From Gautieria morchelliformis (Eukaryota > Basidiomycota > Agaricomycetes > Gomphales > Gomphaceae), in NCBI GenBank assembly GCA_015179125.1, contig WHVA01000151.1:62001-126000 (forward strand): a stretch of DNA of 64,000 bases. The letters run 5' to 3'. Positions 1-64,000 of this stretch are shown here, piece by piece. Under the pieces are notes generated by a model. The model ran no database searches and was not told the origin of the DNA. It was given only the letters and a program-made list of their open reading frames with translations. The translations under genes were made by a program, and so were the position numbers. Position 1 is the first letter of the stretch, and each line of letters opens with the position of its first letter.

Positions 1-1690
1 ATGTAAACGCCAGATCGATCGATCATCGATCAGCACCCATGTGAGGCTTCTGATCTCGCGCGCAGTTCTGCAATAATCACAGGTGGTATGCAGAAAAGGG
101 CAAATGTGAACAAGAGGACGTGCAAGAGTCTATGCGATCGTGAGACAAGCCATCGAAGCAGCGCGTGTCACTGGTGTGCATGTGAGGACATGCAAGTCAA
201 GTCCCTAGCATGAGGGTATGTTTGCCGCTGGGTGGGCTACAAACCTTGTATCTGCACAGTTAGAAATGGCTTCTCATCCTGGATGCGACATGGCTCCGTC
301 ATCAGAAAAATCTCGCAAATATCATAAAGGATTGCATTGATATTATAATATATGTCATCGGAATAAGTGCTGAAACGGCATACCTGACATTGTGACGATG
401 GTATACCCAAAGGTTATGTCTTGCCATCGGGTACCATGGAGATTACCATGTGCCGGTGTTAAAACCATGGGCCCCCATGACCTGCAACAATGGTGGCTCG
501 CCGTCACGATTATGACCTCTGGTATCTCAATGACCAGCGCATAACCAGTTACCTGAAATATAGATACCCTGATAACCAGTCCCCTAACATCTAGATACCC
601 TGACAACCAGTCTCCTGACATCCAGATACCCTGATACTGGTGTCATTGCAAGCGGGGACCCACGAGGTACAATTATGGTGAGTTCCAGCAATAAATTCCG
701 TCCATCACTATTGGGTGACCAGCGGCCTGACACTGAGATACATATGCGGAAAAATTGTATATAGCGAACTTCAAGGATATATAACATATAAAGTAGCCGC
801 ATTTACACCATACTACAAGCAGTTGAGCCCATCCCTGCCTACTCGGATGCTTCCAATTGCGCGAGCATCTTCCCATGCACAGTGTCTCCCTTCGGCTCAT
901 TATACTCATGTGCATTGGGAAAGATTTTTCTAATAAGGTGTCAGTTAATTACCAATGCACAACCGGTTGACTTACCCTTTCCACCATCTCAACAGGGCTT
1001 CGCGTCGCTGGACCATGCACTCATCACCTAAGAGGTCTGCGATGGAGCGATAAAAGCCGTGGTAGTCGAACCGTCCCAGATCGCCGCCGACATGGAAGGT
1101 GCCTTGTGAGGATAAGCCAAAATGTGTTATATTATGGATGGGAGATTAATCTCTATCCTATCACTCTTGCGCTGATACCGGCGCATCTATTACACGCGCA
1201 TGCGTTATCAGACGCGCGCGCATCTAGCCGGCCCCTTTAACCCTGAGCCGGATTGCGGGGCCACTCGAGGCACAGATCCGAGATGGAGCGCAGAAGGCGC
1301 TCCATCGTTCCTGAATGACATATTAGCTCCACAGTAATATAGAATGAGCTCCACAGATCAAGGCACAAGTACCTAATGACCAGATAGGTACATACTCCAG
1401 CACCGGTGCATACATCATGCACCGGCGGCATCTGTTCGCTCCACAAGCGTCATTCACATCTTTCATAGCATAGCTTCGTTCCAAGCTGGTTAAATAGCTA
1501 GGGAACATGTATAGAACCTTAGGCAGTAAGAAACTCCATTTGTGCTATTGTAGCTGGCTGTATTGAAGCCACAGTTCTCGTCGTATTGGCCCCAGACTCG
1601 CTTCAGCCCTTAATTGGTGCTTGAAGACATTTCTCCCTAGTTCCCTTGACCCCTCATCATATACGTACGCAGCTGCTTGCGCGCCGTGAC
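1..1690. other. No recognisable gene; sparse left edge
   Basis: I see no coding stretch here with family motifs, sensible introns or useful length. All open frames are short and mutually overlapping. The only internal structure noted is three tandem 31-bp units at 541-633. The region lies downstream (3') of the minus-strand gene that ends near 1725 and may contain its untranslated remains. Confidence 0.5.
541..633. repeat. Three tandem 31-bp units
   Basis: Units begin ATAACCAG or ACAACCAG and end AGATACCCTG, at 541-571, 572-602 and 603-633. They are all 31 bp long and differ at several positions. A partial fourth unit may follow. Function unknown; a small minisatellite. Confidence 0.8.
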
Positions 1691-1724
1691 TTACAACAAA
1701 ATGTACCTGTGGGGGCCCATGAGA

Positions 1725-3072
1725 TTAAATCAGACCTCCCAGCAGAATACGCACCAAGGTCGTGATGTAGCTTATCGATGGGATTGAGATATCGGTCATG
1801 TTATTAACCTGTGCATTGCCCTTCTTGGTCGCACGGGCGGATGTTCCCCTGCCATCAATGGCACTGGGGCCGATCATGACAGCGCGATATGCCTGCATCT
1901 CATCAACTGAGCAATGGGAACATGAATAGAATAAGAAATTATAGATACACGCACCCGGATGAGTATCTCGCTGTGCAAGAAACCAGACAACAAATTATCA
2001 GGATTCACCTTGTCATCTTCATACAAGAACACAGGATAATCCTGGGGCCGGAAAGTTTCAACTCCTTCTTTGATGCGCCGGCGAAACCTAGATGTGTGTC
2101 AGTGATAGACATGGATATGCAATGACAGTACATACTCCTCATCCTCGTCCCACTCCTTTACTTTCTCAGCACTCACGAGGAGCCGCCCGATCTGAGGATG
2201 GTTGAATCCTCAGCTTTCCTTGTTGTTTGTCTTCAGAGCCGGGTGGAAGGAGCGGATGGATTGCATGAGGTCTTTGACACATTTTATGTCTTCACCGTGG
2301 CCACAGGCACGTGCATTCTCCATCTGGCTCGTCAAGCGTCATTGAGAATGCAATATTGCTTCAGGAAGTCAGGCACTTACAATAGTAGCTACCTCTTCAA
2401 CACCATGCGTCCGAATCTCTTCTGAAAGACGAGGGCAGATCTCGACTAGTCGCTTGTATTGTCGCTGCGTGGTGTGCAAGCTAGAATACAAAATGATCAA
2501 TGAGTTCAGTGGCAAGAGGGGGAAGAGTTACTAGGTATCATCAGCCTCGCCGTCAGATGCGTCACACTGGCCTTCGTTAATGATGAGTTCGAAGCGGCAC
2601 CACATTTCTACTGGGCGACTGAAATGTTGTGCTGGCCTCGAAAGTGGGTCACGTTTCCTAGGAGGATGGCAAGCAAGCATTAGTGTATACAGAGTACATG
2701 GTAATGTGATGCAAACGGTTTCTTGCACGCCGTTCCCTCAGAATAGCTGGTGCGATACCTCTTGCGCGAAGGTTCGTGTTCATATTCGGAACCGGAAATG
2801 GGGCCAGTGCTGCCTCCAGACTCCGTCTGGCCCCGGTGATGTGACTGTCCTCCCCATATGAGGTCACTCGATGGGGAGGAGAGTCTTGTGCTGCTGCCAC
2901 GGCTTGAAGACGCAGCAGTGGAATGCCGGGTCGGAGAGGGTGAACTGGCCCCCTCGTATGCCGCATGGAAGATTGTTGTGAGGAGTGCGAGGACCGATGC
3001 TTCAAGCGCGAGCTTGTTGATGAGGGCATTATGGGTCACAGTGAGGGGGTTCGGGTATAAAGAGGGCGCCAT
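1725..3072 (-). pseudogene. Decayed member of an Agaricomycete-specific protein family (DUF6698-like)
   Basis: Read on the minus strand from an ATG at 3072, exons separated by short introns encode a Ser/Pro-rich N-terminus. Then come a segment containing YKRLVEICPRL, the motif GFNHPQIGRLL, a segment with PVFLYEDD, and the C-terminal motif ARATKKGNAQVNNMT followed by ITTLVRILL. This order and these motifs match a family repeated many times in mushroom genomes; I believe it is catalogued as DUF6698, function unknown. An in-frame TGA at 2210-2212 stands where an Arg before GFNHP is usual, so the copy is probably dead or needs editing. The family is often found near transposons, and here the Plavaka transposase lies upstream on the same strand. 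Exon borders are approximate. Confidence 0.6.
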
Positions 3073-4316
3073 GTCCTATGGCCAACGCAGGCCTTATAGG
3101 TCCTGGCACGCTGCGTCACGTGACCCACCGCGTCGAACACTGCCCGCCGGGCAGTCACGGTGGCCGGTCTTGTGGCCTTGTCACCTGGCATGAAGGATGT
3201 CTCATGAGGGGTGAGTGACTGCCTTGCACCGTACTTATTACTAACTTTGACTTATCTGGGGTGTACTTGTGAGATGGCACTGGTCCAAGCCACGGGTGGG
3301 GCAACCTGGCTATTCTTCAATAGCCTGAGGAATGCGGTCAGGGCATGGTTGCTTGCACGCACAATATGGATGTGGTCAGTAAAATGCGCGACAGGGAGAA
3401 CGATGAAAAAAAAAAACAGAATTGAGTCAAGATGACCGACATAACATCATCTTGACTCAATTCTTTCGTGGACAAGAATGTCTAAGGTTGCACATCTCGC
3501 GCGTTCGTAAATTCTCTTCGAAGGAGCCATGGATATTCAATGTCTGCAGCAGTGGTCAGCAGCAAGTTTATTTTTCCCGACACTTTCCAATATCCACAAT
3601 GACCTTGTCAGCTGAAGAAGACGGTGGGTCTGTACGAGTATCATCGCTCACACAAGGCTAAAATGGTATATTTTGGTGGATATTCGATGCCATTGATGTA
3701 CGGAGACGTAGGACAAGGTGCAAATTTTCATAGTCCAGCTGGATGTGCTGTCTTCATCGCTTCTTAGTTGTGAGTGAGCCGCAATCATGTTCGACAAGGA
3801 GCAGGACTTTTTGATGTTGGGCACATGGTGCAGTCCATGGAGGTTTCTCGCTCTTAGATTCTGTAAGTGAGGGCTACCGCCTCTTCCATCCGATCGGCGG
3901 TTTCCACCCGTCACACCATTCCTCGTCCTGCTTCGCCTGCCACATATTCACAGTATCCGCACCGTCAATCACCATTCGCCTGCCATATATTCAACAACAC
4001 TCACGATATCTTGCTCTCCATCATGCTGTCACGATATTCACCCCGCCGTCACAACAGGACGGCATACAAACGAGAGTTCTGTGGCGTCGCACGCCTCTTG
4101 AAGTTAACGACACGACCTGCACTCTACACGTACATGTTCACGGGTTGCACCAAAATTTCTTCATCTAACCCATGACCCTCCATTGCTCAGCCTGTTACTT
4201 CACGTGTCTGGGCCCAGCATCATCATTGACTTTGTTTGAGTAGGTCACCGGCGGGATGTCATGGCACACGACGTAGTACATGCTTCGTCCTAGTACTACC
4301 CCTTTTGTCACCGTGT
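3073..4316. other. Intergenic, no gene seen
   Basis: This lies between the start of the decayed family gene and the 3' end of the Plavaka gene, both on the minus strand. Short plus-strand frames have no family motifs. The only notable structure is the inverted repeat at 3419-3463. Confidence 0.5.
3419..3463. repeat. Perfect 17-bp inverted repeat, 11-nt loop
   Basis: GAATTGAGTCAAGATGA at 3419-3435 is mirrored exactly by TCATCTTGACTCAATTC at 3447-3463. An A-run precedes it. It could be a terminator-like hairpin, a footprint of a TIR element, or a tiny mobile hairpin. No target duplication was found to decide. Confidence 0.75.
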
Positions 4317-7300
4317 TCAGTATGTACATTCTGCATCAATATCACTTTTGTCTTGCCAGTCATCCTCAATATACGCATCCTTGTCGGCATTCTCACCTAA
4401 TTCAGATGCATCAGAGTCTTTGCTGTCCCCACCTGAGCTGCGGCTGTCATCCGAGTCACTGTGCGTTGAATCGTCATCTCCCCCTGGTAGCCGCGATCCC
4501 CTGGGCTCGGGGTTTTCATATCGATCCATATCAGTCTCACCATCGGAAGAAACAGCATCGTGGCGATGATGGCTTGAAAGCGTGTCCGAGCTCGGTGGGT
4601 CATGGTCGATATTTCCTGTTTGACTGTGAATGTGGCCAATGCTGCCTCCCATATATTGCATGAGCATGTCTCGGTCAACCCATCTGTCAGGTATATAAGG
4701 ACCTCCGTGCATCAGGTCAAAGATGATGATGAGATACCTATTCACATAGAAGTATTCCCAGTCCCCTTCTGCTTCCCGAGCCAGGGAAGGGGGACAAAGT
4801 GAGTGCGTGTGGCCATGAGCAAACGCTGGAATGAGGTGTGCGGCTCTCACAATGGCCTTGGGGTCCAAGAATCTGGAAGCTTCATGGTCTTCGTGTGGGA
4901 CAAATCCCACCCGTTCCAGTCGTCTCACATTCCACCCGGATGAGTGGCTGGGATCATGACCAAACCACCTGACCCATAAGAATTCCAGTCGGGTGGGGGG
5001 TGTGAGTCCTTGACTTGAACGCAAAATGATGTTGGCGTGAAACACGCCCAGTACGCGTGCGTACCAGAAGGGATGAATTGCTGTAGAATGACTATCTTCA
5101 TTGGAAAATACCATGATGTCGCACTTTGAGGTCCGAGGACTGATTATGTCCTGATCCCGACGCACATCGTAAGTGGTAAAGTTGACCCGCAGGAAGGTGT
5201 GTTTGTAGATGTGATGGTGCTGGAAGAAAAGGGTTTCACATGCCTGTTCAGAGAATTCCTGCTCTTCGCCCGCCCCACCATGCCCATGGATCCGGGACAG
5301 CAGGTGATTTTTCAGTCTCATGATAAAATCCTAGGTTACCGCATGCCATCACATGGAAGTCCCACAGGAGTATTCAAGAAGTCTCACATTTGTGGCTGGA
5401 TCCTCAGCACATTGGGCCAACCAGTCCCCAAGATAAAGGGGGTTTCGTGGATCTTGCGCAATGTGATATGCTTGCGCAAGTGTGACAGGCTCGGATAGTT
5501 CAGTAGACCGACCTTCCAGCCCGACTTGGTGTTCAGGAACTGTAATGTTCCGTGCTTGCAGTTTCTGGGCACTGCGATGGATCTGCGCTGTGTGTTGGTC
5601 AAGTTTGGTCAGTTGGTGTGTGAACATTTTCTTGCTCAACCAGTTTCGATATCGTGATTTGACTTTGCGGTGAGACAGTTCGCCTGTCATGACGTGTTTA
5701 TTCTCATACTCAGGTGCTCTATCCTGCCATTTCTCACTCCATCTCCGTGTTCGTTCCGATCGCCATGGTCATGTTCGGCAACCAATTCGCGCTGTTCACG
5801 CCAATTACCATAGCCACACCATCAACACATGATCGACATCTTTGGACTGACTTGGAAGTCATTGCTGGGCCTATCACCTCCTCTGCTCGACCCTCTTCCA
5901 ATGGTGTTCTGAAAATCGGATTGTCATGACCTGTGTATTTCCTGCACCTTGTTATCCCCACTTCCCCTTTCACTACTCCTCCCCAGTGTTTGCCCTTCCT
6001 CGCATTTTGCCGAACAGCCATTCGCTGCTCGCATCATTCGCCAGCAGGCACATCATCAAATCACGATCGACATCCCTACCCGGCATGATGGCTCGTCAGT
6101 AACTCCATCAGCTTCTTGATCCAACCCCCTTTTGGTGTTCATATGAGCAGGGTGCATTCGTGGGACGTCCTACCCGTAGGTTGTGTGGGATCAACCCAGT
6201 AGACGAAGAACCCGTGCAGGGCAGTGCATATGCGGGCCCCAAGACATGATTTCGTAGGTGTCTTCTCCACCTTCACTCTCTGTCGTTTCATGTTCTCCCT
6301 CTTCTCTCATTCTATTGTATGTTTATTTCATCTATGTTGTATCATGACTGCGCACCCCTATCCAACCCTGACTCGTGACGGCCTCTTTCCTATTCGCTGA
6401 TACCTTATGAGCATTCGATATAAGTAGTTTACATTCGCATGCATATTCCCCAGTTCAATTATCATACGTCGTCCATCTTGTGCAAACTTGACCTCACTGC
6501 GATCATCGTCTTGAGCCTTCTCTTGGAGATTTCTATCTTCGACCAGCAGAGGACTTAGGCATCACTGGTGAGTTCTCATACTTCATCTTCGTTATCTTAG
6601 CCTTTGAACTATTCTCTGTGCTGTTGGCGAAGGGATTGTCGAGACTTAGACAGCCCTTCCGTGGGACCTTTCACGTTACATCGTCAAGTACCATGGGCTA
6701 TTTCGCTATGACTGTAGATAGGGTGAGCCCCGTTCGGGCAGCCCTCTTATCTTGTGAACATTTATTGGTTCACCTATTTGCCGAACGGCATACTTATTCG
6801 CACAAGTCATTCGGGCATTCGCTGTGTTCACTAATACACGATACTAACGCCTAAAAACCAATCTTGACATAGCCCTACATATGATATCTGTGTGTGAGTG
6901 TGGATGCCAGCATTGTGCATGGCCTGACGTACTATTTGCGTCGAATACGAGTCTGTGGTGCCGAATTCCCGTATGTCCTGGACATAGTGTCCCAGCGCAT
7001 GTAATTTGTAAGTCTTCAAGTTGAACGTCCGAGGCCGGCGTGTAGACTGGAAAGAGGTGGTCGTACCTACAGCCTGTTTACCCTTTGCCTGGCTCCCCAC
7101 CTCTTTCCTGGCGGCTGCACGAGCATGTGCGGCTGCCTCCCGCGGGGTCTCTCAAGTAGCAAACTGAGGACAGACGGTTTTTGAAAAGAAGCGGAGGGAT
7201 TGGCCAAGTTGAACGGTTATCGCGTCAAGTCGGTCAAGGGTATCCTCCATGTGCATGCAGAGTTTCGCGAGGCCATGCCACCAGGCTAAGATAAATAATA

Positions 7301-9720
7301 AATTTTGGACGTGCCCGTTCCATGGCTCGGGCAGAAGCCCTTCCAATGCAGGCATAGCACACTATAGAAATGTTCAGAGGTATGGATACATCTGTGGTGA
7401 ATGACCTGCCTGTAAGATGTCTTCAAAATCCTGGGCCGCCAGTTTCTTCATGTCTGCCACATTGTGCGCAAAGCGGTGCATGGTGGCTTGACCAAAGGTT
7501 GGCATTGCACGGAACCTCAACGAATATCAGGAACAAGTTAACTTGCTGGGAGGTGGGAACCTACCGTTCATTGAGCTCCTGCACCTGTGCTGTGCCCTCA
7601 CTGTCCAAGATCCGAACTAGGTGTGTGAAGAGCGCCTTCCACACCCCAAGCTCTACCTCGTGCATGAGATCGCATGCCAGCATTTGAAAAAATTGAAATT
7701 GGCCCCAGAGAGGACCTGCGAGAACGCATTCTATAAGAATATCTGCGTCAACCGATGATTATGATAATGTGCAAAAGCCCCAACCTTTGTTGGTGTGAGT
7801 GAGTATTGCTTGAGAAGTGCATCCACAGCCTCACTGTTGACTACATACCCGTCCTCGTAAATAATACGACGTGCCGTTTCCACATTGTAACAGCGCTCGT
7901 CACTATCAGCCCGTACGTTCTCTCACGTCCGACAATCCCTCGCTGTGCCGAGTCTGTATATATCCTCTTTACATACCATACAATGTGGACAGGGACAGTG
8001 TCCCAAAACCCTGATGCACGCGAGCAGGACCCTGATGCGAGTAGGTTAACCTGAGGCACTGCATCTGTAGTAGACTCACTTCTCTGGATAATCAGCAGAC
8101 CACATGAATATACGGGGGAATATCCAACGAGTCACTCCATCGTAACACTTGATCAACATCCCATTTTTCCATGCCTCAATAAACTCCTCATCAAACAGAA
8201 CCCTTAGTGCAGCATGGTAAATCTCCCGACGGCAATGTGTCATTAAGGGATCCAGTGCACGCCCTTTCGTGCAGGCCCGAATGAAGTCTTGAGTACTGTC
8301 CGGAAGCTGGATGTTCGCTGAGAGTCAATCATACCAAAAAAAAAAGTGGCGCACCCCTGGCAAATAGGCTACATGATGACATGCCTGGGCTGACGGTTTA
8401 CACCGCAACCACTTGGACTGATTACCAAAGAATAAATAGACCGGCCACAGCTTTGCCTGACCAAACTGGGCCAGATGTGTGGCATCAGAACAAAACATCA
8501 ACGCGGCCAGGCACATAGGGTAGTTGTCGCCTTCCTTTTGCGGTAGATTCTGGATTGCTTCGTGTTCTCGGAGCCATCCATCTGAGTTCAATAGCTCATC
8601 TCGAACGCACTGGAGTTTTGCAGTTCCATCCTTCCAAAATTGCTTGAAAGGATTAAAATGGAAAAACTGAGCTGCTGGGTCATCCTCAAATACTGACTGA
8701 ATCAGTGCCGGCACAGAACGATGCCATAACCCCAGGATATCAAAGGATTACCTACTCTCATACCGCTGGCTCCCAGCAGCTTTTTTCTTGACTCCGGTCG
8801 GAATGTCAATGCTTAGGGTCATTTCTTTCCAACCCTCACCACCCCCATATGGTTTGTCTCCTGTCTCCCTCGCAAGCGACTCGTCAATATCATCCCATCC
8901 GAGGCCTTCCAGGTCTCGGACATCAAAATCAGGCGACAGTAAGACATTTCTGACCAAGTCCTTGAAGCCGGCCTTGGATTTGGTATCACCGCTTCCCCAG
9001 AACCAGCGTCCAAGACGCCAGGAGCTGATATTAGGATATGGCCACAGCGAGTCATAGAGAGAAGGTGGCTGTGAAGCCTGAGGAGGTGTATGTGCAGAAA
9101 CCTCACCGGGAGCCATGTATTCATCAGGAATACGACTGGGTCATCCATAATACCAACGTGAGAGACCGAAAGCGTTCACGGCTGTGCGGACGGTCTCTGT
9201 CAAAAGCACTCGCAGATGGGGGCCAATCTGTAGAAAGCGACGGGGAGCCATGATGTCAGTTGTATGAACCTGCTCAGGAGGGGGTTCGATTGGTGGGGGT
9301 AGTGGAGCCGGCCCATCTGGAAGCACATCTTGCCGTAGCACTTGCCTCGACCCATGGCCTCTTTGGCTGATATTGGTTCATCCAGGAGCATCTATGTCAG
9401 ATGTTATCCAAGAGCCTGCCGCATGTGAGGAAAGTACAGTACTTACCTCCATTGCAGCAGACTCAGGGGCCATGACCCCATGAGCTCCTTCACGTGCCGA
9501 GGACAAGGCCTCAGTTGGACCTGCCGATGTCAGGTCCAACTGAGGCCTCTTTCTATGGGGTGGAGAGCGGGATCTCTGGGATGAGCGATGCTTCCGAGTC
9601 CGGAGTTTCTTCTCTGTCTGATAGTGGGGGGCACAAATCTCAGCACAGTTGCGCTCATGCTTCGTCAGGTCTGACTGCCGAATATATGGGCACTGACAGG
9701 CTGAACAGGTGATTGGCATG
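4317..9720 (-). pseudogene. Plavaka-type (CACTA superfamily) transposase, interrupted
   Basis: Minus-strand multi-exon gene. The start chosen is the ATG at 9720, giving MPITCSACQ and a C2HC finger (CSAC...HERNC). Next come NAFGLSRWYYG (near 9150), WPYPNISSWRLGRW (near 9030), SDATHLAQFGQAKLWP (near 8460), DLMHEVELGVWKALF (near 7650), TFNLKTYKLHALGHY (near 7010), GELSHRKVKSRYR (near 5670), and a C-terminal domain ending WVDRDMLMQYMGGSIGH plus an acidic tail. This order is the classic Plavaka layout. Short GT-AG introns join the pieces, e.g. after DPATN near 5380. A solo LTR (5685-6869) splits it just after an intron acceptor, and an in-frame TGA sits at 9141-9143 in place of Arg. Transposase activity is therefore unlikely. 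The usual role is cut-and-paste DNA transposition in the nucleus. I did not find convincing terminal inverted repeats. Confidence 0.85.
5685..6869 (+). mobile_element. Solo LTR, family A (copy A1), inside the Plavaka gene
   Basis: It begins TGTCATGACG and ends CTTGACA, i.e. TG...CA. The flanks are TCGCC (5680-5684) and TAGCC (6870-6874), a 5-bp target duplication with one mismatch. Removing it restores a 59-nt intron (GTACGT...TAG) and the reading STQI-GELSHR of the transposase. A second copy at 52905-54148 is similar along its whole length, with an exact TSD. No internal retrotransposon genes are attached, hence solo LTR. The mismatch suggests an older insertion. Confidence 0.9.
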
Positions 9721-10204
9721 GCTCTGACTCGAAAGCAGGTCGGATGGGTGGGGACGGTCATGGTACTTCAAGGACTTGATAATTGGGGTGCATTGGAAAC
9801 CGACCGTGACCTTGATCAAGACACTGACTGACTTGGAGTAATCGGCCCTCATAGTGCCGCATTTACTAGCCGCCATTGACTGCTGACTCCTGCGAGTGCC
9901 ACTATCGGCCATAGTGGCCATACTTCAACATAGTGAGATCAGCATAGGTTATTCTGATCACAAGACATCAGGTTGTCAGGCAGCCTCCCATGACCTACCA
10001 CTATGAGGCTAGATTGCAACCGATTAGCATCGATCACCAAAGTGCGTATTCCTGGGGCTGGTATGCCCAGTGTCACCAGGGGTGACGATGTCACACCGCC
10101 GCAGCGCGGTTTCTCTGATGGTCAGCTTGGGCAGGAACAGACACAAAAATGATGCATACGCTGAATTGCTCGTCTGCTCAACATTGCTCATTATCACCAG
10201 GCAT
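9721..10204. other. Plavaka upstream region, no gene seen
   Basis: This is minus-strand 5' flank of the transposase and the 3' edge of the Mo25 fragment. It holds an overlapping open frame (to about 9921) that lacks family motifs. A CACTGGGCATACC string on the minus strand near 10065 resembles a CACTA-type end, but I could not find its partner on the other side. Confidence 0.4.
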
Positions 10205-10949
10205 TAAGGGCAACGAGAGCTCCCAAACGGTCATTATGAAAGCCCTTCAGAAATGCCAATAGCTTGTCTTTGTTTCTTCTCAAGGTCGAGTCGATTTGTG
10301 GTGGCTTCTTCGGGTTGGCGACAAAAACCTTGAAAACGTGAAACGCCTCGAACTGAATGTTGCATGACTTATCCCAAAAAAGATTGATCATCATCTTCAG
10401 ATTTGCTTTCATACGTCCAGCTTCAGCCCTCAGGAAACCCAAACCTCCGGATACGTACCTTCATTGGAGATGTATCGCGTCATGACATTGAAGTTAGCCT
10501 GATCTAGAAGAATTTCGCCGAGCAACTTCAGTGACGACCGTTTCGTGACGTAGTTCATAGATTACAGGAGCGCAGTGTACGAATTGAAAAACTGCGAGGG
10601 TAACATAAGCCGACATTCTGTGAAACGTGGCCACCACACTTTACCTGATCATAGTTTTCTCCAGATATTTTTTCTCCAGATATTCGGCTACCATGGGTTT
10701 ATGTCTAGTCAGTGTTTCCTGAATACGACGTTATTCACAGTCACAAGAAAAAGAACACGTGAGAACCTTATAGTTGGCAAATGCATCGCAAGAGATCCCG
10801 AATGTCCGCTCCTCGATATAATGCGGGAAAGAGTAAAATCTAAACATCAAGTAAGCGATTGAATGCACACCACCTCCAAACGTACTGGTCGGACCAAAGC
10901 AAGAGCTTCCATAACGATTCATGCCGCAGCATCTCTTTGAGAATCATGA
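10205..10949 (-). pseudogene. Mo25/Hym1 (CAB39-like) gene fragment
   Basis: Minus-strand exons encode, in order: [66 protein letters not shown], and [20 protein letters not shown] ending [15 protein letters not shown]. This is the armadillo-like core of Mo25, a scaffold that activates GCK-family kinases in morphogenesis pathways. Introns are short and GT-AG. Both ends are missing: upstream it is fused within an exon to a polymerase-epsilon fragment, and downstream the frame leaves the family right after FHNDR. A captured gene fragment is more likely than a functional gene. Confidence 0.85.
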
Positions 10950-12690
10950 ACATGCTGTTCCGAGTTTCAGCAACGCTCGCACGACTAGTGGGACCTGTGT
11001 TGTTCATGGGTCAGCATTCATTCAGCAACAATCAGGAGACTTACTTTGAGCTCACATACCCCATCTACGTTGGGGTTGTTCACCATATTTAGAAAGTGTG
11101 ATTCTTCGTGAAGAAACTGTTGTGATAAACGCAACTATCCCATTTCAAATCATTTATATACAAAAGAAACTAATAAAGAAAGAAAAAAGAAAAAGATCAA
11201 AAAAAAAAAAGAAACAAAAAAAAATGACATTTATGACAGACGTCGGCGCAGACGACGATCACATGAATTTACGATATGCTATATTACCCATAGATCGGGT
11301 AATGTACAGAAGTTCGGGCATCGACCACGTGCAGTCGATCAGGGACGGCGCGCCTATCGAGTGATGGCATCGGCCATGACGTCGACAGGCGCCAGGCCAT
11401 AGGCACCAAGGGGTGTGGGCACCAAACGCCACAGAGGACAATAGACTGCGCAGGAGTATAGGGTGCTGTGGAGCGACCTGAGAATGTCACCTGCAGTATA
11501 CATACTCAATCAGCTGCCCCACAGAAAGGGCACAGAGACAGCGGCCCCATCTCCAAGCCCAGCATTTATGCTGGGCAGGGTAAACTCAGCTCCATTTTTC
11601 TATTTGAACCCCATGACACGTCTGACTGATTACTATCTTAACATCATGTGGACAGGGGCTTTGTATACTAGGTACAGATCTCTATTCCAAAGCCCAGACA
11701 ATCCTAACACCATCCCCATCACCCCATGACTTTATGACTATAAATTAGTCACCCCTTAGTTACAAGTAGCTTTTCGATCCATCCGTCCAATATCTTGAAC
11801 ACTAGTAGTTACTATCAACATAGTATAAATAGCTAGTACAAATGTATGAACGAAATCATCCAGAATCGATTATTCTGCCTCCTGAAATTACTGTAGTCTT
11901 GTTTGATAGCTACAGAGCTCAGATCTTGATAGTTTATTCCAAATCTTTGTCGAGGGTCTACTATCACTGTTTACTCTACACTACCTTAAAAGCGAACGCT
12001 TTTGATCTGGTTATCCCTTGGATCGACACCGTTCTTCTGTCGACATGGTCACGTGACTCTCATTCATCAGTGCTGGACGCGCATCGAAAAGCTTAGTCAG
12101 CACATAGAAGAGGGGCGAACACAGTGGCTCCAGTCACTGAGCAATAGATTCTATTCGTTGAAAGGCACTAATTAACACCTTAATCCAAAAGAAACAGGTC
12201 CTCCGACATGGTGATTTTATACAGATTGATGCATGGGTGACCCCGCGAGAGGGTGCGGACGATCTGTTCATGAGAATAAGTGTCGTCAAATGGATTATCA
12301 GCCGGTTGGCTCTTTATATTTAGGTAGAACTCCCTAGGTATACGAAGGGCGACTGGAACAAGTTCAGAATCCACCCCGAGCCATAAGGTGAACTGGCCGG
12401 GACCACGTCCGGGACGGATTTGTACGATGTCCCAAGAATGAAAAGCTCACACTTTGACACCTCGGAACATGGAAGGGACTACCTGAGTAGTCGACCCACC
12501 CAGTCGAACCTCGCGCCTTTCCTTCCAGCGGGCGTATGGATTTCAGCCACTTGGAAATTGGAATAATTCTCGGCAGGGTCTGGAAGAGGTTTCTTATGGG
12601 GACCACCTCGACCTCTATTGGGATATGGTGCCATTGGTAAGTGTGGAACGCAGCAGCAGGGCCGTGCCCGGCGCGGCCGAGCAATCAACG
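10950..12690 (-). pseudogene. DNA polymerase epsilon catalytic subunit fragment, split by repeat R1
   Basis: Minus-strand reading gives SWDIVQIRPG, then LWLGVDSELVPVALRIPRE, FYLNIKS, and RGHPCINLYKITMSEDLFL. Across repeat R1 it continues HEESHFLNMVNNPNVDG, a GT-AG intron, and VPLVVRALLKLGTAC. This follows the order of the region in the C-terminal half of Pol epsilon (Pol2/POLE). Pol epsilon is the leading-strand replicative polymerase; this piece lacks the polymerase and exonuclease motifs. R1 (11118-12190) interrupts the exon with a GAAAC target duplication. At about 10950 the exon runs straight into Mo25 sequence. The upstream limit near 12690 is uncertain because the two open frames there could not be resolved. 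Confidence 0.75.
11118..12190 (-). mobile_element. Repeat R, full copy R1 (1.07 kb, 5-bp TSD)
   Basis: On the minus strand it begins TTTTGGATTAAGG and ends TTTATCACAACA. GAAAC flanks it at 11113-11117 and 12191-12195. Removing it rejoins the polymerase-epsilon exon in frame. It matches R2 (61514-62531) end to end in inverse orientation, and parts inside the palindrome arms. There are no long ORFs. The ends are neither clean TG...CA nor a good TIR, so the class (odd solo LTR or TIR element) is open. Confidence 0.8.
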
Positions 12691-12719
12691 TAGGGAGGAT
12701 ACTCATAGCTTCGGTCTTG

Positions 12720-12910
12720 CATGACCGAAGCTGGTATAGTAAAGACACATGACTTGTCGTACCTCAGTGAAGCTATTGTTCACTGAGGTACGTACCATTT
12801 CTCATAGCTATGCGCAAGTCACTCATCATCATGTATAGCCCGTTTATCTTAGGTAGCTATACATACAGGCCCAGTGAAGCTATTGTTCACTGAGCCCGTT
12901 TATCTTAGTC
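12720..12910. repeat. LTR-C-like hairpin and direct-repeat module
   Basis: Hairpin 1: GTACCTCAGTGAA (12759-12771), loop GCTATTG, TTCACTGAGGTAC (12779-12791). Then a 16-bp direct repeat AGCCCGTTTATCTTAG at 12837-12852 and 12893-12908 brackets hairpin 2 (CAGTGAA/TTCACTG, 12872-12892). The same order occurs in LTR family C at 46640-46791 and in C1. I read this as a diverged relative of LTR C. Its outer ends were not located. Confidence 0.6.
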
Positions 12911-13062
12911 TACTGCGCATAACCCATCAACAACCTCCGCCCCGTCCGCCACTGCCACGCCAGGATCCATATCCTCCCCCACCTCTGGCCCGTCATGATG
13001 CCCTGAGGCCAAAGGTGGAGCCTCATGCCATGGCTGCAAGGATCCTGAGGTGAAGTGACAAT

Positions 13063-13440
13063 ATATATAAGAGTAATAATATCAACGTCCTCAACAAGGG
13101 GCAGCCGGCACGGCAACTGCCGGCCTCTAGATTCTTAGAACGTGACAGTATAATTATTACTCTTATATATATTATTACTCTTATATATATTATTACTCTT
13201 ATATATATTATTACTCTTATATATATTATTACTCTTATATATATTATTACTCTTATATATATTATTACTCTTATATATATTATTACTCTTATATATATTA
13301 TTACTCTTATATATATTATTACTCTTATATATATTATTACTCTTATATATATTATTACTCTTATATATATTATTACTCTTATATATATTATTACTCTTAT
13401 ATATATTATTACTCTTATATATATTATTACTCTTATATTA
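13063..13440. repeat. 18-bp AT-rich satellite, 16 units, with one inverted monomer
   Basis: The unit ATTATTACTCTTATATAT repeats without interruption from 13153 to 13440 (16 x 18 bp; the last unit is slightly altered). One monomer lies in inverse orientation at 13063-13080, separated by about 70 bp of unique DNA. The long open frame across it is only the repeat read through. Confidence 0.95.
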
Positions 13441-13489
13441 AGCATATGACGTTGTGAGAGTTTGAGTCCCTTCGCCCATGTTTGACGCA

Positions 13490-14463
13490 GCTTTCTGTGC
13501 CTTTTGGAGCCACCTCACGACCTTTGTCTCACTCTTTGTTCTTCCCATGCCTTTTTTGCCCTGAAACATTCACATTGCAGCCTTCTTTTACTAGTGCTGC
13601 ATGCTTGTGACGTCACCAGCTTTGTCTCACTCTTCCGTGTTGCTTTGATGTCCCAGTCTTTGTTCATGTTTTCATTGCCTTGAAAGATTTGGATCGCTGC
13701 CTTCTTTCTTTCCATGCATTTAGTGCAGGATGCTTGTGACATCATGACCTTTGTCTCAGCCTTCGTTCTTCCCATGTCTTTCCCACTCTGTCGTTCCTCT
13801 TGCTTTGAAACATTCATATTGCTGCCTTCTTTCTTTCCACCATGAAACTTTCGTATGGCTGCCTTACTTCATTCCGTGTGTTTAGCTCTCTGTCCATGTT
13901 CAAGGAGGTCTCTTCTCATGTATGTCATTATCTGTTCTCCCACTCGCATCACTGAAGAACGCTCACCTTTTTTTTTGTCAAGCCGTTTCTGTTCCCTGCT
14001 CACAAGACAGGTGTCATGGGTCATGATCTGTTGTGATGTCAGATCTCCATTGTCTGTGTTGTTGTAGGTCACAAGACAGCTGTCATGGGTCCGTTTTTTT
14101 GGGGTCGATGAGGTATTGAATGATTCTTTTTCTGTTGTTCTGTTGTTCTGTTGTTCTGTTGTTCTGTTGTTCTGTTGTTCTGTTGTTCTGTTGTTCTGTT
14201 GTCTCACGTCATTATCGCATCTTACCTGTTTCTTTTTCTCATGACCATTGATGTCTGTGTTGTCCTAGGTCACAAGACAGCTGTCATGGGTCTGTGTTTT
14301 TTGGGGTCAATGAGGTATTGAATGATTCTTTTTCTGTCATTCTGTTGTCTCACCTTGTGTTGTTATTGCATCTTACCTGTTTCTTTTTCTCATGACTGTT
14401 GATGTCTGTGTTGTTGTAGGTCACAAGACAGCTGTCATGGGTCCATTTTTTTGGGGGGTCAAT
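13490..14463. repeat. Diverged tandem repeats and microsatellite
   Basis: From about 13500 to 13860, phrases such as CCTTTGTCTCA, GAAACATTCA and CTGCCTTCTTTC recur in degenerate units. From about 14030 onward a longer unit recurs, containing TCACAAGACAGCTGTCATGG, a T-run with GGGGTCAATGAGG, and TTCTTTTTCTG. An 8-bp microsatellite (GTTGTTCT) runs about 14120-14202. The longer unit resumes at 19277 after the LTR C insertion. No gene is supported. Confidence 0.75.
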
Positions 14464-14773
14464 TGTTGGGTGCATTTATGCTCCTGCACCAAAATCAAGC
14501 ATAATATATTCGATTTATTGTATAGTGTTTCAATATTTTCTCACATTGTTCTTGTACAATGCATCCATTTCTCTGATTATTTTCGAAATTTTCCAGTCAC
14601 TCCCTACTTCTCCATTTCATTTTGTTATTTCTATTTTCACAAGCGGCTGCACCCAGCGGAGTCTGAAATGACTTCGACGCGCGATCTATGCTTACTCGAT
14701 GGTGACAATTGGGTGAGCAAGAGTTCTATAGCGATGCCAGCGCTCTTTTGCGCGACCAGGGTGTAGGCCGTGC

Positions 14774-15808
14774 TCAAGCCAAAGTTGAAGCGAGGCGAAG
14801 AGACGGAGGCTCGGGAGGCTGAGCGTTGGGAACGGCCCAATGGAGGCGCGCTGAGAGGGATAGTAGGCGATACTTGTTTGGCTCGATATAAAGCTTATAA
14901 GAATCGCTGCGCCAACAGCCTAGCTGTTGCAACTCGAACTTGTTGAAACCAGCGGCAGCTGCAGACGACGCGCCCCCCCTTCAGAAACTGTGCCCTGCGA
15001 ACTGATTGGCGTTGAAGCCCAGTCTAGTGAGGTCTTCGCGCAGCCGCCGGAGGAGGTCGGCGCGAAGGAGGGGTGAGCCATCATGCCCGACGAATAGTGC
15101 TGATTCGGGAGAGCGTGGATCCTCGTGGTAGAGCCTCTTGAGGCTGGTGACAGGGCATGTGGGGGCACCTGGGGCTGCAGAGACATAGAGAGAGACGCCC
15201 CGTCGGAAGGGGTCGGTCTTTGAGGAGGGGATAGAGATGATGACGTAGTGGGGCGAGGCGAAGGAAGGCTCGAAGCGCACGCAGCTCCGGGTGAGGTGTG
15301 CGGCAGGGTCGAAGGATCTGGTATGGCGAATGGTGAATTCTCCACAGCGCAAGAACGTGGGGACTGCGATGCAGATGGCCACGATGTAATTGATTTCACC
15401 AATGCCGGATGGTCCTGGGTGAAGTGAGATGATCTGCCGAAGGACATTGAATGTAATGGGCAGTTTCGGTTTTCAGTCCTTTTCGCCCATGTACCGTTTG
15501 ATGCCTCGCACCATCCTCTGGAGCAACGGTGATTCACAGGCGTCGAAGGGAAGGTCATTGTCGATGTGAGCGGAGCGGAGGTGGGTGATATATGATTTGA
15601 TTGTTTTAGGCTGCAGAGTGCGGGAACCCAGGAATGCGACCCATTCAAGGATGGCTGTGGTGGTTGCGGGCAGGACGGTGCCGGTGGGGCTCCGCAGGTG
15701 AGGGTTGGCAAGGATGAAGTCGAAGAAAGATCGCTGGCCGGTCGTGTATGAGGTGCGAGTGCTGGAAGCGAGCCCGTGCCATAGCCAGAATGCTGCGAGT
15801 CTTGACAT
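14774..15808 (-). pseudogene. DIRS tyrosine recombinase, two in-frame TGA codons
   Basis: One continuous minus-strand frame: an N-terminal core-binding part (SSTRTSYTTGQRSFFDF, TIKSYITHLRSAHI), then PTFLRCGEFTIRHTR with the first catalytic Arg region, KTDPFRRG, GHSF-stop-RGGASSAAAAGF, and SDSYKLYIEP with the likely nucleophile Tyr. The stop at 14981-14983 replaces the Arg of the HxxR motif; a second TGA at 15473-15475 replaces an Arg after MGEKD. Both fit CGA to TGA. The enzyme would integrate the circular DNA intermediate of the element. The true start may lie upstream, inside the overlapping RT frame. Confidence 0.85.
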
Positions 15809-15829
15809 GTGAGAGTGTGTTTGATACCA

Positions 15830-17628
15830 CTGGTCAGACAGTGGGGTGAGGTGGGCTGTCGGTTCAGGTATGGGGCCGATTCAAGTAGGCGGGTGTACAT
15901 GTAATGAGAGGCATAATCAGCGAGCGCATTAGCAGAAGAAGAAAGCCAGGAAGATGAGTAGGAGAATTTGAGCTGCACTGCTAGCATAACGATCATGCGG
16001 AGGTTTGTCATTACGTGCATAGATCGGTTCGTGTCATTTTCGATGGCACGAACGTCTACTTGGTTGTCTATGTGGAAGACAACGTGCTTATGCGTCCATA
16101 GGTGACCCCAGCATAGAATAGCCTGTAGAACTGCGTAGATTTCCTTGAATTGGATATCGCGTTCACGGAAACGCCTATGGATTCGGCTAGAGAACCACTC
16201 CTTCCCAAATATGCCCCCTATGCCTTTCTTTCCGCTTGTGTCTGTATAAACGTGCAAGGTTTCGTAGGGCGGGGAAATGAGGCGGACGCCATTCCATCGA
16301 AACGCGTAAGTATGCCACCACCGAATTTCGGCGTGTGCGTAGGCGGGGATGTGTCGGACAGCGTAATTTGATTTGAAAGAGGTTGAGAAGTTGATGAGTC
16401 GGCGCAAAAATGCACGGGAATGTGGAACAACCTGAGAGCAAAACTGCAAGAACCCAATTAGTTGCTGAAGGTCACGCAAGGAGCAACTGCGACGAGCAAG
16501 CCAACTTAGGAGGAGGCTCCTAAGGTAGCAGAGCTTCTCGTCGGGGAGACGGGCTTCCTTTGCCATGGAGTCTAGGTCGAGGCCTAGAAATTCGACCTGA
16601 GTAGAAGGACGAATTGTCTTTTCGTCCTGGAAGGAGAGGCCAAGCTGCCGACCGAGAGCTTGGATCCAATCCACTGCCTGGTTGGCGAGACTAAGTGGGG
16701 TGGAAGGCCTGAAAATAGGCAGGAAGTCGTCGAGGTAGTGTTTCAGACTACCAGGTATATGGCGCTGAATTATCCAGTGCAGGGCTTCTGCAAAAATATT
16801 AAATATATATGGGGCGGACTTGAGACCAAATGTCAATACGACCGTATGATAGAAAAGGCCTTGCCATTCAAAGCCGAGAAGGTTCCAGTCGGCGGGTCGA
16901 ACTGGGATATGGTGGAATGCCTCCTTTAGATCAAGTTTTGCTAGAAGAGTGCCTTTGCCGAAGGCAGCAATAGTGGAGATTGCTTGATCGAAGGCTTCAT
17001 AGCGGATATGCCCTTCGGCATCCGAGATGGCGTCGTTCACGGAGAGACCATCCGGCCATGATAGGTGATTAATGAGGCGACGCTTCAGGGGCTTACGGGG
17101 ACGCGTTACGGTTCCGAGAGGGGAACATCGAAAGTTCAGGTAGGGGGGAGCTGAGAATGGGCCGAGGGCATGGCGACTGCTGAGAAGTGTGTCGACCGCG
17201 TTGGACACAGAATCTGGGAACTCCAAGGCACTTTTCAAATTGCGACAAGGCTGATCACGATGAGCACCAGAAAAGCCTAGGTTAGCACCAAATTCTATTA
17301 CATGCAGTAAGGAATCAACAAAAGGGCGGTCAGGGTAGTCCTTAAGGTAAAACTCCCAAGCTGATTGTACCAACGGCGATGTAACGCGAGCGAGGCCTAC
17401 GGTCGAAGAGGGGACAGTGTTGCAGCGAGGGTCACTATTAGGACGGGGTGGCAGGGAAGGGCCCGGAGGGAATAGCTCAGAATGTGGCAGGGTGTCGGAG
17501 AGGACTACAGAGTCAAGGGAAGCATGGGGAGCCGTAGAGATAGACTGGGGGGTAAACTTGGGTACAGAGTCCTGGGGGCAGGGACGAGGGGTGGACCGGG
17601 AGGACAGAAGCTCCCTCGCCCTGCCCAT
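15830..17628 (-). CDS. DIRS reverse transcriptase-RNase H
   Basis: The ATG at 17628 lies just after the gag stop, so gag and pol are adjacent. Up to about residue 600 the protein is coherent. It has KLDLKEAFHHIPV (residues about 230-242), the RT catalytic YLDDF (about 298), PSTQVEFLGLDLD, and an RNase H domain opening with VYTDTSGKKGIGG (about 462), then HIDNQVDVRAIEND. The open frame runs on to 14920 across the recombinase gene in another phase. Overlap of RT and recombinase is normal in DIRS elements, but residues beyond about 610 look like a shadow. It copies element RNA into DNA in cytoplasmic particles or the nucleus. No internal stop is seen. Confidence 0.85.
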
Positions 17629-17631
17629 GCC

Positions 17632-18888
17632 CTAGACAGAAGTCTTTGGCTTCTCTGTGCAGCTATATCGGCCGTGGTCAGAACAACCGCAGTTCTTGCA
17701 TTTGTGCAAACGACCATGGGCACAGGGCGAGGCGCATTTCCCTGATTGGAAGGCATAGCAGGTTTGTTTCCCATTTGACGAGGTAGACTGCGAGGGTGCT
17801 TTGCTCGATGCAGGCTTCGGACTGCCATAGAGGTGGAGGGAAGCCAGCTCAGTGTCCATGCTACGCCATCCCGAATAATCGCCGTCACACATTTCAGCGA
17901 GATGCCGGTTATGGAACATGAAATGATACTGGAGGACTGCTGACCATTCGTAGCGCATGTAGATCTGGTAAAGGATGTGGAGGTATTCCGAGCAACCCAG
18001 GACCACTTGCTGCGAAGCCGGCACGTTGCCAGAGGCTATGATAAAGTATTGGAGTATTTCGAAGTAAATGACGAGCGGGTCGAATAGGGCATGAAAAGAT
18101 GGGTAGTCCTTAGGGGAAGCCTCCCTCTCGCGCTGTAGAAATTCGCCGTCGTCGGAAATCTCGAAGGCCTTGGGTTTAGGGCATTCCTTAACAGTGGCGT
18201 CCAGTTTATACAGATGGGATGGGCGGAACTCATGTTTCGCGATCGCTAGCCACAGCGCAGACTCGACATGAGGGAATGAGCGGTCGATTGACATACCTGA
18301 TGCGGGATTCAGCGAAATAGGCGGCACGAAGGACCCTCCTTGAGTCAGGGAGGTAGCCGATGGGGGAAGGCCGGGTGCAGGTGGGGGAGGTGGTGGCTGC
18401 AGAGGCTGAGAGGGAGGTTGTTGCGGCGGACTCGGAGAACTCTGTTGCTGCTGAGGTTTCTGGACCTGAGGTTGCTGCAAGATAGAGAGCAGTTGCGAGA
18501 GAGAGTTTTCGAGCGAAGACAGATGCTGGTCAGTAGTCGGTGCAACCACCTGGAAGGGCGGGAAGGGGGTGCTACTGGATGGAGGAGGGTCAGGGGTTGG
18601 TGATATGGTGGCGTCTGGGGAGGGCCTGGCAGGCTGCTTGTCCCTAGAGCGAGAAGTTGAAGCGTCGGTCCCAGCAGGTGCCATGTTCGATGAGGTGTTG
18701 AGTTGGTAGGACGGAACTGCTCGACGGAACAGTGTGCCACTTCGGATGATATCTGCTCCTGTGAAAAAGATGGAGCTCGAAGCCTTTATGGCTATCGAGC
18801 ACGAGATATGTGAGAAGGACGCGAGGAAAGCCCTGTAGGAGAACATGGTCTTATATACTAATGGGAAACAATGGGGAGAATGGAACAA
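17632..18888 (-). CDS. DIRS gag-like protein
   Basis: 418 codons if started at 18888. An internal ATG at 18684 (MAPAGTDAS) is a good alternative, because the first 68 residues are hydrophobic and may be leader. The middle is Pro/Gln-rich with a short helix (SLENSLSQLLSIL). A conserved core includes WLAIAKHEFRPSHLYKLD and LGCSEYLHILYQIYMRYEW, and a Cys-rich end reads CYAFQSGKC...CKNCGCSDHG. It probably packages element RNA. It ends four bases before the RT start codon. Assigned mainly by position in the element and the Cys-rich tail. Confidence 0.7.
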   Translation of the reverse strand: MFHSPHCFPLVYKTMFSYRAFLASFSHISCSIAIKASSSIFFTGADIIRSGTLFRRAVPSYQLNTSSNMAPAGTDASTSRSRDKQPARPSPDATISPTPDPPPSSSTPFPPFQVVAPTTDQHLSSLENSLSQLLSILQQPQVQKPQQQQSSPSPPQQPPSQPLQPPPPPPAPGLPPSATSLTQGGSFVPPISLNPASGMSIDRSFPHVESALWLAIAKHEFRPSHLYKLDATVKECPKPKAFEISDDGEFLQREREASPKDYPSFHALFDPLVIYFEILQYFIIASGNVPASQQVVLGCSEYLHILYQIYMRYEWSAVLQYHFMFHNRHLAEMCDGDYSGWRSMDTELASLHLYGSPKPASSKAPSQSTSSNGKQTCYAFQSGKCASPCAHGRLHKCKNCGCSDHGRYSCTEKPKTSV

Positions 18889-19281
18889 TAGGTAAAAGGG
18901 GGGTGGACAATAGAGAGAATTATGGACCGAAGGTGCAGGGTGGACACAGTCACGTGCCTCGTGCCATAGACCTCGGACAACGCTAGCTTTGTCCGCTCCA
19001 GCTCTTGGGTGCTAAAGGGCCGGGTAGTAGTACATGCACAGTGAGACAGATTTCCCCCTCTCTCAGTGACAACTAAATTCACTGAGAGAGGAAGTAAATT
19101 AGTCTAGTATTCTCTCGATTTATTGACCTAGAAATTCTCTGTAGTGAATTAATTTCTAGGTAGTGTATAATATATTTAAAGTGACAACTAAATTCACTGA
19201 GAGAGTGAATTAATTTCTAGTCTATTCTTTTGAGCAACAAGTCCATACCTACTGCCTATAATTCCTGTCCTCTACATCAAT

Positions 19282-20441
19282 GAGGTATTGAATGATTCTT
19301 TTTCAGTCGTTCTGTTGTCTCACCTTGCGTCATTATCACATCTTGCCTATTTCTTTTTCTTGTGACCGTTGATTTGCCTACACATTACTGTGCAGTCATA
19401 CGCTTGGGTGCCCAAGATGTGTGGAGTTTGGTTCAACACTAATGTGCATTGCTTTACAGTAACTTCTCACCCGCTCACTTAGTGGGGTTACTGCCTACCG
19501 GGATGCTTTTAGCTTCATCATGTCTGGCTGGATCCCTGTCAGTTTGTGATGCCAATTCCGCCACCTATCACCTGCGCTGCCATGGTAAGCTATCAATGAG
19601 CTGGAAATGGGTCAAACTACTTTCTGATCATGTGCAGGCCACCAACACTCCACACCTCAGCTTACTCCCTCCCTGGAGTGTCAGCTCCTTGATCCAATGC
19701 TTGATGGGGGAGGATACCTCCCGGCTGATGTCGTTCCCTCACTGGCATCCCACTCCGTTACCCATTCCCACCACATTGACCCTACTATAGAAAAGGCTCC
19801 CTTCGACTCAATGCCCTTTGACATAGAGTCAGACTTCCTCATTGCCCATGGTAGGTGTTGGTATGGTCATCTACCTTCTGACTCTGACAACTCAGTTTTG
19901 CAGTCTCTAGGACACCGTGTAGCTGGCAAGGATTTATCAACATTGACTGCTCTGATGTCATTCCCATCCCTGTGCCTGCATCTGGCAAGCCTGCAATGTG
20001 AGTATTCATCTATGTTTCTGAAGTGTCGCTTTGATCATGTTGGACTGCGACCTGATACCCTGCCATGAAAACACAAGCAGACATTCAACAGGCCTGTATC
20101 CTCTCAGTCCTGAGTCTTGCCACCAATCCTGGTGCAACTGAGACCCTGATCCCGTCAGAGCCATCCATCAGTTTTAAGGTCTACTCTAAGGATTAATTCT
20201 TTTAGCTTCACATATCAGCAGTCACAAGGCAGTAGCTACTTGTGAAATGTACAAATGTACAGGTCACATGAATGTCAATTCCAGCTTTTTTCCTGTTATG
20301 TTGACCCCTGTCCAGTCATCTACAGACCCTGTCATTTCACAGCAGGGTTTCTTACTGCATTCATGGCTGCATTTCTGCCTCATCCTTTCTTCGGGTCTGT
20401 CTGATCGTGTACATTGTCCTGTGCGTTCCTCTTATGGGATA
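19282..20441. other. No gene seen; left end continues the tandem repeat
   Basis: The first 100 bp or so repeat the GAGGTATTGAATGATTC unit seen before 14463, which shows that LTR C landed inside that array. The remaining kilobase has plus-strand frames of up to 120 codons without motifs, so I do not call a gene. It ends at the 3' LTR of Ty3 element F. Confidence 0.5.
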
Positions 20442-20695
20442 TGTTAGGACCTGTTCCCAAGTCCGGTCCTGAAGCCTCAGTGTAAAGATGACGATCTTTG
20501 ACCTTGTATCACAAGGGCACTGCAGAACTTGACCAAATAGTGGTATTCTGAATACTACGTAGTGACAGTGTAAGGTTAAGATGCGATGGGAACCGCTGGC
20601 TGGTTCCCACGCATAAACTATACAGTGGGTCCCTAAGGGGCCCACCGGGATTATGTAATAACTAGAGTACATGTATGGTATCTAGGTTATTTACA
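20442..20695 (-). repeat. 3' LTR of element F with polypurine tract
   Basis: On the minus strand it begins TGTAAATAACC and ends GGTCCTAACA (254 bp). Immediately upstream is the purine run of the plus-strand primer (CCCTCCCCCTC on the plus strand from 20696). The first 175 bp or so recur at 38215-39294 as the truncated 5' LTR. Confidence 0.85.
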
Positions 20696-20763
20696 CCCTC
20701 CCCCTCTATAGACAACTATAGGGGCCAACTACGATTCATAGAGGTCATCCATGATGGAATCCT

Positions 20764-22839
20764 CTAGAGTGGCCGATACGATGACATCGTCATCGTATGG
20801 GCTGGTGGAGCGCGTGACTCCTCCGAGGGCACCTCCGTGTCCACGGTGGTAATTCCGTGAGGCTGTTCTGCCTCACCACTAGCGGTGGGTTCCACGTGCT
20901 CGATGGGGCCAGCATCCTCGCGGAGCATGGCCTCAACGGCGGGATCCTCAGCCTGAAGAGGGGGCTGGAAGCGCGCCAGCTCCTGGTCAAGCTGAGTGTG
21001 AGTGAGAGGTCGCGGCACTGCGGCTCTCACATGGCTGGTCTCGAGGACCTTTTGTTGGCCCTCGCGGGCAGCGGCACTGAATGCCGCGCCGGTGATGCTG
21101 CGTTGAACATAATGTTCAATGCGTGCCACTCGCTCGCGAGTGACACCTGCGTAGCGGGCCAACCATCTCGCGATCTCGGCGAGCGGGATGTCGGGGCCTG
21201 ATCAGCCCCCCACGGTGTATGGGCCCGTGATGGACAGCCGCAAGCTGGTGCTCTGCGGTGTCAGGACTTCCCTGGCATCGACAAGGCTCGACCATTGGTC
21301 GGTCGAGCCGAACAGGTTGAGCAGCCTTGCCCTGAGAGGTGAGGTGACCCCTTTGACCCAGGGCGCCAGGGCCTTCAACCACATCCAGATGTCCACGTCA
21401 TCTAGGTTGAAGGTACCATCTGCGTTGTCGTGGATGGCTGATGGAATTCCTTCGGGGTTGTGTATCCAGCCCCTTAGGATGGCAGCGATGTCGTGCGGGG
21501 TGCCGCCCGCTATCACGAGACAATCCCTTTTGGGATTGTGAGCACATTGTTCGCGCTCGATGCATTTGAATACGCCAATCATCTCGTGCGAGTTGTGGCG
21601 TTTCTTTTGCCCAAGCTAGGAGTTCAACGAAACGTGGGTTGTTGAGCAGGCAGACGTCGTACCATTGAGTACGACATTGTTGGGCCTTCCCTACTGGTCG
21701 CGGTAGGAGGCCTGTCTCGGAGATCGGTGGATCTCCAAGTGGGATGATCATCCCCTCCCCCAGGTAGGGAGGGTGAACTGTCACCGCCGGTGGAGGCAGG
21801 GCCACGCCAGGCCTGATGTACTGGGCCTCGACCTGTGCTATCCGCCGTTGAAGGGTGGGGTCGTTGATTGTGTGCGACGGTGACGCCACCAGGTATGTGC
21901 TGATCACGCTTTCCTTCACAATGGCTAGCCCATTGATGGTGTTGGGGGTGCCGCGCAATTTCTTGCGCTTTTTCTTCGGCTGCTCTGCCACCTGCTGAGC
22001 CCTCCCCGGGTCGTACGTCTTCCAGACGGACGAGTCGGACTCCCATCTGTCCAGGACGCTGTATGCGGCGTTGGAAGGCGCACTCTGCCCTTCTGTCGTT
22101 GTCGTTGTCGTTGTTGGGGTTGGCACTGATAATTGGGACGCAAGCCCCGATGTTGTGCGTGCCGGCAAGGGCGCCGTCGCACGTGGTGATGATGGCCCAG
22201 CCACTGGGTCCATGGTCGGGTCATGTCATGGCCTTTTTGAGGCTGCGTGGACGAGGGTAACCTGGAGCTGGGCTGCACTCAGCTGCTGCTCCAGTTCCTT
22301 TATTTTGGCACATCAGTTTCGAGCGCATCGTCGCAGTCTTCGACCGCGCGTTCCAACTCCTTGACCTCTTTTTTGAGGTCATGGATGTCCCGGAGGAGCG
22401 CCTCTCGCGCGTCACACGCGATGCCTCTCGGGAGCCATCCCCAGGCCACATTGACGATGTCGCCGATGTCTTCGTCCCGCAATTTGACCTTGCGGGTGCC
22501 TGTCGCGGCCCTTAGGTGCGCGGCGTAGTCCACGCACGTTGCGCAATCGTCCGGGTGGACGATTGCGAGGGCATCCTCCCATCCCACGATCATCCAGTGC
22601 TCCTGGTCGACTGGAGCACATAGGATATCTGTGGCCCCCTGTCTCAGGGCCCTTGTTCGCATTGTGGACATTGACGGATCAACATCCATCCCATCTTTGG
22701 GGGGCATCATCTTCATCGGGATGATGGTGGTTAGCTTCCAAGAAGCAATGCGCCCTCGGAAAGATCCGAGGTGAAAATTTAACCGCGCCGTGGCCGGCGC
22801 ATCACGTGGTCTGCACGTGACAGATGCGTCTAGCGGCAT
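20764..22839 (-). pseudogene. Extra ORF between integrase and 3' LTR of F
   Basis: Same strand as pol. It overlaps the pol stop by a few bases and is readable as one protein of roughly 650-700 codons with frame shifts. The N-terminal part has CATCVDYAAHL and WGWLPRGIACDAREALL followed by a Lys/Glu coiled coil. The middle has a Thr/Pro-rich stretch, KKKRKKLRG (possible nuclear signal), and NLDDVDIWMWLKALAPW. The C-terminal part has RYAGVTRERVARIEHY and an acidic tail. I recognise no known domain. Its position is where some Ty3 lineages carry accessory genes. It needs at least two frame corrections, so it is decayed or misread. Confidence 0.55.
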
Positions 22840-25372
22840 CTGGGGAGGTCGCGTGGCTTTCTCACCCCCCGAAGCTCTAGATAGTTATCTAGGGCTTCAA
22901 GGTCCTTGCAGGACAATATGGGTTCCCATGTCATGTCACCTAGGGTCCAGCGGACCTGGAACTCCAGGTCCGTCGAGTTTATCCATCAATGTGTGATAAT
23001 CTTGTCGATGAGCCACTCCTCGTCGTCATTCGCTCCAAAGTCATAAAATGACTTGGCCTCATGACGAGGGAACAATTCGTCGTTGTTAGCCTCGTATCAT
23101 CATACGAGGCTTGAATGGAAGACTGGTGAAATACGACGGCTTTTCAGCTTGTCAGGAAGATCAAGGGTCACCGTCGAGGTGTCGTTGTGAGCCTCGACGA
23201 CGCGGTACGGTCCGATGTACCGCAGGACTAGTTTTCTGGCTCTTCCTTTCGGGAGAGTTAGGTTCTGTGTTGAGAGGTAGATGCGGTCGTTGGCCACGTA
23301 CCTATCGCTTGCCATACGTTTCTTGTTTGCATGAAACATTTGCATCACTCGATGCTCTATGATTGCATCGTGTGCCACCATCAGGTTCCATTTTGCCTGA
23401 TGTGCGAACCGGGCTACCCCCTTGAACGGGGTGTCCACGGCTATGGGGAGGTCTATCCGCGGCATATAGCCATGGTTCAGCTTGAAGGGCGTGAACCCTG
23501 TGGTCGCGCTGACGTTGCTGTTGAGGGCGACCTCAACCATCGGGCATTTCAATGCCCAATCCTTCTGATCGTCTCTGACGACCGCGTGCAATATCTGACT
23601 GATCGAGCGGTTTGCCCGCTCAGTGGCTCCATCTGTTTGGGGATGGAAAGCAGTTGACATGAGGAGCTTAGTCCCCATGAGTCGCTGTAGTTCACGCCAA
23701 AAGATCGACGTGAACTTCGAGTCTCTATCTGAGACGATGGAGTCGGGAACTCCGTGCAGTCGAATGATCTCCTTCATGAACAGCCAGGCTACTCCCTTGG
23801 CTGACACGCTCGTCGTTGTTGGCACGAGGTGTACGAGCGATGTTAGTTGGTCGATGACTACCATCAGGTAGTCACAGTCATTGGACTTGGGCAGAGGCCC
23901 CATGAAGTCGATGCCAATCAACTGCCACCGCCTATCTGGAATGGGTAGGCTGTGTAGTAGGCCTTTGGGCCGTTGTGGCCTGGTTTTCATCATCTGACAC
24001 TTCGCGCACGATGTGCAGAACGACTCTATGTCTGGGCTCATCCCCAGCCACCAATATGATCTTTGAACGTAGTTCGAAGTCTTCAGATGGCCGTAGTGAC
24101 CAACTATCTGATGTGCCCAATCGATGATGATTTCAATCAGCCTCCTTCCCCCTTGAAGAACAGAGCGGGGGACAGCAATGACATCTCTTTTGAGCTGGTT
24201 TTTAGTCCAGATCAGCCCGTCCCGGATTCCGAATCTCGGGTGCACGTCCGGGTGCACCATGATCTTTGTGAACATGGCGTCCCTATGGTACGCGTCTCGT
24301 AAGACCTTAGACAGGTCTACACCTTGCTCGATGATCCGGTGCAGGGGTGCACTGTCATTTCCTGTGGCGATGACTCTGACATCATTGTCGTTGTCGTCGC
24401 GTGACGCGGCGACGTTGGTGGGCTTTTGTGGGCCCTTGTTTAATGCGGCGGATTCCATTATTCTTGCCTCTGTCTTCTCAGCGAGGCGTTTAGACCATCT
24501 CATCGCCGCTGTTTGCAGCTCGACATACCGGTTGGTGGGCAATAACTCACCATCCGGGTCTAAACGCACATCTGCGTTTACGAAGATGTGGTCCGGGTGA
24601 TTGTCATCACTCGTGTCGTTCTTGTAGTAGCGCGACAGGCAGTCTGCTACCTTGTACTCTACACCGTCGACATGAACAGTGTTGAAGTTGAACTGGGAGA
24701 GAAACTCCCACCATCTGACCTGGCGGTCAGACAGGCTCTTCTGGGTCTCGAAGTACTCGAGCCCTTTGTGGTCTGTGATGAGGGTGAACCTTCGCCCCAG
24801 CAGTTTGTCCTCCCATTTCATGAGAGCCTCGAGCACCACGATCGTCTCGTGCTCGTGAGTCCGGTAGTGTTGCTGAGCAATGCTGAACTTCTTTGACAAG
24901 AAGCCGGCAGGCCGACAGGTTTTCCAGTCGGGACCTTGGCCGTAGACCGCACCGACGCCGGCTTTTGACCCGTTGGGGATCACACAGATCGGCTCTGGGC
25001 ACCGTGTGTCTACTGGACGCAGGATCGGGGCCTTACAGGCCACCGCCTTAAGGCTTTGCCAGCATTTGTCTAGTAGTGGAGTCCATTCGAATGGACGGTT
25101 ATTACACACACAGCCCGATAGTGGGGTGGTATATGCGCTAACATCTGGCATGTAGTGTGCCAGATACTGTACCAGCCTGAGGAAATGCTGGATGTTGTTA
25201 AACATCCGTGGCCTATGCCACTCGCGGATGCGTTGCATCTTATCCTCGTCGGCATGTACCCCTCGGCCATCGATGATGTGGCCAAGACACTCCATTCGGA
25301 TGGAATAGAGGTCCACCTTTTTCTTGCTCAGAAAAAGGTGATTCTTCCTCAGTCTGTCAAAGACGATGTAGA
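22830..25372 (-). pseudogene. F pol, 3' half: RT end, RNase H, integrase, chromodomain
   Basis: It continues the RT frame from the far side of the palindrome (IVFDRLRKNHLFLSKKK), then RNase H (LITDHKGLEYF), and integrase with the HHCC finger (HQIVGHYGHL...CAKCQMM), catalytic IDFMGPLP, SDRDSKF and TDGATERANR. The body is open from 25316 to 23100. After two consecutive TGA codons (23097-23102) and a third (22986-22988), all where Arg fits, a chromodomain-like tail follows: WLIDKIITH, LEFQVRWTLGDMTWEP. The chromodomain would steer integration to chromatin. With the stops the integrase would lack it. Confidence 0.85.
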
Positions 25373-25930
25373 CACTGGAGGCATAGTAAGGTTTTTTGGT
25401 CCAAAAAACTGTGAAAAAACTTTGAAGATTTTCTGAGTGTTTTTTATATAAAAAAAACTTTAAAAAAATCTTGAGTTTTTTAAGAATTTCTCAATCTCAA
25501 AAAAGTGTGATAAAACTGTAAAAAAAAAGTTCAAAAAACTTTAAAAAAACACATAAAAAAATTCAAAGTTTCTTGAGACTTTTATGAATCAAGAAACTCT
25601 GTGAAAAATTTTGATTTTTTTCAAGATTTTTGAAAATATTGTAATAAAAATAGCCAAAAACTTTGGAAAAATTTAAAGTTTTTATTAGGGTTTTTTTGGT
25701 ATGAAAATCCTTGAGAAACTGAGGTTTTCCAAAGGTAAAAATTCTAATGAAATTTACGGTTTTTTTAGAATTTTTTGAGCAAGAAAATCAGGAAAATATT
25801 GTAAAAATAAATGTCAGAAAATTGTAAAGAAATTCAAAGTTTTTTCCAAGGGTTTTTAAGGGTTTTTTAAGGGTTTATTTGTGAAAAATATCCTTGAAAA
25901 ATATCAAGCTTTGGTTATTAGGGGGTTTCT
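25373..25930. repeat. AT-rich terminal domain of the giant foldback (left arm)
   Basis: About 560 bp of A/T runs after the 19-bp terminal repeat, with phrases like AAGGGTTTTTTAAGGGTTT and TTTGTGAAAA. Mirrored at about 33585-34141. The 405-bp foldback at 50520-50924 is built from the same kind of sequence, so this domain is the element's own body and the inner DNA is cargo. No coding potential. Confidence 0.8.
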
Positions 25931-25939
25931 TGGCTCAGC

Positions 25940-26700
25940 TAATTACACCTTGGCTACCCAGACTGCCCCCAAGCGGCTGGGACCGCTATATCTGCCCTTT
26001 CGCTATGTGCTGACTAAGCTCTCCGAGGCACGTCCAGCACTGATGGATGGTGGTCACGTGACCGTGTCGATGGAGAAATGGTATCGACCTAGAGGACAGC
26101 TGTCTCAAAAGGCTTCACTTTTGAGATAGTTTAGAGTAGACAATAATAGTAGACTCCCAATGAAGAATTGGAGAAAACTATTGAGATTTAAGTTCTGTAG
26201 CTATCAAACAAGACTACAGATACTTCAGGGGGTGAAACAGTAAATTCTGGATAATCGGTTCATACATTTGTGGTAGCTACTTATACTATAATAGTGATAA
26301 CTACCAGTGTTCAGGATAATGGGTAAATGGGTCAAAACACTATGTGTAACTAAAGGGGTGACTATTTGTACCCATAAAGATGGGGATAATGACAGGGGTG
26401 TTAGGCTTTGGAATAGAGTCTTGTACCTACTATACAAAGCCCCTGTCTACATGGTGTCAAGATAGTAATCAGCTGGTCGTGTCATGGAGCTCAATAGAAA
26501 ATAGAAAATAAGTGTCTCTTGCATAGCGTAAATGCTACTCTTGGTGATTGGGCCACTGTCTCTGTATGGGGCAGCTGATTGAGCATATGTGCTTGGAATG
26601 GTGTTCTGTCGTCATTCCGCAACGTTCGATGCTCCTGTGCAGTCTGTACTCCTCTGCGGCGTTTGGTGCCCGCACCTCCTCAGTGCTTTGCACCACCCAG
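25940..26700 (+). repeat. Partial repeat R (R3) in the left arm
   Basis: It shares with R1 and R2 the phrases CGGCTGGGACCGCTAT, TGTGCTGACTAAGC, GGTCACGTGACCGTGTCGA, TGTAGCTATCAAACAAGAC and CTCTGCGGCGTTTGGTGCCC. It lacks the last part of R, where a tandem repeat takes over. Mirrored at about 32815-33575 on the minus strand. Non-coding. Confidence 0.75.
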
Positions 26701-27501
26701 TACAATACCATGGATGCTACCCTGTAAGTTAACCAGTACACTACCCTGTGCCCTACCCTGTATGCTATCCTGTAAGCAACCCTGTATGCAACCCTGTAAG
26801 GTACCCTGTGGGCTACCCCATATGCTACCCTGTACACTACCTTGTTTGCTACACCATACACTGCTATGGAGTACGTTACCCTATAACATACTCTGTGTGC
26901 TACCCCATACACTACCATGTCCACCACCTGGTTCAGTACCCTGTGCACTATCCTGTGCACAACCTTGTATGCTGGCCAGTATGCCACCCTGTGTGCTACC
27001 CAGTGCACTACCATGTGCACTACCCCATACACTACCCTGTGTGCCACCCTGTGCACTACCCTTTACACTACCCTTTACACTACCCCCTATGCGGTACGCT
27101 ATCCTGTGAGCTACCCTGTACACTACCTATAATGTACACTGTGGGCTACCCCATACGCTACCCTGTACGCTACCATGTGCGCTACCCCATACACTACCCT
27201 GTCGGCTACATGGTACACTACCCCATGAGCTACCCTGTACGCTACCCTATAATGTACCCTGTGGGCTACCTCATGCACTACCCTGTATGCCACCCTGTGC
27301 ACTACCCTTTACGCTACCCCCTATGTGGTACACTATCCTGTGAGTTACCCTGTATGCTACCCTATAATGTACCCTGTGGGCTACCCCATACACTACCATG
27401 CTACCCCATACGCTACCCTGTACGCTACCATGTGCACTACCCCATACACTACCCTGTCAGCTACACGGTACGCTACCCCATGAGCTACCCTGTACTCTAC
27501 C
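26700..27501. repeat. 12-bp-based tandem repeat array (left arm)
   Basis: Degenerate units of the type YGCTACCCTGTA repeat for about 800 bp; higher-order blocks also recur (e.g. CCCTATAATGTACCCTGTGG). Mirrored at 32014-32815. Open frames such as the 314-codon Tyr/Pro/Val-rich one are only this repeat translated. Confidence 0.85.
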
Positions 27502-27951
27502 TGTTGAGGTTGTGTTCATACTGCAGTTTGGCTATACTAGGCTGCAACTCGGGTTTCAGGTCGGAAGGCTTGGCTTCAACCTCTTGGGTTGCGCCCACTC
27601 CATGCTCCACCCTAATTTCGGGATCAGTCTTGGCTATAAGCCGAGATACGGGTTTCGATAGCAAGCAAAGGGTCTCAAGTACGATAAGCTAATTTGATAT
27701 CTGAACTGAGGAGCTACTGTACATGGACTGGAGGTCTATATAGTAAAGTAGCATGCAGGGTCGCGAAGAGAACATGATCGGATCAATGTTCAGGGGAAAC
27801 AAGGGGCGGACAAATGGGGAACTAGTTAATAAGGGAATCAGGGGTGATGGGAAGTGCGAAGGGAAACCTGAAGGAAGCCAAGATATACCTGAGGTTCCCG
27901 AACAAGAGCCAAAGCCGAGCTTCGGTCCGGATACGGGAACGGGTTGTAACA
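27502..27951 (-). repeat. LTR family E (left arm copy)
   Basis: On the minus strand it begins TGTTACAACCCG and ends CTCAACA, about 450 bp. It is preceded by a Ty3-like polypurine tract (GGCCATAAGGGGGAGG on the minus strand, 27952-27970). It is thus the 3' LTR of a vanished Ty3 element whose antisense Cys-rich gene lies next to it. Mirrored at 31564-32013. A truncated copy lies at 39295-39688. Confidence 0.75.
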
Positions 27952-28085
27952 GTACCTCCCCCTTATGGCCGAACCCATGAGGCCATCAGCGAGATCCCGG
28001 AAATCACCAAGTCAGGGTAGTTACATAGGCTTTGTTTCGCGTTCTGCTTCTTGTCTTCTCCCATCATCATCAATTTCACGGATCA

Positions 28086-28897
28086 ATGTCAGAGACACAT
28101 GAAATCCCTATTGAGGTCGACGAGGTGGATGAAGTCGACGTGGAGCTCGTGCGGGCTGAGCGCGAAGCGGCAGGGCGGATGAGGGAATTGCAGGAAAAGC
28201 GGCGACTTGCGCAGGAGCGCAAGGCTGCAGTAGAGAAGAAACGGCTGGTGGATGCTGAAAAAGCCGAAGCGGAACAGAAGGCACAGGCTGAAGCCGCGTG
28301 GATTGCCAAAGAGGCGAAAAATGCCAAAGAGGCATGAAAAGCCGAGGAGGCTGGGGAGGAAGAGAGGTGGGTTTTGAAGGCGAAAGCCGACGAGGCTCGG
28401 AAACCAAAAGGGCCAATTTTTGAACGTGAGCGCCAGCGACTGATTGAAATGCTGGAAGCTGAAACAATTTGACAAGCTGATGTGGATCAGAATATCCACA
28501 TTCCATTGCCCGAGCCGTTGGCATTGGATTCAGCCACAGCGCAAGCACGGATTCTTGCTATGAAGCACACAGCCGACAGGAATGCGGCCAAGGGAAAGCC
28601 GAAAGCCTCGGGCTCTCGGAAATGGAAAATGACCGAGGAATCAGACGAGTCTGATGAAGAGGTGAGTCATTGGGTCAGGGTGGTTCGGGTATTTTTTGAC
28701 TTATGTTTTTTAGCGTGAACCTTGTGACGCATGCAGGCATCGCCTAGACCCGGTGCCTACGTGGAAAAAAGACCACGTGTCAGCAGTGCATGGACCGGAA
28801 GGTCCGGTGCAGCTTCCTGGATGGGAAGCGGAAGCGGAAGGATGAGGACGCGACCGAGGGACCGGGGCCGAAGAAGGCCAAGGTGTTTTTGGATTAA
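28086..28897 (+). pseudogene. Intron-bearing Cys-rich antisense gene, left arm copy
   Basis: ATG at 28086 (MSETHEIPIEVDEVDEVDVE). Then comes a long charged coiled coil (Ala/Glu/Lys/Arg-rich), a linker with IPLPEPLALDS, and an acidic stretch (TEESDESDEE). A canonical intron at 28662-28713 (GTGAGT...TAG) follows, then a zinc-cluster-like end: PCDACRHR, CLRGKKTTCQQC, DRKVRCSFLDGKRKRK, and a basic nuclear-type tail to a stop at 28895-28897. Two TGA codons (28335-28337, 28470-28472) stand where Arg fits, and one base is lost before CLRG. It runs antisense to LTR E, as its counterpart does in element G. A DNA- or RNA-binding role is a guess. Confidence 0.65.
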
Positions 28898-29189
28898 GAT
28901 GTTATTTGATGCCTTTAAAAAACAATTTGTATTGCTTAGCGGTTGGGACCGCTATGTCTGTCCCTCTCCTGTGTGCTGACTAAGCCTCTCTAGACGCGTC
29001 CGGCACTGATGGATGGAGGTCACGTGACCGTGTCGACAAGAGAATGGTGTTGATATAAGGGATAGCTAAGTCAAAAGGGTTCGCTTTTGAGGTAGTCTAG
29101 AGGAAGCAGTAATAGTGAGCTCTCAACGAAGAGTTGGAGCAAACTATCGAGATCTAAGTCCTGTAGCTATCAAACAAGACTATACAGGT
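28886..29189 (+). repeat. Partial repeat R (R4) in the left arm
   Basis: It begins TTTTTGGATTAAGATG, the R start, and so supplies the last codons and stop of the Cys-rich gene. It runs to TATCAAACAAGAC near 29182, then breaks into unrelated DNA. Mirrored at 30326-30629. Confidence 0.75.
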
Positions 29190-29369
29190 GTCGCCGGTCA
29201 AACCGTCGGGAACCATTGCGACGGTGGACATCCGTGCGGGCCCATTGGGGGCCAGGATTAAGGGCTTAACGCCCGACGGGTTTTTTGGAGCGGAGGTCTC
29301 CCAGATGGTGAGGGGTCTGTTGACTTGGCAGAGCAAGCGACTTGAATGGAGCAACCATTTGCTTCAGGG
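29190..29369. other. Unassigned arm segment with a short coherent frame
   Basis: Between R4 and the central array lies GC-rich DNA. Its plus frame reads PSGTIATVDIRAGPLGARIK and LTPDGFFGAEVSQMVRG. It looks protein-like but I do not recognise it. Mirrored at 30146-30325. It may be another captured piece. Confidence 0.35.
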
Positions 29370-30145
29370 CCTGTGCTACCATGTACACTACCAGGTACGC
29401 TACCACATGTGCTACCAGGTACACTACCACGTGTGCTACCACGTACGCTACCACCACTACCACATGCACCACCAGGTACACTACCACCGCTACCATGTGC
29501 AGTACCACGTACACTACCAGGTATGCTACCAGGTGCGCTACGAGGTGCGCTACCACGTACGCTACCAGGTAGGCTACCAGGAGCCCTACCACGTATGCTA
29601 CCATGTACACTACCACGTACGCTACCAGGTATGCTACCACGTACACTACCACGTACGGTACCATGTGGTAGCATACGTGGTAGTGTACATGGTAGCATAT
29701 GTGGTAGCGTACCTGGTAGTGTACGTGGTAGTGCACCTCGTAGCGCACCTGGTAGCATACCTGGTAGTGTACATGGTACTGCACATGGTAGCGGTGGTAG
29801 TGTACCTGGTGGTGCACGTGGTAGTGGTGGTAGCGTACGTGGTAGCACACGTGGTAGTGTACCTGGTAGCGCATATGGTAGCGTACCTGGTAGTGTACAT
29901 GGTAGCGCACCTGGTAGCGCACCGGGTAGCGTACCTGGTAGCATACATGGTAGCGTACGTGGTAGCGCACCTCGTAGCGCACCTGGTAGCATACCTGGTA
30001 GTGTACGTGGTACTGCACATGGTAGCGGTGGTAGTGTACCTGGTGGTGCATGTGGTAGTGGTGGTAGCGTACGTGGTAGCACACGTGGTAGTGTACCTGG
30101 TAGCACATGTGGTAGCGTACCTGGTAGTGTACATGGTAGCACAGG
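29370..30145. repeat. Central 12-bp quasi-palindromic tandem array and palindrome axis
   Basis: Units such as GCTACCAGGTAC, ACTACCACGTAC and CGCTACCACGTA run toward the axis and their complements run away from it. The mirror symmetry of the arms stops at about 29567 and 29948, leaving a spacer of roughly 380 bp built of the same units, with a local switch of strand near 29660. TACC-N-GGTA inside the unit is itself near-palindromic. The two mirrored 353-codon frames here are repeat translation, not genes. Confidence 0.85.
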
Positions 30146-30617
30146 CCCTGAAGCAAATGGTTGCTCCATTCAAGTCGCTTGCTCTGCCAAGTCAACAGAC
30201 CCCTCACCATCTGGGAGACCTCCGCTCCAAAAAACCCGTCGGGCGTTAAGCCCTTAATCCTGGCCCCCAATGGGCCCGCACGGATGTCCACCGTCGCAAT
30301 GGTTCCCGACGGTTTGACCGGCGACACCTGTATAGTCTTGTTTGATAGCTACAGGACTTAGATCTCGATAGTTTGCTCCAACTCTTCGTTGAGAGCTCAC
30401 TATTACTGCTTCCTCTAGACTACCTCAAAAGCGAACCCTTTTGACTTAGCTATCCCTTATATCAACACCATTCTCTTGTCGACACGGTCACGTGACCTCC
30501 ATCCATCAGTGCCGGACGCGTCTAGAGAGGCTTAGTCAGCACACAGGAGAGGGACAGACATAGCGGTCCCAACCGCTAAGCAATACAAATTGTTTTTTAA
30601 AGGCATCAAATAACATC

Positions 30618-31429
30618 TTAATCCAAAAACACCTTGGCCTTCTTCGGCCCCGGTCCCTCGGTCGCGTCCTCATCCTTCCGCTTCCGCTTCCCATCCAGGA
30701 AGCTGCACCGGACCTTCCGGTCCATGCACTGCTGACACGTGGTCTTTTTTCCACGTAGGCACCGGGTCTAGGCGATGCCTGCATGCGTCACAAGGTTCAC
30801 GCTAAAAAACATAAGTCAAAAAATACCCGAACCACCCTGACCCAATGACTCACCTCTTCATCAGACTCGTCTGATTCCTCGGTCATTTTCCATTTCCGAG
30901 AGCCCGAGGCTTTCGGCTTTCCCTTGGCCGCATTCCTGTCGGCTGTGTGCTTCATAGCAAGAATCCGTGCTTGCGCTGTGGCTGAATCCAATGCCAACGG
31001 CTCGGGCAATGGAATGTGGATATTCTGATCCACATCAGCTTGTCAAATTGTTTCAGCTTCCAGCATTTCAATCAGTCGCTGGCGCTCACGTTCAAAAATT
31101 GGCCCTTTTGGTTTCCGAGCCTCGTCGGCTTTCGCCTTCAAAACCCACCTCTCTTCCTCCCCAGCCTCCTCGGCTTTTCATGCCTCTTTGGCATTTTTCG
31201 CCTCTTTGGCAATCCACGCGGCTTCAGCCTGTGCCTTCTGTTCCGCTTCGGCTTTTTCAGCATCCACCAGCCGTTTCTTCTCTACTGCAGCCTTGCGCTC
31301 CTGCGCAAGTCGCCGCTTTTCCTGCAATTCCCTCATCCGCCCTGCCGCTTCGCGCTCAGCCCGCACGAGCTCCACGTCGACTTCATCCACCTCGTCGACC
31401 TCAATAGGGATTTCATGTGTCTCTGACAT
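30618..31429 (-). pseudogene. Intron-bearing Cys-rich antisense gene, right arm copy
   Basis: Mirror copy of the gene at 28086-28897, with the same ATG context, coiled coil, intron and Cys motifs and the same two TGA codons. The lesions are shared exactly, so they predate the duplication that made the palindrome, or the arms are kept alike by gene conversion. Confidence 0.65.
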
Positions 31430-31563
31430 TGATCCGTGAAATTGATGATGATGGGAGAAGACAAGAAGCAGAACGCGAAACAAAGCCTATGTAACTACCC
31501 TGACTTGGTGATTTCCGGGATCTCGCTGATGGCCTCATGGGTTCGGCCATAAGGGGGAGGTAC

Positions 31564-32013
31564 TGTTACAACCCGTTCCCGTATCCGGACCGAAGCTCGG
31601 CTTTGGCTCTTGTTCGGGAACCTCAGGTATATCTTGGCTTCCTTCAGGTTTCCCTTCGCACTTCCCATCACCCCTGATTCCCTTATTAACTAGTTCCCCA
31701 TTTGTCCGCCCCTTGTTTCCCCTGAACATTGATCCGATCATGTTCTCTTCGCGACCCTGCATGCTACTTTACTATATAGACCTCCAGTCCATGTACAGTA
31801 GCTCCTCAGTTCAGATATCAAATTAGCTTATCGTACTTGAGACCCTTTGCTTGCTATCGAAACCCGTATCTCGGCTTATAGCCAAGACTGATCCCGAAAT
31901 TAGGGTGGAGCATGGAGTGGGCGCAACCCAAGAGGTTGAAGCCAAGCCTTCCGACCTGAAACCCGAGTTGCAGCCTAGTATAGCCAAACTGCAGTATGAA
32001 CACAACCTCAACA
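31564..32013 (+). repeat. LTR family E (right arm copy)
   Basis: Mirror of 27502-27951, starting TGTTACAACCCG. In this orientation the LTR reads plus and the adjacent Cys-rich gene (30618-31429) reads minus, toward the missing pol side. The right-hand border meets the tandem repeat at CTCAACA/GGTAG. Confidence 0.75.
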
Positions 32014-34141
32014 GGTAGAGTACAGGGTAGCTCATGGGGTAGCGTACCGTGTAGCTGACAGGGTAGTGTATGGGGTAGTGCACATGGTAGCGTACAGGGT
32101 AGCGTATGGGGTAGCATGGTAGTGTATGGGGTAGCCCACAGGGTACATTATAGGGTAGCATACAGGGTAACTCACAGGATAGTGTACCACATAGGGGGTA
32201 GCGTAAAGGGTAGTGCACAGGGTGGCATACAGGGTAGTGCATGAGGTAGCCCACAGGGTACATTATAGGGTAGCGTACAGGGTAGCTCATGGGGTAGTGT
32301 ACCATGTAGCCGACAGGGTAGTGTATGGGGTAGCGCACATGGTAGCGTACAGGGTAGCGTATGGGGTAGCCCACAGTGTACATTATAGGTAGTGTACAGG
32401 GTAGCTCACAGGATAGCGTACCGCATAGGGGGTAGTGTAAAGGGTAGTGTAAAGGGTAGTGCACAGGGTGGCACACAGGGTAGTGTATGGGGTAGTGCAC
32501 ATGGTAGTGCACTGGGTAGCACACAGGGTGGCATACTGGCCAGCATACAAGGTTGTGCACAGGATAGTGCACAGGGTACTGAACCAGGTGGTGGACATGG
32601 TAGTGTATGGGGTAGCACACAGAGTATGTTATAGGGTAACGTACTCCATAGCAGTGTATGGTGTAGCAAACAAGGTAGTGTACAGGGTAGCATATGGGGT
32701 AGCCCACAGGGTACCTTACAGGGTTGCATACAGGGTTGCTTACAGGATAGCATACAGGGTAGGGCACAGGGTAGTGTACTGGTTAACTTACAGGGTAGCA
32801 TCCATGGTATTGTACTGGGTGGTGCAAAGCACTGAGGAGGTGCGGGCACCAAACGCCGCAGAGGAGTACAGACTGCACAGGAGCATCGAACGTTGCGGAA
32901 TGACGACAGAACACCATTCCAAGCACATATGCTCAATCAGCTGCCCCATACAGAGACAGTGGCCCAATCACCAAGAGTAGCATTTACGCTATGCAAGAGA
33001 CACTTATTTTCTATTTTCTATTGAGCTCCATGACACGACCAGCTGATTACTATCTTGACACCATGTAGACAGGGGCTTTGTATAGTAGGTACAAGACTCT
33101 ATTCCAAAGCCTAACACCCCTGTCATTATCCCCATCTTTATGGGTACAAATAGTCACCCCTTTAGTTACACATAGTGTTTTGACCCATTTACCCATTATC
33201 CTGAACACTGGTAGTTATCACTATTATAGTATAAGTAGCTACCACAAATGTATGAACCGATTATCCAGAATTTACTGTTTCACCCCCTGAAGTATCTGTA
33301 GTCTTGTTTGATAGCTACAGAACTTAAATCTCAATAGTTTTCTCCAATTCTTCATTGGGAGTCTACTATTATTGTCTACTCTAAACTATCTCAAAAGTGA
33401 AGCCTTTTGAGACAGCTGTCCTCTAGGTCGATACCATTTCTCCATCGACACGGTCACGTGACCACCATCCATCAGTGCTGGACGTGCCTCGGAGAGCTTA
33501 GTCAGCACATAGCGAAAGGGCAGATATAGCGGTCCCAGCCGCTTGGGGGCAGTCTGGGTAGCCAAGGTGTAATTAGCTGAGCCAAGAAACCCCCTAATAA
33601 CCAAAGCTTGATATTTTTCAAGGATATTTTTCACAAATAAACCCTTAAAAAACCCTTAAAAACCCTTGGAAAAAACTTTGAATTTCTTTACAATTTTCTG
33701 ACATTTATTTTTACAATATTTTCCTGATTTTCTTGCTCAAAAATTCTAAAAAAACCGTAAATTTCATTAGAATTTTTACCTTTGGAAAACCTCAGTTTCT
33801 CAAGGATTTTCATACCAAAAAAACCCTAATAAAAACTTTAAATTTTTCCAAAGTTTTTGGCTATTTTTATTACAATATTTTCAAAAATCTTGAAAAAATC
33901 AAAATTTTTCACAGAGTTTCTTGATTCATAAAAGTCTCAAGAAACTTTGAATTTTTTTATGTGTTTTTTTAAAGTTTTTTGAACTTTTTTTTTACAGTTT
34001 TATCACACTTTTTTGAGATTGAGAAATTCTTAAAAAACTCAAGATTTTTTTAAAGTTTTTTTTTATATAAAAAACACTCAGAAAATCTTCAAAGTTTTTT
34101 CACAGTTTTTTGGACCAAAAAACCTTACTATGCCTCCAGTG
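32014..34141. repeat. Right arm outer part: tandem repeat, R piece, AT-rich tip
   Basis: Mirror image of 25373-27501: tandem array (32014-32815), R piece (about 32815-33575, minus), AT-rich tip to the CAGTG end at 34141. Small length differences in homopolymers relative to the left arm (for example 9 versus 8 in one run) show the two arms are not a simple copy in the sequence record. Confidence 0.85.
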
Positions 34142-34144
34142 AGA

Positions 34145-34760
34145 GGTGCTCTTCATTCTCTTGTATTGAGAGCGAGAATATGAAGATGTCATCCATGTAT
34201 ACATGGACGAAGCGACCTATGCAGTCGCGGAAAATGGCTGTCATCAGCCGTTGGAATGTTGATGGGGCGTTAGAGTCTCTCATATGTATCACCTGGCTCC
34301 TAAACGTGCCAAGGATCGTGGCAAAGGCAGTCTTTGCTACGTGATCCGGATGGATCGGAATCTGCTTGTATGCTCCCAACATATCGAGTTTTGTTCGATA
34401 CGACAGCGAGCCATGTCGCTGCGGATGATATCCTGATCCGGGAAGGGTGTGACGTCCTTCACCGTGTTCTCGTTCTGCTGACGCAGATCGAAGACGGTTC
34501 GTAATGTACTGTTCTTCTTCAGCACACACAGCATGGGCAAGGCCTGCTGCGCAACTGCCGGAATCCACCACTTTGCAGTGGTGTATCTTTCCATCTTAGC
34601 CGACAGTTCCTCTCAGAAGTGTTCGGGGCATTTCGGTAGTCAATACCGCATGTGCTTGTTGGGATCGATGAAGTTGATCTCATGGTTGATCTCCCGTAGT
34701 GGCGGGAGTTCTAATGGAATTCCACTGACTAGGTCAGTGATTCATTCCATCCATTCCTAG
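34145..34760 (-). pseudogene. F pol, RT N-terminal part
   Basis: Minus strand: INHEINFIDPN, YRLPKCPEHF-stop-EEL, KWWIPAVAQQALPM, TLRTVFDLRQQN, PFPDQDIIRSDMA, then after a frame shift KLDMLGAYKQIPIHPDH and the catalytic HVYMDDIFIFS near 34190, ending EENEEHL-type sequence at the palindrome. The TGA at 34613-34615 fits a lost Arg. Pairs with 22830-25372 to make one pol. Confidence 0.85.
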
Positions 34761-34966
34761 CGGAGGCCAGGAAGGTCATCATCCATTAGGATGATGGTGG
34801 TGGTTGGCTTAGAAGCCATTAGGCGCTGTGTGCGTCTATTAGGTCCTGCGGCGCGCAGAACCGCTTTCCTCTTCCCCATCGCTTTCACCGTTAGGTGAGA
34901 GCGCCTCTCCCTACGGTTGTAGGGCGAGTTCGAGGACGAGTCGTCCCGCGACTTGTCCTCCTGGCT

Positions 34967-35702
34967 TCAATGAGCCAGGTCAGGCTTCAGCGCCCGGGTG
35001 ATCCTGCTCACCCGTGGCCCCTTGTCCTCGTTCATCGATCCATCGTCATCAAATGAGACCTTGCCCGTGGGGATCACTTCGTTCCCCTTGTGGATCGTCC
35101 CTGGGCTCGAGAAGTCCAGGGTTATGCTGAATCTCCTTAGGAACGGTGTTCCTAAGATAGCGTCGTAATATTTGATGTTCACCACGTCAAAATATTTGTC
35201 GTATGTTTCACGACCAAATTTGATGGTCGTGTTCATTCCATAATTGATCGTGGAACGGCTGCCTATGCAGGCTAGCTGCAGTGCGATTGGCTGCTCCAGG
35301 GAGAATGTTTTCATCCCTGTAGCTCGCGTGAACTCAGGGGATAGCAATACCCCTTCGCTGCCGCTATCTAGCAGGCAGTGGGCTTTTATGCCGTTTATTT
35401 CCCAGTACCCCGACAGGGTACGGTTCTCACTGCGTGGCGCGTTGGTCACGTCCTGTGTTTGCTTCGTTGGTGATACACCGGCTCAGCCGCCTTGTCTGGC
35501 ATGACCGACGTGGGTGCCACCATGACTTTCGTGGCGGCGTCGTCTTCCAGCACGAATCTGATCACGCTGGACCTGTAGGTGGTGTCTTCCACCTCCTCGT
35601 CCCATTCATAGTATTGGGACAGCTCAGGGTCCCACTCTTCAGCAGGCACGTCTCCGTTGTCCGGAGTGTTGTTGGGTTGGGGATCACCCTCCCCCTCTTC
35701 AG
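34967..35702 (-). pseudogene. F gag C-terminus and retropepsin
   Basis: Minus strand. From 35702 an acidic gag tail (PAEEWDPELSQYYEWDEEVE) leads into an aspartic protease with CLLDSGSEGVLLSPEF, YYDAILGTPFLRRF and a basic C-terminus. The DSG triad is the protease active site that matures gag-pol. The segment begins exactly where the inverted gag piece ends (about 35702), so the gag frame is cut here. Confidence 0.75.
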
Positions 35703-37866
35703 GTCAAAGATCGTCATCTTTACACCTTTTTGAACTATCCTGCGGTTGATTGCCACGTGACCAACCAATTGTGGATTCAAAGCAATCTTGAAAAAGATCG
35801 CTGCGTCGACGACTAAACATCGTTGAGACCCTCCAGTAGACCTTCTACTGTCGGCTGTGAGCGTGATGATTCCACGCAGTCGAAGACGGACATGAGCGAC
35901 GAGCTCGAGGTCCACGCCCCAGGCACAGCCCAGCGACATGATGGCTGATGCTACCCTGGACCAAGAGTCCAGGACGTTAGAAGATGGAGATATCGTAGAT
36001 CTCACCGCCCTCATCCCCCCAGTGGAGGATGAGGAAAACCCTGACCACGTCTTGTCGAGCGTGGCTGAGGAAGAGACGACGCCGGGCAATCAGCTGGTGC
36101 CGCCCCCCATTCCCCTCTGCCCAGAGACAAGGGAAAGGGTAGAGAAGTCTCGCTGTCGTCAGACGGCAGAACATCAACATTGAGGCGGGCACAAAGCCAA
36201 GACTTGAACCGACGCTCACAAAGTAGAGCGACGATGATCGTCCCTGAAGGGGGACGACGGCAAAAAAGACAAGCCCCAGACGATGGTCAGGGCTCGGAAT
36301 ACTCGAGCTCCAGTCGCAAGAGTTCGAGAGCTCACACGGCAGAGGCCCTGAACAAGCAGGTGCAGGCTGCACTGCACCGAAGCACGCTGACATGCCACAA
36401 GCACGATCAGCTGGCATCACAGCTCGACAACGCCGCCGCTGCCCTAATGGCAATCGGCAAGGAACTCCACCAGGCGGAGGAGATCAGGCTGCAAGACACA
36501 GCCACGCTGGAGGACATCCAGAAGGCCCTCCACCCACGCGGGGAACACGACACAACACGTCTGAGCTCACGACAGTCCGCAGCCAACGAACGTGGTCATG
36601 ATGCGGAAGACCCGAGCCAAAAGGAGTGGGACAAGCAACGAATGCTGCCACCAGCCGTCCCGGTCGAACAGGACGTAAGGTTCAGGAATGAACCTCAAGA
36701 GCAACCGGCTGCCCCAACGGACAGCCGTAAGATGATCCAACAGATCGTCAGGGAACAGGTCGCCTCAGAGCCTGACTCTGAAACGATGACTGAGAGCTTA
36801 GAGCTCTAAGTCGCACACTGGCAGTGTAAAGAAGCTGCAGCCGGGCGCTGCCATACGCGGGCCCTCGAGCTACTAGCGAAGAACGCTGAAGAAGCAGTGG
36901 CCCACAGCCACACAGCTCAGCTGCCTGACAAGCAGCTCACACAGCCATACAGGATGCACAGCAGGCTGCGTATCCGCAACGCGGGACTGACCGGGGATAC
37001 CAGGCACAAAAGGCCCCAGGAACCGAGAGCACAAAATGCTCCCAATCCCAAGCCCTATCCGGGCGCGGGCCCATCAGGGCATACAACAGCCTTCCCCGCG
37101 TGGCGTCACAGCCACGCGAGCGATCCATGGCCCCAATGGAAGGCCAGGGAATCCCTGACAAGGCCGACGTCGTACCAATGGAGCTGTACGATGGGATCAC
37201 ACGGATGATCCGCGTGGTGTTAGCAGACGCCGCGGACACAGACCCGGAAAAGTCTGTGTTGGCGAAAGCCGGCATGAAACTGGCTCACCCCGAGCCATAT
37301 GCCGGAGGATCTGACCTTGAAGAGTTTGAGATCTTCGTGGCAGCCATCCTATGATGGCTGAAAATGAATTGCCTCCTAGGGCCAACCAGCATAGACATGC
37401 AGGTCGGTTACGTGGGCACCCACCTCACCGGCGAAGCCCAGGAGTGGTTCCTTCAAAACGTAGAATGCTTCGATCGCCAGGTCCGCAACTGGACGCTGGA
37501 AACTGTGATGCAAGGCCTTCAAAAAAGGTTCCTGCACACACTGATGTACCATCACGCATCGAATAAATTCGACGCGGTCATGCAGGGCATGAAAACCGTT
37601 CAGGAAATGCTGAACGAGCTCACGAAATATGCGGCACGTATGATACAGCCGCCAGACGATTACACGTTCTGGAGACGGTTCGTGTCGGCGCTGCACGAAA
37701 CACTGCGCAACGAAGTCCTCAAAAAGGGCTACAATGCCGAGAGCAGCTCAATAGAGAAACTCTTCAAGATGGCCCAGATGATCGAGGAGGCATCCCGATA
37801 CAACATGGGGATGCGCTGCGCAGAAAGCGCAGCAGCAACGGCAAGCGCAGCCCGGCACACATCAAT
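35703..37866 (+). pseudogene. F gag N-terminal part, inverted relative to pol
   Basis: This lies on the plus strand although pol is minus. From ATG 35938 (MMADATLDQESRTLEDGD), with frame shifts, it reads through a coiled-coil region (TAEALNKQVQAALHRS, AAAALMAIGKELHQAEE) into the capsid-like domain: LAHPEPYAGGSDLEEFEIFV, stop TGA at 37352-37354 in place of Arg, MNCLLGP, GEAQEWFLQNVE, and on to RYNMGMRCAES. At 35703 a 25-bp piece of F's own LTR (GGTCAAAGATCGTCATCTTT) precedes it in the same plus sense. So an LTR-end/leader/gag block has been flipped. Confidence 0.75.
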
Positions 37867-38214
37867 TTGATGGAGAGAATTTTGACCGAGATCCATCTCC
37901 AGATCTTCGGTCTCCTCTTTGTGCCTGGCCGCTGCTGTCCTGATACCAGACTTAAGCCGGGGGCATTCTGCCCTCTTGTGGCCAGGTTGGCCGCATTCGA
38001 AGCACATGGTGCTGCTTTGGCTGCTGCTGGGCCGATCGTTAGGTCAGCCCAACGCTTTCGCCTGTGGGGCAGGTCGCGGGGACGACCCTGACGCTTGAGG
38101 CTGTTTAGCTTCAGGCGGGTGTCCAGCTTGTGCTGAGGATGAGGATGGGGATGAGCACGACGCCAAACACACAAGCACAAGGGCCCAAGAATGAACACAT
38201 ACCGCTATCAGACC
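37866..38214 (-). pseudogene. F gag zinc-knuckle part
   Basis: Minus strand: a Ser/Pro linker (QAGHPPEAKQPQASG), then CFECGQPGHKRAECPRL, a CCHC nucleocapsid knuckle, then TAAARHKEETEDLEMDLG up to the flip point at 37866. Orientation agrees with pol, but its place between the LTR remnant and the flipped capsid part does not. Two rearrangement steps are needed to reach this order. Confidence 0.75.
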
Positions 38215-39294
38215 GCAGAACTTGACCAAATAGTGGTATTCTGAATGCTACGTAGTGACAGTGTAAGGTTAAGATGCGATGGGAACCGCTGGCCGGTTCC
38301 CACGCATAAACTATACAGTGGGTCCCTAAGGGGCCCACTGGGATTATGTAATAACTAGAGTACATGTATGGTATCTAAGATAGAAGTCATCTTAAACTGG
38401 CACCCTTTATGTAAGCTGAGCACAGTCCAATGGCGAGCTCAATAACACTCGAAGGCAAACACTTTTTGCCAAATGGCTTCCTAGAGTCTCTTTGGGACAT
38501 GTCTACCTACAATCCTTAGGAGAGACTCAGGATATATCTACATTTATTGAGGAGATATATAGCATCCAAAATGTGACATAGAAAAAATATCAAATTATTT
38601 TTCCAATGTCCTAGAATGATTTCCTGCAATTTCGGTTTTTCGACCGATGGAATTTGGTGGTCACGTGATAGGTCACGTGACCTATTTGTCAGCCTTTCGA
38701 ACCTTTGGACAACGAAAAAAGCTTCAAACCGCTCTGGGGACCTTGCTACACATTTCTACTGCTTAAATCAGGGTTTAGGTAGGTACAACCTTACACTAGG
38801 TGAGTTCCACTGCAGGCCGCTTACTTAGTCGTCACTTTGACCACCCGGCAGGTTGTGCTTGACCCCGTTCACACATTCAGGCCTCAGGGGTCACGGCTGT
38901 CTAGATGATGTCCCCCTGGTGCAGATTCAGAGGTGTGTGAGAATTGTTTCCTATCAGCAGATTCTAACTCCTCAACAGGTATGCTAATAGGTTGGCCCGA
39001 TTTAGATGCCTACAAAAAAGGGTTGAATGGGGCACAAGCTGTCTGTGCAAACCGTAAATACCATACCCATAGTACTTTACCTCCAAACATTATGTCTGAG
39101 TTGGACAAGGAATTCATGTAATATGATTCAATGTCACTAATTATATTATAGAACATGTCATTGCACCAAGGTGCCTTCTGAAAGGGGAAAAAAAAAAAAA
39201 TCCCTGAGGCGAGGATTTGACGCATCATGTGACCTAAGCGCCCGCTTACATAAAGTTGCCAGTTTAAGATGACTTCTATCTTAGGTTATTTACA
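38215..39294 (-). repeat. 5' LTR remnant of F, split by a TA-type MITE
   Basis: 38215-38377 plus 39284-39294 match the 3' LTR of F from TGTAAATAACC to AAGTTCTGC. The last 75 bp or so of the LTR and the primer-binding site are missing; the sequence jumps directly into gag linker. The gap between the two parts is the 904-bp TIR element. Confidence 0.85.
38378..39281. mobile_element. Non-autonomous TIR element with TA target duplication (904 bp)
   Basis: The ends are AGATAGAAGTCATCTTAAAC inward on both sides, with similarity to about 37 bp. TA flanks it at 38376-38377 and 39282-39283. The 3' LTR of F (GTATCTAGGTTATT) is the unfilled site. TA duplication suggests the Tc1/mariner group. There is no transposase ORF; frames inside are short. 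Confidence 0.8.
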
Positions 39295-39688
39295 CTCAGC
39301 TTCGGTACTTGCTCGGGAACCTCAGGTTTCACTCAGCTTCCTTCGGGTTTCCCTTCACACCTTCCATCACCCCTGACTTCCTTTTCTAGTTAGTTCCCCG
39401 TTTGCCTGACCCTTTGTTCCCCTGTTCGTTGATCCCTCTTGACCCTGCATGCTACTTTACTATATAGACCCCCAGTCCATGTATCATAGTTCCTCAGTTC
39501 AGATATTGAATTAGCTTCTTGTACATTAGACCCCTCTGCTTGATATCGAATCCGATTCTCGGCTTATAGCCAAGACCATTCCTGAAATTAGAGCGGAACA
39601 CTGAGTGGGCGCAACCCACAAGGTTGACGCCAAGCCCTCTGTCCCGAAACCCAAGTTTGGCCTTGGTAAAGCCGAATTACGGTAGGAC
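39295..39688 (+). repeat. LTR family E, truncated copy
   Basis: It matches the arm copy of LTR E (phrases GCTCGGGAACCTCAGGT, CCCTGCATGCTACTTTAC, CGGCTTATAGCCAAGAC) but lacks the first 70 bp or so and the final end. It abuts F's LTR on the left and LTR-like D2 on the right. Confidence 0.7.
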
Positions 39689-40895
39689 TGTTTTGGAACC
39701 CTTCAAGACTTTGGTGTTATTGCTAACGCCTCTGTCTATCAGAACGTGTCATTTACATGACTAGTAGAATACCAATTCAATGCAGCAGCACAACTCCAGA
39801 AATAATTTAATATTTGTACCTTGGTTGCAATCCGTGTAATAACTAGTCCAAGTTATTACAGATAGAAGGCAATGTGTTTCTTAGCTGCACTGAACAATAA
39901 CCTAAAAGAGTGTGTAGGTTCAAGGGCACTATGTAGAGGACAGGAATTATAGGCAGTAGGTATGGACTTGGTGCTCAAAAGAAGACTAGAAATTAATTCA
40001 CTACAGAGGATTTCTAGGTCAATAAATTGAAAGAACACTAGACTAATTTACTTGCCTCTCTCAGTGAATTTAGTTGTCACTGAGAGAGGGGGAAATCTGT
40101 CTCACTGTGCATGTACTACTACCCGGCCCTTTAGCGCCCAAGAGCTCGCGCGTCGAAGTCATTTCAGACTCCGCTGGGTGCAGCCGCTTGTGAAAATAGA
40201 AATAACAAGATGAAATGGAGAAGTAGGGAGTGACAGGAAAATTTCGAAAATAACCAGAGAAATGGATGCATGGTACAAGAATAATATGAGAAGAAATTGA
40301 AACACCATACAATGAATTGAATATATTATGCTTGATTTTGGTGCAGGAGCATAAATGCACCCAACACACTATTGGGGTCTAAGAGTACTCCTTTTATTAA
40401 AGAGGGAATAGCCTCTGCAGGAGAGTTTGTAAGTGGATTGGGTCGACCAATGTCAATGTACTGCAATAACGAGAGAGTAATGTGAAGTGGCTTTTGCGCA
40501 CAACCTGACTTGACTTGTGAAAGTCACTGAACAGGAAAATCAACTGAATGGCTCGTCTCGGGTATTGGAGTGCTAATTGACAAGAAAATCAATTGCCAAC
40601 CTCACTCTGTAGAGTTTCACTCAGCGGGTTAGGCTAAGTGGCTAAGCAGTAAAGCAACTACTTAACGAAGAATAGTTACTCTAAGCAAGAGTAGTATTCT
40701 AGTTCGGGTTAGGAACTTAGGTAAGATGTGCAAGTCACACAAGCTGTGTAGGACAGAAGATGGGTAGATTGATTCCTCAAAGGGCAGGGAAAGGGCCTCC
40801 TTTTATATTGTAATGTACATGGGCTTAGTAAGCATGTAGAACCTTCTATCTATTAATGGAATGGGGGAAGAAGCTTGAGGAAGATGGAAGAAAGG
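39689..40895 (-). mobile_element. LTR-like D, partial inverse copy D2
   Basis: It starts TGTTTTGGAACCC and follows D1 (57576-59682) in inverse orientation until about 40895, where similarity fades. It carries LTR C2 and lacks the hAT MITE. Its uninterrupted CTGCCCTTTGAGGAATC (on the minus strand near 40790) is the empty site for that MITE. No matching TSD, so probably truncated or rearranged. Confidence 0.75.
39932..40366 (-). mobile_element. Solo LTR, family C (copy C2), inside D2
   Basis: On the minus strand it begins TGTTGGGTGC and ends CCTCTACA, 435 bp. CACTA flanks it at 39927-39931 and 40367-40371. It has the 13-bp hairpin at 40055-40089. It lacks the 61-bp internal duplication present in C1, apparently lost by recombination between direct repeats. 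Confidence 0.9.
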
Positions 40896-41773
40896 GTTGG
40901 AAGGCACTGCACCGGATATTCCCAATCTCACTGGCTGAGATTGAAAGAGCCAAAGTGTCGGAGTTGTGGGTGTTTGAGGACGTGCGGCTCTGAATTAGCG
41001 CGTTCGAGGATCGCTCCGGTCGGAGTTTGAAATTGACCGCCGATGACAAAGTTATGGACTCTCATGGGTTCATAGCCTTTGTCAAACACAATAAAGCAGT
41101 TTTGAGCCAAGGAGGTCAGGACAATTGGCGAAAAAATGCAAGAAAATTCAAGGAATATTATAAAGACAGTTCCCCATCAAAGCTGCATGTATTGGCTGAT
41201 GTTAAGATGGGAAAAAGGTTTTTACAGGCTTTTTAATGCTTTTTCGAGATTTTTAAACTAGAAAGCTGGTTCCTACACAGTTATCCCCCCTTAGAATATT
41301 CCTGCACCTACTCATACTTAGTAAACTCGGTGACTTTTGAGTTGTAGATGAAACCGGCCCCAAGAGGAAGGGTCGTGGCGCGAGATAGTCGGAGATGCGG
41401 GTCACGAGTTGGAGCAGGAGTTGTAGAGAGTGTGGTATGGAAGGATCGCGCATTGAAGACCGGGCACGGAGGAGGAGCTGAGGAAGAGGTAGCGCAGTAG
41501 TCCTTTCCAATTCACATAGTACGTACCCACCACAGCACCCGGCGCACCAACCCCTGAGCCACACACATATGTTCGCCTATATTCCCACTCCTCTTATATC
41601 ATAGTTCATCCCACACAACAGATAAATAGCTGCACTATGTATCATACTCACCAGTCAATTGAACTCATCGTTTTCACATATACATCTTTACTTCAAGATT
41701 CATCTATCTGTGTTACACTCGTCTCACTGTGCATATACTCTGCGCAATCTATTTTCCTTAAGTCCTCCTCTGG
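40896..41773. other. No gene seen; left flank of Ty3 element G
   Basis: The last 20 bp or so before 41774 (TTAAGTCCTCCTCTGG) continue directly into the sequence right of element G (TCGAAGATAGAAATC), in the manner of LTR A read in reverse. The rest has only short frames. A diverged end of D2 may reach about 41279 (GGTTCCTACA), which I could not confirm. Confidence 0.4.
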
Positions 41774-42336
41774 TGTAAGAACCCGGCCTTTGGCCAGTTA
41801 CTTACCAGTATAACTTTCTTCCGAGCCCGAGCCTTGTGATACTTGTGCCCGAGTACATATGATTCTTATCCTGCGCCCAAGCCCGAGCTAGAGCTAGAGC
41901 TCATATCCGACCTTGATCCCATGCCCGTATCCCCTTAGTTACTGATCCCACTCCATCACGCATCATTCATATATTACCTCGCCCTGACCTCGCTCCCCTG
42001 ACCTCGCCCTGACCTCCACTAATATGTTCACTGCTGACTCGTACCCTCGCTCATATATAAACCCCCCTGTATGCATTCCTACTCCTCAGTCTGAAAATCA
42101 ACTATCGTATACTTTGATCCTTAGTTAGTTTCTAAGCCTCGCCTCTTAAAGCCAAACCTCGCCTCTTATTCGTTTGCCTCCGAAGTTGGGACTCGTGCGT
42201 AGGGTCGGCGCAGCACATAAGCTGAAGCCTAGTCCCTCTCTGACTTCCCCATCCAAACCTCGCCCCGTAACCTCGGACCTTACCTCGGGTTTTGCCCCTG
42301 ACCTCGGTCAACCTTACGACGGATCGTATCGTAACA
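41774..42336 (+). repeat. 5' LTR of element G
   Basis: 563 bp, TG...CA ends, with a TATATAAAC box-like motif near 42054. The 3' copy (49769-50356) is nearly identical apart from scattered substitutions and the 25-bp duplication, so the insertion is fairly young compared with its many stops. Confidence 0.9.
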
Positions 42337-42380
42337 GTATTTTCAGACTGCTTACACCCTACGTATCCCTTTTCTTCACT

Positions 42381-43511
42381 ATGTCCATGATGACTCGTTC
42401 CTGCACCCTTCGGGGTATATCAGAACAACGACGTTTCTCGGAAGCCCCTGACGATTCACCACCGTCCCCAGGGATACCCCTTGCAGACCCCGCCGAGCCT
42501 AGTAACAAAGGCAAAGGTAGGGCTAACCCCGGTGACCCTTCAGGCGATCCAGGTGATGGCTCTGGAGGTTCTGACAACGATCGGGACCTCCCCAACCTGC
42601 AACCCGAGGACCTCGGTGACCTCGAGGACAACAAGCTTATGCATCGAGTGTTCATCAAGCTCGCGAAACCTCGCGAGTCCGAAGCACAAGCCAAGGTCAA
42701 GGAACCGGATAGTTATGATGGTACCGACCAGGCCAAGCTTCACACCTTCTTCCTTCAATGCGTACTCAACTTCTGAGATCGTCCCACAGCATTCAAGACT
42801 GGGGCCTCGAAGGTGCAGTATGCTATTTCTTACCTGTCCGGCTCAGCTCTACAGTATTTCGAGCCGCCGATCCTCGGCGAAGTCCTTCCCGAGCCAGATT
42901 GGCTCGAGGACTGGGACAGCTTCAAGGCCGAGCTCGAGCTCAACTTCGGCCCATACGACAATGCTGCCCAAGCCGAGATCGACCTCGAGAAGATTGTTAT
43001 GAAAGAGCACCACAAGGCCGCACGATTCTTTATCGACTTCGCCCGAGCTTCGACTAGGACTCAGTGGAATGATGCGGCCCTCCGACACTTCGCCTACAAG
43101 GGCTTGGCCAAACGAATCAAGGACGACTTACTTCACTTCCCTCGATTCCGCAGCCTCGCCGAGCTTAGGAACTTCGCGCTGGAATGCGACAGCCGTTACT
43201 GGGAGCGTAAGGAATATGACGCCATGATCAATGGTCGTAGCTCCCAGCCTGCACGCGCCGCTAATCAGTCCAGCAGCAATGCCACTAACAACAACCAGTC
43301 TTCCAGCGGTTCCAATAACAATAAGAACCACAACAAGACTAACAACAACGGCAAGGGTTCCAACAACAACTCTTCGAACAACAAGAGTCAGCCCGACATA
43401 TCGAGCAAGCTCGGGAAGGATGGCAAACTACTTCCCGAGGAATGCCAACGTCGGGTCGACCAGGGCCTTTGTCTGCTCTGCGGCACCAAGGGCCACATCG
43501 TCAAGGACTAG
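42381..43511 (+). pseudogene. G gag
   Basis: Start chosen at ATG 42381, just past the LTR. A Pro/Gly/Asp-rich leader leads to the capsid-like part (EPDSYDGTDQAKLHTFFLQC), a TGA at 42774-42776 (Arg expected), KVQYAISYLSGSALQYFEPP, WNDAALRHFAYKGLAKRIKD, LRNFALECDSRYWER, an Asn/Ser-rich linker, and CLLCGTKGHIVKD-stop. That is a CCHC knuckle whose last Cys position is a stop. About 370 codons. It would form the particle shell. Confidence 0.85.
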
Positions 43512-43957
43512 CGGTTCTAAAGGTCAGGCAGTGAAGACCCCTAATGAGGGGACTTCAGCCTCCATTACCGAGGTGAAAAAATAGGTAGCAACCTTGGAAC
43601 CACATGATCTGAGGATTGCGGTAACCTCACCCGTGTACTCAGACTCAGTGCCGCTTCTCATTCATTTTCCAAAGATTCCCTTAATGTAGATCTAACCTCG
43701 CCTTCGCTTCCCAACGTTGCTTTTGTTGCATTAGTTGACTGCGGGTCCTCAGATTGCTTTATTGAATCCAGATTTGTGCAGAAGTACTCTATGCCTGCTT
43801 ATCCTGTCTCTCCTATACCCTTGAAACTATTTGATGGTAGTACTAACACTACCATTACCCAAGCTCTAGACCTCTGTATCTGCTTTCTGACTGGTGAACA
43901 ACAATGGGTTACCTTCTACGTAACCTCACTCGACTCGAGTTGCTCGGTGGTACTTGG

Positions 43958-44639
43958 TGTTACGACCGTTCATTTCCGACTTCCGACCCTCAGTTCCGCC
44001 ACTCCTTCCGCCCCTCCAATAGCTCCGCACAACGTTCCGCCCCTCCGACATTTCCGACATTCCGCCCCTTGTACATTTCCCTTGTTCTTTCGACTCTATT
44101 ACTCGGACCCACCGGACCCACCTCGCCATCCATCAAAAACATATATCCGGTCACCCTTGTAGTTCGTTGTCAGATATGTTCTTCCGACCCCTTGTTCTTT
44201 GCCATTGTTCTACTTTACCCTGAACCCCCCTTGTAGTCCCATTGTTCCCAATTAGTTAGTTCCCACACATTGTACTCGACTTCCGCTTCCTCCGGAATTT
44301 GCTTAGTACAACACCATTACTTGTTGCTCTGCGCTTTGTATAAAAACCCCCTCATGTATGTCTGTTATTCTGCAATCAGATAATCACCTTCGATACTTGA
44401 TTTCCTTCGCTCCATCTCCTGTTCTTAGCACAGCGAGTCTAGCAAGATCTCAGTCTCTCTCTCAGCCTTCCGTCTTCCGCCTTCCGCCTCAAGTTCCGAC
44501 CGAACCTCTGGTCCAGTACTTTCCGACTTCCGGCTCATTTCCGAAATACCTAGGACGATAGTTCATTGGGGGCGCAACCTATAAGTTGAAGCCGCTGTCC
44601 TTTCCAGTTCCGACTTAGTGGAAATCTCGATACGTAACA
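43958..44639 (+). mobile_element. Solo LTR, family B (copy B1), in G protease
   Basis: It begins TGTTACGACC and ends TACGTAACA, 682 bp. CTTGG flanks it at 43953-43957 and 44640-44644. Excision rejoins the protease reading VVLG-HNWL. It contains a TATAAAA motif near 44340, as a promoter-bearing LTR should. Confidence 0.93.
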
Positions 44640-46582
44640 CTTGGCCACAACTGGCTCACCCGCTACAATCTGTTGATTGACTTGGTATTGGGCAGTATTA
44701 CTTTCAAGACCATCGACCTAACTATGACTCCAGCGACCACGGCGACGTCAGCCCGCTCAGCTTCGGCTACGACTTCGACCTCGCCTACGGCATCTTTGCC
44801 CCTGCCTTCGACCTCGCCTCAGAACTTGCCTCCGAAGTTGCAAGCACCGCTCGTTTCCCTAATCAATGTACCCGCTTTCATGCGCGCGTCTAGATTGGAA
44901 GGGTCCGAAGTGTTTCAGCTCAATCTGGCTTCGTCTGAGCTCCTCGCCAGAGGGGCAACATCGGGAGAAAGCTCTTCCGAGCTTTCTGAGAATGTTAAAA
45001 AACATGTTCCCAAAGTATATCACGAATTTGCAGATGTGTTCAGCAAAGCACGCGCTGACACTCTAGCTCCCCACCAACCTCACGATATCAAAATCAACCT
45101 CAAAGAAGGGACCTCGCAGCCTATTGGTCCCATCTACTCTCTCTCAGCTTCCGAACTCAAAGCACTCCGCGAGTTTATCGACAAGCACTTGAACATCGGC
45201 TTCATCCGACCTTCACGCTCGCTTCATGGTGCACCGGTATTGTTTGTCCGCAAAAAAGATGGCTCACTTTGGTTGTGTGTCGACTTCCAAGGTTTAAACA
45301 AGATCTCGAAAAAAGATCGGTATCCATTGCCATTGATTGCTGACTTACTTGATGCTCCAAAGAATGCTCGCATCTATACGAAGATTGACCTTCATCACGC
45401 TTACCACCTCGTAAGGGTGGCCGAGGGTGACGAATGAAAAACCGCCTTCAGGACTCGTTATGAGTCTTTTGAATGGTTGGTTATGCCATTTGGTCTCACT
45501 AACGGCCCTGCTGCTTTCCAGAGATTCATGAACGAGGTTTTCGCCGACCTTTTGGACGTTTGTGTGGTGGTATACTTGGATGACATTCTAATCTATTCCA
45601 GTGACCCCTCCAAACATGTTGAACATGTCAAGGAAGTCTTACGACGACTGCGACTCAACAACCTCTTCACCAAAGAAGACAAGTGCGAGTTTCATCGCGA
45701 CTTGGTTGAATTCCTCGGCTACATACTCTCTCCCGAGGGCCTCACTATGGCAAACGACAAGGTAAAGGTCATTCAAGACTGGCCTGAGCCTCGCAAAGTT
45801 CATGACATCCAATCTTTCCTCGGCTTCGCCAACTTCTACCGACGTTTCATTCACAACTACTCCAACATCACCATTCCTCTCACCCGACTCACCTGCAAGG
45901 GTAACCCTTGGAACTTTTCTGAGGATTGTCGACAGGCCTTCAAACTGTTGAAGAAGGCGTTCACTACCGCTCCTATCCTTACCCACTGGATTCCTGACCT
46001 TCCACTAATCATAGAGACTGATGCTTCAGATTATGACTTAGCGGCAATCTTATCACTGCGAACCTCGGAAGGCAGAACTTCATCCCGTCGCTTTTCACTC
46101 CCGCACATTCACCTCTACTGAGCTCAACTACGATGTTCATGACAAGGAGCTCCTAGCAATTTTTGAAGCTTTTCAACGCTGGCAACACTACCTCGAGGGT
46201 TCTGGAAACCCTGTCGACGTTATCACCGATCACAAGAACCTCGAATACTTTTCAACAACGAAGCTCTTGACCCATCGACAAGCTCGGTGGTCAGAATACC
46301 TTTCCCAGTTCAACCTCACCATCCGTTCCCGACCGGGTCGCCTCGGAACGAAGCCTGACTCTCTCACTAGACGATGGGACGTCTATCTTAAAGAGGGGAA
46401 TAGCGACTATGCCTATAAACCCACAGAACCTACGGCCAGTGTTTACTCAACACCAGCTGGCATCGTCCCTTAGAGCTACTAACCTCACTCCCGTCGTACT
46501 CTGAGCTGCTTCGCTGCTTGATACTGAGCAGATCCGAGCTGACATATTAGTGAACCTCCCCTTGGACCCCATAGCCAAGTCG

Positions 46583-47071
46583 TGTTAGCAACTAGGGGCT
46601 ATGGCAGGGAAGGTTCGGTAGAGTTCTTAGAAAGCTAGAATCAAATATACTCTCTCAGTGAATTTATTGTCACTGATATATTAATACAATACCTAGAATC
46701 AAATATACTACATGATTTTTAGTCAACATGCTATGTAAATATGAAAGATACTACTCGCCTCTCTCAGTGAATTTATTGTCACTGAGAGAGGAGTATAATC
46801 CTGTCTCAGAAGGCATATACGTGCACCCGGCCCTTTAGCGCCCAAGAGCTCGCGCGTCGAAGTCATTTCAAACTCCGCTGGGTGCAGCCGCCTGTGAAAA
46901 TAGAAATAACAAAGTGGAATGGAGAGATAGGGAGTGACTGGAAAATTTCGAAAATAAGCAGAGAAATGGATGCATGGTACAAGAACAATGTGAGAAACAA
47001 TTGGAAACACCACACAATAAATTGAACATATTATGCTTGATTTTGGTGCAGGAGCATAAATGCACCCAACA
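46583..47071 (-). mobile_element. Solo LTR, family C (copy C3), in G integrase leader
   Basis: On the minus strand TGTTGGGTGC...TTGCTAACA, 489 bp. AGTCG flanks it at 46578-46582 and 47072-47076. It has the family hairpin at 46758-46791 (8-nt loop) and the direct-repeat/half-hairpin module at about 46630-46700. Confidence 0.93.
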
Positions 47072-48598
47072 AGTCGCACCTCGGCTTGGTTGATGACCCG
47101 AGGTGGACCACAGACCCCGAGGGCTTTCTCAAGCTTGACAACCGAACCTATGTTCCAGCGGCACACAACCTTCGACTTCGCATCCTGCAATACAAGCACG
47201 ACCACATTCTCTCAGGACACTTCAGGGTCAACAAGACCTTGGAGTTGATCTGAAGAGATTACACTTGGCCAGGGATTAGACCCTTTGTCAAGGAGTATTG
47301 CAAGACTTGCACCACTTGTATGCGAAGTAAGCCGCAACGTCACAAGCCCTATGGTCTCCTCAAACAACTCCCCGTTCCCGAGAAGCCTTGGAATTCCATC
47401 TCTATGGATTTCATTGAGCAGATCCCCCCTTCATCCGAGTTCACCTTCATACTAGTGATTGTTGACCGCTTCACTAAGCAGGTTATCTTCATTCCAACCA
47501 CCGACAAGATAACCTCGCAAGAGCTCGCTCACCTCTTCGTCCTTCATGTCTTTTCCAAGCATGGAGTGCCCTCGCACGTCACCTCGGACAGGGGTTCCGA
47601 GTTTGTCTCGCACGTCTGGCGTTCTCTAGGGAAAGCCTGGACATGCGGTTGCATTTCACCTCGGGATATCATCCCGAGGGTGACGGTCAAACCGAGCGTG
47701 CTAACCAGACCTTGGAACAGTACCTCAGGATATACTGCAACTATCAACAGTCCAATTGGGCTTCGCTCCTTCCCCTAGCCGAGTTCGCTTACAACAATGC
47801 GCCTAGCGCAACCACCAGCATATCCCCATTCTTTGCTAATAAGGGTTACCACCCGAACCTCACAGTCCACCCCAAGCGCGACCTCGCCTCGGCACGAGCT
47901 CGAGACTTCGTGGTTGACCTGGATGAGCTACACCAAGAACTTCGCTGCGCCATCCTCGAGGCTCAGAAGACCTACCAAGCCTCGGCTGATGTTCGCCGCA
48001 AACCCGCTCCTGATTTCCAAGTAGGATCCCTCGCCTTTGTAAAGGCACAGTATTTCAGAACAACTCGGCCAACCAAGAAGCTTGCCAAGAAGTTCTTCTG
48101 TCCTTTTGAGATCATTTCCCGAGCAGGCACTCACTCCTTCACCCTTCGACTTCCAGAACACATGCATTCAGTCCATCCAGTATTCCACGTATCCATGCTC
48201 GAACCAGCCTCGCCCAACACCATCCCGAACCGAGTTCAGCCACCTCCGCCCCCAGTCGTTATCGACGGCGAGCCCAAGTTCTAAGTCTCCTAAATCCTCG
48301 ACTCGAAGATCGATAATAGACGAAGGAGCTGCAAGCTGCTCTATCTTGTTAGGTGGACTGGTTACGAAGGTACCGACGAAGAAACCTCGTGGATCCTCGC
48401 TTCCGAGCTTGATCATGCCTCGGAGCTGGTCACTGACTTCCACCAGTCTTATCCGGGCAAGCCGGGACCGTTGACTGCTCTATGATCGTTTCCTTGTTTA
48501 ACCCCCATGACCCCAGTAGTTAGATAACAAAATTCCCTCGCAATCGAACAACAAAATCAATAAAACCCAAGAAAAGATTCCATTATTCCATTACTAGA

Positions 48599-49633
48599 TT
48601 ACTCCAACATCCTCGCATCCTCTTCCTCGCTCTCCTCACTATCCTCGCCTGACTCCTCCTCATTACTACTGCTACTTCGCTCCACCAGACCCCCATGTCC
48701 CCCATAATCCGCCAAGTCTCTCGCCCCCTGCATCCGCTTCAAGTAATTCTGCCTCCTCCTTATCCTCATGAACTCCACATCCACCCTGTTCATCCTATCA
48801 TTCCCAGCCCTAAACTCCCCCAACAACTCGCACACCCTTTCCTCTACCTCGGCTTCCTTCCCCTCACTCTGCCTCGCTCCCTCTGTCCCCTTACCCTACT
48901 CCTCGCTCATCCTCACTTCCATCCTCTCCACCCTCGTCTCGAGATTCCACTCGACCCAGTCGCTCGAGTCGTCGCCAACCTCAACCTCGTCCCGAACCTT
49001 GGCCTCTTTGCTCGGCCTTGGTCCATCCTCGCTGTTCTCGCTCCTCGCCCGCTTCTTGCCCACGGCGCTCGCCTGACCCTTTCCTGGGTTTGCCTTGCTG
49101 CGACGACCAAGGGCTATACTACAGCCCAAGGACCGTGTCCTGCACCATACGCAGGCGCCCTGGTCGGCGATGCTGAAGTCGAGGCTCACCGTGTGGAGGC
49201 AGGTGTAGTCGCGCTCTTCGCAGCGCGCACACCTCGCCTCGGCCTTCACCCCGAGCAGCCAGTTACGAGGCCCTCCATCGGCGAGCTTGTACCCGTATAG
49301 GGTCAAGTCCATCGGGTGGTAAGCGAAAAGCATTCGCTTGTACTACTCAAATCAGCATCGAGCGAAAGACGAGACTACCACACGACTTACCTTCTTGCCG
49401 TTCGGCCCCTCCTGCCACGGCTCCCACATATCTATGGCCACCGCCTCATCAATGGGCCATGTGCCCACCTCGGGTCGAACCTCGGGCATAACCTCACCCG
49501 AGGGACCGTTCTCCTCAGACAGCAAGGTCTGGTCGAACGTGTTATTCACACTGTTTTCGTCGATAGCAGAGTTGAATAGAGGTTGAGGGCGCACCATATT
49601 TGTTGGCACTTGGGTTTGCTGCCTCCTACCCAC
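48599..49633 (-). CDS. Spliced Cys-rich gene antisense to element G
   Basis: Minus-strand gene lying between the chromodomain and the 3' LTR of G. ATG 49633, 81 codons (ending EGPNGKK), then an intron at 49343-49390 (GTAAGT...TAG, 48 nt, phase 0). The frame then continues YKRMLFAYHPMDLTLYGY, a Cys cluster CARCEERDYTC...CVWCRTRSLGCS followed by a basic patch, KKRARSENSEDGPRPSKEA, a coiled coil (LETRVERMEVRMSEE), a TAG at 48896-48898, and an in-frame acidic tail (ESGEDSEESEEEDARMLE). The Cys spacing echoes the arm gene at 28086. Promoter probably in the 3' LTR region. A zinc-cluster regulator is an inference; no known domain is certain. Confidence 0.7.
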
Positions 49634-49768
49634 CCTTTTATCTAACCTCGGCTACGATTAAGCTTCGCCTTTCCGGCGACTTAACATTGGGCCGGGATCT
49701 AGAGTCGAGGATAGGCGAACCTTGTTCATATTATGGCCTCGAGGGTCTCGGCCATAAGGAGGGGATAC

Positions 49769-50356
49769 TGTAAGAACCCGGCCTTTGGCCAGTTACTTAC
49801 CGATATAACTTTCTTCTGAGCCCGAGCCTTGTGATACTTGTGCCCGAGTACATATGATTCTTATCCTGCGCCCGAGCCCAAGCTAGAGCTAGAGCTCATA
49901 TCCGACCTTGATCCCATGCCCGTATCCTCTTAGTTACTGATCCCGCTCCATCATGCATCATTCATATATTACCTCGCCCTGACCTCGCTCCCCTGACCTC
50001 GCCCTGACCTCGCTCCCCTGACCTCACCCTGACCTCCACTAATATGTTCACCCCTGACTTGTATCTTCGCTTGTATATAAACCCCCCTGTATGCATTCCT
50101 ACTCCTCAGTCTGAAAATCAACTATCGTATACTTTGATCCTTAGTTAGTTTCTAAGCCTCGCCTCTTAAAGCCAAACCTCGCCTCTTATTCGTTTGCCTC
50201 CGAAGTTGGGACTCGTGCGTAGGGTCGGCGCAGAACATAAGCTTAAGCCTAGTCCCTCTCCGACTGCCCCATCCAAACCTCGCCCCGTAACCTCGGACCT
50301 TACCTTGGGTTTCGCCCCCGACCTCGGTCAACCTTACGACGGATCATATCGTAACA
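49769..50356 (+). repeat. 3' LTR of element G
   Basis: 588 bp, same ends as the 5' LTR. The polypurine tract GGCCATAAGGAGGGG lies directly upstream (49750-49764). The TSD TCTGG follows. It differs from the 5' copy by few substitutions and one tandem duplication near 49985-50035. Confidence 0.92.
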
Positions 50357-50361
50357 TCTGG

Positions 50362-51380
50362 TCGAAGATAGAAATCTATAGGAGAGGGCTCAAGATGATG
50401 GTCACAGTGAGGTCAAGTTTTGCACAAGATAGATGTATGATAATTGAACTGGGGAATGTACATGCGAATGTAAACTACTTATACCGAATGCTCATATGAT
50501 GCTAGGGAATAGGAAAGAGCACTGCAGGCATATAAAAGTTTTCTTGTCTGAAATACTGCTGAAAAAACTGTAAAAATTTTCCAAAAATCTTTAGTGTTTC
50601 TTATGTAAAAAAAAACTATAATAAAATTTTGTGTTTTTATTAGAATTTGTTGAGCAAGAAAGTGGTAAAAAATTTAAAAGTTTTTTTCAGGGTTTTTTAT
50701 GGGTTTCTTTGTGAAAACAAAGAAACTTATAAAAAGACATAAAAAAATCTGCAAAAAAACTTTAAACTTTTTTACAATTTTCTTGCTCAACAAATTATTA
50801 CAAAAACACAAACATAAAATTTTATTAAAGTTTTTTTACATTTAAAACACTAAAAAAATTTGGCATATCTTTACAGTTTTTTGAACAGTTTTTCAGACCG
50901 GAAAATCCTTATATGCCTCCAGTGGAGGCTGTCTTGAGTCAGGGTTGGATAGGGGTGCACAGTCAGGATACAAATAGATGAAACACAGATACAATGGAAG
51001 AGGAGAGGAGTGTGAACATGAAACAATGGAGGGAGAGAGGATGAAGGTATCTATGTAAGAAACCACGCCTTGAGACCTGCATACATGTTACCCTGCACGG
51101 ACTCTTCGTCTGCTGGGTTGATCCCACACGATCTATGGGTAGGACGTTCCATGAATGCATTGCGGTCATACGAACACCTAAAGGGGTCAAGTCGGGAAGA
51201 TGACGGGGCCAGTGATGAACCATCACACCAGGTAAAGGATGTCAATCATGTTGGGTGGCATGCCTGCTGGTGAATGATGCAAGTAGTGAATGGTCATTCA
51301 GTGAATTTGGCAAGGAGCAAATGGAGCAAACATGGAGGAGGAGTGGCAAAGGGGAAAGTAGGGGTAGCTGGGACATTCCT
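50362..51380 (-). mobile_element. LTR family A, inverse partial copy A3
   Basis: The reverse complement of A1/A2 runs from the edge of element G (TCGAAGATAGAAATC) through GTAAACTACTTATA, GTCAGGGTTGGATAGGGG and GTTGATCCCACACGA to about 51380, then fades into Copia integrase. A 405-bp foldback (50520-50924) interrupts it. Element G appears to have landed inside it. Its far ends are not defined. Confidence 0.7.
50520..50924. mobile_element. 405-bp foldback MITE with CACTG ends
   Basis: The left end is CACTGCAGGCATATAAAAG and the right end, inverted, is CACTGGAGGCATATAAGGA. GAG flanks it at 50517-50519 and 50925-50927. Deleting it restores LTR A sequence (AGGAAAGAG-GCTG). It is AT-rich and folds back on itself around the centre near 50720 (GTTTCTTTGTG / CAAAGAAAC). 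The ends and body resemble the giant element at 25373-34141. Confidence 0.88.
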
Positions 51381-51389
51381 GGGGTGAAA

Positions 51390-51835
51390 GGGAGTGAACC
51401 TTCTTCCACCCAGGTAATGCCGGAGGAAGTATGGGAGGGGGACGTTGAGATGTGGATCTTGTCAGTCCAAAGGCCTGGGAGGTCATCGTTGTCAGTAGCA
51501 TGTATAGTGACTCTCTCGATGTGATTAGACTCATCAAAAATGGCATTGCGTGCCTTGATTATTGAGTGGGTTCGTGGGACCCAGATTTTGTAGGCTTTGG
51601 AGTCATCGAAGTATCCAACTTGTACTCTCCCTTTCTCCTGATGGCCTTCGGTATCAATGCCCAGCACTTTGTGCCATAAGTGCATAGCCAGTCGAGCTTG
51701 GGCTTTGATCCCCAGAAGGCCTCGTACGGCGACATCCCTATGTGTGAGTGTAGCACATGGTTCCTGACAAAGTTTACCATGTGGATTGCTGATACCCAGA
51801 ACTTGTTTGACAGTTCAGAGTTGTGCTGGAGGGTG
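51390..51835 (-). pseudogene. Copia H integrase, C-terminal piece
   Basis: Continues the integrase beyond element T: MLTLQHNSELSNKFWVSAIH, then a segment with MSPYEAFWGSKPKLDWL, GYFDDSKAYKIWVPRTHSII, RNAIFDESNHIERV. These match the end of Copia integrases, just before RT. One frame shift lies near 51600. It breaks off near 51390 at LTR A3. Confidence 0.85.
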
Positions 51836-51840
51836 AGCAT

Positions 51841-52045
51841 TGGAGCAGGGGGATCTGGAGACCAGAGAAGAGCCTACAGCTCGCAGCTGTGCCCTGGTGG
51901 AAGGCAAGAAGGGATGATGATATAATCTATGTGACAGTGACTAGCTACAGATGCCCGGCTCTCTGGCTCTCTCTGCTGTACCGCTGTACCATGGCCTCCT
52001 CCCTGGTCCCTGGCCTACTCCGCTACCCCAGGAGCTCCTGCTCCA
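51841..52045 (-). repeat. 3' LTR of element T
   Basis: 205 bp with perfect 9-bp inverted ends. It differs from the 5' copy by a 9-bp duplication (GTACCGCTGTACC versus GTACC) and about ten substitutions, so T is moderately old. It is the downstream LTR for the minus-strand gene. Confidence 0.85.
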
Positions 52046-52904
52046 GGTTCCCCCCCTCGAGGGAACGCATGCCCTCATGCGTCGCCCACATCCCTCTCTA
52101 TCTCTCCAGCTCTCCACCATCCAGAGGGAGATTCTATTCACGGTGTTGTGTGGTTGGCAATGTGTGCTGAACTGGTAACTAGTCCAGGTGATAGTGGCGG
52201 GTGTTGGGGTCTTGTGTGCATGTATCCAGGGAGTCGCTGGGTGCTGTGGAGTAAAGGGGGGCTTTGGTGTGGGGTGTGGATGTGTGGGGCGGTGTCCTCA
52301 GCGCTGAAGGCCCTTCCATGCGCTAGAGGTGCCTGACCCAAGGCCTGACAGGTCTCGGGGAGTCGCCAATGGTGGTGGTGTTCTATTCCCGTACTCTTGT
52401 TCATCTTCGTCTCCCCATGACCATCCTTGCTGCTTTTCTCTCTTTGCCCCACGCTCTTGGGCCTCCCATGCATGTCCTCGTATCCCTGTGGTGCATCCTC
52501 ACGTGTCTGCATCGTCTCACCGTTCATGTGCATCGTCAGCTCGGGAGTGCTCATTGTGGGGTCATGTGAGGGTGCTATGTGGGGTTCGGGCGTACTGTGG
52601 GTCGTCTTCACAGTCATCCCACAATTTTCATCCTCTCCGTGGGTGTTGTCTCCTTTCCCGTCGACTCCCTCACATTCCCTTCCTTCTCCCTTGCCCCTCT
52701 CTCCTCGGCTTCCTTTTCCTTCATCTCCATCGTCTCATGGGTCCACCGTTCGACGTTGTTTGTCTGGGCTGCGGTCTCATGAGTCGGTGTGTCGTTTTCC
52801 ACAGTGAGAGTGGCAGGGGGGTGTGTGGCTGCATGGGGCAGGCGGTGTGTGTGTGGGTCATTGTTTGCATGGTCGCACGTGTCCCACTGCTCTGCAGTCA
52901 CTGG

Positions 52905-54148
52905 TGTCATGACGGGTTTATTTCCCATACTCAGATGCTCAGTTTTCCTATTTTCTCACTCCACCTTCGTGTTCTTTCCGATCGCCATTGCCATGTTCAG
53001 CAACCAATTCTTGCTGTTCGTGCCAATTGCCATAGCCACACCGTCAAACACATGATCAACATCTTTGGACTGACTTGGCAGTCATCGCTGGGTCTACCAC
53101 CTCCTCTGCGCAACCCTCTTCCGAGGGCGTCCAGGTAATTGGATTGTCATGACCTGTGTATTTCCTGCACCTTGTTATCCCCATTTCCCCTTTCGCTACT
53201 CCTCTTCCCTGTTCGCTCGTCTTCGCCCTCCACCTTGACCACTCCTGCCCTATGTCATCTCCACTGGCCCTTCCTCGCATTTCACCAAACGGCCATTCAC
53301 TGCTCGCATCATTCGCCAACAGGCACACCATCAAACCACGATCGACATCCCAATCTGGCAGAATGGCTCGTCAGTAACTCCATCAGCTTCTCGATCCAAC
53401 CCCCTTTTGGTGTTCATATGAGCAGGGTGCGTTCGCGGGACATCTTACCCGTGGGTCATGTGGGATCAACCCAGTAGATGAAGAACCCGTGCAGGGCAGG
53501 GTATATGCGGGCCCCAAGACATGATTTCGTATATAGGTGTCTTCGCCACCTTCACCCTCCGTTGTTTCATGTTCTCCCTCTTCTCTCATTCTATTGTATG
53601 TTTATTTCATCTATGTTGTATCATGACTGCGCACCCCTATCCAACCCTGACTCCCGACGGCCTCTTTCCTATTCGCTGATACCTTACGAGCATTCGATAT
53701 AAGTAGTTTACATTCGCATGTATATTCCCCAGTTCAATTATCATACGTCGTTCATCTTGTGCAAACTTGACCTCGCTGTGGTCACCATCTTAAGCCCTCC
53801 CTTGGAGACTTCTATCTTCAACTAGCAGAGGACTTAGGCGTCACTGGTGAGTTCTCATACTTCATCTTCGTTACCTTAGCCTTCGAACCATTTTCTGTGC
53901 TGTTGGCGAAGGGATTGTTGAAACTTAGACAGCCCTTTCGTGAGACCTTGCACGTTACATCATCAAGTGCCACGGGCTATTTTGCTACAACTGTAGATAG
54001 GGCGAGCCCCATTCGGGCAACTCTCTTACCTTGTGAACATTCATTGGTTCATCTATTCGCCGAACGGCATACCTATTCGCACAAGTTATTCGGGCATTCG
54101 CTGTGTTCACTAATACACGATATTAACGCCTAAAAACCAATATTGACA
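52905..54148 (+). mobile_element. Solo LTR, family A (copy A2), in element T
   Basis: Begins TGTCATGACGG and ends AATATTGACA, 1244 bp. Exact ACTGG on both sides (52900-52904 and 54149-54153). It is about 60 bp longer than A1, mainly around 53200. It confirms the family ends used for A1. Confidence 0.95.
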
Positions 54149-55011
54149 ACTGGTTGTGCCTGCGTCTGTGCGCGTGGGCCATGAATCATGTCGGGTGCGT
54201 CACACTGTCTCCAGGTTGTCGTCTCGTGTGCTCGTTGTGTGGCATCGTTCATGCTCGTCACCGGCTCGCAAGTTGATGGGGCTGTGGCTGCAGGTGGTGC
54301 GGGTGATGGCTGTGTGTGGAGCTGTGTGGCCTCGGACAGGTTTGTGGTCTTGGACAGGACCGCCAGGGTGTGGTGCTGCATGGCTGTGACTGCGTGGAGC
54401 TGGCCGTGTGTGCGTGAGTCGTCATCTGCACGGTTGTACAGGTCTCGCTGCTCTGGGGCCATTGTTTGCGTCTGCATCTGCGCGACTGCCTCTGCTCTGT
54501 GCATGCGTGGGCCTGGCGTCGTCGTCTCGCATGTCTGTCACATGGCGCCTTTTGTGCACGTGGCAGGCTTGCGAGTCTGCGCTGCTCTAGCTGCGTGGTG
54601 CATAGTTGGTGGCTACATGCTCTCCGGCACGTTTTGGTGAGTCTGTGACGCAGCGTCATTCATCTGTGTGGTTGTAGAGCATGTCGGTGCAGGTGGCTGT
54701 GGTCCAGGGGGCATGTACGTTGTCTGCATGGTTGCATCACACGTCCGGCTTCTGCTTGCGCATGTCTGTGTGTCTGCATTGCGCATCCATGTCTGATTCT
54801 CCAGGGTCTGTGGCACAGTGTCGTTCATTTGTGTCCCAGTCTCGCAAGTTGGCACGTAGGTCGTCCTTACTAGGGCAGCTAGCCTATGGGTGGCAGCGTG
54901 GAGGTGGCTGTGTATTTGCATTATGGCGCTGAGCTGCGTCGCGTCCTTGGTGGTCTGCGTGGCTGTATCACGTGTCTGTGTCTGTGCGGCCGTTTCTGTC
55001 ATGTGTGCATG

Positions 55012-55699
55012 TGTTACGACCATGCATTTCCGACTTCCGACCCTCAGTTCCGCAATACCTTCCGCCCCTACGATATTTCCGCAACACATTCCGCCCCTCC
55101 GATATTTCCGACATTCCGCCCCTTGTACATTTCCCTTGTTCTTTCGACTCTATTACTCGGACCCACCGGACCCACCTTACCGTTCATCAAGACCATATGT
55201 CCGACCCTCCTTGTGTTTCGTTGTCAGATATGTTTTCCTGACCCCTTGTTCTTTGCCATTGTTCTACCTTACCCTGAACCCCCCTTGTAGTCCCATTGTT
55301 CCCAATAGTTAGTTCCCACGCATTGTCTACTCGACTTCCGCTTCCTCCGGAATTTGCTTAGTACCATATCATTACCTGTTGTCTCAGCTCTTTGTATAAA
55401 AGCCTGCCATGTATGTCTCTTATTCTGCAATCAGATAATCACCTTCGATACTTGATTTCCTTCGCTCCATCTCCTGTTCTTAGCACAGCAAGTCTAGCAA
55501 GACCTCAGCCTCTCTGCCTCCTGCCTTCCGTCTTCTGCCTTAGTTCTGACTCAAGTTCTGACTAACTCTTGTTTAGTACATTCCGACTTCCGACTCATTT
55601 CCGAAATACTTAGGACGATAGTTCATTGGGGGCGCAACCTATAAGTTGAAGCCGCTGTCCTTTCCAGTTCCGACTTAGCGGAAATCTCGATACGTAACA
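55012..55699 (+). mobile_element. Solo LTR, family B (copy B2), in element T
   Basis: Begins TGTTACGACC and ends TACGTAACA, 688 bp. Exact GCATG on both sides (55007-55011 and 55700-55704). Excision leaves the T gene in frame. Closely similar to B1 in element G. Confidence 0.95.
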
Positions 55700-56458
55700 G
55701 CATGTGCGCTTGTCGTTCTGGGGTGCGCGCCGCAGTGGTGGCAGCCGTCGTGCTGCGTCGGTGCTAGTGGTATGGGAAAGAAATGTGGGGCTGGTGGCGC
55801 CAATATTGCGCATGGGGGTCGTGCTGGCCGGGTCATGGTGCGGTCACGTGCACTCTCCCTTTCCGTCCCCTGGTCTGTCTCACTGACTAGCCCTCGGCCG
55901 CCTCTGTGCTCGTGTCCGCGCTTGTTTTCTGTCTCGCACCTGGCTTCCCTGGTGTTCTTGAGTTCCGCACCCTGTGTCGCTTGCCGACTTTCATTCCTTG
56001 TTTTACAAGGCTCTGTTCCCAGGTCGGTCTGTGATGAGCGCCAGTCGTCCTCGGCTGCGTCCTCGGCCTGGCTGTGAACTTCCCGCTTGAGCTGTCTCGG
56101 GCTCGACACCCCTCATCCTTTCTCTTTGACCTCTGCTGAGCTTTCGTGGTCTGGCCTGTGCTCTGTGGCTGTCTGTCATCTGTGGCTGCTTTTGGTCCTG
56201 TTCCCCACTCGATGAAGGCAGTCCTGATCGCCTGCCAGTTCATGCGGTCTCCGCTGTACGCTGTTTCCCACCATTTCTTCACATTGGTGTGTTTCCCGAG
56301 TTGTGGTAAGAAGAATTTGATCTTCTTTTCATCGTCGAGTAGGTCATCTGTGCAGGCTTTGAAGTAGCTCAGCCAAGCCGCCGCGTCCTCGGTGTTTCCT
56401 GAAAAGAACATGTCGGCACCGGTATTAATCAGGATCGGATTCCCTCGGTGTCACCACG

Positions 56459-56655
56459 TGGAGCAGGGGGATCTGGAGACCGGAGAAGAGCCTATGGCTC
56501 GCAGCTGTGCCCTGGTGGAAGGCAAGAGAGGATGATGGTATAATCTATGTGATAGTGACTAGCTACAGATGCCCGGCTCTCCGGCTCTCTCCGCTGTACC
56601 AAGGCCTCCTCCCTGGTCCCTGGCCTACTCCGCTACTCCAGGAGCGCCTGCTCCA
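56459..56655 (-). repeat. 5' LTR of element T
   Basis: 197 bp, TGGAGCAGG...CCTGCTCCA. On the minus strand it is followed by CG and the primer-binding site. The last base may belong to the TSD (AGCGT). Confidence 0.85.
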
Positions 56656-57570
56656 GCGTGCCCTCCTGAAGGGTCCTGTTGTATCGCTTGGCAATCCCGT
56701 TGTGCTCTGGGGTGTACAGTGAGGTTGTTTCATGGACAATTCTGAGCTCACTGCATATATTTCTGAACTCTCACCCCGTATATTCTCCCCCATTATCTGT
56801 CCTGACTCTCTTCACTTCAGCTCCCTTCTGCCTCGTGATCCAGGCTAGGTAGAGTTGAAATGACTCGGTGACGGTCAAGCACTCCTTGTTCTTTAGGAAA
56901 TCTATACTCGCATACCTGGACTTCGAGTCGATCCAGGTAACAAAGTATTTATAGCCCCCGATCAATGCCTCGAAGGGGTGGCAGAGGTCTGAGACGATGA
57001 TGTCTCCGATGGCTGATGGGAGATCTTCCACACGTTTGAACGGGGCCCTAGTCTGCTTCCCGAATGGGCAGTCTTCACATTGCGTCGTGAGGTCTGCTTT
57101 GATGTATGGTATGAACCTGTTTGCCATCCTCATCCTGATCATCTTCTCGATCATTAAATAGCTCGTGTGTGCTAGACAGTGATGCCACAACTTTATTTCG
57201 GGTGGGTTGTTCGAGTCATTTGAGTACCTCACTGTCTCGACTGTGGTTTGGGAGTGGCAAGAGCAGTATAGGTAAATAAATTACTGATCTTTGGACCGTG
57301 AGCCAGGATCTTATTGTCCACTGAAAGCGAAGAGTGGTGCTTGCTAACAATAACATCGATGTTGGCAATGGTCATTCGTCCGACTGATAGAAGATTCACA
57401 TTAAGTTTTGGCACATAGATGACGTCGAGGAGTGTTATTGGGAGATGAGGGAGTTGGAAAAACATGTCGGAGGAGAGGGTGATATGTATTGTCCCTCTCT
57501 GGTTGGCAATGAATGCCTCCCCGCTGGCTGTCTCAATCGAGACCGGTGTGACTGTGTAAAGGTGATCAAA
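56656..57570 (-). pseudogene. Copia H protease end, pre-integrase and integrase core
   Basis: Minus strand. After D1 it reads FDHLYTVTPVSIETASGEAF and LPITLLDVIYVPKLNVNLLS (end of Copia protease). A frame shift near 57230 leads to KLWHHCLAHTSYLMIEKMI with the HHCC finger (H-H...CEDC), VSDLCHPFEALIGGYKYFV, and VRTDNGGEYTG then a stop near 56771. LYTPEHNGIAKRYNRTLQEG follows, where element T cuts in. The D...D..E core is visible. It would insert Copia cDNA into the genome. Confidence 0.85.
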
Positions 57571-57575
57571 CAGGT

Positions 57576-59682
57576 TGTAGGGGAATGGCTGTTCAACCAG
57601 CCAAGGAAGGCTGCTCAACCAGCCCTAGTCTTTTCCTTTTTGTCTTGACAATATGTAAAAACACATTTGAAGAATTAACAGTATCTGTGTGCTGTTAATA
57701 TAACTGGGGAAAGGCTTTTCAAACATTCCTCTAGTTATCTTATATTTTTCCTTATTTTTCCAAAGTCTCCATGGCTCAAACTACCATTTTTCTGTCATTA
57801 CAGAGTTGTGGATCCTCTAGCACCCACAACTCTGTTCCGGGCGCTCTATTTCAAACTCCGCCGGGCACCTCGGCGGTGGCCGCATTGACTTATGGTCACC
57901 CAAGCACACACAAGTCCAGCAGGATGGCTCTCTCAGTATGTCCAGCTGAGTCCCAAACAGTTGCTATATGCAGCCATAGCAACTGTGCAGCCTGTTTGGC
58001 TTCACCAAACAATGGGGATCATGGTCAGTCGTGACAACTAGGCTGTACCAGGCTATGCTCAGCTGTGCTAAGCAGTGCTCTTAGTAATTATGGCTACAGA
58101 GCCCTAATTGGCTCAGAACTGCTTACTCAGCTTCTGAGTGCCAAATACATGGTTATCTGGAGATACAGCCTCAATGGCTCAACCAAGCCAGGACACCTTG
58201 GTGAGTCAGGAGTACATGACTCAGCCAAGCTGTGCTATGGCACATGACCCCTTTCAGTGAGTCATTCCTGACAAATCAAGCTCTGATTGGCAGGAAGCAT
58301 GGTAGAGTCCCCTGGAAACAGCCAGTTTCTTCCAACCCTTTCTTCCACCTTCCACAAGCTTCTTCCCCCATTCCATTAATAGATAGAAGGTTCTACCTGC
58401 TTACTAAGCTCTTGTACATTACAATATAAAAGGAGGCCCCTTGCCTGCCCTTTAGGGCTGCACACCCTGCCGTACAACCACGGCTGTACGGTGCCGTGTT
58501 ACGGCCACGGCACCCATACCGTCAAGGGTTTGTGTGTGCTACTGATGGCACGGTATACAGTACGGGTTGACACCGTATGATACCGTAAAAATACGGCTGT
58601 GTACGGCATGCATTCGGAAAAGCCCGAAAACCTTGTAGCCGAGCCCAAAAAGGCATCGGCCGATGGGCGCTACCGCTGGTAGGCAGGCCATTTACGTGGC
58701 ACTCACACTCCCGTTCACCCCTGCTGACATTCTGCCACGAGTGCACACACCGTAGCGAGCGGCTGGGTGTGATATTATCATTATTTTAGTTTTGCCGCCG
58801 GTCGTGTGCAGTAAGGAAGCCGGTGAGTGACCTAAGTTTAGGCTGAGCTATAATAGATCAGCCTATGGATCCGTCAACCGTAATACAGACGGTACAGTAC
58901 CCGTACTGTACCGTCAGAGGGGGTGAGGTGTTGATCATACAGACGGTATACGGTCTGCCGTACCCGTCAACTCACCATACATTATACGGCCGTAGCCGTA
59001 ATACGGACGGTGTGCAGCCCTACTGCCCTTTGAGCAATCAATCTACCCATCTTCTATCCTACACAGCTTGTGTGACTTGCACATCTTCCTAAGTTCCTAA
59101 CCTGAACTAGAATACTACTCTTGCTTAGAGTAACTATTCTTAGTTAAGTAGTTGCTTTACTGCTTAGTCACTTAGCCTAACACGCTGGGTGAAACTCTAC
59201 AGAGTGAGGTTGGCAATTGATTTTCTTGTCAATTAGCACTCCAATACCCGAGATGAGCTGTTCAGTTGATTTTCCTGTTCAGTGACTTTCACACAAGTCA
59301 AGTCAAGTTGTGCGTGAAAGCCACTTCACATTACTCTCTCGTTATTGCAGTGCATTGATGTTGGTCGACCCAATCCACTTACAAACTCTCCTGCGGAGCC
59401 TATTCCCTCTTTATTAAAAGGAATACTCTTGGACCCCGATAGTGTCCTTGAACCTACACACTCTTTTAGTTTATTGTTCAGTGCAGCTAAGAAACGCATT
59501 GCCTTCTAGCTGTAATAACTTGGACTAGTTATTACACAGATTGCAACCAAGGTACAAATATTAAATTATTTCTGGAGTTGTGCTGCTGCATTGAATTGGT
59601 ATTCTACTAGTCATGTAAACGACACGTTCTGATAGACAGAGGCGTTAGCAATAACACCAAAGTCTTGAAGGGTTCCAAAACA
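57576..59682. mobile_element. LTR-like element D (copy D1), in Copia protease
   Basis: On the plus strand it begins TGTAGGGGAATGG and ends GTTCCAAAACA. CAGGT flanks it exactly (57571-57575 and 59683-59687). Removal rejoins the Copia protease (GTAD-LFDHL). It is 2107 bp long, of which 570 bp is a nested hAT MITE. No long ORF. TG...CA ends plus a 5-bp TSD suggest a long solo LTR. Further copies: D2 (39689-40895) and D3 (63795 to window end). Confidence 0.85.
58453..59022. mobile_element. hAT-type MITE, 570 bp, in D1
   Basis: TIR TAGGGCTGCACACC at both ends; 8-bp TSD CTGCCCTT at 58445-58452 and 59023-59030. D2 has the empty site. The 8-bp TSD and TAGGG ends mark the hAT superfamily. Inside, TACGG/CCGTA motifs are very dense in both strands, like transposase-binding subterminal repeats. 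No ORF of note. Confidence 0.92.
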
Positions 59683-59687
59683 CAGGT

Positions 59688-60745
59688 CAGCAGTCCCGCA
59701 GAGATGACTGGACACAGCGGAGTCTATCAGCCAGGTATGCGCCTTGTTCTCGATCGTAGATAACGCTGTGATCACTGTCGACAGGACGACTGTCTGATTT
59801 GTCTCCTCTGATACCTCCGAGATCTTTGCCATCATGGCAATGTCCCTGCTCTGGCCCGCGAGACAAGCTGAGTAATTCAGCTTTGGGTTCATCGCTTGGT
59901 CAGGACACTGAGGGGGAACGGAAGGTGAGTTATTATGAGGTCTAAAGGTGGAAGCAGGAGGGGATTGGCCTTGGAAAGGCTTCCAAGGTGATTGCCCAGC
60001 TAAACCACCCCCTGGCGCAAAAACCTGGAAGTGCTGTGTCCCTCTTTTCCACAGTTGTTGCAGTGGTAGAATGGCCTCTGGTTGGCTCGAGGTACGTTCT
60101 GCGCTTCAGTAAACTGTCGGTTCTGTGGGACACTCGGGAAGTTGGGCCTGTTGGGTGCAGGTCGCACCGCCCTTGCGATGAACGCAGTGGCGGCCTGGCT
60201 GGATATCTCGACGGCATTGAGGTCCACCTCATGGGCTTCAAGGCGCTCCTCAATGTCGTCGGGGTCGCGCGTAATCATGCGGATGGTTTGGGCGGTCGGC
60301 CTCCGAGACTCAGGTACGTTCCTGAGAATCATTGCTGCATGAGTCGAGTCAGCAATGATCTCACCCATCTTTCCCAGTTGATTTCAGAAGTCCTTCATGG
60401 TCGTGAGGTACTTGTTGATGGACTGACCCTCGACCATGTGGTAGTTTTTGTACTTCATTCTGACTATACTGATCTTACTCAGATCTTTGGACTCAAATTT
60501 CTTTGTTAGGATGACCCAGGCCTCCGAGGCGACGTCCGTGTTATCGATTGCAGTCTGCAGGTCAGGAGATACGCAGAGCAGGATCTGATTGTACGCAACA
60601 TTATTTCTGTCGTTCCACTCATCTATGAGCTGGGTGAGTGGAGTTGTCCCTATATGTGGTATCGTTCCAATGGTAGTGATGTTAGGGCTCGTGTCGCTCG
60701 GGAGTGTTTTGTCATTGGTGAGTAGTGAGACTCTTAATCTCTGAA
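59688..60745 (-). pseudogene. Copia H gag and protease start
   Basis: Minus strand. LIDEWNDRNNVAYNQILLCV, ASEAWVILTKKFESKDLSKI, YHMVEGQSINKYLTTMKDF-stop (TGA 60384-60386, Arg expected), NQLGKMGEIIADSTHAAMIL: the UBN2-type Copia gag. Then CNNCGKEGHSTSR, a CCHC knuckle whose last Cys is lost by a frame slip. A Pro/Ser linker and the protease start follow: AHTWLIDSAVSSHLCGTADL, where the usual DSGAS reads DSAVS. D1 interrupts directly after. The start codon was not identified. Confidence 0.8.
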
Positions 60746-61513
60746 GAGTGGGTAACTAAGTTGTGTGTGTAGAGAAGCATAGTTCTATGTAACTAAGGGA
60801 ATAGACACTGGAAAGACTCAGATCGATGCAAGGGCAATATGATGCGCTGAGGACTCGAGCGTGGGGAAGTGACCAGCAAAACTTTGGTAATGTTAATTAG
60901 GAGACATGGAACTGGTTCTTATACAAGTGTAGCTAGTGAGTATTGGCAATCAGAAGGAGGGGGCATGGGCGAGGGAATGGTCAGACGATGGTGGGGCAGG
61001 GGTTAGATAATGGATATGGAGTGTTATGGTAGGAAGGGTCGGCGCGGCGTACTACCTAAGTTTACATATGATCAGTCGACAGGTAATGCTCGGGGGAGTG
61101 GATCTTATAGTGTCAGGTACAGAATGAAAAAGGAAAAGGAAGAAGTGTGTGCCCCGATAATCCAGATTGTCCAGGGTGGTGACACGGCGATTGGGGCCTG
61201 TGTACCTACATGACGTCTCCTGGGGTGTCTCAGCTCAACTCGACTCAACTCGACTCAACTTGACTCAGCTCAGCTCAGCTCAGTGCACTGTTTTGTGCGC
61301 CTCGAAGGACAGGGAATGCTCGTGCCGGGGGGAAGAGGTAGGTGAGTAAACAATTGGATCGGGGTGGGGAAGAGGGTGACAGAATACTGTGCAGTCAATT
61401 TCACAACAAGTGGGTGCTGAAATTCTCCAGCTTGAGGCCTCCTTCACCCTATCCTGCCATCCACTCGTGTGTCGGTCTGCCCTCCACACTGGTTCCCATT
61501 GTCACGCAACCCA
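60746..61513. other. Copia 5' flank, no gene seen; CTCAA microsatellite
   Basis: This should contain the leader and possibly the 5' LTR of Copia H, but no second LTR is present in the window to prove it. A degenerate array of CTCAACTCGA and CAGCT units lies at about 61228-61283. Short frames carry no motif. Confidence 0.45.
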
Positions 61514-62531
61514 TTTTAGATTAAAATGTTAATTAGTGCCTTTTTATCAAATGAAATCTGTTGCTTAGTGGTTGAAACCACTATATTCGCCTCCCCTCTG
61601 TGTGCTGACTAAGCTCTTCGGGGTGCGTACAACACTGATGAATGAGGGTCACGTGACCGTGTCGTCAGAAGAACAGTGTCGATCCAAGGGATAGTCAAAT
61701 CAAAAGCGTTCGCTTTTAAGGTAGTATAGAGTAAACAGTGATAGTAGACTCTCAACGAAGATTTGGAATAAACTGTTAAGAACTGAACTCTGTAACTATC
61801 AAACAAGATTACAGCAATTTCAGGAGGCAGAAAAAATCGATTCTGGATAATTTTGTTCATACATTCGTGCTAGCTATTTATACTATTTTAGTAGTAAGTA
61901 CTAGTACTCAAGATACTAGATAAATGGGTCGGGAAGGCTGTTTGTAACTAGGGAGTGACTAATTAATAGTCATAATGTCATGGGGTGATGGGGATGATGT
62001 TAGGATTCTCTGGGCTTTGGAGCAAGGGTCTATACCTAGTATACAAAGCCCCTGTCAACATAATACTGAGATAATAGCCAGTGAGACGTGTCATGGAGCT
62101 AGAATAGAGAATGATACTATATTTGCCCTGCCTAGCATAAATGCTAGGCTTGGAGATGGGGCCGCTGTCTCTGTGCCTCTCTTGTGTGGCAGCTGATTGA
62201 GTATATGTGTTGCAGATGACTTTCTCAGGTCACTCCACAACACCCTGTACCCCTGCGCAGTCTACTATTCTCTGCGGCGTTTGGTGCCCGTACCCCTCGG
62301 TACCTATGGCCTGGCGCCTGTCGACGTCATGGCTGATACCATCACCCGATAGGCGCGCTGTCCCTGATCGACCGCACGTGGCCGACGCTCGAACTCCTGT
62401 ATACTACCCGATCTATGGGTAATATAGCGTGTCGTAAGATTCGTGTGATCGTCGTTTGCGCCGACGTCTATCGTGAATGTAGTTTGTGTTTCTTTTGATT
62501 TTTTTGTTTTGATTTTCTGTTTATCACAACA
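61514..62531 (+). mobile_element. Repeat R, full copy R2 (1.02 kb)
   Basis: Begins TTTTAGATTAAAATG and ends TTTATCACAACA. ACCCA flanks it at 61509-61513 and 62532-62536. Aligns along its length with R1 in inverse orientation. No long ORF. The end sequence inverted (TGTTGTGATAAA) slightly resembles the start (TTTTGGATTAAG), hinting at a weak TIR. Confidence 0.85.
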
Positions 62532-62536
62532 ACCCA

Positions 62537-63794
62537 TGGCACCATGCTGCAACATCATCACCTTTCATCCACACCCAGCACCCAATTGTGGCCATTGGTG
62601 CTCCCATCCCATTGCGTGAAGAACATTGTCACCACTCGCTCCCTCTCTGAGGTGAGCACTCTTATTTAACCTCCAGTGCTGGCATTCTCCCGCTCGTGGC
62701 CTCGTTCACTGTCCCTGTCCCCTGCCATCCACTTGTGTTCCACACCACTCGCACTCCCGTTCACTGTCCCCCACTGACATTCCCCCACTCGCAGGTGCGT
62801 AAAAGCTCAGCTCCATGATGGCCCATTTAACTTCTCTCAAAGGTGCAGTTTCTCATATCAGATCTCCAAAACCACTTGGTACAGAAGTTACAAAGCCTCT
62901 ATCTCTCACCCCTCCTGGATTACACCCAGGGTCTCCACAAAGTGTTGATGAGACGAGCACGGCCATATCCTCTTCTGTCTCACATGCACAGCGAGTGGAT
63001 ATTTAGGGGCAACTATTTTGTGCTGCGTATATATTGGTGAACAATCTTTTGAAGCCTATTGACCTCCGCCACTTTCACAGTGCATCTTTTATTTTCATCC
63101 CCTGTCCTCTAACACGCACGAGCATAATGTGAGGTGAGTCCCACGCCGGAGACTACTCCATCTAGTGAGCATGCAGGTGCAGGTGCAGGCAGATCTCGAT
63201 CAGGGAGCATCAGGACATGTGTGTGCACACCTTGAGCATCACTGAACTATCGACCATGGGCAGAAGCTTGGAGGGATAGACTGTGTTACTGTATGACATT
63301 GTGTTTAAAAATACGACGAAATAGCTGAAAATAAACCAATCTATTCCAACGTCCTCAACCGAGGCCGGCGTGGCCCTTGTGTCAGTAGCTCCCCAGTTAC
63401 CTTTGACAAGACCAAAACTGAAGAGACAGCTTTTGAATCCTTTTAGCTCATCCGATGATGAATTGTTTAACTACATTCACCTTCTATCGTTCAATGTTCA
63501 TCCTTTCCACAATCTTTATACAAGAGGATCTACCGAACCCTAGCTCGGTCATCGAATTTCGCATGGACATTCCTGTATTGATATATACAGATATACTACG
63601 TTATTGTTATCAGAAAGCTAAATGACATATAATTACTGTAATACAAGCCTCGCCTGGGCTTCGCTTCAGTAAGTCTTTTTAGATACATGGGACATATGAA
63701 TCAGAGAACAATTTTATGGTAAACAATGAGGTGTATGCTGGACACAAAGGAAATTGCCTGTGCATAAGTGTATCCTGTTAAGACTGTGAGTCAT
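62537..63794. other. No gene or element recognised
   Basis: Short frames only. C-rich phrases such as CCCACTGACATTCCCCCACTCG and CACTCGCACTCCCGTTCACTG recur loosely. Nothing matched the other repeats of the window. Confidence 0.45.
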
Positions 63795-64000
63795 TGTAGG
63801 GGAATGGCTGTCCAACCAGCCCTAGTCCTTTCTATTTGTCTTGACAACATGTAAAAACACCTTTGAAGGATTAACAGTTCCTGTATGCTGTTAATATAAC
63901 TGGGGAAAGGCTTTTCAAACATTCCTTTAGTTATTCTATATTTTTCCTTATTTTTCCGAAGCCTCCAGGGCTCAAACTATCATTTTTCTGTCATTACAGA
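63795..64000 (+). mobile_element. LTR-like element D (copy D3), cut by the window end
   Basis: Begins TGTAGGGGAATGGCTGTCC and follows the first 206 bp or so of D1, except that D1 has an extra GGAAGGCTGCTCAACCAGCC-type duplication. The left flank is GTCAT. The rest lies outside the window. Confidence 0.85.

Follow-up and report, generated by a model that had tools for sequence, protein, structure and literature searches.

Structure and insertion site of the palindrome

The window (i.e., the whole 64,000-nucleotide stretch of Gautieria morchelliformis DNA that was analysed) holds a palindromic (foldback) element that interrupts a Ty3-type retrotransposon and ends in two identical 19-bp tips (CACTGGAGGCATAGTAAGG, starting at 25373 on the forward and at 34141 on the reverse strand). 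Its coordinates, tips and AGA duplication were all correctly given in the initial annotation, as judged by alignment and tip search.

Table 1. Features of the palindromic element and its insertion site, in window coordinates
Feature	Position	Strand	Basis or remark
Interrupted Ty3-type retrotransposon, RNase H and integrase part	23100..25316	-	domain search
Left TSD, AGA	25370..25372	+	alignment; 3-bp overlap at 9/9 empty paralogous sites
Whole palindromic (foldback) element	25373..34141	.	8,769 bp; two 19-bp tips and AGA TSD
Left tip, CACTGGAGGCATAGTAAGG	25373..25391	+	tip search
Left arm	25373..29567	+	mirrored, 0 substitutions, three one-base indels
12-bp tandem array 1, left arm	26716..27501	+	repeat analysis
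Degenerate repeat module, left arm	27503..28886	+	at least 38 other places, 86–94%, for first 601 bp
300-bp dispersed repeat, left arm	28887..29186	+	GGTGT on either side
Unmirrored centre, inverted 12-bp arrays	29568..29947	.	alignment, repeat analysis, folding
Right arm	29948..34141	-	mirror of left arm
300-bp dispersed repeat, right arm	30329..30628	-	mirror position in arm alignment
12-bp tandem array 1, right arm	32014..32799	-	repeat analysis
Right tip, CACTGGAGGCATAGTAAGG	34123..34141	-	tip search
Interrupted Ty3-type retrotransposon, RT part	34128..34571	-	last codons within element tip
Right TSD, AGA	34142..34144	+	alignment; empty paralogous sites

Arm-to-arm alignment of the left (4,195 bases) and right (4,194 bases) arms revealed no substitutions over 4.19 kb and three single-base indels (at 25449, 25615 and 25771), each situated in an A/T homopolymer run, while 25772–29567 is the exact 3,796-base reverse complement of 29948–33743. 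The description of the locus as a near-perfect palindrome therefore holds for the arms but not for the axis, since the 380-bp centre is unmirrored and accounts for 83 of the 86 differing alignment columns. In this centre two inverted 12-bp satellite arrays meet, with the orientation flipping near 29664, and as DNA it folds better than 100 shuffles (z −8.7). The mirrored identity ends abruptly at 29567/29948, within satellite, and the two sides differ inward of there.

With its very long TIRs, internal tandem repeats and little or no unique centre, the element has the make-up of a foldback element, and the 12-bp arrays and 300-bp repeat bear out the earlier view that each arm carries satellites and other repeats. 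The presumed captured gene, on the other hand, turned out to be a degenerate repeat module, the first 601 bp of which (query 27503–28103) recurred at 86–94% identity in at least 38 places besides the window, and two window ORFs of which yielded no match when searched against Pfam.

RVT_1 (profile positions 62–165 of 205) lies in the right half of the interrupted gene, and RNase H and integrase domains lie in the left. Removing the element plus one TSD (8,772 = 3 × 2,924 bp) leaves both halves in the same codon phase, confirming that excision restores the RT frame. Flank searches returned at least 39 retrotransposon copies besides the window per flank, and nine retrotransposon places were matched by both flanks, with the left and right matches overlapping by exactly 3 bp in all nine. 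The 3-bp TSD and these nine empty paralogous sites indicate that the palindrome was inserted as one unit between two different halves of a single retrotransposon gene, in agreement with the initial annotation. Contigs C636, C245 and C371 were also matched by both flanks, but at unrelated places, and the neighbouring stretch taken to seek an insertion-free allelic contig proved to be itself repetitive, with at least 39 other copies. Elsewhere in the window, the 334-aa ORF at 4317–5321 had its closest named relative in Clathrus columnatus (53% identity over 69%), behind nine unnamed matches, an affinity that is agaricomycete-like at most.

Sister loci and the age of the arms

The tip occurred 417 times at up to three mismatches (vs. 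24 times for the reversed control), and 15 of the 16 two-tip elements examined displayed a 3-bp TSD. Relatives of the arm were present at seven other insertion sites and were 90–96% identical over arm positions 1–1343 (15 loci). An opposite tip, sought at up to four mismatches, was found in none of these 15 large relatives in the stretch examined, with C994, C882 and C210 reaching contig ends. One more weak tip, in the same orientation, was seen at C601. The search for other large two-tip palindromes covered the 15 sister loci and part of C383, the tip pairs at C130 and C216 lying outside it. C383 was rejected as such a palindrome: its arm modules occur in both orientations 15 kb apart, but the second copy carries no tip at up to five mismatches in the part of the locus examined.

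The sisters carry satellite arrays in both orientations, and C208 and C279 differ by an inversion with ends at satellite arrays. The sisters' inverted module, seen at five of the 15 loci and two insertion sites, consists of an array, a spacer of ~315 bp and a second array, whereas the arrays in the window's element meet without this spacer, so that the donor centre was not seen among the sisters. A ready-made array-spacer-array as donor centre was rejected for the same reason, i.e., the 315-bp spacer is missing from the window. Tracing the centre against the sister arrays gave an ambiguous source, since the arrays are too alike.

The absence of substitutions between arms over 4.19 kb, as compared to sisters at 90–96% identity, points to recent copying. 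Moreover, the 300-bp insertion is common to both arms but absent from all six sister loci covering the site (three insertion sites), suggesting that one arm served as template for the other once this insertion was in place. The palindrome would thus have originated, or its arms have last been made equal, in recent times, most likely through a strand switch within the inverted satellite. The abrupt end of identity inside satellite is as expected if copying started within an inverted array.

An older foldback with diverged arms could instead have been made identical recently by gene conversion, in which case the 380-bp centre would be the unconverted stretch. Such a history would fit the centre-proximal arrays, which in mirror register agree at ~77–88%, in contrast to the identity of all that lies outside them. 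The element's A array is matched at 92% by its inner B array and at no more than 86% by the arrays of the sisters, a pattern also compatible with an inverted duplication of older date whose arms became equal later. It has been argued for Galileo that recombination and conversion may be drawn to long inverted repeats, and the tip family does include seven smaller palindromes, with arms 83–93% identical. However, these small palindromes were not equalised, and the lack of an opposite tip in the stretch examined of 15 large relatives (seven insertion sites) weakly argues against an older two-armed form as well. We regard conversion of an old palindrome as rather unlikely, and lean towards a recent strand switch as the origin of the present one.

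Mobilising transposase and superfamily

The palindrome itself encodes no DDE_Tnp_4, whereas relatives with the same tip do: L030 (both tips perfect; E 7.2e-12) and L044 (one tip found, with one mismatch; E 3.6e-14). L045 also has the domain (E 2e-23), but with only 22 bp of one tip matched. L030 and L044 have their end, subterminal and transposase regions in common (84% in the transposase region), and their ends match the window's arm only in the terminal 60–265 bp, at ~77–87%. For the Myb/SANT domain expected of a second ORF in PIF/Harbinger elements, the best matches were E 0.026 in L030 and 0.059 in L044, both below the Pfam cut-offs. The two-tip element L029, which has a TSD and whose left tip is perfect, carries a different transposase-like gene: its ORFs gave no Pfam match, and their relatives are DDE_3-like (one PF13358 protein among the 120 listed), not of the DDE_Tnp_4 type. 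Among the PF13359 matches listed and 74 listed tips with zero or one mismatch, a match within 6 kb of a tip was seen only at C139, C402 and C316, at the last of these on the outer side of the tip; since about one case is expected by chance, by estimate, this nearness is weak evidence.

The initial annotation had called the element CACTA-type, and it does combine the CACTR termini and 2–4-bp TSD typical of CACTA/EnSpm (CMC) elements in a genome with 79 matches to the CACTA-type PF02992. Nevertheless, CACT ends with a 3-bp TSD do not discriminate; a 3-bp TSD (in 15/16 two-tip elements and 9/9 empty sites) is a PIF/Harbinger (PHIS) trait as well. In addition, when positions were compared by eye, none of the PF02992 matches came closer than 15 kb to any of the 100 listed tips (of 417), and the same-tip L030 and L044 carry DDE_Tnp_4, rendering a CACTA/EnSpm foldback element very unlikely.

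Given the two tip-bearing elements with DDE_Tnp_4, a non-autonomous PIF/Harbinger-type foldback is the best reading of the window's element, and small palindromic copies are a further likeness to PIF/Harbinger elements and their small palindromic derivatives. Three of 15 TSDs fitted the TWA of PIF/Harbinger, the window's own being AGA. In the accessible text of the sources, Harbinger relatives have 0-, 2- or 3-bp TSDs (PMC12730594), and the TSDs of this family match neither TWA nor plainly the ANT, CWG or TNA of other PHIS groups, and the tip seen here begins with C instead of A or G (PMC4482050). Based on the shared ends, a PIF/Harbinger-type mobiliser appears likely.

Proposed origin and relation to known foldback elements

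Although the palindrome is known from the assembly alone, and such elements are cut off by the ends of contigs C994, C882 and C210, it is most improbable that an assembler or hairpin reads turned a single-armed insertion palindromic, since two different flanks each meet a perfect tip with the same TSD, the empty sites agree to the base, and the three arm differences and unmirrored centre are not expected from in silico copying of one arm. These three differences suggest two separately called arms, though homopolymer noise is possible. We are thus highly confident that this is a real insertion of a real palindrome.

The element is probably a non-autonomous PIF/Harbinger-type transposon in which one end of a longer relative with a single arm is present twice, in mirror orientation, as the product of a strand switch and subsequent transposition. 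The donor would have been a single-armed element already containing the 300-bp insertion. Pairing between inverted units of the 12-bp satellite would then have let DNA synthesis change strands there and run back out along the arm and past its tip, after which the transposase of an intact relative may have acted in trans, cutting at the two identical tips and inserting the whole 8.8 kb into the Ty3-type RT gene.

FARE and other plant foldbacks are likewise large and carry sequence inside long TIRs. Literature searches for fungal foldbacks or palindromes of the Harbinger type listed nothing to the point, which is no proof of absence from print. Mu killer (Muk) of maize, a Mutator derivative that silences MuDR, has both TIRs from one end; its halves extend 1.3 kb into mudrA and join in a central part that resisted sequencing; its silencing was traced to antisense transcripts from inside Muk and not to read-through (PMC3440606). 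Arm alignment and sister comparison mark the window's element as a similar inverted duplication of one transposon end, but its arms are 4.2 kb and its family is Harbinger-like.

Galileo (P superfamily, Drosophila) shares the long TIRs with internal repeats, and its TIRs lengthen by copying inward sequence, its copies can be chimeric and it has a role in inversions; it differs by a 7–8-bp TSD and P-type transposase, and 4-kb identical arms are not described in the portions available (PMC3573991, PMC4168063). Similarly, Tetris of Drosophila virilis is a non-autonomous foldback with tandem repeats in its TIRs, longer arrays of which occur elsewhere, but the available account gives it an 8–10-bp TSD, a suggested Mutator affiliation and 220-bp repeats, vs. 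12-bp here (PMC4079207).

The 8.8-kb element, a recent arrival in its retrotransposon gene, is an extreme case of a known kind, the foldback elements, and is useful for studying how large DNA palindromes originate. On the question of how long palindromes form, persist and spread, this locus offers a readable record: its arms are free of substitutions, the insertion they share puts events in order, its diverged relatives display a single arm in the stretch examined, and the small centre without mirror symmetry marks the turning point. It is conceivable, though we consider it improbable, that the inverted 12-bp satellite acts as a built-in turning point by which one end becomes a two-ended mobile palindrome in one step, and that the 4.2-kb hairpin acts as a Mu killer-like silencer of its own family, provided that transcripts arise inside it or read in from the host retrotransposon. 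Should the locus be transcribed, it would become a candidate RNA-based silencer of this family, which has hundreds of tips in the genome.

Arm identity and insertion site

Comparison of the window with itself (within an assembly of 122 Mb in 1,113 contigs) aligned the palindrome with its own reverse complement, and alignment of both arms revealed three single-base indels, all in A/T runs inside the first 400 bp, no substitutions as far as 29567, and 83 differing columns inside the central 380 bp. This centre is a 12-bp array (with a unit like GCTACCACGTAC) that, as single-stranded DNA, was predicted to fold at –117.8 kcal/mol, whereas 100 shuffled versions averaged –81.4 (z of –8.7).

An identical 19-bp tip closes both ends of the element, with AGA on either side. 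Searches with the left and right flanks each yielded at least 39 further copies (at 94–96% and 93–95%, respectively), and the listed matches shared nine places (C893, C161, C178, C454, C227, C291, C504, C2 and C191), at all of which left and right matches overlapped by exactly 3 bp. Three additional contigs among the matches listed also matched both flanks, but at unrelated places. The interrupted gene is a Ty3-type pol: RVT_1 lies on one side of the element, the opposite side carries RNase H, H2C2 and the integrase core, and the protease is farther upstream. Both halves of the gene have the same codon phase.

Features in the window and at related loci
Feature	Position	Remarks
Window	C173:62001-126000
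Element	25373-34141
Left arm	25373-29567
Right arm	29948-34141
Exact mirror	25772-29567 and 29948-33743	3,796 bases
Orientation change of central array	near 29664
Second member of tip family	50520-50924	405 bp; four mismatches per tip; GAG either side
Tandem repetition, nearly identical	13149-13438	99.6% over 255 bp; 35-bp offset
Two-tip element L029	C1015:224690-230990	6,233 bp; TSD TTG
Arm module in both orientations	C383:94228-112197	15 kb apart; tip at one only, in the stretches fetched

Tip family and transposases

With up to three mismatches, the tip occurred at 209 forward and 208 reverse places in the genome, vs. 12 and 12 for a control pattern read backwards. Fifteen of the 16 two-tip elements examined carried a 3-bp TSD (CAA, TTA, TCA, TAT, CCA, CAA, TAA, TAT, GGG, GTT, TAC, TTA, TTG, AAA and AGA), L024 being the exception; L038 and L042 count as one site because their flanks are shared. 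Twelve measured at most 1.04 kb, seven of which were palindromic along their whole length (arm identity of 83–93%), while mirroring in L028, L035, L037, L038 and L042 was confined to the terminal 110–151 bp (75–89%).

Two-tip element L030 (5,977 bp, TSD AAA, both tips perfect) carries DDE_Tnp_4, as does L044, which has a tip with one mismatch, the subterminal region of L030 and 2.5 kb that match the corresponding stretch of L030 at 84% identity; no right end was found for L044. Another DDE_Tnp_4 gene lies in L045, where the match spans 22 bp of a single tip. L029 instead contains one ORF twice, as well as a partial tip internally; the copy tested had no Pfam match but has DDE_3-like relatives, and of the 120 relatives listed, one carries PF13358 and one is annotated as a transposase.

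Nearness was assessed for 100 listed tip places of the 417. A listed PF13359 match lay within 6 kb of 3 of the 74 listed tips with at most one mismatch (C139, C402 and C316; in one case on the outer side of the tip), vs. a chance expectation, estimated by hand, of ~1 of 74, and such nearness is little proof since the genome holds 152 PF13359 matches. None of the 79 PF02992 matches lay within 15 kb of the 100 listed tips. Given this absence and the DDE_Tnp_4 of same-tip L030 and L044, the CACTA-type filing of the initial annotation is not upheld. Judged by the transposase of its same-tip relatives, the element probably belongs with PIF/Harbinger-type elements, because L030 has a perfect tip at each end together with a TSD, and L044 agrees with it; the tip family nevertheless departs from that group's TSD rule.

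Sister loci and origin of the palindrome

A genome search with the arm listed 67 match rows (several per place), and 15 large sister loci were fetched. Arm positions 1–1343 matched 14 of these at 93–95%, and C601 in pieces at 90–96%. Flank comparison resolved seven insertion sites besides the window: C208 (L012, L031)/C994 (L014)/C279 (L013, L033)/C606 (L015)/C378 (L019), with five copies whose flanks are 98–99% identical; C882/C896; C210/C1103/C962; C48/C296; C445; C1018; and C601. Among loci of one site, shared flanks were 98–99.9% identical. The internal segment between satellite arrays is inverted in C208 and C994 relative to C279, and L012, L014, L013, L019 and L010 (in C882), from two insertion sites, show an array, a ~315-bp spacer and an inverted array. 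No opposite tip was seen in the stretches retrieved for the 15 loci, although those of C994, C882 and C210 break off where the contig does and the rest at the limit of retrieval. Listed satellite matches fell mostly, though not exclusively, in contigs holding this tip family.

The arm holds a 300-bp dispersed repeat bounded by two GGTGT copies, with up to 97% identity to other copies. It is missing from C606, C279, C208, C994, C445 and C882 (three insertion sites), where the sequence is uninterrupted. Since both palindrome arms contain it, the last arm-to-arm copying was later than its insertion. With 0 substitutions over 4.19 kb, the two arms resemble each other more closely than do the internal parts of copies duplicated at one of the sister sites (97.6–99.5%).

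We lean towards a recent strand switch as the origin of the palindrome. By switching strands or folding back at inverted units of the satellite, DNA synthesis would have copied the arm back to its tip and beyond, after which transposase would cut from tip to tip; the way identity breaks off abruptly inside the array fits this. That an older palindrome had its arms equalised later seems rather unlikely, even though it explains as well or better why the inner array is 92% like the element's own outer array. The element works as foldback elements do, and it shares with Mu killer an inverted duplication of one end. As a finding it is solid and exceptionally clear, but elements of this kind are already known.
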